DNA of 32,398 nucleotides, taken from contig JAJRUD010000069.1 of assembly GCA_024277995.1 (NCBI GenBank), positions 1 through 32,398 on the forward strand, in the 5' to 3' direction. Source of the stretch: Chloroflexota bacterium (GTDB lineage Bacteria; Chloroflexota; Anaerolineae; Anaerolineales; E44-bin32). Positions 1-32,398 of this stretch are shown piece after piece (the stretch's first letter is position 1; the number at the start of each line of letters is the position of its first letter). Under the pieces are notes generated by a model. The model saw only the letters and a list, made by a program, of their open reading frames with translations, was not told where the DNA came from and did no database searches. Made by a program: the position numbers and the translations under genes.

Positions 1-429
1 GGGGACGCGGTCTACATGGAAGCTGACGGGCGCCCTATGCCGATGATGGCTCCGGTGGCGGTGCAGATGGCGGAGACGGCGGCGCGCAACATCCGGCGGG
101 GACTGGCCGGCCTTGAGCCGGAGCCCTTCGAATATCGGGACCCGGGCTCGCTGGCGACCATCGGGCGCAACGCGGCCGTCGCCCGCCTGGGACGATTCAG
201 GCTGAAGGGGTTCGCGGCCTGGGTGGTGTGGCTGGTGGTGCACTTGATGAACTTGATCGGGTTTCGCAACAGGCTGCTCGTGCTCATCAATTGGGCGTGG
301 GATTACTTCTTCTACGACCGGGCTGTGCGTTTGATCCTGGAGTGCGACGCCCCCGTCGATGCGCCAGCGGAAGAAGATGGAGCGGGAGTCATCGGAGGCG
401 GGGAAGGGGGCGGGGCGAAGGGGGATTGA
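1..429 (+). CDS. ndh: Type II NADH dehydrogenase (NDH-2), C-terminal part
   Basis: This is the tail of a single-subunit NADH:quinone oxidoreductase, a flavoprotein on the inner face of the membrane that passes electrons from NADH to quinone without pumping protons. The frame is open from base 1, so the N-terminal FAD and NADH folds lie outside the window. What remains starts with the family's GD-x-A-like FAD-contact segment (GDAVYME) and the PMMAPVAVQMAETAARNI helix. A hydrophobic, amphipathic C-terminal stretch (about residues 60-115 of the visible part) follows and is typical of the membrane-anchoring end of NDH-2. The protein finishes with a Gly-rich acidic tail. The next gene converges on it. 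The family call is good; a related pyridine nucleotide-disulfide oxidoreductase is less likely. Confidence 0.85.
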   Translation, partial: GDAVYMEADGRPMPMMAPVAVQMAETAARNIRRGLAGLEPEPFEYRDPGSLATIGRNAAVARLGRFRLKGFAAWVVWLVVHLMNLIGFRNRLLVLINWAWDYFFYDRAVRLILECDAPVDAPAEEDGAGVIGGGEGGGAKGD

Positions 430-482
430 GGGCACGCCGGCTTGCGGGGCGGCAGGAGAGAACGAAGGGATGCCCCCACATC

Positions 483-695
483 TGTCATTGCGAGCGACCG
501 AAGGGGGCAAAGGGATCTCCCTCCAGGGCCGCGAGAGTGCTGCCGTCGTTCACTCGTCCGCGGGCTGCCCTCTATGACGAAGGGGGAGATTGCCACGGCG
601 GCTGCGCCGCCTGGCAATGACGGACGAGAGCTGTCATTAGCGAGGGACCGCAGGGAGCGTGGCAATCCCCTGCCTGGGCCGCGAAAGCGCTACGG
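483..695. repeat. Cluster of three interspersed repeat copies
   Basis: Three related units of about 50-65 bp lie between the convergent NDH-2 and YqhQ genes. Unit 1 (483-545) and unit 2 (632-695) are direct copies. Both begin TGTCATT(A)GCGAG, pass through GACCG(A/C)AGGG and end in GGGCCGCGA. The middle unit (575-623) is inverted and carries GGCAATGAC and GATTGCCA. The family resembles the 'GTCATTGCGAG...GGCAATC' interspersed repeats found in many bacterial genomes. Unit 2 runs over the TAG stop of the YqhQ gene. I see no coding capacity in the 430-689 gap. Confidence 0.7.
590..617. terminator. Hairpin between convergent genes, possible terminator
   Basis: TTGCCA, one bulged C and GGCGGC pair with GCCGCC-TGGCAA around a TGC loop, giving a 12-bp stem inside the inverted repeat unit. 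No strong T-tract follows on either side. It may act as a bidirectional transcription stop for the two converging genes, but it may equally be only the repeat's own palindrome. Confidence 0.4.
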
Positions 696-1607
696 TGATG
701 GATGCGCCGCCGGATCGTGGGCCTGCTCGTCCTCCGCCCGCCGCATGGCCTGGAAGGCGGCCAGGGCCACCTCGACCATCTCCGGCTCCGGTTCGCGCGT
801 GGTGAGACGCTGGAGGAGCAGGTTGGGGACGACCAGCGGCTTGGCCCATTGCTTGTTCATCAGGCGGCCGCTGAGGCGGATGTATTCGTAGGACAGGGCA
901 GCCAGCACGGGGATGAGCAGGATGCGGCTCATCAGGCGCGTGGCCAGCGGCATTGGCCCGAGGGCGGCGAAGAGCAGGATGGAGAAGACCACCACGGTGA
1001 GCAGGAAGGCCGTGCCGCAGCGGGGGTGTTCGCGCGGGAAGGAATTCACGCTCTCGACCTCCAGCGGGACGCCGGCCTCGAAGGCGTGGATGGTCTTGTG
1101 CTCGGCGCCGTGGTAGCCGAAGACGCGGCGGATCTCCGGCATGCGGCCGATGGCCCAGACGTAAACCACGAAGAGCGCCAGGCGGATGAGGCCCTCCACC
1201 AGATTGGCGGTGGCGGAAGTGATGCCCAGGGTGCGCTCCAGCCCGTAGCCGGCGGCAGCCGGAAGGGCGAAGAAGAGGGCCAGGCCGATGACCATGGAGG
1301 CCACCATGGTCAAGACCATCGGTGCGCCCTCCAGGGATTCATCCTCGCCAGCCTGCAGGTTGGCCGAGATGCTGAGCGCCCACATGCCGAGCGCCAGGGC
1401 GTCCCAGAGCACGATCAGGCCGCGCAGGAAGGGGACGCGCGCCCAGCGGCTGCGGTAGATGGAGCCCAGGGGGCGGGTCTCCAGCGCGATGGAGCCGTCG
1501 GGGGCGCGCATGGCCACGGCACAGACGTGCGAACCGCGCATCATCACGCCCTCGATGACGGCCTGGCCGCCGTAGATGTGGTTGTGTTTCGCCACGGCCG
1601 CTCTCAT
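690..1607 (-). CDS. yqhQ: YqhQ family membrane protein (DUF1385)
   Basis: A 305-residue integral membrane protein of the DUF1385/YqhQ family, whose biochemical function is unknown. Family hallmarks are visible: YGGQAVIEGVMMRG near residues 13-26, the YHGAEHK motif (about residues 169-175), and HPRCGTAFLL shortly after it (about 194-203). Several hydrophobic segments surround these motifs (about residues 98-120, 135-155, 200-250). The ATG start overlaps the stop of the upstream dipeptidase gene as ATGA, so the two are probably translationally coupled and form the end of a three-gene operon with the esterase. The gene ends in TAG inside an interspersed repeat. Length is normal for the family. 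Confidence 0.88.
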   Translation of the reverse strand: MRAAVAKHNHIYGGQAVIEGVMMRGSHVCAVAMRAPDGSIALETRPLGSIYRSRWARVPFLRGLIVLWDALALGMWALSISANLQAGEDESLEGAPMVLTMVASMVIGLALFFALPAAAGYGLERTLGITSATANLVEGLIRLALFVVYVWAIGRMPEIRRVFGYHGAEHKTIHAFEAGVPLEVESVNSFPREHPRCGTAFLLTVVVFSILLFAALGPMPLATRLMSRILLIPVLAALSYEYIRLSGRLMNKQWAKPLVVPNLLLQRLTTREPEPEMVEVALAAFQAMRRAEDEQAHDPAAHPSP

Positions 1608-2980
1608 CGTGCGCCCAGGGCATGGGCGAAGCGGATGTACGTCTCGATGCCCCGGTAGTAGGTCGGCAGGTGCAGCTTCTCGTTCGGCGCGTGCAGGTTG
1701 TCGTCTGGAAGCCCGAAGCCCAGCAGCAGACTGTCCACGCCCAGGAGCTGTTGAATCAGTCCGACGACGGGGATGGTCCCGCCTTCACGCGTGAAGAGCG
1801 GGGTCTTGCCCCAGACCTCTTCGAGAGCGCGGCTGGCGGCCTGCACGGCGGGCGAATCGCGCTCGACGATAGCCGGCGGCGCACCGGCCATGCTTTCCAC
1901 CTCCCAGGTTACCGTCGGCGGGGCGTGCTGTTCGAGATAGCGCAGCAGGGACTGGTGGATCTCGTCGGGGTCCTGGTCGGGCACCAGGCGCATGGAGACC
2001 TTGGCCATGGCCCGGGCGGGCAGGACGGTTTTCGATCCCTTCCCCGTGAATCCGCTGAGCAGGCCGTTGACGTCCAGGGTCGGCCTGGCGCTGGCGCGCT
2101 CCGAAGCCGAGTAGCCCCCTTCGCCGAAGAGCGCGGGGGCTCCCGTCTGTTCGAGCCACCACGCGTCGTCGGTGGGCAGGCGCGCGTAGTCGGCACGCTC
2201 CTCATCGCTCAGCGGGCGCACACGGTCGTAGAAGCCGGGCAGCTGAACGCGGCCCTGAGCGTCGCGCATGCCGGCGATGAGCTCACAGAGCACCTGAGCC
2301 GGATTGTCGACCACGCCGCCAAAGCGCCCGGAGTGCAGGTCTCCTTTCGGGCCCTGGAGGCGGATTTCGAAGTAAGCCAGGCCGCGCAGGGCGTAGGTGA
2401 TGGCCGGCAGGTCGGCGTCCAGGATGCCCGAGTCGGCGTTCAGGCACAGGTCGCAGGCGAGCAGTTCCTTGTGCTCGCGGATGAAGTCCGCCAGGCTGGG
2501 AGAGCCGATCTCCTCCTCCCCCTCGATCATGAACTTGAGGTTGAGCGGCAGACCGCCACCGCGCACCATGGCCTCGACGGCCCGCAAGAAGGCGACGACC
2601 TGCCCTTTCATGTCCGAGGCGCCGCGGGCGTAGATGTTCTCGCCGCGCACCGTGGGTTCGAAGGGCGGCGTGGCCCACTCCTCGAGCGGGTCGGCGGGCT
2701 GCACGTCGTAATGGCCGTAGAAGAGCACCGTCGGGGCGTCGGCGGATGCGTGAAGCCAGTCGCCGTACACCACCGGGTGTCTGGCTGTGGGCATGACGGC
2801 CACGTTCTCGAAGCTCAGGTCCGTCAGGCGGCTGGCGAGCCACTGTGCGGCAGCGGCCATGTCTGCGTCATGCTCGGCGAGCGTTGAGACCGAGGGGATG
2901 CGCAGCAGGGACTTCAGGTCCGCCAGGGCGGGTTCGTGATTCTCGCCGGCGTAGGCGAGGGCTTGCTCCAGGGCTGACAT
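1604..2980 (-). CDS. M20 family metallodipeptidase
   Basis: A 458-residue zinc peptidase of the M20 family (dipeptidase/ArgE/DapE/CPG2 relatives). It is expected to hydrolyse dipeptides or N-acyl amino acids in the cytoplasm. Metal-site motifs are present in order: GHYDVQP (His90, Asp92), ARGASDMKG (Asp123), the EGEEEIGS stretch with the catalytic Glu (153-160), and a late His in HAPNEKLHL. The lid/dimerisation domain lies in roughly residues 190-350. The ATG is preceded by GGAGGA with a 6-nt gap. The gene sits 27 bp behind the esterase and overlaps YqhQ by 4 bp, so these three genes are most likely co-transcribed. There is no signal peptide. The exact substrate cannot be read from the sequence. 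Confidence 0.93.
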   Translation of the reverse strand: MSALEQALAYAGENHEPALADLKSLLRIPSVSTLAEHDADMAAAAQWLASRLTDLSFENVAVMPTARHPVVYGDWLHASADAPTVLFYGHYDVQPADPLEEWATPPFEPTVRGENIYARGASDMKGQVVAFLRAVEAMVRGGGLPLNLKFMIEGEEEIGSPSLADFIREHKELLACDLCLNADSGILDADLPAITYALRGLAYFEIRLQGPKGDLHSGRFGGVVDNPAQVLCELIAGMRDAQGRVQLPGFYDRVRPLSDEERADYARLPTDDAWWLEQTGAPALFGEGGYSASERASARPTLDVNGLLSGFTGKGSKTVLPARAMAKVSMRLVPDQDPDEIHQSLLRYLEQHAPPTVTWEVESMAGAPPAIVERDSPAVQAASRALEEVWGKTPLFTREGGTIPVVGLIQQLLGVDSLLLGFGLPDDNLHAPNEKLHLPTYYRGIETYIRFAHALGAR

Positions 2981-3007
2981 GGGTGGTCCTCCATCCGCCG
3001 GAAGTGT

Positions 3008-4003
3008 TCAGGCGGGCATGCTTTGACTGATGAGCGGGATCGAAACGTCGAAACGGTAACTGATGTTGAAGTGGCCGTCCTCGAACTCCTGGTAGGTGTG
3101 CGCCACGCCCAGGGCTTGCAGGCGCTGAACGAAAATGCGGCAGCCGTACTGCAGGTTGAATTCATCCCTGCTGCCGCAGTCGAGGAACAGCAGGCGCAGC
3201 GATTTCAGGGCCTCCGCATAGTCAGCCACCATTTGCACCGGGTCGTGGCTCAGCCAGCGTCGCCACACCTGCGTGTCGAGCTCCCCCGTGCGCGGGTCGA
3301 GCGGCAGGTCGAACCCCAGGGGCGCGCCGGGATTGGGGGAATAGCAGGCCGACATGGCGGCGACGTTCATCAGGGCGTGGAAATCCGAATCCTTGGGGCG
3401 GATGGCCGAGGGGTCGCTGAGCACGCGTTCCAGGCCGCCGAAACGCTCGACGGCCTTCAGGAAGCGCGGGAAATCCGCCTTGTAGCACAGCTCGAAATAC
3501 TTATCCCCGCTGTGGTCGGCCACCAGGCCGAAGGTCTCGGGATGCTGCATGGCGACGGTGAGCGCGCCATATCCGCCGGAGGATTTGCCGGCTATCGCCC
3601 GGTGGTCCCGCTCGGGGATGGTGCGGAAGTGTTCATCGACGTACTGCACCAGCTCGAGCAGGTAGTCGCGGTAATTGCCGGTGGCGGGGGAGTTGAGGTA
3701 TTGCGAGCCGCCGTATCGCGTGAAGCAATTGGGCATGACCAGGATCATGCGGCGGGCCTGCCCCTGGCTGATGAGGCGGTCCATGCGCTGCTGGATGTTC
3801 TCCTCCCAGCCGGACCAATTCAGGAAGGAGTGGCCGCTGCCGGTGAAGCCGGCCAGCAGGAAGAGGACGGGGAACCGCTCGTCGCTCTCCTCGTAACCCG
3901 GCGGGAGATAGACGGGCAGCGTGCGTTCGGATGGGTCGCCGAGGGGATTGTCTCTCAGGGCCCGGCTGATGGGGTGCTCGTAGCGAATGTGTGATGGGGA
4001 CAA
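3008..4003 (-). CDS. Esterase D / enterochelin-esterase-like alpha/beta hydrolase
   Basis: About 331 residues of a putative esterase of the esterase D/Fes-like alpha/beta-hydrolase group, likely cytoplasmic, with unknown substrate. The nucleophile elbow GKSSGGYG places the catalytic Ser near residue 141. Candidate acid and base partners lie in SRDEFNLQYG and EDGHFNISYR near the C-terminus. I chose TTG at 4003 because a GGAG Shine-Dalgarno lies 7 nt upstream and a strong promoter ends only about 20 bp further up. The frame stays open to another TTG at 4054, but that codon is part of the promoter's -35 region and would give an N-terminal extension unlike the family. It is first gene of the operon with the M20 peptidase and YqhQ. 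Confidence 0.85.
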   Translation of the reverse strand: MSPSHIRYEHPISRALRDNPLGDPSERTLPVYLPPGYEESDERFPVLFLLAGFTGSGHSFLNWSGWEENIQQRMDRLISQGQARRMILVMPNCFTRYGGSQYLNSPATGNYRDYLLELVQYVDEHFRTIPERDHRAIAGKSSGGYGALTVAMQHPETFGLVADHSGDKYFELCYKADFPRFLKAVERFGGLERVLSDPSAIRPKDSDFHALMNVAAMSACYSPNPGAPLGFDLPLDPRTGELDTQVWRRWLSHDPVQMVADYAEALKSLRLLFLDCGSRDEFNLQYGCRIFVQRLQALGVAHTYQEFEDGHFNISYRFDVSIPLISQSMPA

Positions 4004-4025
4004 GGGAATGCTCCGACTGGACGGG

Positions 4026-4054
4026 ATTATAGCCTCGCTGACCGGGCCCGCCAA
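4026..4054 (-). promoter_or_regulatory. SigA-type promoter of the esterase operon
   Basis: On the minus strand TTGGCG (4049-4054) and a perfect TATAAT (4026-4031) are separated by 17 bp. The predicted start of transcription is near 4018, just ahead of the GGAG and TTG chosen as the esterase start. Confidence 0.75.
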
Positions 4055-4102
4055 GGGTAACGGTCGTGATGGGTGCTATTGGCCGCTGACTCGCTAATGC
4101 AT

Positions 4103-4125
4103 GGCGCAAGCGCCTGTGGTACGCT
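4103..4125 (+). promoter_or_regulatory. Candidate promoter and operator for the CBS-like gene
   Basis: An extended -10 (TGG followed by TACGCT, 4117-4125) lies about 40 bp before the CBS-like start codon. No good -35 is present. A 12-bp palindrome GGCGCAAGCGCC (4103-4114) fills what would be the promoter spacer and could be a regulator site. This rests on pattern only. Confidence 0.3.
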
Positions 4126-4162
4126 TGGGGCAAGTTGCGCTTGAAATCGGCGGAGGTGTGCC

Positions 4163-5584
4163 ATGGGAGAAGGGCCGTTGCCTGTATCAGATGCCCTGCG
4201 CGTATACGATGATATCACGGGCGCCATCGGCTGGACGCCGCTGGTCCGTCTGCGGCGCGTCACGCAAGACTTGGCCTGTCCGGTCTACGGCAAGATCGAG
4301 ATGTTGAACCCGGGAGGCTCGGTCAAGGATCGCATCGCCTTTCCGATGATCGAGGCCTTCGAGCAGTCGGGCGAACTCAAGCCGGGCGGCACCGTGGTGG
4401 AGGCGACGTCGGGCAACACGGGTGTGGGACTGGCCATCGCCTGTGCGATGAGGGGCTACCAGGCGGTGTTCGTCATGCCCGATAAGATGAGCGATGAGAA
4501 AATCAGGCTCCTGCGAGCGTTCGGCGCGCGCGTGCTGATCACGCCCACCGCCGTGGAGCCGGACGACCCGCGTTCCTATTACTCGGTGGCCAAACGCATC
4601 GTGGCCGAAACGCCCAACGCCGTGCTGGCCAACCAGTATCACAACCCCGAAAACCCTGAGGCGCACTATCACACTACCGGGCCGGAGATCTGGGAGCAGA
4701 CCCAGGGCCGCGTGACGGACATCGTCATCGGCATGGGCACGGGGGGCACGATCACCGGCGTGGCGCGCTACATGCGCGATAACGGCCACAAGGTGCGCAT
4801 CGTGGGCGTGGACCCGGTGGGGTCGATCCTCTACGACGCATGGAAGCGCGGCGGCGACGCGACCGGCCTGGAGGCCTTCACCTACAAGGTGGAAGGGATC
4901 GGCGAGGACTTCATCCCCACCACGCTGGACCTCAGCCTGGTGGATGAGGTGGTACAGGTGGACGACGGCGAATCCTTCCTGTGGACGCGACGCCTGGTGC
5001 GCGAGGAGGGCATCTTCGTCGGCGGCTCATCCGGCTCGGCGCTGGCTGGCGCCGTGAAGGCGGCGCAGGGCCTGGGACCGGATCGGCTGATGGTGGTCAT
5101 CTTCCCCGATTCGGGATCGCGCTACTTGTCCAAGGTTTTCGACGACGATTGGATGCGCGAGCACGGTTTCCTGGTGGACCGACGGCGTGACGTGACGGCG
5201 CGCATCGTGGCGCAGGCCAGGGGATTGCCCGAGCTGGTCACCGCTTCACCCGGCGACCGCATGACGGAGGTGATCGGGCGCCTGCGCCAGCACGGGATCT
5301 CGCAACTGCCCGTTGTCGGCGACGACGGCAGGCTGGTCGGGCTGGTCTCGGAGGTCGACCTGCTGGAGCACATGCTGCATGCGGAGCACACCCACGACCC
5401 GGAGGAGACCGTCGAGCCGCTCATCGAGCGCGATGTCCGCTGTGCGCACGAAGAGGCTCCCTTTTCGGAAGTGCTGCCCGACCTGTTGAACAAGAAGGTC
5501 GTCGTCCTGGTGGACGACCTCAAGCGGCCGACGGGAATCCTCACGATCATCGACGCCCTGGAGTTCATGGCGCCTACCGCGTAG
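4163..5584 (+). CDS. Cystathionine beta-synthase-like PLP enzyme with C-terminal CBS pair
   Basis: A 473-residue fold-type II PLP enzyme. It would condense serine (or an activated serine) with homocysteine to cystathionine, or make cysteine from sulfide. The PLP lysine is Lys55 in GGSVKDR, the phosphate/substrate loop is SGNTG (83-87), and a GMGTGGT phosphate-binding loop follows near residue 190. Residues from about 345 to 470 form two CBS domains, the regulatory pair that binds adenosyl ligands such as SAM in some homologues. The 473-aa length with no heme-binding N-terminal extension fits bacterial CBS. The ATG has GGAGG upstream. The convergent neighbour is a cystathionine gamma-synthase/lyase, which supports transsulfuration over plain cysteine synthase. 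Confidence 0.9.
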   Translation: MGEGPLPVSDALRVYDDITGAIGWTPLVRLRRVTQDLACPVYGKIEMLNPGGSVKDRIAFPMIEAFEQSGELKPGGTVVEATSGNTGVGLAIACAMRGYQAVFVMPDKMSDEKIRLLRAFGARVLITPTAVEPDDPRSYYSVAKRIVAETPNAVLANQYHNPENPEAHYHTTGPEIWEQTQGRVTDIVIGMGTGGTITGVARYMRDNGHKVRIVGVDPVGSILYDAWKRGGDATGLEAFTYKVEGIGEDFIPTTLDLSLVDEVVQVDDGESFLWTRRLVREEGIFVGGSSGSALAGAVKAAQGLGPDRLMVVIFPDSGSRYLSKVFDDDWMREHGFLVDRRRDVTARIVAQARGLPELVTASPGDRMTEVIGRLRQHGISQLPVVGDDGRLVGLVSEVDLLEHMLHAEHTHDPEETVEPLIERDVRCAHEEAPFSEVLPDLLNKKVVVLVDDLKRPTGILTIIDALEFMAPTA

Positions 5585-5680
5585 CGTCGAATCGTGGTTG
5601 GTGGGGCGCGGGGCAGGAGCGCGCTCCGGGGCTATAGGAGGGCGCGGCCCCCTGTGATCGAGCGGTGTGGCCTGGCCGGG

Positions 5681-6835
5681 CTATGCGAGAGCGTCGAGCG
5701 CCTGGCGCAGGTCCTCGACCAGGTCCTGCGTGTTCTCCAGGCCGACCGAGAGGCGGATCAGCGCCGGGCTGACTGCCAGCGGCGAGTCCAGCGTGGAGGC
5801 ATGGGTCATGGCGGCCGGCACCTCGATCAGCGATTCGACCCCACCCAATGATTCCGCCAATGCGAAAAGGTGCGTGCCTTCTGCGATGCGGCGGGCGGCG
5901 TGGGTGCCTCCCTTGGCCGTAAAGGAGACCATGCCGCCTCCATTGCGCATCTGCCGCCGGGCCAGGTCGTGCTGAGGGTGGGAGGGCAGCCCGGGGTAGA
6001 AGACCTGCTCAATCGCCTCGTGAGTCTCAAGGAATCGGGCAACCGCCTCGGCGTTGGACGCGTGGCGCTCCATGCGCACGGGCAGGGTTTTGATGCCGCG
6101 CAGGACGAGGAAGCAATCCATGGGGCCCGGGACGGCTCCAACTGCGTTCTGCAGGAAGGCGAGGCGTTCTGCCAGTGCGGCGTCGCGCACCACGATGGCG
6201 CCGCCGACGACGTCAGAATGGCCGCCGAGGTACTTGGTGGTGGAGTGCAGGACGATGTCGGCCCCCAGGTTGAGGGGTTGCTGCAGGTAGGGCGTGGCGA
6301 AGGTGTTGTCGACGCAGATCCAGGCGCTGGAGTTCATCTTGCGCGCGCCTTCGGCGATGCCCCGGATGTCGCACAGGTTGAGCAGCGGGTTGGTCGGCGT
6401 CTCCAGCCAGATCAGGCGCGTCTCAGGACGCAGGTGTTTCAGGAAGGCAGCCGGTTCGGAGGCGGGAGCGTAGCTGAAGGACACGCCCATAGGCGCGTAG
6501 GTCTGCTCGAAGATGCGATAGGTGCCGCCATAGAGATCGTCGACCGCGAGAACGTGATCGCCGGGTCTCAGCAGGTGCAGGATGGCGTCGATGGCGGCCA
6601 TGCCGGAGGCGAAAGCCAGGCCGGCATGGCCTTCCTCGAGGGAACTGAGGCATTCTTCCAGGGCATGGCGGGTGGGGTTGCCCGTGCGTGAGTATTCGTA
6701 GCCGAGGTGTTCACCGACGCGCTTCTGGCGATAGGTGGAGGTCTGATAGATGGGGGTCATCACGGCGCCGGTGGAGGGGTCGGCGGGCTGGCCGGCGTGG
6801 ATGGTGCGGGTCTCGAACCGGTAGGGTTTGCGCAT
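5681..6835 (-). CDS. Cystathionine gamma-synthase/gamma-lyase family enzyme
   Basis: A 384-residue Cys/Met-metabolism PLP enzyme (fold type I). It either splits cystathionine to cysteine, 2-oxobutyrate and ammonia, or runs the gamma-replacement that makes cystathionine. Seen in order: the GYEYSRTGNPT substrate/PLP segment (about 45-55), FASGMAAI (about 76-83), VDNTFATPYLQQPL (about 175-188), and the PLP lysine Lys201 in STTKYLGGHSD. Length is standard. I use the ATG at 6835 because AGGAGG lies 5 nt before it. An in-frame GTG at 6841 overlaps that ribosome-binding site. Together with the converging CBS-like gene it could run reverse transsulfuration (homocysteine to cysteine). Lyase, synthase and O-acetylhomoserine sulfhydrylase activities cannot be told apart here. 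Confidence 0.9.
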   Translation of the reverse strand: MRKPYRFETRTIHAGQPADPSTGAVMTPIYQTSTYRQKRVGEHLGYEYSRTGNPTRHALEECLSSLEEGHAGLAFASGMAAIDAILHLLRPGDHVLAVDDLYGGTYRIFEQTYAPMGVSFSYAPASEPAAFLKHLRPETRLIWLETPTNPLLNLCDIRGIAEGARKMNSSAWICVDNTFATPYLQQPLNLGADIVLHSTTKYLGGHSDVVGGAIVVRDAALAERLAFLQNAVGAVPGPMDCFLVLRGIKTLPVRMERHASNAEAVARFLETHEAIEQVFYPGLPSHPQHDLARRQMRNGGGMVSFTAKGGTHAARRIAEGTHLFALAESLGGVESLIEVPAAMTHASTLDSPLAVSPALIRLSVGLENTQDLVEDLRQALDALA

Positions 6836-6854
6836 AGCCACCTCCTGGGGTGAT

Positions 6855-6916
6855 GCCCGGGCAGCGGGCTCCGGAGTAGAGCTCTCCGGGAATGGGCGTA
6901 TGCCCGGCTTCGGGCA
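6855..6916 (-). promoter_or_regulatory. Structured leader of the cystathionine gamma-enzyme gene
   Basis: Three hairpins follow one another on the minus strand before the ribosome-binding site. The first is TGCCCG/CGGGCA (6901-6916), the second CCGGAG/CTCCGG (6871-6889), the third GCCCG/CGGGC (6855-6869). The 5' arm of the first could also pair with the TGCCCGGGCA palindrome next to the third, so alternative folds are possible. No known riboswitch is recognised. Function is inference only. Confidence 0.35.
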
Positions 6917-6968
6917 TGCAGGCTGCCAGACGCATGAGCACGCAATACGTGACGGCGCGCCTGCACAG

Positions 6969-6974
6969 TATAAT
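6969..6974 (+). promoter_or_regulatory. -10 box of the small-protein gene
   Basis: A perfect TATAAT lies 28 bp before the ATG at 7003, followed by GAGGAG at 6991-6996. No good -35 is seen at the right distance. Confidence 0.55.
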
Positions 6975-7002
6975 ACCCGAACCTTTACGAGAGGAGCGGG
7001 GT

Positions 7003-7353
7003 ATGGAGCTGAATTTCCCGGAGACAGGAGAAAGCCGGCTGCCGCCGCAGGAGACCCGAATTCGCGAGATCCTGGTGGAGCCCTATGCGGACGGCAGGCG
7101 AATAAGGCTGACCATCGAGCTGACCCCTTTCGAAGAAAGACCCAATTTGGATATCGAGGTGGCCGACCCGCAGGGGAGCAGGGCGGCCAGCGCGAGCGTG
7201 ATCGAATGCATGAATTTCAAGATGTCGCTCACGATGCACCTCCGCGGGGAAGCGCCGGCGGGGCGCTACACGGCGAGGGCGGCTCTGTCCTTCGAAGATC
7301 ACGGCCGGGTGGATGAGAAAGAAGTGGTGTTTGATCTTCCGGCTGGCGAGTGA
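7003..7353 (+). CDS. Small conserved hypothetical protein, beta-rich
   Basis: A 116-residue acidic soluble protein without signal peptide or membrane segment. The ATG at 7003 is preceded by GAGGAG with a 6-nt gap and by a TATAAT box. The pattern of alternating hydrophobic residues (RIRLTIELTPF, NLDIEVADPQG, KMSLTMHLRG, GRYTARAALSFED, DEKEVVFDLP) suggests an Ig-like or other beta-sandwich fold with about six strands. The protein looks like one recurring in Chloroflexota-type genomes, but I cannot name a family. It is transcribed alone. The two hairpins after its stop separate it from the next gene. Function unknown. Confidence 0.75.
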   Translation: MELNFPETGESRLPPQETRIREILVEPYADGRRIRLTIELTPFEERPNLDIEVADPQGSRAASASVIECMNFKMSLTMHLRGEAPAGRYTARAALSFEDHGRVDEKEVVFDLPAGE

Positions 7354-7384
7354 TGGATACGGCGGACGACAACGTCTCGTGCCG

Positions 7385-7458
7385 CGCTCGAGGGGAGGAG
7401 TGCCTCCGAGCGAGCGTGGCGGAATGAGATGCGGCCTCCGCGCTCGCGGAGGCCGCAT
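7385..7458 (+). terminator. Two tandem hairpins, probable transcription stop
   Basis: The first hairpin (7385-7414) has CGCTC/GAGCG outer and GGAGG/CCTCC inner pairing. The second (7429-7458) is a perfect 12-bp stem, ATGCGGCCTCCG with its complement, around a 6-nt loop. Neither is followed by a T-run, so this would be an atypical terminator. The second could also be a protein-binding palindrome. Confidence 0.45.
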
Positions 7459-7524
7459 CGCGAGCAGGGGCGGCCGTGATGGAAAGGGCTTGCGGCATCC
7501 AAGTTGCATCTCAAGGCCCGTGGG

Positions 7525-7530
7525 TATAAT
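7525..7530 (+). promoter_or_regulatory. -10 box of the beta-propeller/M23 operon
   Basis: A perfect TATAAT sits 40 bp before the ATG at 7571. A TTGCAT at 7504-7509 is 15 bp away, which is short for a -35, so only the -10 is claimed. Confidence 0.5.
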
Positions 7531-7570
7531 CATTGGGCTTGCCAATCTGTGAGTGAGGCGGACAAAGGGT

Positions 7571-9499
7571 ATGTCCGAAGAAGGGACGAAAAACGAGTCC
7601 GAAGCTGTGAGATGGAGAGGGTGGCGCGTCTGGCGCTTTCGCCTCTTCATACTGGCGGCGTTGCTGCTCGTGGGTGCCTTGAGCTGGGTTGGATTGAGCG
7701 CCGGAGGGGCACTCAGACCGACGCCGGTTGACCCGACGATCGAGGCCATCCTGACCGCGGCGGCGCGAACGGTCACACCCTCGGCGACGGCCTCGCCGCT
7801 CATTCCGACGGACACGCCCTCGCCGGCGCCCACGCGTGCAGCGCCCCTGGGGACGCTGATCTACGCCGCGCGGGCGCGCGGGCGTTCTCATTTATGGGCT
7901 GTATCGCCCCGCAGCGGTATCCCGGTCCAGCTCACCGGCGGCGATTGGGATGACCGCGATCCGGCGGTCAGCCCTGACGGAACTCAGGTGCTCTTCCGCT
8001 CCAACCGATCGGGCAATTGGGATCTCTACTTGTTGGACCTGCGTTCGGGCGGAGTGCGACAGGTGACGGAGACCCCCGGCTTCGAGGGTCACCCCGCCTG
8101 GTCGCCCGACGGCCGTTGGATCGTCTTCGAAGGCTACTACGATGGTGACCTGGACCTGTTCATCATCCCGGTGGACGGCGAGGGCGATTCCATCCAGCTC
8201 ACCAACCATCCCGGCGCCGACATGGAGCCTCATTGGTCGCCCGATGGGCGGCGCATCGCGTTCATCTCGGAGCGCGATGGATCGCCGGACGTGTTCATCG
8301 CCGACCTCGACGATCCGGGCCATCGCTTCCACAATGTGACGCGCACATCGGGTGTGATCGAGCACACGCCGCGCTTCGATCCGGACGGGACGGCATTGGC
8401 CTACAGCGCGCGTGCGGATGGGCTGGAGATGATCTGGGTGCTCCCGTTGGAGGGTGAGGATCAGGCGCCGAGAGAGGTCGGTCAGGGGGTGGTGCCTGTG
8501 TGGGGGCCCGGGGGCGAGCGCCTGGCCGCCGTCCTGAAGGCGCCCACCACACAGCACCTTGTGGTTTACGACATCTTCGACGAAGGCGGAGCGGCGATCG
8601 GCCTGGAGATCCCGGGGCGGGCGCAATTCGTGGACTGGACCGTGCACGGTCTGCCCGGGGAGGTTTACCAGGATGCGCGCAGGATCCCCAGTCTCACGCC
8701 GGCATATTCGGCGACGTTGGGAGAACCGCTGGGCATGGAGGGGAGGATTTCCCTGGTTGCGCTGCCCGGGGTGACGGCGCCCAACGCCCAACTCTCCGAT
8801 GCGGTTGATGAGGCCTTTCTCGCCCTGCGATCGCGCCTGGCGCGCGAGTTGGGATGGGATTTTCTGGCTTCCCTGGAGCAGGCTTTCGTCGGGCTGAACG
8901 ATCCCCTGCCTCCGGGCTATGCCTTCAACGATTGGCTCTACAGCGGGCGGGCTTTCGCCTTCAGCCAGGCCGCGGTGCGGGCGGGATGGGTGGAGGTTGT
9001 GCGCGAGGACTTCGGCGGCCAGGTCTATTGGCGCGTCTTCGTGCGCACCAGCGAGCAGGGGGGAGGGTTGGGAGAGCCGCTCAGGGACCGCCCCTGGGAT
9101 TTCGAGGCCCGGTTCCAGGCGGACCCGGTGGCGTATGATCAGGGAGGGGCGATCAAGGAATCCATTCCGCAGGGCTATTACGTGGACCTGACTGAGCTGG
9201 CGGCGGATTTCGGTTTTGAGCGGCTGCCGGCTCTCTCCAATTGGCGCACCTTCTACCTGGGGGCGCGCTTCAACGAGTTCGTGCGCACCGATGGTCTGAA
9301 CTGGCAGGAAGCCATGCTGCAGCTCTACCCGCCTGAAGCCATTGTGACACTGACGCCGTTCAGCACGCCGACGCCCACTCCAACGCGCACACCGCGCCCC
9401 ACGGCCACACCGTGGTGGTGGCGCTGGCGCACTCCCACACCGCGGCCGACGCAGACGCCGACCCAGACGCCGTCTCCGACGGTGGCGTGGCAAGAATGA
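7571..9499 (+). CDS. Membrane-anchored TolB-like beta-propeller protein with Thr/Pro linkers
   Basis: A 642-residue protein with a positively charged N-terminus and one transmembrane segment (about residues 25-45). A Thr/Pro/Ser/Ala-rich linker follows (about 48-92). Four to five WD40-like PD40 repeats come next (about 95-330), each showing the xPxxSPDGxxxxF core: DRDPAVSPDG, GHPAWSPDG, EPHWSPDG, HTPRFDPDG. A C-terminal domain of unknown fold (about 390-590) contains NDWLYSGRAF, EVVREDFGG and YWRVFVRT. The last 50 residues are a second Thr/Pro repeat tail with a WWWRWR patch. The body should lie outside the membrane. Its stop overlaps the M23 lipoprotein start (ATGA), so both probably act together in the envelope. 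An in-frame GTG at 7553 is an alternative start. Exact role unknown. Confidence 0.8.
   Translation: MSEEGTKNESEAVRWRGWRVWRFRLFILAALLLVGALSWVGLSAGGALRPTPVDPTIEAILTAAARTVTPSATASPLIPTDTPSPAPTRAAPLGTLIYAARARGRSHLWAVSPRSGIPVQLTGGDWDDRDPAVSPDGTQVLFRSNRSGNWDLYLLDLRSGGVRQVTETPGFEGHPAWSPDGRWIVFEGYYDGDLDLFIIPVDGEGDSIQLTNHPGADMEPHWSPDGRRIAFISERDGSPDVFIADLDDPGHRFHNVTRTSGVIEHTPRFDPDGTALAYSARADGLEMIWVLPLEGEDQAPREVGQGVVPVWGPGGERLAAVLKAPTTQHLVVYDIFDEGGAAIGLEIPGRAQFVDWTVHGLPGEVYQDARRIPSLTPAYSATLGEPLGMEGRISLVALPGVTAPNAQLSDAVDEAFLALRSRLARELGWDFLASLEQAFVGLNDPLPPGYAFNDWLYSGRAFAFSQAAVRAGWVEVVREDFGGQVYWRVFVRTSEQGGGLGEPLRDRPWDFEARFQADPVAYDQGGAIKESIPQGYYVDLTELAADFGFERLPALSNWRTFYLGARFNEFVRTDGLNWQEAMLQLYPPEAIVTLTPFSTPTPTPTRTPRPTATPWWWRWRTPTPRPTQTPTQTPSPTVAWQE
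9347..9487 (+). repeat. Thr/Pro-coding low-complexity repeat
   Basis: ACG/ACC/ACA-CCG/CCC/CCA codons repeat and encode the TPTPTPTRTP-like tail of the beta-propeller protein, interrupted by a WWWRWR block. Such tails are common wall or linker regions in secreted Chloroflexota proteins. Confidence 0.7.
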
Positions 9500-10596
9500 G
9501 ACGGCGAATATCACTCCTGGCCCCGATGATGGCGCTGGTCGCATCGCTGCCGGCATGTGCGCCGGCCGCTCCGGCGCGCATGCCGATACAGGGCGTCTCC
9601 ACGCAACTGGCCGTGACCGAGAGGCCGGTCGCCGTCGAAGAGCTGCCGCCGACGAGTGTGACGAAGCCCATGGAGACCGTCGAAGCCGCGCCGCCGGCTG
9701 CCGGCACGGCCACGGTTCTCGTCTTTCCGACAGCCAGCGCGGAGGTGGAATCCGGATGGCGGCCGCCACCCTACCCTGTGCCGCTGGCGCTGCGTCCGGA
9801 GGACCACTTCTATCTGGCCAGGCCTATTCCCTCCGGTATGGTGAATTGGCCGCATCCGCAGTACCGGTACGGGAACACCTTCTTCGGCGAGGAGAGCGTG
9901 CATACGGGAGTCGATCTGGGTGCGGGGAGAAGTACCCCGGTGCTGGCCGCTGGCCCGGGAGAAGTGATCTGGGCGGGATATGGTCTCTATCGCGGCGTGG
10001 AAGATCCCACCGACCCCTACGGGCTGGCGGTGGCCATCCGACACGATTTCGGGTACCGCAACCAGACGCTTTTCTCCATATATGGCCATATGCAGGCCCT
10101 GGCGGTATGGCCCGGACAGCGGGTGGAGACCGGCGAAGCGATCGGCATCGTCGGCGATACGGGCCATGCCAGCGGACCGCATCTGCATTTCGAGGTGCGG
10201 CTGGGGGAAAACGACTATTTCGCCACACGCAACCCCGAATTGTGGATGGTCCCGCCCGAGGGATGGGGCGTGCTTGCCGGACGCGTGATGGACAGCATCG
10301 GAAGGCCGCTCGCCGAGCAACTGATTCAGATCCGATCGCTGGAAACGGACCAGGTGTGGGATGTCTGGACCTACGCCAAAGAAACCGTCCATCCAGATGA
10401 CTTCTACAACGAGAACTTCGTGATCTCCGACCTGCCGGCGGGGCCATACGAGGTGCGCATCGGCTTTGTGGGAAGGACCTTCACGATGCAGCTCTACGTC
10501 TATCCAGGTCGCACCAATCTGTTCCTCTTCCGCGGGCGCGCCGGCTTCGAGATTGAGCCGACGGCGACGCCGGCAGATATGATCAATCCCCCCTGA
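9496..10596 (+). CDS. M23 (LytM) peptidase, putative lipoprotein
   Basis: A 366-residue putative peptidoglycan endopeptidase. The N-terminus (RRR, then LLAPMMALVASLPAC) looks like a lipoprotein signal with Cys21. LPAC is an imperfect lipobox, so lipidation is probable, not certain. A Pro/Thr-rich spacer runs to about residue 95. The LytM domain has the full zinc set: His136 and Asp140 in HTGVDLGAG, His198 in YGHMQ, and His229/His231 in GPHLHFEVR after GDTGHAS. The C-terminal 90 residues (GRVMDSIGRPLAEQLIQI onward) look like a carboxypeptidase-regulatory beta-sandwich. The start overlaps the upstream stop (ATGA), implying coupling to the beta-propeller gene. With all metal ligands present it should be an active hydrolase. 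Confidence 0.88.
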   Translation: MRRRISLLAPMMALVASLPACAPAAPARMPIQGVSTQLAVTERPVAVEELPPTSVTKPMETVEAAPPAAGTATVLVFPTASAEVESGWRPPPYPVPLALRPEDHFYLARPIPSGMVNWPHPQYRYGNTFFGEESVHTGVDLGAGRSTPVLAAGPGEVIWAGYGLYRGVEDPTDPYGLAVAIRHDFGYRNQTLFSIYGHMQALAVWPGQRVETGEAIGIVGDTGHASGPHLHFEVRLGENDYFATRNPELWMVPPEGWGVLAGRVMDSIGRPLAEQLIQIRSLETDQVWDVWTYAKETVHPDDFYNENFVISDLPAGPYEVRIGFVGRTFTMQLYVYPGRTNLFLFRGRAGFEIEPTATPADMINPP

Positions 10597-10625
10597 GTGA
10601 CATAACCCGCTCACAGGAGTGTGCC

Positions 10626-12188
10626 ATGCACATGAAAGAGCTCTTCGGCCGCAGATTGCGGCAGGTGCCGGCCGGCCTGGAGCGCCTGACGGCGCTGGCC
10701 GTGCGGGCGGGCCTGGTACGCGTCGGCATCGGCGGGATAGCGTGGCTGACGCTTGGGATGCGGGTGCGGGAGCGCATCGCCTCTCAAATGCGCGCGGCCT
10801 TGGGCCCTGCGGCCCGCGTCGTCTTGCCACCTGGCGAGAGATCGGAGGGCTGGCTGGAGCTGCTCGAGTCTGAGCTTGAATCCTATCGTCAGTTGCCCGT
10901 TGCATTGCTGGCAGAACGGGCTTTCCGGCAGGGGGCGGGAGGAGGCTCGTTGGCGGATCCAGGCTGGACCTCCGGTCTACAAGTGCTGCGTGTCGAGGCC
11001 GGGGAGGCAACCCATGAGGGGATGAACGCTTCATGGGGATCGGCGCTGGAGCCTGCGTGGCGCAAGCTGGGGCTCGCGCCTTGGCGGGTGGAAGATCTGG
11101 ACGGGGTCGCGATGTCGGTCGAGCCGGCCGAGGATGGTCCTTTGGAGCTGCTGCGCTGCGCCGCCTGCGGATATGGGGCGACGCGGCGCGCCGCTCGCTT
11201 CATGCGGGAGCCTGTCGAGCAGGAGCCCATGGTGCCGATGGAACGCGTGCCCACACCGGGCGCCAACACCATACGCGCGCTGGCGGAAATGCTGGCTGTG
11301 CCGCAGGCGAAGACTCTGAAAGCGGTGCTGCTGGAGGATGAGCGGGGACGGCTGGTCTTCGTCGTGGTACGCGGGGACCTGGAGGTCGACCTGGAGAAGG
11401 TTGACCACGCCCTGCAGATGGGGCGGTTGAAACCGGCGAGCGAGGCGACGATCCGCTCCTGGGGTGCCGAGCCGGGCTACGCCAGCCCCATCGGTCTGGA
11501 AGTGGCGCGGGATGCAAGCGGGTCTCGGGGTGTCATCGTCGTGGCCGATCTGTCTGTAGAAGGCGGAGTGAATTTCGTGGCCGGTGCCAACCAGCCGGAC
11601 ACCCATTTCACGGGCGTCAATCTGGGCCGCGATTTCGAGGCCACTCTGGTGGCAGACGTGGCCATAGCCCTGGCAGGCTCGCAGTGTGCGGCGTGCGGGG
11701 GACCGCTGCGGGAGGGTCGTGGGATCCCCCTCGCGTGGGAGGAGGAACTGCATCCTGCGCCGCGCTACGTGGACCGCGGTGGAAAAGCGCGTGCGGCGCG
11801 AGCGTCGCTGTTATCGCTGTCGCTGGAAGGGCACCTGGCGGCTTTGCTTGAAGGGCACGCTTCTGAGGCGGGGATCAGATGGCCGCCTGGGGCGGCGCCT
11901 TTCGACGTGCATCTGATCGTGCTGCGGGCGGTCGCGGAGGGAGCCGAGGTGGCGCGCGCGCTGGCGGAGGCCGGGCTGCAGGTGCTGATCGACGATCGCG
12001 ATGTTTCGGCGGGGGTTAAGTTCACCGACGCCGATCTGATCGGCTGCCCGGTGCGCGTCACCGTCAGCCCGCGCAGCCTGAAAGCGGGCGGAGTCGAGAT
12101 CGCCCAGGCGGGGGGGACAGAGGCGCGTGTGGTTCCGGTGAGCGAGGTCGCACAGGCGCTTCAGGCGGGCCAGGGCGCGGTTATGTAA
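10626..12188 (+). CDS. Prolyl-tRNA synthetase-like protein with degenerate catalytic core
   Basis: A 520-residue relative of bacterial-type ProRS (usually about 570 aa). The N-terminus (KELFGRRLRQVPAG, then LGMRVRERI) and the SYRQLP helix match ProRS. The motif 1-motif 2 region is shortened: the THEE substrate loop and the motif 2 arginine/REFxMKDAYSF block are absent, replaced around residues 95-125. The zinc-like CAACGYGA segment follows (178-184). The insertion (YbaK/INS) editing domain is well kept (about 205-350), with KTLKAVLL (Lys229/Lys232) and VAGANQPDTHFTGVNLGRD. Motif 3 (GCYGIGVSRL in true ProRS) is lost (about 393-408). The anticodon-binding domain is good (about 424-515, with GVKFTDADLIGCPVRVTV). 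AGGAG precedes the ATG by 6 nt. Probably a non-charging paralogue, perhaps an editing factor. No frameshift or stop is seen. Confidence 0.82.
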   Translation: MHMKELFGRRLRQVPAGLERLTALAVRAGLVRVGIGGIAWLTLGMRVRERIASQMRAALGPAARVVLPPGERSEGWLELLESELESYRQLPVALLAERAFRQGAGGGSLADPGWTSGLQVLRVEAGEATHEGMNASWGSALEPAWRKLGLAPWRVEDLDGVAMSVEPAEDGPLELLRCAACGYGATRRAARFMREPVEQEPMVPMERVPTPGANTIRALAEMLAVPQAKTLKAVLLEDERGRLVFVVVRGDLEVDLEKVDHALQMGRLKPASEATIRSWGAEPGYASPIGLEVARDASGSRGVIVVADLSVEGGVNFVAGANQPDTHFTGVNLGRDFEATLVADVAIALAGSQCAACGGPLREGRGIPLAWEEELHPAPRYVDRGGKARAARASLLSLSLEGHLAALLEGHASEAGIRWPPGAAPFDVHLIVLRAVAEGAEVARALAEAGLQVLIDDRDVSAGVKFTDADLIGCPVRVTVSPRSLKAGGVEIAQAGGTEARVVPVSEVAQALQAGQGAVM

Positions 12189-12195
12189 AGAAATC

Positions 12196-12225
12196 TTGAC
12201 AGCGCCTGGGCCGCTGTGCTATGCT
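12196..12225 (+). promoter_or_regulatory. SigA-type promoter of the MBL/RNase H genes
   Basis: TTGACA (12196-12201) and TATGCT (12220-12225) are separated by 18 bp. Transcription would start near 12232, so the ATG at 12254 (with GGAGGG just before it) is the start, not the earlier in-frame ATG at 12221. Confidence 0.75.
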
Positions 12226-12253
12226 TCCGCCCGGTGCATTACCCGGAGGGAAC

Positions 12254-13087
12254 ATGGTACGAGAGCGAGTCGCAGACAACGTGTACATTTTCACCAGCGA
12301 GCGCTACGCGCTGGTCAACGCCGGGGCAGTGGTGGGACCGAACTGGTCGGTTGTCATCGACTCGCTGGCCTTTCCGGAGGAAAGTCTGGAGATCCGCGCC
12401 TTCCTCGAAGAGCGCCTCGGCTCCCCGGTTCGCTATCTGATCAACACGCATTATCACGCCGATCACACCAACGGCAATTGCTGGTTCCCGGGTGCCATCG
12501 TGTTGGGGCACCGCCTGTGTCGGGAGCTGCTGGACACGCGCGGCCGGCAGGCGCTGAAGGCCGCCCAGGAGCAGAGCCGCGAGCTGCGCGAGGTCGCCAT
12601 CGTGTTGCCCGACGTGGTCTTCGACCGGGGAACCATCAGCCTGCGGGTGGGGAAGCGCACCGTGCAACTGGTGCCCCTGCCAGGCCACACCAAGGATGGG
12701 ATCGGGGCGCTGGTGGTGGAGGATCGGGTGCTCTTCTCAGGCGATGTGATGATGCCGGTCCCGTATCTGGTGGACGGCGATTATGACCAGATGGTGGAGA
12801 GCCTGAAGCGGCTGCCGCGCATGAAGCTGGAAAGCCTGGTGCAGGGACATGGCGAGGTCATCCTGCGCGGCGAGGTTGGCAATGCCGTGCGCGCCAATCT
12901 GAACTATCTGGCCGCGGCGCGGCGCGAGGTGCGCAAGGCGGCGCGCCGGCGGGATCCGCAGGCCTATCTGGAGCGCGTCAACATCGAGGATTGCGGCAAG
13001 AGCCAGATCATTCTCGGGGGGCTGGCGCAGGAGCTGCACCGCCGCAACCTGCTGAGCATGTATCAGACGTGGTACGGCGATGCCTGA
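12254..13087 (+). CDS. Metallo-beta-lactamase-fold hydrolase
   Basis: A 277-residue MBL-fold metallohydrolase. The metal-binding HxHxDH motif is complete (His66, His68, Asp70, His71 in THYHADHTNGN). Later metal residues are His in the LPGHTKDG loop, Asp in LFSGDVM and His in VQGHGEV. It lacks a signal peptide, so it is cytoplasmic. It could be a glyoxalase II-like thioesterase or another small-molecule hydrolase; the substrate cannot be determined. The gene starts a transcription unit at its own promoter and overlaps the following RNase HI family gene by 8 bp, so both are probably co-translated. Confidence 0.87.
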   Translation: MVRERVADNVYIFTSERYALVNAGAVVGPNWSVVIDSLAFPEESLEIRAFLEERLGSPVRYLINTHYHADHTNGNCWFPGAIVLGHRLCRELLDTRGRQALKAAQEQSRELREVAIVLPDVVFDRGTISLRVGKRTVQLVPLPGHTKDGIGALVVEDRVLFSGDVMMPVPYLVDGDYDQMVESLKRLPRMKLESLVQGHGEVILRGEVGNAVRANLNYLAAARREVRKAARRRDPQAYLERVNIEDCGKSQIILGGLAQELHRRNLLSMYQTWYGDA

Positions 13088-13538
13088 GGGGCGCAGGAAA
13101 GCAGGCCGCTGCGCAAAGAGCCAGGCTGGCAGAGCTCCTCACAAGGTGATGATCCTCTTTGACGGCGGCAGCCGCGGCAATCCGGGGCCCGCTTATGGGT
13201 CCTTCCTGATAGAGGGTGAGGAGGTGGGCACGAGGCGCCCTGTTCGGCTCACCTTCGGGCGGGGCACGAACAACGAGGCCGAATATCGGGCTTTGATCGG
13301 CGCCCTGGAAGAGCTTCGAGAGCGCCTGCGGGCTGCCGGAATCCCCCCGGAGAAGGTAAAGTTGGAGATTCGCGGCGACAGCACGTTGGTGATCAACCAG
13401 ATGTCCGGCCGCTGGCGGGCGCGCAACCCGCGCATGCGAAAGCTGCGCGATCAGGCGCGCAAGATGCTGGAGGGTTTGGGGACCGTCAGGTTCGTTCAGC
13501 AAGCCCGCAGGCATTCGGTGGAAGCACTGGGACATTGA
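13080..13538 (+). CDS. RNase HI family (reverse-transcriptase-like) protein
   Basis: A 152-residue protein with an RNase H fold. It would cut the RNA strand of RNA-DNA hybrids, or act on related substrates as other RVT_3-type proteins do. Active-site motifs: Asp28 in FDGGSRGNPG, Glu66 in NNEAEY, Asp100 in RGDSTLV. The fourth position, usually Asp in an N-x-x-AD-x-L motif, is Glu148 in HSVEAL, and the protein ends only four residues later. That makes the C-terminus shorter than is typical. The first 20 residues are basic and not part of the fold. The ATG lies inside the last codons of the MBL gene. Activity is plausible, not certain. Confidence 0.82.
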   Translation: MPEGRRKAGRCAKSQAGRAPHKVMILFDGGSRGNPGPAYGSFLIEGEEVGTRRPVRLTFGRGTNNEAEYRALIGALEELRERLRAAGIPPEKVKLEIRGDSTLVINQMSGRWRARNPRMRKLRDQARKMLEGLGTVRFVQQARRHSVEALGH

Positions 13539-13564
13539 CTTGCGGCCGGTCTGTGTGGCATAAT
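13535..13564 (+). promoter_or_regulatory. SigA-type promoter of the alaX-ileS operon
   Basis: TTGACT (13535-13540) and CATAAT (13559-13564) are 18 bp apart. The -35 box overlaps the stop codon of the RNase HI family gene. The transcript would begin near 13571 and run straight into the T-box leader. Confidence 0.7.
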
Positions 13565-13570
13565 CCGACA

Positions 13571-13870
13571 AACTGAGCAACCTTTGAAAGGCATTGATGG
13601 AGACGAGTACCGCCAGGGGTGCCTGACAGCGAACCCGGGATAGTGCGAGCCGGGGCAGGGACCTGACGGGAAAATCCCTCCGGAGCCGCGACCTGAACGC
13701 AGCCCTTTGGCTGTCAGTAGGGAAGACGGGATCGCCCTCCGTTATCCGGGGCGCGGGTATAACCCCAGGAATGGCTCGGGGCGTATCCGGCAGAGCGCCC
13801 GCCGCAAGGCGGGTATCAGGGTGGTACCGCGGGAGCATGTGGGCTCTCGTCCCTGTGCGGGACGGGAGCC
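13571..13870 (+). promoter_or_regulatory. T-box riboswitch leader, tRNA-Ile (AUC specifier)
   Basis: The leader senses uncharged tRNA. Stem I can be traced: GGAG (13599-13602) pairs with CTCC (13678-13681), and the loop-E element GAGTA is at 13605-13609. An upper helix forms from CCGCCAGG (13610-13617) and CCTGACGG (13662-13669). The 3' side of the specifier loop reads GAAAATCC, and the triplet one base before the lower helix is AUC (13674-13676), an isoleucine codon. The distal loop region lies around 13628-13655. The hallmark T-box sequence AGGGTGGTACCGCG is at 13818-13831, with UGGU able to pair with an ACCA tRNA end. CGTCCC (13848-13853) can pair either with the T-box or within the terminator. 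The downstream ileS gene fits an Ile sensor. Confidence 0.9.
13842..13870 (+). terminator. T-box-controlled terminator hairpin
   Basis: GGCTCTCGTCCC (13842-13853) pairs with GGGACGGGAGCC (13859-13870) around TGTGC, with one G-U pair, followed by only three T's. It is mutually exclusive with the T-box antiterminator. The short T-run leaves open a weaker or partly translational mode of control. Confidence 0.75.
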
Positions 13871-13901
13871 TTTGCATTACCGCAATACTGGAGAAGCTCA
13901 G

Positions 13902-14612
13902 ATGACCGAGTTGCTCTACCTGCAGGATGCTTATCTGAAGACCTTCGAAGCCACAGTCGTGAGCGTGGAGGGCTCAGAGGTGGCGCTGGACCGCACGGCT
14001 TTCTACCCAGGTGGAGGAGGTCAGCCGAATGACGTCGGCAGGCTGCTGCGCGACGGGCAGGTGTTGCCCGTTGTCAAGGTCCGCCGACGGGAAGGGCTCG
14101 TCTGGCACCAGATCGAAGGGGAGCCGCCGGCGCTCGGGGAGCAGGTCCACGGAGAGCTGGATTGGGAGCGGCGTTATCAGTTGATGCGCACTCACACCGC
14201 CATGCACATCCTGTGCGGCGTGATCTGGCGCGATTACGGGGCCAGCGTCACCGGGGGCAACATGCAGCCCCTGCGCGGCAGGATGGACTTCGAATTCGAG
14301 CACATGCAGAAGGAACTTGTGCGCGAGATCGAGGCCAAGATCAACCGGGAAGTGCAGGCCGCCAGGCCCGTGCGCACGCAGATCTTGCCGCGCGAAGAGG
14401 CCTTCAAGATCCCGGACCTGATTCGCACCAAGATCAACTTGCTTCCCGAAGCCATCCAGCAGGTGCGCGTGGTGGAGATCGTGGGCCTGGACCTGCAGGC
14501 GGACGGCGGGACGCACGTCGCGAACACGCGCGAGGTGGGTCCCATCCGGATCGTGGACTACAAGAGCAAGGGCGCGATCAACAAGCGCCTCGTCGTCGAG
14601 CTGCAAGCCTGA
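13902..14612 (+). CDS. alaX: AlaX-like alanyl-tRNA editing protein
   Basis: A 236-residue freestanding relative of the AlaRS editing domain. AlaX proteins hydrolyse misacylated Ser- or Gly-tRNA(Ala) in trans. An N-terminal beta-barrel region carries FYPGGGGQPND (about 34-44). The zinc motif HTAMH is at His98-His102. The second zinc motif, usually C-x3-H, reads DGGTHVANTREVG, so His205 is kept but Asp201 stands where Cys normally binds zinc. The extended N-terminal domain matches the medium-size AlaX class. A GGAG lies 8 nt before the ATG. The gene is first after the Ile T-box and only 13 bp before ileS, an unexpected place for an alanine-linked editing factor. Activity toward another mischarged tRNA is possible. 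Confidence 0.85.
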   Translation: MTELLYLQDAYLKTFEATVVSVEGSEVALDRTAFYPGGGGQPNDVGRLLRDGQVLPVVKVRRREGLVWHQIEGEPPALGEQVHGELDWERRYQLMRTHTAMHILCGVIWRDYGASVTGGNMQPLRGRMDFEFEHMQKELVREIEAKINREVQAARPVRTQILPREEAFKIPDLIRTKINLLPEAIQQVRVVEIVGLDLQADGGTHVANTREVGPIRIVDYKSKGAINKRLVVELQA

Positions 14613-14625
14613 ACTGAGGTGTGCG

Positions 14626-17600
14626 ATGTTCAAACCTGTTCCTAACCCCGTCGATTTCATCGCCCAGGAGCATGAGATCCTGCGCTTCTGGCAGGAGAGC
14701 AAGGCCTTTGACAAGCTGCGCGCCCTGCGCGCGCATGGGCCGCGCTGGTCCTTCATCGACGGTCCCATCACGGCCAACAACCCCATGGGCGTGCACCACG
14801 GCTGGGGCCGGACCTACAAGGACCTCTTCCATCGCTTCAATGCCATGAAGGGCTGTCAGACGCGCTACCAGAACGGCTTCGACTGCCAGGGCCTCTGGGT
14901 GGAGGTGAACGTCGAGCGCGAGATGGGCTTCCGCAGCAAGCGCGACATCGAGGCCTTCGGCCTGGCTGAATTCGTCGTCATCTGCAAGCAGCGCGTCCTG
15001 AACTACGCCGCCGTGCAGACGGAACAGAGCATCCGCCTGGGCTATTGGATGGATTGGGGCGACCCCGACTTCCTGCGCATGCTGCGGGACGAACTGGCGA
15101 AAGACCCCTCGCGTGTGATCACCGTGGCGGGGCCGCAGGGACCGGTGACGGGGACGGTGGAGTGGATCGTCGGCCACCTGGGGATGCCTGAGCTGGGCGG
15201 CTCCTACTTCACCTTCTCCGACGAGAACAACTACACCATCTGGTCGGTCCTCAAATCCTGCGACGAGCGGGGCTGGATCTACAAGGGACGCGATGTGATG
15301 CCCTGGTGCGCCCGCTGCGGGACGGGGATCAGCCAGCATGAGATCGTCACCGAGGGTTATCAGGAGATCACCCATCCGAGCATCGTGCTGCGTTTTCCCC
15401 TGAAGGACAGCCCGGGTGAGAACTTGCTGGTGTGGACCACGACGCCCTGGACGCTGACCAGCAACGTGGCGGCGGCGGTCGGCCCGGAGCTGACCTACCT
15501 GCGCGTCCGCCAGGGGGACGAGGTCTTCTACCTGAGCAAGGGCACCGTGCACGTCCTGAAGGGTGAATACGAGGTGCTGGAGGAGCTGCGCGGGGAGCAG
15601 ATGGAGGGCTGGCAGTACAGCGGGCCCTTCGATGAACTGCCGGCGCAGGTGAAGAGCGGCGCGCCGGAGGCGCATCGCATCATCCTGTGGGACGAGGTGG
15701 GAGAAGAAGAAGGCACGGGGATCGTGCACATCGCCCCGGGCTGCGGCGCCGAGGACTTCGCGCTCAGCAAGCAATACGACCTGCCCGTGATCGCCCCGCT
15801 GGACGAAGCCGGCGTCTTCGTCCAGGGCTTCGACTGGTTGACGGAGATGCGCGTCAGCGAGGTGGCGAAGCCCATTTTTGAGAACCTGACGCAGAAGGGC
15901 CTGACCTACCGCATCGACGATTACACCCACCGCTACCCCGTCTGCTGGCGCTGCGGTGAGGAGCTGGTCTTCCGTCTGGTGGACGAATGGTTCATCTCGA
16001 TGGGAGAGAAGCTGGACAAGCCCTACGAGGAGGTCACCGAGGAGGAAAAGGCGCGCAACCTGCGCTATCAAATCATGGAGGTGGTGATCGATGAAACGCG
16101 CTGGCACCCCTCCTTCGGCCTGGAGCGGGAGCTCGACTGGCTGCGCAACATGGACGACTGGATGATCTCCAAGAAGCGCTATTGGGGGCTGGCGCTGCCG
16201 ATCTACGAATGCGGCGAATGCGGCAACTTCGAGGTGATGGGCAGCAAGGAAGAGTTGCGCGAGCGGGCCGTCGAGGGGTGGGAGATCTTCGAGGGCCATA
16301 CGCCCCACCGGCCATACGTCGATGCCGTGAAGATCGCCTGCTCGAAGTGCGGCAGCTACATCAGCCGCATCCCGGATGTCGGCAATCCGTGGCTGGACGC
16401 GGGCATCGTGGCCATGAGCACGCTGCGCTACAACCAGGATCGGGAGTATTGGAAGCAGTGGTTCCCTGCCGACCTGATCTCCGAGAGCTTCCCGGGGCAA
16501 TTCCGCAACTGGTTCTACAGCCTGCTCACCATGAGCACCATTCTGGAGCGCAAGGCGCCCTTCAAGAACGTCTTCAGCTATGCGACCTTGCTGGCCGAGG
16601 ACGGGCGTCCCATGCACAAGTCGTGGGGCAACGCCATCGAGTTCAACGAGGCGGCCGACAAGATGGGCGTCGATGTGATGCGCTGGCTTTACTGCGATCA
16701 CAAACCTGAGAAGGACCTGCTCTTCGGCTACCATCGCGCCGACGAGGTGCGGCGCCAATTCTTGCTCCCGCTGTGGAACGTCTACGCCTTCTTCGTCACC
16801 TACGCCAACCTGGACGGCTGGACCCCCGCCGACCGGGGCGAGGCAGCCTTCAGCGACCTGGACCGCTGGATCCTGTCACGATTGCAGGAGGTGGTGGTCG
16901 AGGTCACCCGTCGCCTGGAGACTTTCGAACCCAACCTGGCGACGGCCGCCGTGAACCGCTTCCTGGATCACCTGAGCAACTGGTATCTGCGCCGCAGCCG
17001 GCGGCGCTTCTGGGCCAAGCCCGGCGCCAGCGAAGCCTCCGACGCCGACAAACGGGCCGCCTACCGGACGCTCTATGAAGTGCTGGTCACCTTGAGCAAA
17101 CTGCTGGCCCCCTTCGTGCCCTTCGTGACGGAGGTCATCTTCCAGAATCTGGTCCGGCAGGTAGACGCCGATGCCCCGGAGAGCGTGCATCATTGCGATT
17201 GGCCTGCGGCCGACGAGGGTCGGATTGACCGTGAGCTGCTGCGGGACATGGATCTGGTGATGAAGCTGGTCTCCCTTGGCCACGCGAGCCGCAACCAGGC
17301 GAACCTCAAGCTGCGTCAGCCCCTGGCCGAAGCGGCCATCGTGGTAGGGGCGGCCGACGAGCGCGCCGTCGTCGATCGCTATGGCGATCTGATCGGCGAG
17401 GAGCTGAACGTCAGGCGCGTCAGGCTGCTGGACGCCGCCACGGAAGTGGTCAGCTACCGCCTGCACCCGCTCCCCAGGCAGTTGGGCCAGAAGTACGGCG
17501 CTCGCTTCCCCGCGCTGCGCCGCGCGATCCTCGAACTCGATGCCGAAGAGGCGGGACGGCGCTTGCTGGAGGGGCAGCCGATCGAAGTGTCGCTGGATGG

Positions 17601-17991
17601 CGAGCGGCTGGAGGTCTTGCCAGAGGAAGTCGAGGTCAGGTTCGAGAGCCACTCCGGATTCGCTGCGGCGGTGGAGGGCCCCTATCTGGTGGCGCTGGAC
17701 ACGGAGATCACCCCCGAGCTGGCGCGTGAGGGATTGATGCGCGAGTTCGTGCGCCGGGTGCAGGAACTGCGTAAGAAGGCGGGCCTCGACGTCGCGGATC
17801 GCATCGCGATCCAGTACCACGCGACGCCGCAACTGGCGGAGGCAATCGAGGCGCATCGGGCCTTCGTCATGGCCGAGACCCTGGCCGAGGAGCTGCGGGC
17901 CGTCGATCAACCGCAGGGTGAGGCGGCCATGGAGCAGGATTTCGGCGGCGAAAGCCTGCAGGTGGCCATCAGACGGCAGATGGCCGCGTAA
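14626..17991 (+). CDS. ileS: Isoleucyl-tRNA synthetase, type 2-like with GVHH signature
   Basis: A 1121-residue class I synthetase that charges tRNA-Ile. The ATP-binding HIGH motif is replaced by GVHH (55-58, within NPMGVHHGWGRTYKD), a form with positions 1 and 3 swapped. The KMSKS loop reads MHKSWGN (663-669), keeping the second Lys. The CP1 editing domain is present: WTTTPWTLTSN from Trp270, and a GIVHIAPGCGAEDF segment near 370. Four Cys pairs (CARCG, CWRCG, CGECG, CSKCG) suggest zinc sites. The anticodon-binding helical domain starts near 755 (DRWILSRLQ), and the C-terminal extension resembles eukaryote-like IleRS2. The upstream AUC T-box supports isoleucine. GAGG precedes the ATG. Length is normal. 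IleRS2 enzymes tend to be mupirocin-tolerant. Confidence 0.9.
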   Translation: MFKPVPNPVDFIAQEHEILRFWQESKAFDKLRALRAHGPRWSFIDGPITANNPMGVHHGWGRTYKDLFHRFNAMKGCQTRYQNGFDCQGLWVEVNVEREMGFRSKRDIEAFGLAEFVVICKQRVLNYAAVQTEQSIRLGYWMDWGDPDFLRMLRDELAKDPSRVITVAGPQGPVTGTVEWIVGHLGMPELGGSYFTFSDENNYTIWSVLKSCDERGWIYKGRDVMPWCARCGTGISQHEIVTEGYQEITHPSIVLRFPLKDSPGENLLVWTTTPWTLTSNVAAAVGPELTYLRVRQGDEVFYLSKGTVHVLKGEYEVLEELRGEQMEGWQYSGPFDELPAQVKSGAPEAHRIILWDEVGEEEGTGIVHIAPGCGAEDFALSKQYDLPVIAPLDEAGVFVQGFDWLTEMRVSEVAKPIFENLTQKGLTYRIDDYTHRYPVCWRCGEELVFRLVDEWFISMGEKLDKPYEEVTEEEKARNLRYQIMEVVIDETRWHPSFGLERELDWLRNMDDWMISKKRYWGLALPIYECGECGNFEVMGSKEELRERAVEGWEIFEGHTPHRPYVDAVKIACSKCGSYISRIPDVGNPWLDAGIVAMSTLRYNQDREYWKQWFPADLISESFPGQFRNWFYSLLTMSTILERKAPFKNVFSYATLLAEDGRPMHKSWGNAIEFNEAADKMGVDVMRWLYCDHKPEKDLLFGYHRADEVRRQFLLPLWNVYAFFVTYANLDGWTPADRGEAAFSDLDRWILSRLQEVVVEVTRRLETFEPNLATAAVNRFLDHLSNWYLRRSRRRFWAKPGASEASDADKRAAYRTLYEVLVTLSKLLAPFVPFVTEVIFQNLVRQVDADAPESVHHCDWPAADEGRIDRELLRDMDLVMKLVSLGHASRNQANLKLRQPLAEAAIVVGAADERAVVDRYGDLIGEELNVRRVRLLDAATEVVSYRLHPLPRQLGQKYGARFPALRRAILELDAEEAGRRLLEGQPIEVSLDGERLEVLPEEVEVRFESHSGFAAAVEGPYLVALDTEITPELAREGLMREFVRRVQELRKKAGLDVADRIAIQYHATPQLAEAIEAHRAFVMAETLAEELRAVDQPQGEAAMEQDFGGESLQVAIRRQMAA

Positions 17992-18354
17992 CCGGGCGGT
18001 TTTCTCTTTTCCAATGGCTGCTCGCCGCCAGGGGGTGTGAGGGGGAAGCGGGAAGGCATGCAATCGCAGACAGGCAGATCGCGGCATGTGGCTGAACCGG
18101 TCCGGGGACGCGGGATCGCGATGAGGATGCGCCGCGTGTGCCTTGGATCGGAATGCGGCTATGTGTGCTACTCCCCCAGGGTTGCGCGTCAGGCTGAGAG
18201 ATGCGCTGGCGCGGTCTTGCGGCCCGAGCGCGAGAGAGGAGGGCTGGAAGAGGCTGTTTCTCGAGCCCATTGCGCCCCTTGGATAGAAGAGTATCGGTGG
18301 CGGAGGCCAGCGCTGTACTCAGTGCGCAGTGCGCGGCGCGGCGAGCGGATGCGG
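17992..18354 (+). other. Intergenic stretch after ileS
   Basis: No convincing gene or RNA is seen in these 363 bases. A T-rich run (17999-18011) follows a weak 4-bp CCGC/GCGG pairing and may serve as the ileS operon terminator. The frame upstream of lspA is open here but has no homology-like features. Confidence 0.4.
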
Positions 18355-18360
18355 TACAAT
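18355..18360 (+). promoter_or_regulatory. -10 box for the lspA operon
   Basis: TACAAT without a recognisable -35. A start of transcription near 18367 would leave no leader for the ATG at 18370, but a normal 36-nt leader for the TTG at 18403. Confidence 0.4.
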
Positions 18361-18402
18361 CCGGCTACGATGACATCGGTGGCTCGTGGCAGGAGAGGCA
18401 AT

Positions 18403-18936
18403 TTGGGGAAACTTCGCGATTATCTTGTCTTGATCGGCCTGGCAGGATTGGTGCTTGCGCTGGACCAATGGACCAAGGCATTGGTACGCACGCAGCTGGA
18501 TTTGGGCGAGGTTTGGATGCCCATCCCGTGGCTGGCACCCTACGCTCGCATCGTCCATTGGAACAACACCGGCGCCGCCTTTGGTCTCTTCCCCGCGGGT
18601 GGGATGTTCTTCACCATCATCGCCGTGGTCGTGGCCGTGGCCATCCTCTTCTACTATCCGCGCATCCCGCGCGGCCAGGTTCTGTTGCGGCTGGCGCTCG
18701 CGCTGCAGCTCGGCGGGGCGATGGGAAACCTGACGGACCGTCTCTTGCGGGGAACGGTGACGGACTTCATTTCAGTCGGCAGGTTTCCGGTCTTCAATCT
18801 GGCGGACTCGAGCATCTCCATCGGGGCGGTGGTCCTGGTGATCACCATGTGGCTGGAAGAACGCCGCGAGGCGCGCGAGAGGGCGACTGCCGCAGCGAGC
18901 GACGAAGAAGTCAGCACGGAACAAAGGGTGGGGTGA
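18403..18936 (+). CDS. lspA: Lipoprotein signal peptidase II
   Basis: A 177-residue inner-membrane aspartyl protease that removes the signal peptide from prolipoproteins after lipidation. Four hydrophobic segments are visible. Family motifs are ALDQWTKALV, NNTGAAFGLF, GAMGNLTDR and FNLADSSI, and the Asp residues of the last two are the catalytic pair. The TTG at 18403 has AGGAG 7 nt upstream and gives the usual protein length. An in-frame ATG at 18370 has no ribosome-binding site. The tail after the last helix is acidic and probably cytoplasmic. The stop overlaps the next gene's GTG start by 4 bp, the common lspA-rluD arrangement. The M23 lipoprotein at 9496 would be a candidate substrate. 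Confidence 0.9.
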   Translation: MGKLRDYLVLIGLAGLVLALDQWTKALVRTQLDLGEVWMPIPWLAPYARIVHWNNTGAAFGLFPAGGMFFTIIAVVVAVAILFYYPRIPRGQVLLRLALALQLGGAMGNLTDRLLRGTVTDFISVGRFPVFNLADSSISIGAVVLVITMWLEERREARERATAAASDEEVSTEQRVG

Positions 18937-19865
18937 ACGGGCAGCGAGTCCGATTCCAGGTTGCGGGTCCAGGCGGTCGGCTGGACAGAGTGCTCGTCGG
19001 GCATCTGGCGGGGCATTCGCGCAGCTATCTGCAGCGTCTCATCAGGGGTGGACGCGTGCTTGTCGACGGCCAGCCGGTGAGCAAGCCGGGGGCGCTCCTG
19101 GAAGGGGGCGAATGGGTCGAGGTGAACCTGCCTGCGCCGACGCCGACAAACCTGATACCGGAATCCATCCCGCTCGATATCATCTTCGAGAACCGGGACT
19201 TGGTGGTGGTGAACAAGCCGGCGGGCATGGTTGTGCACCCCTCAGCAGGGCATGACGTGGGAACGCTGGTGCACGCTGTCCTGGCGCATGCGCCGGACAT
19301 CCGCGGCATCGGCGGCGAGATCCGGCCGGGGGTGATACACCGGCTGGACAAAGACACCTCAGGCCTCATCCTGCTGGCCAAGGACGATGGGACCCATCGC
19401 TTCATACAGGCGCAATTCAAGGCACGCGAGGTGGAGAAGGTCTACCTGGCGCTGGTCGATGGAGCGCCGCCCACGCCTGCGGGGCGCATCGAGGCCCCCA
19501 TCGGGCGCGACCCGCGCCACCGGAAGCGCATGGCCGTGCAGACACCTGGCAGGGGGCGCGATGCGGTCACCGTCTTCCACACACAGGAGCGTTTCGCCGA
19601 GCATACGCTGCTCGAGGTTCGCCCGCTGACCGGCAGGACGCATCAGATCCGCGTCCATCTGGCGTTTCTGGGTTGCCCTATCGTTGGGGATACCGTCTAT
19701 GGCCGGCGCAGGCCTTCTTTGCCGCTGAAACGCCAGTTCCTGCACGCCGCACGGCTGACGCTGCGCATTCCAGGCGAGGCGCAGCCGCGCACCTTCGATG
19801 CGCCCCTGCCTCCCGAGCTGGAGTCCATCCTGGAGGACCTGCGTGATCCATCCGGGAAGTTGTGA
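18933..19865 (+). CDS. rluD: RluD-family pseudouridine synthase
   Basis: A 310-residue RluA/RluD-family enzyme that converts specific uridines of 23S rRNA (or tRNA) to pseudouridine. An N-terminal S4 RNA-binding domain covers about residues 12-65 ([19 protein letters not shown]). The catalytic domain follows, with [12 protein letters not shown] (92-103), the active Asp139 in HRLDKDTSG, and the [10 protein letters not shown] motif near 226-236. The GTG start shares GTGA with the lspA stop, so translation is probably coupled. Length is typical. Which uridines are modified is not readable; RluD is the closest named member by pattern. Confidence 0.9.
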
Positions 19866-19873
19866 GGTTCGAA

Positions 19874-20917
19874 ATGGGCATGCCCTGGATCGACTTGCGA
19901 TCGGATACGGTAACGCACCCCACGCCGGCAATGCGCCGCGCCATGGCCGAGGCGGAGGTGGGGGATGACGTCTACGGCGAAGACCCCACGGTGGGGCGTC
20001 TGGAGGAGATGGCCGCTGAGCGGATGGGGAAGCAGGCGGCGCTATTCGTGCCCTCCGGGACCATGGCCAATCTGGCGGCCATCCTGGCGCATTGCGGCCG
20101 CGGCGAAGAGGTGATCCTGGGGGATGTCTCCCATACTTTCCTTTATGAGGCGGGCGGTTCGGCGGCGGTGGCCGGCGTTCATCCACGCACGCTGCCCAAC
20201 CTCCGGGATGGGACATTGGACCTGGCCGCCATCGAGGAGGCCATCCGGCCTGACGACCCTAATCATCCCGTGACGCGTTTGATCTGCCTGGAGAACACCC
20301 ACAATCGCTGCGGGGGTTCTGTGCTGAGTGTCGAGTACACGCGGCGGGTGGGGGAGCTGGCCAGCCGGCACGGTCTGCGGCTGCATCTCGATGGGGCGCG
20401 CATTTTCAACGCTGCCGTCGCGCTGGGTGTTCCTGCGCGCGAGCTGGCGGACCCCGTGGATTCGGTATCCTTCTGCCTGTCGAAGGCGCTCTGTGCGCCG
20501 GTGGGATCGCTGCTTTGCGGCGATGAAGCCTTCATAGGTCGGGCGCGTCGGGCGCGTAAACTGCTGGGGGGCGGCATGCGCCAGGCGGGAATCCTGGCGG
20601 CGGCGGGCATCGTGGCTCTGGAAGAGATGGTGGATCGGTTGGCTGAAGACCACGCGCGTGCGCGCCGGCTGGCGGAGGTATTGCGCGAGCTGCCGGGGCT
20701 CAGCCTGGAATGGGATCCGCCGCCGACGAACATGCTCTACCTGCGCTTCGGTGAAAAGGCGAAGATCAATGCCAGGGAGACTGTGGATGCCATGCGCGCC
20801 CGCGGGATCCGGTTGTCGGCGTTGACGGATGACCGCATGCGTCTGGTGGTCCACTATTGGATCGATGACGGGGCGTTGGAGCAGGTAATAGGGGCTTTCG
20901 CGGCGTTGCTGGGATGA
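19874..20917 (+). CDS. ltaE: Low-specificity L-threonine aldolase
   Basis: A 347-residue PLP enzyme (fold type I) that cleaves threonine or allo-threonine to glycine and acetaldehyde. Visible landmarks: [11 protein letters not shown] (7-17), [11 protein letters not shown] (30-40), PSGTMANL (60-67), His87 in [17 protein letters not shown] (140-144), [11 protein letters not shown] (170-180), and the PLP lysine Lys204 in [13 protein letters not shown]. The ATG at 19874 has GTGAGG 6 nt before it. An in-frame GTG at 19862 overlapping the rluD stop is an alternative start and would add four residues. It is third in the lspA-rluD operon and converges on an epimerase gene 22 bp away. Confidence 0.92.
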
Positions 20918-20939
20918 ATCGGGGCACGGGCGGGGCGGC

Positions 20940-21938
20940 TCAGTCCAGGTAGCCGTTCTCTTTGAGCCAGGCTGCGGTGCGCCGCATGCCCTCGTCCAGC
21001 GAGACCACCGGTTCCCAGCCCAACAGTTGCCGGGCCTTGAGATTGCTGAAGCTGTTGCTACTGCGCAGGGAGTGGATGGCGCGCCGGTTGAGGCTGGCGC
21101 GTTTTCCCTTCATGGCGGCGCGCAGCTCGAAGGTCAGGGCCAGCACCCACGCCACAGGGTAGGGGAGCGAGGGGAATCGTTCCACGCCCAGCATCTTACC
21201 GTAGTAGCCGAAGAAGTCGCGCCAGGGCACGCCGATGCCATCGGTCAGGTTGATGGCTTGGCCGACGGCCTCGTCGACCTGGGCGCAGCGGAGCAGGCCT
21301 TCGACGACGCTGTCGATGTAGACGGGCTTGCAGAGGTGCCTGCCGCCATCGATGAGAATCATGCGCCCGGCCTTGATCAGTTCCACGGGCCGGATGGTGA
21401 ACTGCCTGGAGCCGGGGCCGTAGACCTGCGAGGGGCGCGCCACGACCACCGGAAGGTCCTGTTCGCGATAGGCTTGGAATACAATTTGCTCGGCGGCGAG
21501 TTTGGAGTCGTGATACACCTCACCCTTGAGGCGCGTCGGCGTGCTCTCGTCGATGTCGAAGCGCTGGGGGGATCCGTATACGGCGCACGAGCTGACGTGG
21601 ACGAAGCGCTCGAGCCCGGTATCGACCGCCGCCTGCACGACGTTGCGCGTGCCATCCACGTTGACGGCCCAGACGGCTTCCCGGTCGCCGCTCTCGCCGA
21701 CGTAGGCTGCGGCGTGGAAGAGGATCTGGCAGCCCTGAAGGGCTGGCGGCAGGGTCGCGGGTCGCGTGATGTCGCCAACGAAGATTTCAGCACCCTGCGC
21801 GGCCAGTTGGGAAGCCTTGGCAGGATCGCGCACGAAGGCCCGGACGTGTACGCCCTCGCGCAGCAGGCGGTCGGCCAGGTGGCCGCCGATGAAGCCGGTG
21901 GCGCCGGTGACCAGCGCACGTTTGCCTCGAAGCTCCAT
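20940..21938 (-). CDS. NAD-dependent epimerase/dehydratase (extended SDR)
   Basis: A 332-residue extended short-chain dehydrogenase/reductase, of the type that acts on nucleotide sugars, sterols or dihydroflavonol-like substrates. The NAD(P) fingerprint TGATGFIGGHL is at 11-21, GDIT near 53-56, HAAAYVG near 75, and the catalytic YHDSK (Tyr-x3-Lys) near 147-151 after SSCAVYGS. The ATG at 21938 begins the canonical SDR N-terminus (MELRGKRALVTG). A TACAAT box sits only 7 bp before it and there is no Shine-Dalgarno, suggesting a leaderless message. The frame stays open further upstream, but only through a repeat. The exact substrate is not determined; 3-beta-HSD-like and UDP-sugar epimerase roles are both possible. 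Confidence 0.88.
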   Translation of the reverse strand: MELRGKRALVTGATGFIGGHLADRLLREGVHVRAFVRDPAKASQLAAQGAEIFVGDITRPATLPPALQGCQILFHAAAYVGESGDREAVWAVNVDGTRNVVQAAVDTGLERFVHVSSCAVYGSPQRFDIDESTPTRLKGEVYHDSKLAAEQIVFQAYREQDLPVVVARPSQVYGPGSRQFTIRPVELIKAGRMILIDGGRHLCKPVYIDSVVEGLLRCAQVDEAVGQAINLTDGIGVPWRDFFGYYGKMLGVERFPSLPYPVAWVLALTFELRAAMKGKRASLNRRAIHSLRSSNSFSNLKARQLLGWEPVVSLDEGMRRTAAWLKENGYLD

Positions 21939-21945
21939 GCGCCAG

Positions 21946-21951
21946 ATTGTA
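21946..21951 (-). promoter_or_regulatory. Extended -10 of the epimerase gene
   Basis: On the minus strand TGG-TACAAT forms an extended -10 seven bases before the ATG, with no good -35. Transcription would begin at or next to the start codon. Confidence 0.45.
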
Positions 21952-21976
21952 CCATCAGGCTGCACGGGATACCCGA

Positions 21977-22009
21977 CCCGCCACCCTGAGCCTGTCGAAG
22001 GGTGGCGGG
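21977..22009. repeat. Palindromic repeat with CCTGAGCCTGTCGAAGG core
   Basis: CCCGCCACCCT (21977-21987) and AGGGTGGCGGG (21999-22009) are perfect 11-bp inverted arms around GAGCCTGTCGA. The core 'CCTGAGCCTGTCGAAGG' is a dispersed palindromic element seen in many unrelated bacterial genomes. It lies between the epimerase and tRNA-Asp promoters. Confidence 0.75.
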
Positions 22010-22067
22010 CGTGATGGTGAGAGGGGGTGAGCGTCCTTGTCGAAATGCACCTGAAAAGTGCCATGGC

Positions 22068-22096
22068 TTGACGCTCGGTGCGGCGGATGGTAGACT
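22068..22096 (+). promoter_or_regulatory. SigA-type promoter of tRNA-Asp
   Basis: TTGACG (22068-22073) and TAGACT (22091-22096) are 17 bp apart, placing the start of transcription just before the tRNA at 22108. Confidence 0.75.
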
Positions 22097-22107
22097 GTGC
22101 GGCAGTC

Positions 22108-22181
22108 GGGGGTGTGGTGTAGTGGCCCAACACGCTGCCCTGTCAAGGCAGAGATCGCGGGTTCGAATCCCGTCATCCCCG
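22108..22181 (+). tRNA. tRNA-Asp (GTC)
   Basis: A full cloverleaf of 74 nt. The acceptor stem GGGGGTG/CATCCCC has one G-U pair. The D arm is GTGT/ACAC and the anticodon stem is CTGCC/GGCAG with loop CTGTCAA. The T arm is GCGGG/CCCGT with loop TTCGAAT. The anticodon is GTC at 22142-22144. The discriminator is G, as expected for tRNA-Asp. CCA is not encoded. Confidence 0.96.
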
Positions 22182-22186
22182 CTCGA

Positions 22187-22212
22187 CCGCCCGGCCGTGA
22201 CTGGCCGGGCGG
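22187..22212 (+). terminator. tRNA-Asp terminator hairpin
   Basis: CCGCCCGGCC and GGCCGGGCGG form a perfect 10-bp stem around GTGACT five bases after the tRNA. The T-run is poor (ATTTG), but position and strength suit a tRNA terminator. Confidence 0.7.
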
Positions 22213-22229
22213 GCTGCATTTGTGCCGCA

Positions 22230-22258
22230 TTGCGGCCAGGGCTGGGCCGCCGTAGAAT
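22230..22258 (+). promoter_or_regulatory. SigA-type promoter of the alpha/beta hydrolase
   Basis: TTGCGG (22230-22235) and TAGAAT (22253-22258) are 17 bp apart, 30 bp ahead of the ATG. Confidence 0.6.
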
Positions 22259-22287
22259 GGCTTGAATCGGAAATCGAGGTGCAGACG

Positions 22288-23118
22288 ATGCGTCATCGCG
22301 AGAACGCTTTTCTGGGTCCAAGAGATATTGAGCACTATCATCAGGTCTGGGAGCCGGATTCTGAGCCGCGCGCCATCGTCGCTCTGGTGCACGGGATGGG
22401 GGAGCACTGTGGGCGGTATCAGGCGCTGGCCGAGCGCTTCACGGAGGCCGGCCTTGCGGTCCACGGCTTCGATTTGCCCGGGCACGGCAGGACACCGGGG
22501 CCGCGTGGGCATGTCAATTCCTGGGAAGACATGCTGGGCAGCGTGGGCGCTTTCCTGGAAAAGGTGCTCGGCGAGGCGCCGGAGCGGCCGCTTTTCCTGT
22601 ACGGCCACAGCCTGGGCGGCCTGATCGCCATAGATTACGCGATACGCCGCCCAGAGGGCTTGCGCGGACTGATCGCATCGGCGCCGGCACTGGATCTCTC
22701 GGGGTTTTCCACGACGCGCATTGCGCTGGCCAAGATCCTGTCGCGCCTGCTGCCGCGGCTCGCCCTGAGCACAGGGCTGGACGTGGAAGGTCTCTCGCGC
22801 GACCCGGAAGTGGTACGTGCATACCAGGAGGATCCGCTGGTGCACGACAAGGCGACCACCCGCTTTGGAGCGTCTGTGATCGAAGCCGTCGGTCGGGTCT
22901 GGGAGACCGCCGGCAAGCTGGATGTGCCGCTGCTGATCCTGCACGGCCAGGATGACCGGCTGGTGCCAGCCGATTCGAGCGCGCGGTTCATACGGATCGC
23001 GGGGAGCAGCGACAAACAGCGCATCGAATACCCGCAGGGTTACCATGAGCCGCACAACGACCTGCAGCGCGAAGAAGTCTACCGCGATGTGCTTTCGTGG
23101 ATCGAGGCGAGGATCTGA
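22288..23118 (+). CDS. Monoacylglycerol lipase-like alpha/beta hydrolase
   Basis: A 276-residue serine hydrolase of the monoacylglycerol lipase/lysophospholipase group (Hydrolase_4). The oxyanion region is VHGMGEHCGRY (34-44), with FDLPGHGRTPGPRGH (61-75) after it. The nucleophile is Ser108 in YGHSLGG, the acid is an Asp in HGQDDRLVP near 230, and the base is His in GYHEPHND near 258. There is no signal peptide, so it is cytoplasmic or peripheral. GAGG lies 8 nt before the ATG. The ThiI-like gene follows after a 63-bp gap on the same strand and may be co-transcribed. The substrate is probably a lysophospholipid or monoglyceride, by family only. Confidence 0.9.
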   Translation: MRHRENAFLGPRDIEHYHQVWEPDSEPRAIVALVHGMGEHCGRYQALAERFTEAGLAVHGFDLPGHGRTPGPRGHVNSWEDMLGSVGAFLEKVLGEAPERPLFLYGHSLGGLIAIDYAIRRPEGLRGLIASAPALDLSGFSTTRIALAKILSRLLPRLALSTGLDVEGLSRDPEVVRAYQEDPLVHDKATTRFGASVIEAVGRVWETAGKLDVPLLILHGQDDRLVPADSSARFIRIAGSSDKQRIEYPQGYHEPHNDLQREEVYRDVLSWIEARI

Positions 23119-23181
23119 GCGGGGTCGGTGTCGCGGGCGCAGCGGTGGGGGTACGCTGAGCGCGGGACAGATTGGTCGGGT

Positions 23182-24360
23182 ATGGAGAAGAAATACATTG
23201 TCCACTATGCAGAGATCGGATTGAAGGGTCGAAACAGACCTGAGTTCGAGCGCAAGCTGATGAAGAATCTGCGCCGCCAGCATCCGGTGACGGATGTGCG
23301 CCGGCTGCCCGGGCGGCTGGTGGTCGAGTCCGAGGCTGAGCTTGACCTGGGGAACGTGTTCGGCGTCGCCTGGTGGGCGCCGGCGCAGGAGGTGGAGCCT
23401 GACCCGGACGTGATGGCTGGCGCGGCGGTGGAGGCGGTCAGGCCGTACCTGGGCAAAGTGGAGACCTTCGCCGTGCGCGCCACCATCGCCGATAAGCGAT
23501 TCGGAATGCGCTCGCCGGATCTGGAGGCCCATGTGGGCGGCATCGTCCAGGAGGCGCACGGCCTGGCCGTCAACTTGAGCAAGCCGGACCTCACCGTGCA
23601 CCTGGAGGTCGTGCTGCCCGAGGCCTTCGTCATGACGGAAAAGAAGCGCGGGCCCGGTGGGCTACCGGTGGGGATGGCGGGGAAGCTGGTAGGGCTTTTC
23701 TCCGGGGGTATCGACTCGACTGTGGCCGCCTATCTGATGGCCAAGCGCGGCGCGGCGCTGGAGCTGCTGCACTTCTACGCGCTGCGTGATGCGCGGGCGG
23801 CGCACGAGGCCAAGGTGGGGGAGCTGGCCGCCGAGGTGGCGCGATACGTGCCGCGTCTCATGGTGCATTACGCCCCGTACCATGAGTTTCAATTGGCGAC
23901 TGGAAACCTGCCCGCAAGGCTCAGGCGTCAGGAGCTGGTGGTCTTTCGGCGCTTCATGGCCCGCTGCGCCGAGCGTCTGGCTGAGCTGAGGTGGGCGAAG
24001 GGAATATTCAGCGGCGACAGTCTGGGCCAGGTGGCGTCGCAGACGCTGGAGAACCTGGCCGCCGTGGATCACGCCATCCGTGGGCCGCTCTTTCGGCCGC
24101 TGATCTCCTTTGACAAAGTAGAGATCATCGATCTGGCGCGGCGGCTGGGCTTCTATGAGCGCGCCATCGGGCCCTACAAGGATTGCTGTTCGATCATATC
24201 GCGCAACCCGGCCACCGTGGCAAGGATCGAATACATCGAAGCCATCGAAGCCGAGATCGACATCGAGGGTCTCATTCAATCGGCGCTGAAGGAAATCCGC
24301 TCCTACGTCTTTGAGGGGGGAGAAGCGCGCGAGGTGCAGAGCGAGCTCGCGGTGGACTGA
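23182..24360 (+). CDS. thiI: ThiI-like tRNA 4-thiouridine synthetase
   Basis: A 392-residue sulfurtransferase that adenylates and thiolates U8 of tRNA, and in some species also supplies sulfur for thiamine. The N-terminal ferredoxin-like segment (YAEIGLKGRNRPEFE, 9-23) and a THUMP domain (about 55-150) bind RNA. The PP-loop SGGIDS is at 174-179. Cys336 in KDCCSIISRNP matches the conserved catalytic Cys of the core. The protein stops after the PP-loop domain with no C-terminal rhodanese, as in the short ThiI class that takes sulfur from a dedicated cysteine desulfurase. No strong Shine-Dalgarno is seen before the ATG. There is no thiamine gene nearby, which favours tRNA thiolation. Confidence 0.9.
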   Translation: MEKKYIVHYAEIGLKGRNRPEFERKLMKNLRRQHPVTDVRRLPGRLVVESEAELDLGNVFGVAWWAPAQEVEPDPDVMAGAAVEAVRPYLGKVETFAVRATIADKRFGMRSPDLEAHVGGIVQEAHGLAVNLSKPDLTVHLEVVLPEAFVMTEKKRGPGGLPVGMAGKLVGLFSGGIDSTVAAYLMAKRGAALELLHFYALRDARAAHEAKVGELAAEVARYVPRLMVHYAPYHEFQLATGNLPARLRRQELVVFRRFMARCAERLAELRWAKGIFSGDSLGQVASQTLENLAAVDHAIRGPLFRPLISFDKVEIIDLARRLGFYERAIGPYKDCCSIISRNPATVARIEYIEAIEAEIDIEGLIQSALKEIRSYVFEGGEAREVQSELAVD

Positions 24361-24629
24361 GCCTGAGTGTTAATGGTGAACTAGGCGCCGGCTGAGAGCG
24401 CGTGCTGCCGTCGGGACGATCGCTGGCAGATGCGGCGGGCAGCGGATCTTGGCGAAAGTTCACCGGCAGGGGGGAGAGGCGCGCTCTTCGGCCACCCCGC
24501 AGCGGCCATGGCGGCGCAGGAAAAACGGTGCTCAGCCAGAGGCGAGAAGCCTTGAGGACGGATGCTCGACGGCATTCATGCCAGCGAGGGAAGGGCTCGG
24601 CGGCTTGCGACGGGGTGTGGGAGCCCTTC
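24361..24629 (+). other. Intergenic stretch before dprA
   Basis: No gene, RNA motif or clear terminator is recognised in this part of the 330-bp gap. Its right end carries the dprA promoter. Confidence 0.4.
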
Positions 24630-24659
24630 TTGACACTCGTCGAATCGCTATGGTATGCT
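24630..24659 (+). promoter_or_regulatory. SigA-type promoter of the dprA-manC-topA operon
   Basis: A perfect TTGACA (24630-24635) and TATGCT (24654-24659) are 18 bp apart, and TGG before the -10 makes it extended. It closely matches the promoter at 12196. Confidence 0.8.
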
Positions 24660-24690
24660 CAGCCGGCTTGGCTGCGGGGAGGCGTGGGCC

Positions 24691-25803
24691 ATGGGGGATA
24701 TGCGACGCTACTGGCTCGGGTTCGGTCTCGTGGTCGGCATCGGGCCGACCCGCCTGAAGCGGCTGCTGGAGGCCTTCGGAGACGTGGAGCGTGCGTGGCA
24801 CGCCTCACCGGGTGCGCTGCGGGCGGCCGGGCTGCCGCAGAAACTGATCAGCAGCCTGGTGGAAATCCGGGGACGGATCGATCTGGCAGCCGAACTGGAG
24901 AAGGTTGAGCAGGCGGGCTTTCAGGTCGTCGCGTGGGACTCTGCGGATTATCCGCGTCGGCTCAGTGAGATCGCAAGCCCCCCACCGATGCTGTACGTAT
25001 GGGGGGATTTGAAGGCGGAAGATCGGCTGGCGGTGGCGATCGTAGGCACCCGTCGGCCGACCCCCTATGGGCTGGCCGTGGCGCGCGAGGTCGCCGCGGC
25101 GATGGCCGTGCACGGCGTGACCGTGGTGTCGGGCCTGGCGCGCGGCATCGATGGTGCCGCTCATGAGGCGGCCCTGGAGGCGGGTGGACGGACGCTGGCT
25201 GTGCTGGGCTCGGGGCTGGATGAGATCTACCCGCCGGAGCACAGGCGTCTGGCAAGGCGCATCGCCACGCAGGGAGCGGTGGTCAGCGATTATCCGCTCG
25301 GCACGCGACCGGAAGCCGGCAACTTCCCGCCGCGCAATCGGATCATTTCCGGTCTGTCGCTGGCGGTGGTGGTGGTGGAAGCGGGCGCCACAAGCGGTGC
25401 CCTGATCACGGCGCACTTCGCTGCCGAGCAGGGCAGGGACGTGCTGGCCGTACCGGGGAACATCACCAGCCGGGCCAGCCGGGGCTGCAACCGGCTGATA
25501 CGCGATGGTGCCATACCGCTGACCTCGGTGGACGATTTGCTGGAAGTCCTCAACCTGGACGTCGTCGCCCGGCAGGAATCGGCGGTGCAGCTGCTTCCTG
25601 AGGAACCGGACGAGCGCAGGGTGTATCAGGCCCTGGCGGGAGAGCCCGTCCACGTGGATGAATTGGGCGCACGCTGCGGCATGCCCATCGCCCGCGTGAC
25701 GGCCGCACTGGCTATGCTGGAACTGAAAGGGCGCGTGCGTCAGGTGGGAGGCATGCAGTTCATGAAGGTTCGCGAAGGGCGCGCCGGGTACCGGGTGGAG
25801 TGA
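24691..25803 (+). CDS. dprA: DNA-processing protein DprA (Smf)
   Basis: A 370-residue protein that binds incoming single-stranded DNA and loads RecA during natural transformation. An N-terminal helix-hairpin-helix/SAM-like region (about 1-65) precedes the Rossmann-type DprA domain. There AIVGTRRPTPYG (about 113-124), VSGLARGIDGAAH (about 146-158), LGSGLDEIYPPEH (about 171-183), NFPPRNRIISGLS (about 210-222) and VVVEAGATSGALITA (about 225-240) are classic. A winged-helix C-terminal domain (about 310-365) is present. GGGGAGG precedes the ATG by 8 nt. The stop overlaps the next gene, so the two are translationally coupled. Presence of dprA does not prove competence, since non-competent bacteria also keep it. 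Confidence 0.94.
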   Translation: MGDMRRYWLGFGLVVGIGPTRLKRLLEAFGDVERAWHASPGALRAAGLPQKLISSLVEIRGRIDLAAELEKVEQAGFQVVAWDSADYPRRLSEIASPPPMLYVWGDLKAEDRLAVAIVGTRRPTPYGLAVAREVAAAMAVHGVTVVSGLARGIDGAAHEAALEAGGRTLAVLGSGLDEIYPPEHRRLARRIATQGAVVSDYPLGTRPEAGNFPPRNRIISGLSLAVVVVEAGATSGALITAHFAAEQGRDVLAVPGNITSRASRGCNRLIRDGAIPLTSVDDLLEVLNLDVVARQESAVQLLPEEPDERRVYQALAGEPVHVDELGARCGMPIARVTAALAMLELKGRVRQVGGMQFMKVREGRAGYRVE

Positions 25804-26900
25804 TGAACGAGGACTTCTACGCAATCATCATGGCGGGGGGCGGCGGGACCAGGCTGTGGCCTGTCTCGCGGCGCTCACGGCCGAAGCAGAGCCTGCGACT
25901 GCTGGGAGATCGCACGCTCTTCCAGATGGCTGTGGACCGCCTGCTGCCGATGATGCCGCCGGAGCGGATCCTGATCGTCACCGTCCAGGAACAGGCTGCG
26001 CAGTTGCAGCGACAGGCGTCTCTGCTGCCGCGTGAGAGCTATCTACTGGAGCCTGCACCGCGGGGGACGGCCTCGGTCATCGGGCTGGCGGCGGTGGCGC
26101 TGAAACACCGCCGTCACGATGCGGTCATGGCCTGTCTGACCGCCGATCACTACATCGCCAACGAAGGCACTTTCCGCGCGCTGCTTTCCGCCGCCTGCAC
26201 GCTGGCGCGCCAGGGTGAGCTGGTCACTTTGGGGATCTCACCGACCTATGCCGCCACCGGATACGGCTACATCCAGCGCGGCGAACCGTTGGGCGAGGCG
26301 AACGGTTTCAAGGCCTTTCGCGTGAAGGCCTTCAAGGAGAAACCGGCGCTGGAAGAGGCGCAGGCCTACCTGGAGAGCGGCGACTACTCATGGAACTCGG
26401 GGATGTTCGTGTGGCGGGCTGACAGGATTCTGGAAGAGATAAGGGCCCACATGCCGGGTCTGAGCGCGGCCTTGCGCGAAATCGACGCTGCCTGGGGAAC
26501 CAAGCGAGCCGCCAGCGTGCTGGAAGGCGTATGGCAGGATCTGCAAAGCGAGACCATTGACTACGGCGTGATGGAGAAGGCCGAGCGGGTGGCCGTGATC
26601 CCGGCTGACGACCTGGGGTGGTGGGACATCGGCGGTTGGGACCGCCTGTTCGAAGTCTTTCACGCCGATGCAAAGGGCAACCTGCTCTTGGCGCCCGAGA
26701 CGCTCGCGGTGGATGCAGTGGGCACGCTGATTTTTCAGGACCCTGACAGTGAGCCGCGGCTGATCGCCGCGTTGGGCGTGGAGAATCTGATCATCGTGGA
26801 CGCCGGAGACGTGCTGCTCGTGTGCCCGCGCGAACGGGCCGAAGATGTGCGCCGTCTGGTGGAGCAGCTCAAGGCGACCGGCAGGGACCGGTTCCTGTAG
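25803..26900 (+). CDS. manC: Mannose-1-phosphate guanylyltransferase
   Basis: A 365-residue nucleotidyltransferase that makes GDP-mannose from mannose-1-phosphate and GTP, feeding glycans or exopolysaccharide. The GTP/metal-binding signature AGGGGTRLWPVSRRSRPKQ is at about 11-29. The sugar-binding region includes LTADHYI (about 117-123), GYGYIQRG (about 155-162), FKEKP (about 177-181) and WNSGMFVWR (about 198-206). The C-terminal segment DDLGWWDIGGWD (about 264-275) is also typical. No phosphomannose isomerase domain is attached. The ATG overlaps the dprA stop (TGATG); an in-frame GTG at 25800 is an alternative. Topoisomerase follows 10 bp later. Its place between dprA and topA is unusual for a sugar gene. 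Confidence 0.92.
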   Translation: MNEDFYAIIMAGGGGTRLWPVSRRSRPKQSLRLLGDRTLFQMAVDRLLPMMPPERILIVTVQEQAAQLQRQASLLPRESYLLEPAPRGTASVIGLAAVALKHRRHDAVMACLTADHYIANEGTFRALLSAACTLARQGELVTLGISPTYAATGYGYIQRGEPLGEANGFKAFRVKAFKEKPALEEAQAYLESGDYSWNSGMFVWRADRILEEIRAHMPGLSAALREIDAAWGTKRAASVLEGVWQDLQSETIDYGVMEKAERVAVIPADDLGWWDIGGWDRLFEVFHADAKGNLLLAPETLAVDAVGTLIFQDPDSEPRLIAALGVENLIIVDAGDVLLVCPRERAEDVRRLVEQLKATGRDRFL

Positions 26901-26910
26901 GAGTACATTG

Positions 26911-29253
26911 GTGGAAGCGTATTGTGTGAAATGCAAGGCCAAACGGATGATTCAGGATCCCGAGCCGACCTTCACCTCGTCGGGGACGCCGGCCACGCGC
27001 GGCAAGTGCCAGGTCTGCGGGACCACCTTGTACCGCATGGGAAAGACCCCGGCGCACGAGGGCATGACCCCGCCGCCTGTCCAAAAGAAGAAGCGGAAGA
27101 CACGAAAGGCGAACAAGCGCTCGGGCCGCCTGGTGATCGTCGAATCGCCGGCCAAGGCGCGCACGGTAGGGCGCTTCCTGGGCAAGGGATACAAGGTGCG
27201 CGCCTCCGTCGGTCACGTGCGCGACCTGCTGCGTTCCAAGCTGTCCATCGACGTGGATCACGATTTCGAGCCGCGCTACAGGGTGCCGAACGAAAAGCGC
27301 GAGGTGGTCAAGGCGCTCAAGGCTGAGGCCAGCCGCGCCGAGGAGGTTTTCCTGGCGACGGATCCGGATCGGGAGGGAGAGGCCATCGCCTGGCATCTGC
27401 TTGAAGCGGCCGAGATCGAGCCCGAGCGGGCGCGCAGAGTGGTCTTTCACGAGATCACAAAGGCGGCCATCGAAGAGGCCTTCAATCAGCCACGGACCAT
27501 TGATATGCGCCTGGTAGATGCCCAGCAGGCGCGGCGGGTGCTCGACAGGTTGGTGGGCTACAACCTCAGCCCGCTGCTGTGGGAAAAGGTCAGAAGCCGC
27601 CTCTCGGCCGGGAGGGTACAATCAGTCGCTCTGCGCATGGTCGTGGATCGCGAGCGGGAGATCCGCGATTTCAAGCCTCAGGAGTATTGGACCGTCGATG
27701 CCGAGCTCTTGCAGCCGGAGAAGCCGCCCAGCTTCCGCGCCAGGTTGGCGAAAATCGACGCGCAGGAACCGGCCCTGTCCTCACAGGATGACGTGAAGCC
27801 TGTGCTGGAGGATATGCGTCGCGCCGCGTATCAGGTGGGGAAGGTGCGTCGCGGCACGCGCTCTCGCCGGCCAGCGGCGCCCTTCACCACCAGCACGCTG
27901 CAGCAGGACGCCTCGCGTCGCATGAACTTCACCGCCAGGCGTACGATGGTGATCGCCCAGCAACTATACGAAGGGGTTGAATTGGGGGGTGGCGAGCGCG
28001 TCGGCCTGATCACCTACATGCGCACGGATTCGACTCAGATCTCGAAACAGGCCCAGCAGGAGGCGAGGGACTTCATCAGAGACCGCTATGGTGACGCAAA
28101 CCTGCCGGAGAAGCCGCCGATTTACAAGACGCGTTCGCGCGGCGCGCAGGAAGCTCACGAGGCCATCCGCCCCACCTCGGTGGCGCGCACGCCTGAAGAC
28201 CTGAAGGCATATCTGACGCGCGATCAGCTCCGACTCTACAGGCTGATATGGAAGCGCTTCGTCGCCTCGCAGATGCGTCCGGCCTTGTACGATACGCTGA
28301 GCATCCAGGTCAGCGGGCGAACTGAGCGCCATGAATACTCCCTGCGACTATCCGCCTCCAGCTTGCGCTTCAAGGGCTTCCTCGAGGTTTACGAGGAGAG
28401 CGTTGCACAGAACGGGGGCGGCCGCCAGGATCAGGCCGAGGCGGTGGTTCTGGAGCAACTGCCGGACTTGGTCGAGGGTGACGCGCTCGACCTGTTGGAC
28501 CTGTATGCGGAGCAGCATTTCACGCAGCCCCCACCGCGCTACAGCGACGCGACGCTCGTGCGCGCACTCGAGGAGCACGGCATCGGCCGCCCGTCGACCT
28601 ACGCTTCCATCCTGGGGACCCTGCAGCAGCGCGGCTACGTGCGGCGTGAAGGGCGTCGCCTGGTGCCGACGGAGATCGGCGAGATCGTCAACGACCTGCT
28701 GGTTGAGCACTTCCCGGATATCGTGGATCTGGGGTTCACGGCGCGCATGGAGGGGGAGCTGGACGAGATCGCCGCCGGCGAGCGCGAGTGGGTCGAGGTG
28801 GTGCGAGAGTTCTACGCGCCCTTCTCCGAACAATTGAAGCATGCCGAAGAGAACATGCCCGAGGTGAAGGCCGAGCCGGAATACCTGGATCGCAAGTGTC
28901 CGGAATGTGGCAACCCGCTCATGATCCGCCATGGGCGCTTCGGAAAGTTCATCGGCTGTTCGAACTTCCCGAAATGTCGCTACACGGAGCCGTGGCTGGA
29001 GAAGATCGGCGTATCCTGTCCCAAGGACGGCGGCGAGATCGTGCTGCGCCGCACGCGCAAGGGGCGTGTCTTCTATGGCTGCGCCAACTATCCAGAGTGC
29101 GATTTCACGAGCTGGAAGCGCCCATTGCCTCAACGTTGTCCCAGCTGCGGGGGCCTGCTGGTGGCGGAGAACAAGCACAAGGCAGTATGCACAGAGTGTG
29201 GAGAGACCTTCGAACAGGCAGCCTTGCCACAGGGAGAGGTGAAACTGGCATAG
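26911..29253 (+). CDS. topA: DNA topoisomerase I with N-terminal DUF5679-like zinc finger
   Basis: A 780-residue type IA topoisomerase that relaxes negative supercoils. A Toprim domain starts near residue 72 (LVIVESPAKARTVGRFLGKGYKV) with acidic DPDREGEA about 150-157. The active Tyr is Tyr369 in GLITYMRTDST. Three C-terminal zinc ribbons follow (CPECG...GCSNFPKC, CPKDGG...GCANYPEC, CPSCGG...CTECG; about 655-760). The first 45 residues are an extra four-Cys unit (YCVKCKAKR...KCQVCGTTLYRMGKT) that matches a DUF5679-type finger, joined by a Lys-rich linker. GTG at 26911 is 7 nt after AGGAG; TTG at 26908 is an alternative. The gene follows manC and dprA in one operon. Confidence 0.93.
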   Translation: MEAYCVKCKAKRMIQDPEPTFTSSGTPATRGKCQVCGTTLYRMGKTPAHEGMTPPPVQKKKRKTRKANKRSGRLVIVESPAKARTVGRFLGKGYKVRASVGHVRDLLRSKLSIDVDHDFEPRYRVPNEKREVVKALKAEASRAEEVFLATDPDREGEAIAWHLLEAAEIEPERARRVVFHEITKAAIEEAFNQPRTIDMRLVDAQQARRVLDRLVGYNLSPLLWEKVRSRLSAGRVQSVALRMVVDREREIRDFKPQEYWTVDAELLQPEKPPSFRARLAKIDAQEPALSSQDDVKPVLEDMRRAAYQVGKVRRGTRSRRPAAPFTTSTLQQDASRRMNFTARRTMVIAQQLYEGVELGGGERVGLITYMRTDSTQISKQAQQEARDFIRDRYGDANLPEKPPIYKTRSRGAQEAHEAIRPTSVARTPEDLKAYLTRDQLRLYRLIWKRFVASQMRPALYDTLSIQVSGRTERHEYSLRLSASSLRFKGFLEVYEESVAQNGGGRQDQAEAVVLEQLPDLVEGDALDLLDLYAEQHFTQPPPRYSDATLVRALEEHGIGRPSTYASILGTLQQRGYVRREGRRLVPTEIGEIVNDLLVEHFPDIVDLGFTARMEGELDEIAAGEREWVEVVREFYAPFSEQLKHAEENMPEVKAEPEYLDRKCPECGNPLMIRHGRFGKFIGCSNFPKCRYTEPWLEKIGVSCPKDGGEIVLRRTRKGRVFYGCANYPECDFTSWKRPLPQRCPSCGGLLVAENKHKAVCTECGETFEQAALPQGEVKLA

Positions 29254-29270
29254 AACGTGCACCCCCTCGT

Positions 29271-29299
29271 TTGCCTTGCCCGCAAGAATGTTCTAGAAT
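29271..29299 (+). promoter_or_regulatory. SigA-type promoter of the two-TM protein gene
   Basis: TTGCCT (29271-29276) and TAGAAT (29294-29299) are 17 bp apart, after the topA stop and 70 bp before the next ATG. No terminator is seen between topA and this promoter, so readthrough is possible. Confidence 0.55.
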
Positions 29300-29368
29300 C
29301 GAACTCGAAGTTCCCGCAAGCATGCACGACGGGACGCCAGGCAAGGCGTAATCCGGAGGAGAGCGGCA

Positions 29369-30430
29369 ATGGACGCCTTGAGAGGACTGCTGGATCGGAA
29401 ATGGGTGGTCGGCCTGATTGGCCTCATTATAGGGATCGCGATCGGGGTTGTATACGCCTGGCAGATTAATCCCGTTGAGTGGGTGGACGGCACTCCGGAA
29501 CAATTGCGGCAAGATCTGCAGGTCGATTATTTGCGCATGGCCATCGACTCGTACTCCGTGAACCACGATGTCGACCTGGCCGTCGCTCGCTATAAGGCCC
29601 TCGGAGAAAAGGCAGCCGATACGCTGCGCGCTGTGGGAGAAAACCCGGGCGAAGTGAGCCCGACGGCGATGCAGAACTTCCGGGCGGTGGTGGAGATCTT
29701 CGAGGCGGGCACCGAGATTGAGGTGACGCCTGCGGGCGAAGTGAGTGTGGAGGAGACATCGGAAGCGGCCGCTGCTGCCGGCACGGCCAAGTCGGGTGCG
29801 GCGCGTCTCATCCTTCCTGTTTGCGGGATCACGGCTTTGCTGGGCGTGCTGTTGGCTGCTGCGCTGTACCTGCGAACGCGCATGACGGCCCGCACAGGCG
29901 GTCTCACCCCAACGGCAGAAGATGCGCCGGCCTTTGTCGAAGAGGCGATGGAAGAGGTCTCCGAGGCCGAGGAGCGCCCGCCGTTGGCCGCCTTCCGCAC
30001 CTCGTATTCCATCGGTGACGACCTGTACGACGATTCCTTCAGCATCGAGAGCCCGGCCGGCGATTTTCTGGGTGAGTGTGGCGTGGGCATCGGCGACATC
30101 ATCGGGCAGGGGGACCCGAAGAAGGTTTCCGCCTTCGAGGTCTGGCTCTTCGACAAGAACGATATCCAGACTGTGACCAAGGTGCTGCTCAGCAACTACG
30201 CCTTCAACGACGAAGCCACCAGCTCCAGGCTGGCGGCGAAAGGCGACCCGGTGCTGGCTGAGCCCGGAGCGGTGATCTACCTGCAGACGGCCTCGCTGGA
30301 GGTGGAAGCGCGCATCGTGGACATGGCCTATGGCGAGGGGCCGCTGCCGGCGGAGAGCTTCTTCGAACGGCTGACCATCGAGTTGCGGGCCTATCCCAGG
30401 GATGGCATGACACGGCCGGCGGCTGGATGA
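29369..30430 (+). CDS. Two-transmembrane protein of unknown function
   Basis: A 353-residue protein. GGAGGAG precedes its ATG. TM1 is about residues 12-31 and TM2 about 147-168. The 115 residues between them (with PVEWVDGTPEQLRQDLQVDYLRMA and a helical stretch) should face outside, ending in an Ala/Glu-rich linker. An acidic cytoplasmic linker (about 178-203) leads to a C-terminal beta-rich domain (about 205-340: SYSIGDDLYDDSFSIES, GECGVGIGD, KVSAFEVWLFDKNDIQTVTKVLLS). The same architecture appears to recur in Anaerolineae-like genomes, but no named family is recognised. It has its own promoter and ends at a shared terminator with greA. Membrane-linked sensing or scaffolding is a guess only. 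Confidence 0.75.
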   Translation: MDALRGLLDRKWVVGLIGLIIGIAIGVVYAWQINPVEWVDGTPEQLRQDLQVDYLRMAIDSYSVNHDVDLAVARYKALGEKAADTLRAVGENPGEVSPTAMQNFRAVVEIFEAGTEIEVTPAGEVSVEETSEAAAAAGTAKSGAARLILPVCGITALLGVLLAAALYLRTRMTARTGGLTPTAEDAPAFVEEAMEEVSEAEERPPLAAFRTSYSIGDDLYDDSFSIESPAGDFLGECGVGIGDIIGQGDPKKVSAFEVWLFDKNDIQTVTKVLLSNYAFNDEATSSRLAAKGDPVLAEPGAVIYLQTASLEVEARIVDMAYGEGPLPAESFFERLTIELRAYPRDGMTRPAAG

Positions 30431-30461
30431 ATCCAGCTTGAGCAATGTTGGCGAACGAAAA

Positions 30462-30485
30462 AGGGACGGCCAGATGGCCGTCCCT
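30462..30485. terminator. Bidirectional intrinsic terminator
   Basis: AGGGACGGCC and GGCCGTCCCT form a perfect 10-bp stem with loop AGAT. CTTTT follows on the plus strand and AAAA precedes it, giving a T-run on the minus strand too. It ends both the two-TM gene and the convergent greA. Confidence 0.92.
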
Positions 30486-30506
30486 CTTTTCATTGGCGGT
30501 ACCGGG

Positions 30507-30977
30507 TCAGCGGATCTCGAGGATCTTGAACTCGAGGGGGCCGGCTGGTGTTTGGGCGACGACGGTATCGCCGATCCGTTTGCCCAGGAGGGCCTTGCCG
30601 ATGGGAGACTCGTGCGAGATCTTGCCGTTGCGCGGATCAGCTTCCTTGATGCCCACCAGGTGGAAAGTCTCGGGCTCTCGTCCGTTCTCGGCGACGACGA
30701 CGGTGTTGCCGACACCGACCGTGTCCACCGTGGCCTCGCCCTCTTCAACGACAACGGCGTAGCGCAGGATGGTTTCCAGTTCCTGGATGCGCCCCTCGAG
30801 GAAGGCCTGCTCCTCCTTGGCGGCGATGTAATCGGCGTTTTCCGAAAGATCGCCCATCTGGATGGCGCTGCGCAGTCGCTGCGCCAGTTCACGCCGCCGC
30901 GGGCCCTTCAGTTCCTCCAGCTCCTTGCGCAGCCTGGCAGCCCCTTCGGCAGTCAGTACGAACTCTCGTTTCTCCAT
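30507..30977 (-). CDS. greA: Transcription elongation factor GreA
   Basis: A 156-residue GreA/GreB factor that enters the RNA polymerase secondary channel and stimulates cleavage of backtracked RNA. The N-terminal coiled coil (about 8-75) carries the tip motif GDLSENADYIAAKEEQ, whose acidic residues (Asp and Glu) act at the polymerase active site. The C-terminal FKBP-like domain (about 80-155) includes VGNTVVV, ISHESPIGKALLGKRIGD and EFKILEI. ATG at 30977 is used; an in-frame TTG at 30983 is possible. Its promoter overlaps the end of the upstream dNTPase gene. Confidence 0.96.
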   Translation of the reverse strand: MEKREFVLTAEGAARLRKELEELKGPRRRELAQRLRSAIQMGDLSENADYIAAKEEQAFLEGRIQELETILRYAVVVEEGEATVDTVGVGNTVVVAENGREPETFHLVGIKEADPRNGKISHESPIGKALLGKRIGDTVVAQTPAGPLEFKILEIR

Positions 30978-31028
30978 GGTCAAGAAGCCACCCTTGCCTG
31001 CAGTCTCGATTTCCAGTGTTCAGGGATC

Positions 31029-31057
31029 ATTGTATCAAGTCCTGGTGTAGGGGTCGA
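31029..31057 (-). promoter_or_regulatory. Promoter of greA
   Basis: On the minus strand TCGACC (31052-31057) and TACAAT (31029-31034) are 17 bp apart. The -35 lies inside the last codons of the dNTPase gene and the -10 overlaps its end. Confidence 0.55.
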
Positions 31058-32186
31058 AGAGCTTGCTGTGCTCGTGGAGTGCGAAGCGGTCAGTCATCCC
31101 CGCGATGTAATCGCAGACGACGCGGTAGAAGTCGCCCTTTTCGGCCTTGTGCCGAACCTGCTCGGGCAGGGTGCGCGGGTTGTCGCTGTACGCCCGGAAG
31201 AGGTCGGCCAGGAAGCGTTCGGCCTTGACCTGCATTCTCACCACGCGATGATGCTTGTACATGTTGTCGAAGAGGAAAGTCTTCAGTTCCTTGTTCATCA
31301 CGGCGTACCTGTTGGAGTGTCCCACCAGATTGTGCGGGTGGAGCTGGACGGCTTCGACGGAGTCGATGCCCTCCTCTTCGAGGTGTCGACTGGTCTGGTT
31401 CACCAGGTCGGTGACCTCCAGCCCGATCAAGCGGCGGATCAGGCGATGGCGCGTCATCTCGTCGAGATCCTGGCCCCGCCAGCCTATGCTTTCCTGCAAA
31501 GTCTTCCACAGGGCCAGGTCCGACAGCTGCGCCGGGGTGATGATGCCGGAGCGCAGGCCGTCATCCAGGTCGTGTGCGGTGTAGGCCAGCTCGTCGGCGA
31601 CGTTGGCGATCTGGGCTTCGAGGTGACCGCGCTTCTCCGGATCATAGTCGGCGGCGTCGGAGACGTCGTATTCGGTCTCGTGTTTGACGATCCCCTCGCG
31701 CACTTCCCAGGTGAGGTTGAGCCCCGGGAAATCGGGGTAGCGTCTCTCCAATTGCGTGACGATGCGCAGGGACTGTTTGTTGTGGTCGAAGCCGCCGTGG
31801 TCGATCATCAGGCGCTTGAGGGCGGTCTCGCCTGAGTGGCCGAAGGGGGGGTGCCCGAGATCGTGAGCCAGGCAGATGGCCTCCACCAAATCTTCGTTCG
31901 CGCCCAGGGCGCGGGCGATGGTGCGGCCGATCTGGGCCACCTCCAGAGTGTGCGTCAGCCTGGTGCGGTAATAATCCCCCTCGTAGTTGATGAACACCTG
32001 GGTCTTGTACTCCAGGCGGCGGAAGGCGGTGGTGTGCAGGATGCGATCTCGATCGCGCTGGAAGACCGTGCGATAGGCGGGCTCATCTTCTGGGTGGGCG
32101 CGGCCGCGCGTATCCTGGCTGCGAAACCCGTATGGCGCCAGACGCTGCGCCTCTTCGCGTTCAAGTCGCTCTCTGCTCACCAGCAT
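31035..32186 (-). CDS. dgt: dGTPase-like deoxynucleoside triphosphate triphosphohydrolase
   Basis: A 383-residue HD-domain enzyme that splits dNTPs into deoxynucleoside and triphosphate and so trims the dNTP pool. The HD metal site is in THTLEVAQIGRTIAR (His near residue 79) and AICLAHDLGHPPFGHSGE (His-Asp near 108-109). FRRLEYKTQVF (about 55-65) and the YTAHDLDDGL segment (about 202-211) are further hallmarks of the dGTPase-like group. GGAGG precedes the ATG by 5 nt. Length fits the 370-440 aa bacterial type 2 class. Its own promoter starts divergently from the next gene. Nucleotide preference (dGTP or all dNTPs) cannot be judged. Confidence 0.93.
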   Translation of the reverse strand: MLVSRERLEREEAQRLAPYGFRSQDTRGRAHPEDEPAYRTVFQRDRDRILHTTAFRRLEYKTQVFINYEGDYYRTRLTHTLEVAQIGRTIARALGANEDLVEAICLAHDLGHPPFGHSGETALKRLMIDHGGFDHNKQSLRIVTQLERRYPDFPGLNLTWEVREGIVKHETEYDVSDAADYDPEKRGHLEAQIANVADELAYTAHDLDDGLRSGIITPAQLSDLALWKTLQESIGWRGQDLDEMTRHRLIRRLIGLEVTDLVNQTSRHLEEEGIDSVEAVQLHPHNLVGHSNRYAVMNKELKTFLFDNMYKHHRVVRMQVKAERFLADLFRAYSDNPRTLPEQVRHKAEKGDFYRVVCDYIAGMTDRFALHEHSKLFDPYTRT

Positions 32187-32213
32187 CTTCGCCTCCCTCT
32201 GTCCCGGGTTTTG

Positions 32214-32242
32214 AGTCTAACCGACCGGGTGCGCGGCGTCAA
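32214..32242 (-). promoter_or_regulatory. SigA-type promoter of the dNTPase gene
   Basis: On the minus strand TTGACG (32237-32242) and TAGACT (32214-32219) are 17 bp apart. Both hexamers equal those of the tRNA-Asp promoter at 22068. Confidence 0.75.
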
Positions 32243-32250
32243 TCTGGATG

Positions 32251-32279
32251 TTGACACGATGCGGGTCAACGCTCATAAT
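32251..32279 (+). promoter_or_regulatory. SigA-type promoter of the right-edge gene
   Basis: A perfect TTGACA (32251-32256) and CATAAT (32274-32279) are 17 bp apart. The two divergent -35 boxes are only 8 bp apart. Confidence 0.8.
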
Positions 32280-32302
32280 CGAGCGTGTTCAGGAGGTGAC
32301 GC

Positions 32303-32398
32303 ATGGCAGAAAAGTTTCCGAGTGCAGGCTGGGTTGAACAGGTCCAGAAAGTATTGAACACGGATGAGCGATACGCCGAGGTGGCCCGCAATTGGGAA
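32303..32398 (+). CDS. N-terminal fragment, possibly SCP2-like
   Basis: Only the first 32 codons are in the window, with AGGAGG 6 nt before the ATG and a strong promoter upstream. The visible start (KFPSAGWVEQVQKVLNTDERY, then AEVARNWE) resembles small SCP2-type sterol/lipid-binding proteins, which begin with a similar amphipathic helix and an ARNWEG-like step. The gene continues past the right edge, so the family call is tentative. Confidence 0.6.
   Translation, partial: MAEKFPSAGWVEQVQKVLNTDERYAEVARNWE

Follow-up and report, generated by a model that had tools for sequence, protein, structure and literature searches.

The locus

By the window we mean the whole 32,398-nucleotide stretch of a Chloroflexota contig (JAJRUD010000069.1) that we analyzed. 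It contains an open reading frame for a protein whose sequence indicates that it is a family-II (bacterial-type) ProRS by descent: ProRS is its best relative over most of its length, its place in the gene tree agrees with this, and the nearest solved structures by sequence are family-II ProRSs, with that of E. faecalis (2j3l) at the top. As a preliminary description had stated, the frame is open over 520 codons; it has an ATG start preceded by a ribosome-binding site, and no internal stops (Table 1).

Table 1. Features of the window around the ProRS-derived gene
Feature	Position	Strand	Evidence or remark
M23 peptidase	9412..10596	+	Syntenic, upstream; outside the proposed mechanism
Shine-Dalgarno-like AGGAG ahead of the ATG	10615..10619	+	Sequence itself
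Dead family-II ProRS, proposed trans-editing factor	10626..12188	+	520-aa ORF; NF006625 score; AF2 fold
Degenerate N-terminal half of class-II core, residues 1-177	10626..11156	+	TXE loop deleted and motif 2 lost (alignment with intact enzymes); PF00587 absent
First CxxC (C178, C181)	11157..11168	+	Alignment with intact relatives
INS editing domain (PF04073), residues 210-333	11253..11624	+	K232, D308, N322, and H327 retained
Second CxxC (C354, C357)	11685..11696	+	Alignment with intact relatives
Remnant of C-terminal half of class-II core, residues 358-419	11697..11882	+	Motif 3 GxGxxR replaced
Anticodon-binding domain, ABD (PF03129, HGTP_anticodon), residues 436-513	11931..12164	+	DDR...GVKFTDADLIGCP retained
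MBL-fold hydrolase	12221..13087	+	Syntenic, downstream; outside the proposed mechanism
AlaXM-like alanyl-tRNA editing protein	13902..14612	+	Syntenic; NF040865 298.2 bits, slightly below the cut-off of 300
IleRS	14626-17991		Directly after the AlaXM-like gene

In the window's family, the gene order is PD40, M23 peptidase, dead ProRS, MBL protein, (RNase H), AlaXM, IleRS, RluD-like protein, and beta-eliminating lyase, and even the two members that diverge the most have retained it. The preliminary description placed the gene beside an envelope operon. The M23 gene fits that picture, but the other side, with its MBL, RNase-H-like, AlaXM, and IleRS genes, does not. Partly decayed family-II genes in another family (f18; L215, L218, L219, L221, and L223) are, as in the window's family, immediately preceded by an M23-peptidase-like segment. 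It may mark the gene's ancestral place. The dead ProRS is followed, after about 1.7 kb, by the AlaXM-like gene (the listed ORF start, 13707, is too early). It would be another trans-editing gene near the dead ProRS, and a functional tie between the two is putative.

The charging site is lost while the editing and anticodon domains are kept

The only Pfam domains that match the 520-residue protein are tRNA_edit/INS (PF04073, 79.3 bits against a cut-off of 25.5) and HGTP_anticodon (PF03129); the class-II core (PF00587) has no match in it, whereas all three domains score in an intact family-II relative. Among the window protein and 14 relatives (alignment A1, n = 15), PF04073 is found in 15/15, PF03129 in 14/15 (the exception runs off the end of its contig), and PF00587 in 0/15. 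Because A1 was too divergent for scanning genome contigs, a closer alignment (A2) was used for that. Models of the whole enzyme place the window protein below the threshold for a functional family-II ProRS: NF006625, the NCBIfam model for family-II proS, gives 214.7 bits against a cut-off of 558, and TIGR00409 gives 133.4 bits against 306.7.

Alignment to intact family-II enzymes locates the damage. A segment that lies between motifs 1 and 2 is deleted, and with it both proline-binding residues of the TXE loop. The first arginine of motif 2 is deleted and the second is replaced by D, and in motif 3 the Gly, Gly, and Arg of GxGxxR have become S, S, and G. By motif 2, motif 3, and the TXE loop, the protein falls outside the functional family-II ProRSs. 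By sequence it does belong to the INS superfamily, as PF04073 scores above its cut-off and the catalytic Lys and pocket residues are present. If we consider the columns that are at least 95% conserved in intact family-II enzymes, then the window protein retains 38 of 39 in INS and the ABD together (18 of 19 in the ABD) but just 21 of 58 in the catalytic domain. Across the decayed copies, 99% of the conserved residues are kept in INS and 97% in the ABD, as compared to 40% and 55% in the two halves of the core. So the preliminary description was right that the motif 2 and motif 3 residues are missing and that the INS/YbaK and anticodon-binding domains are well conserved, and the loss of the TXE loop can be added; the protein does not have what a complete active site would need. 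The two CxxC pairs are ancestral and also occur in intact relatives.

The protein is nevertheless predicted to be well folded rather than a wreck. The AlphaFold model (AF2, from an alignment of 39 sequences) has a pLDDT of 93.8 and a pTM of 0.90, and its best fold matches are whole ProRS structures, 2j3l and 2j3m (TM 0.85 on the query for 2j3l). That the fold matches ProRS as a whole might suggest that the protein still charges proline with an unusual active site. We give this idea almost no credence, as the TXE residues, the motif-2 arginines, and motif 3 are all gone and the genome encodes another ProRS.

That other enzyme is encoded on contig 54 and is a full-length ProRS of family I (archaeal-type; 563 bits), so the further full-length proS that the preliminary description had proposed to look for is present. 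It contains PF00587, PF03129, and the C-terminal domain PF09180, and it lacks the INS domain (PF04073). Given this separate enzyme, proline charging does not need the gene at 10626-12188. Another match in the same genome (C157) was considered as a further ProRS and rejected, as it is ThrRS.

Distribution of decayed copies

We looked for similar genes in 61 genomes (the window's own genome and 60 relatives) and then in a class-wide sample of 199 genomes of Anaerolineae (Chloroflexota), in which the state of family II was assigned by score. In the first sample, 17 genomes have a dead family-II copy, and an 18th copy (G005) is interrupted by the end of a contig. Family I is present, whole or in part, in 16 of the 17. 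The exception (G006) has a decayed copy and no family-I gene that we could find; it is a MAG in 540 contigs, and it counts against the trans-editing function that we propose below. In the class-wide sample, family II is above the cut-off in 97 genomes, decayed in 58, and represented by fragments in 7. All 58 genomes with decayed family II have family I, as compared to 49 of the 97 with intact family II. Such an association has to hold if the family-II enzyme is dead; it confirms the death of the enzyme, but it does not by itself argue for editing. An independent-pairs test of decay against family I was limited by a shortage of informative pairs.

We fetched about 40 of the decayed copies from the class-wide set and checked them residue by residue where the alignment permitted. 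A few family-II genes that score above the cut-off (in G065, G071, G147, and G202) are already partly decayed. No genome among the 199 has both a decayed and an intact family-II gene. We considered this mutual exclusion as evidence of a shared function and dropped it, as the two may be states of one gene. It does bear on the question, raised in the preliminary description, of whether the protein is a conserved paralogue of ProRS: that idea has to be modified, as decayed and intact family II never share a genome and decay has set in several times independently.

Family I also occurs without a detectable family-II gene, in 28 genomes of the class-wide sample, and ProXp-ala, which is presumed to carry out the reaction that we propose here, is rare in the class (6/61 and 2/199 genomes). 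It appears that the factor is dispensable in some lineages, which also counts against the proposed function. A profile for ProXp-ala (A4) has no match in the window's own genome. G017, another observation on the negative side, has ProXp-ala in addition to a decayed family-II copy that is very divergent. There is a hint that decayed family II and ProXp-ala are complementary (1/17 vs. 5/15, p 0.08; p 0.009 when genomes with any family II are compared to those with none), but these comparisons are uncorrected for kinship and are only suggestive.

Two genomes have unusual gene content. G166 has two full-length family-I ProRS genes, on contigs 121 and 53. G155 (L265, family f57) seems to be the reverse case: its family-II ProRS has intact synthetic motifs, while in the alignment the INS Asn is replaced by Lys and the His by Asp. 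This protein forms a long branch in the tree, and the genome also has family I. The replacement of the INS residues could be an effect of the alignment.

Graded and repeated decay

The decayed copies form a graded series that begins with intact enzymes. At an early stage, the protein still has its full length and is missing one or a few residues of the active site (G071, in which a motif-2 Arg has become Gln, and G147, G202, G065, G097, and G166). At a late stage, most of the active-site residues are gone (G236, G255, G173, G239, and G116), and copies like the window's are collapsed.

On a class-wide tree built from INS and the ABD with the intervening linker, there are at least 10 changes of state, or at least 4 if only well-supported branches are counted; the tree search was short and does not fix the exact number of losses. 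We interpret the changes as repeated losses because regaining the active site is implausible. A single origin of all decayed copies is rejected with the class-wide set, which includes transitional forms (AU test, p 1.8e-68), although it was not rejected with a smaller first tree of 72 sequences (p 0.187). Decay thus arose more than once.

The dN/dS ratios between decayed copies are 0.12-0.31 overall and 0.08-0.20 in INS, which has the lowest ratio of any part of the protein in most pairs. Pairs of intact enzymes are at about 0.05. These ratios indicate that the decayed copies are under purifying selection, if weaker than that on working synthetases; the weaker constraint is a point against the proposed function. 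With relatives at the same locus that are about 45% identical, ratios well below 1, and a confident predicted fold, the observation is beyond chance.

Could these genes be non-functional relics that are being lost? The dead ProRS does evolve faster than its syntenic neighbors (28-47% identity to the window protein, as compared to 45-79% for PD40 through the beta-eliminating lyase). Also, in eight other members of the family, the M23 and MBL genes are so close that there is no space for it (three of these eight have an intact family-II gene elsewhere). But the frames are intact in dozens of genomes, every part of the protein has a dN/dS well below 1, INS and the ABD are conserved almost perfectly, and several independent lineages converge on the same architecture. 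We consider a relic to be very improbable.

A proposed function in editing

Which function could select for these two domains without the active site? The INS domain of bacterial ProRS edits Ala-tRNA(Pro). In E. coli ProRS, INS has no specificity for tRNA of its own and relies on the ABD, which reads G35 and G36, and editing by INS is independent of the acceptor-stem elements that are used in charging (PMC3973320). Since the specificity of INS comes from the ABD (PMC3973320), the retained parts are exactly those needed to edit Ala-tRNA(Pro). We therefore have good confidence, from comparative data, in the view that the protein is a family-II ProRS that has lost aminoacylation and is kept as a free-standing proofreader, which would clear the Ala-tRNA(Pro) that the family-I enzyme produces. 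In this scheme, the family-I ProRS, without INS, would charge proline; the dead protein would bind tRNA(Pro) via its ABD; the degenerate class-II core would serve as a scaffold and might still form a dimer; and INS would hydrolyze mischarged Ala-tRNA(Pro) in trans. Both the binding of tRNA(Pro) and the deacylation of Ala-tRNA(Pro) in the cell are what we infer for the window protein. The preliminary description had also suggested an editing factor, and between the comparative data and the published biochemistry of INS and the ABD (PMC3973320), this seems to be the best-supported reading.

Alternatively, the protein might be a regulator or sensor that binds tRNA(Pro), a dead synthetase put to a new use in the manner of HisZ, with editing being incidental. 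HisZ and some other aaRS paralogues do have other roles (PMC7373986), and the ABD is well conserved here. On the other hand, a mere sensor would not need K232, D308, N322, and H327 of INS, and these are present in all of the decayed proteins that we compared. Nor did we see a constant neighbor in the syntenic loci that was a regulator or a proline gene. We think that a regulatory role is rather unlikely.

It is also possible that the dead protein physically binds the family-I ProRS and edits within a hetero-oligomer, instead of acting on free mischarged tRNA. There is a precedent, as the T1/T2 heterodimer of Anabaena ThrRS edits in trans (PMC4787780). Furthermore, in several genomes the family-I and family-II proS genes adjoin on one strand: this is seen from the ORFs in G202 (L256), G071 (L257), G102 (L258), G109 (L259), and G165 (L261), and from coordinates in G135, G221, G224, and G230. 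The tandem pairs include the partly decayed family-II copies of G071 and G202. However, the two genes are on different contigs in the window's genome and its close relatives, and they are far apart in a genome that is a single contig (G022). We doubt that the two proteins form a complex, but we take the idea seriously.

Comparison with known systems

The window protein shares its whole fold, the INS and anticodon domains, and the K/D/N/H of INS with family-II ProRSs that contain INS (those of E. coli and E. faecalis, 2j3l). It differs from them in that the TXE loop, motif 2, and motif 3 are gone, it is about 60 residues shorter than its intact relatives, and another ProRS does the charging.

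The closest analogue that is known to work is ThrRS-ed of archaea, a hydrolase of Ser-tRNA(Thr) (PRK14938), which is likewise an editing protein derived from a synthetase beside a separate charging enzyme (PMC7373986). ThrRS-ed belongs to the threonine system of archaea and has an unrelated, DTD-like editing domain. The window protein is not itself a ThrRS-ed: PRK14938 matches it weakly (12.3 bits) and only in the region of the anticodon domain. By analogy, our best reading is that the dead ProRS would be the proline counterpart of ThrRS-ed. In Anabaena, charging and proofreading are also divided between two synthetases, T1 and T2, but both of these aminoacylate under some condition and they too belong to the threonine system (PMC4787780).

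In the papers that we consulted, the trans editors for tRNA(Pro), YbaK and ProXp-ala, are single INS-like domains (PMC3973320). ProXp-ala presumably catalyzes the same reaction as is proposed here, hydrolysis of Ala-tRNA(Pro) in trans, but it reads the acceptor stem (PMC3973320). The window protein has multiple domains and has just a weak phmmer match to ProXp-ala (5vxb, 22.5 bits), so it is not a member of that family. YbaK, a Cys-tRNA(Pro) deacylase of the INS superfamily, also edits for tRNA(Pro) in trans, but it is not specific for tRNA by itself and relies on ProRS (PMC3973320).

ProRSx is an extra bacterial-type ProRS beside a housekeeping one, as in the window's genome. But ProRSx is active and has a changed anticodon domain (PMC11415595), while the window protein has lost its synthetic site and kept its ABD, so it is not a ProRSx. 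In a 2022 review of aaRS duplications, ProRSx is the sole entry for ProRS (PMC9437257). An incomplete search of the open-access literature for a dead ProRS, or a ProRS-like paralogue, that is kept for editing turned up none.

Implications

Genes in such genomes that resemble proline--tRNA ligase may not charge proline, and annotations should be read with this in mind. The dead proteins would also be natural editing-only versions of ProRS. How the reading of the anticodon is coupled to the distant editing site is an open question (PMC3973320), and these proteins could be used to study it.

More broadly, we think it somewhat likely that in the Anaerolineae, a second ProRS without INS has repeatedly let the original synthetase become an anticodon reader that only edits. 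The result would be a two-gene “split ProRS,” with a charger and a proofreader, and every stage of its evolution would be found in living genomes. Because there are many stages of decay and the process is repeated, the order in which a synthetase loses its functions can be asked about directly. The series also lets one ask whether editing alone is selected for once charging has been taken over by another enzyme.
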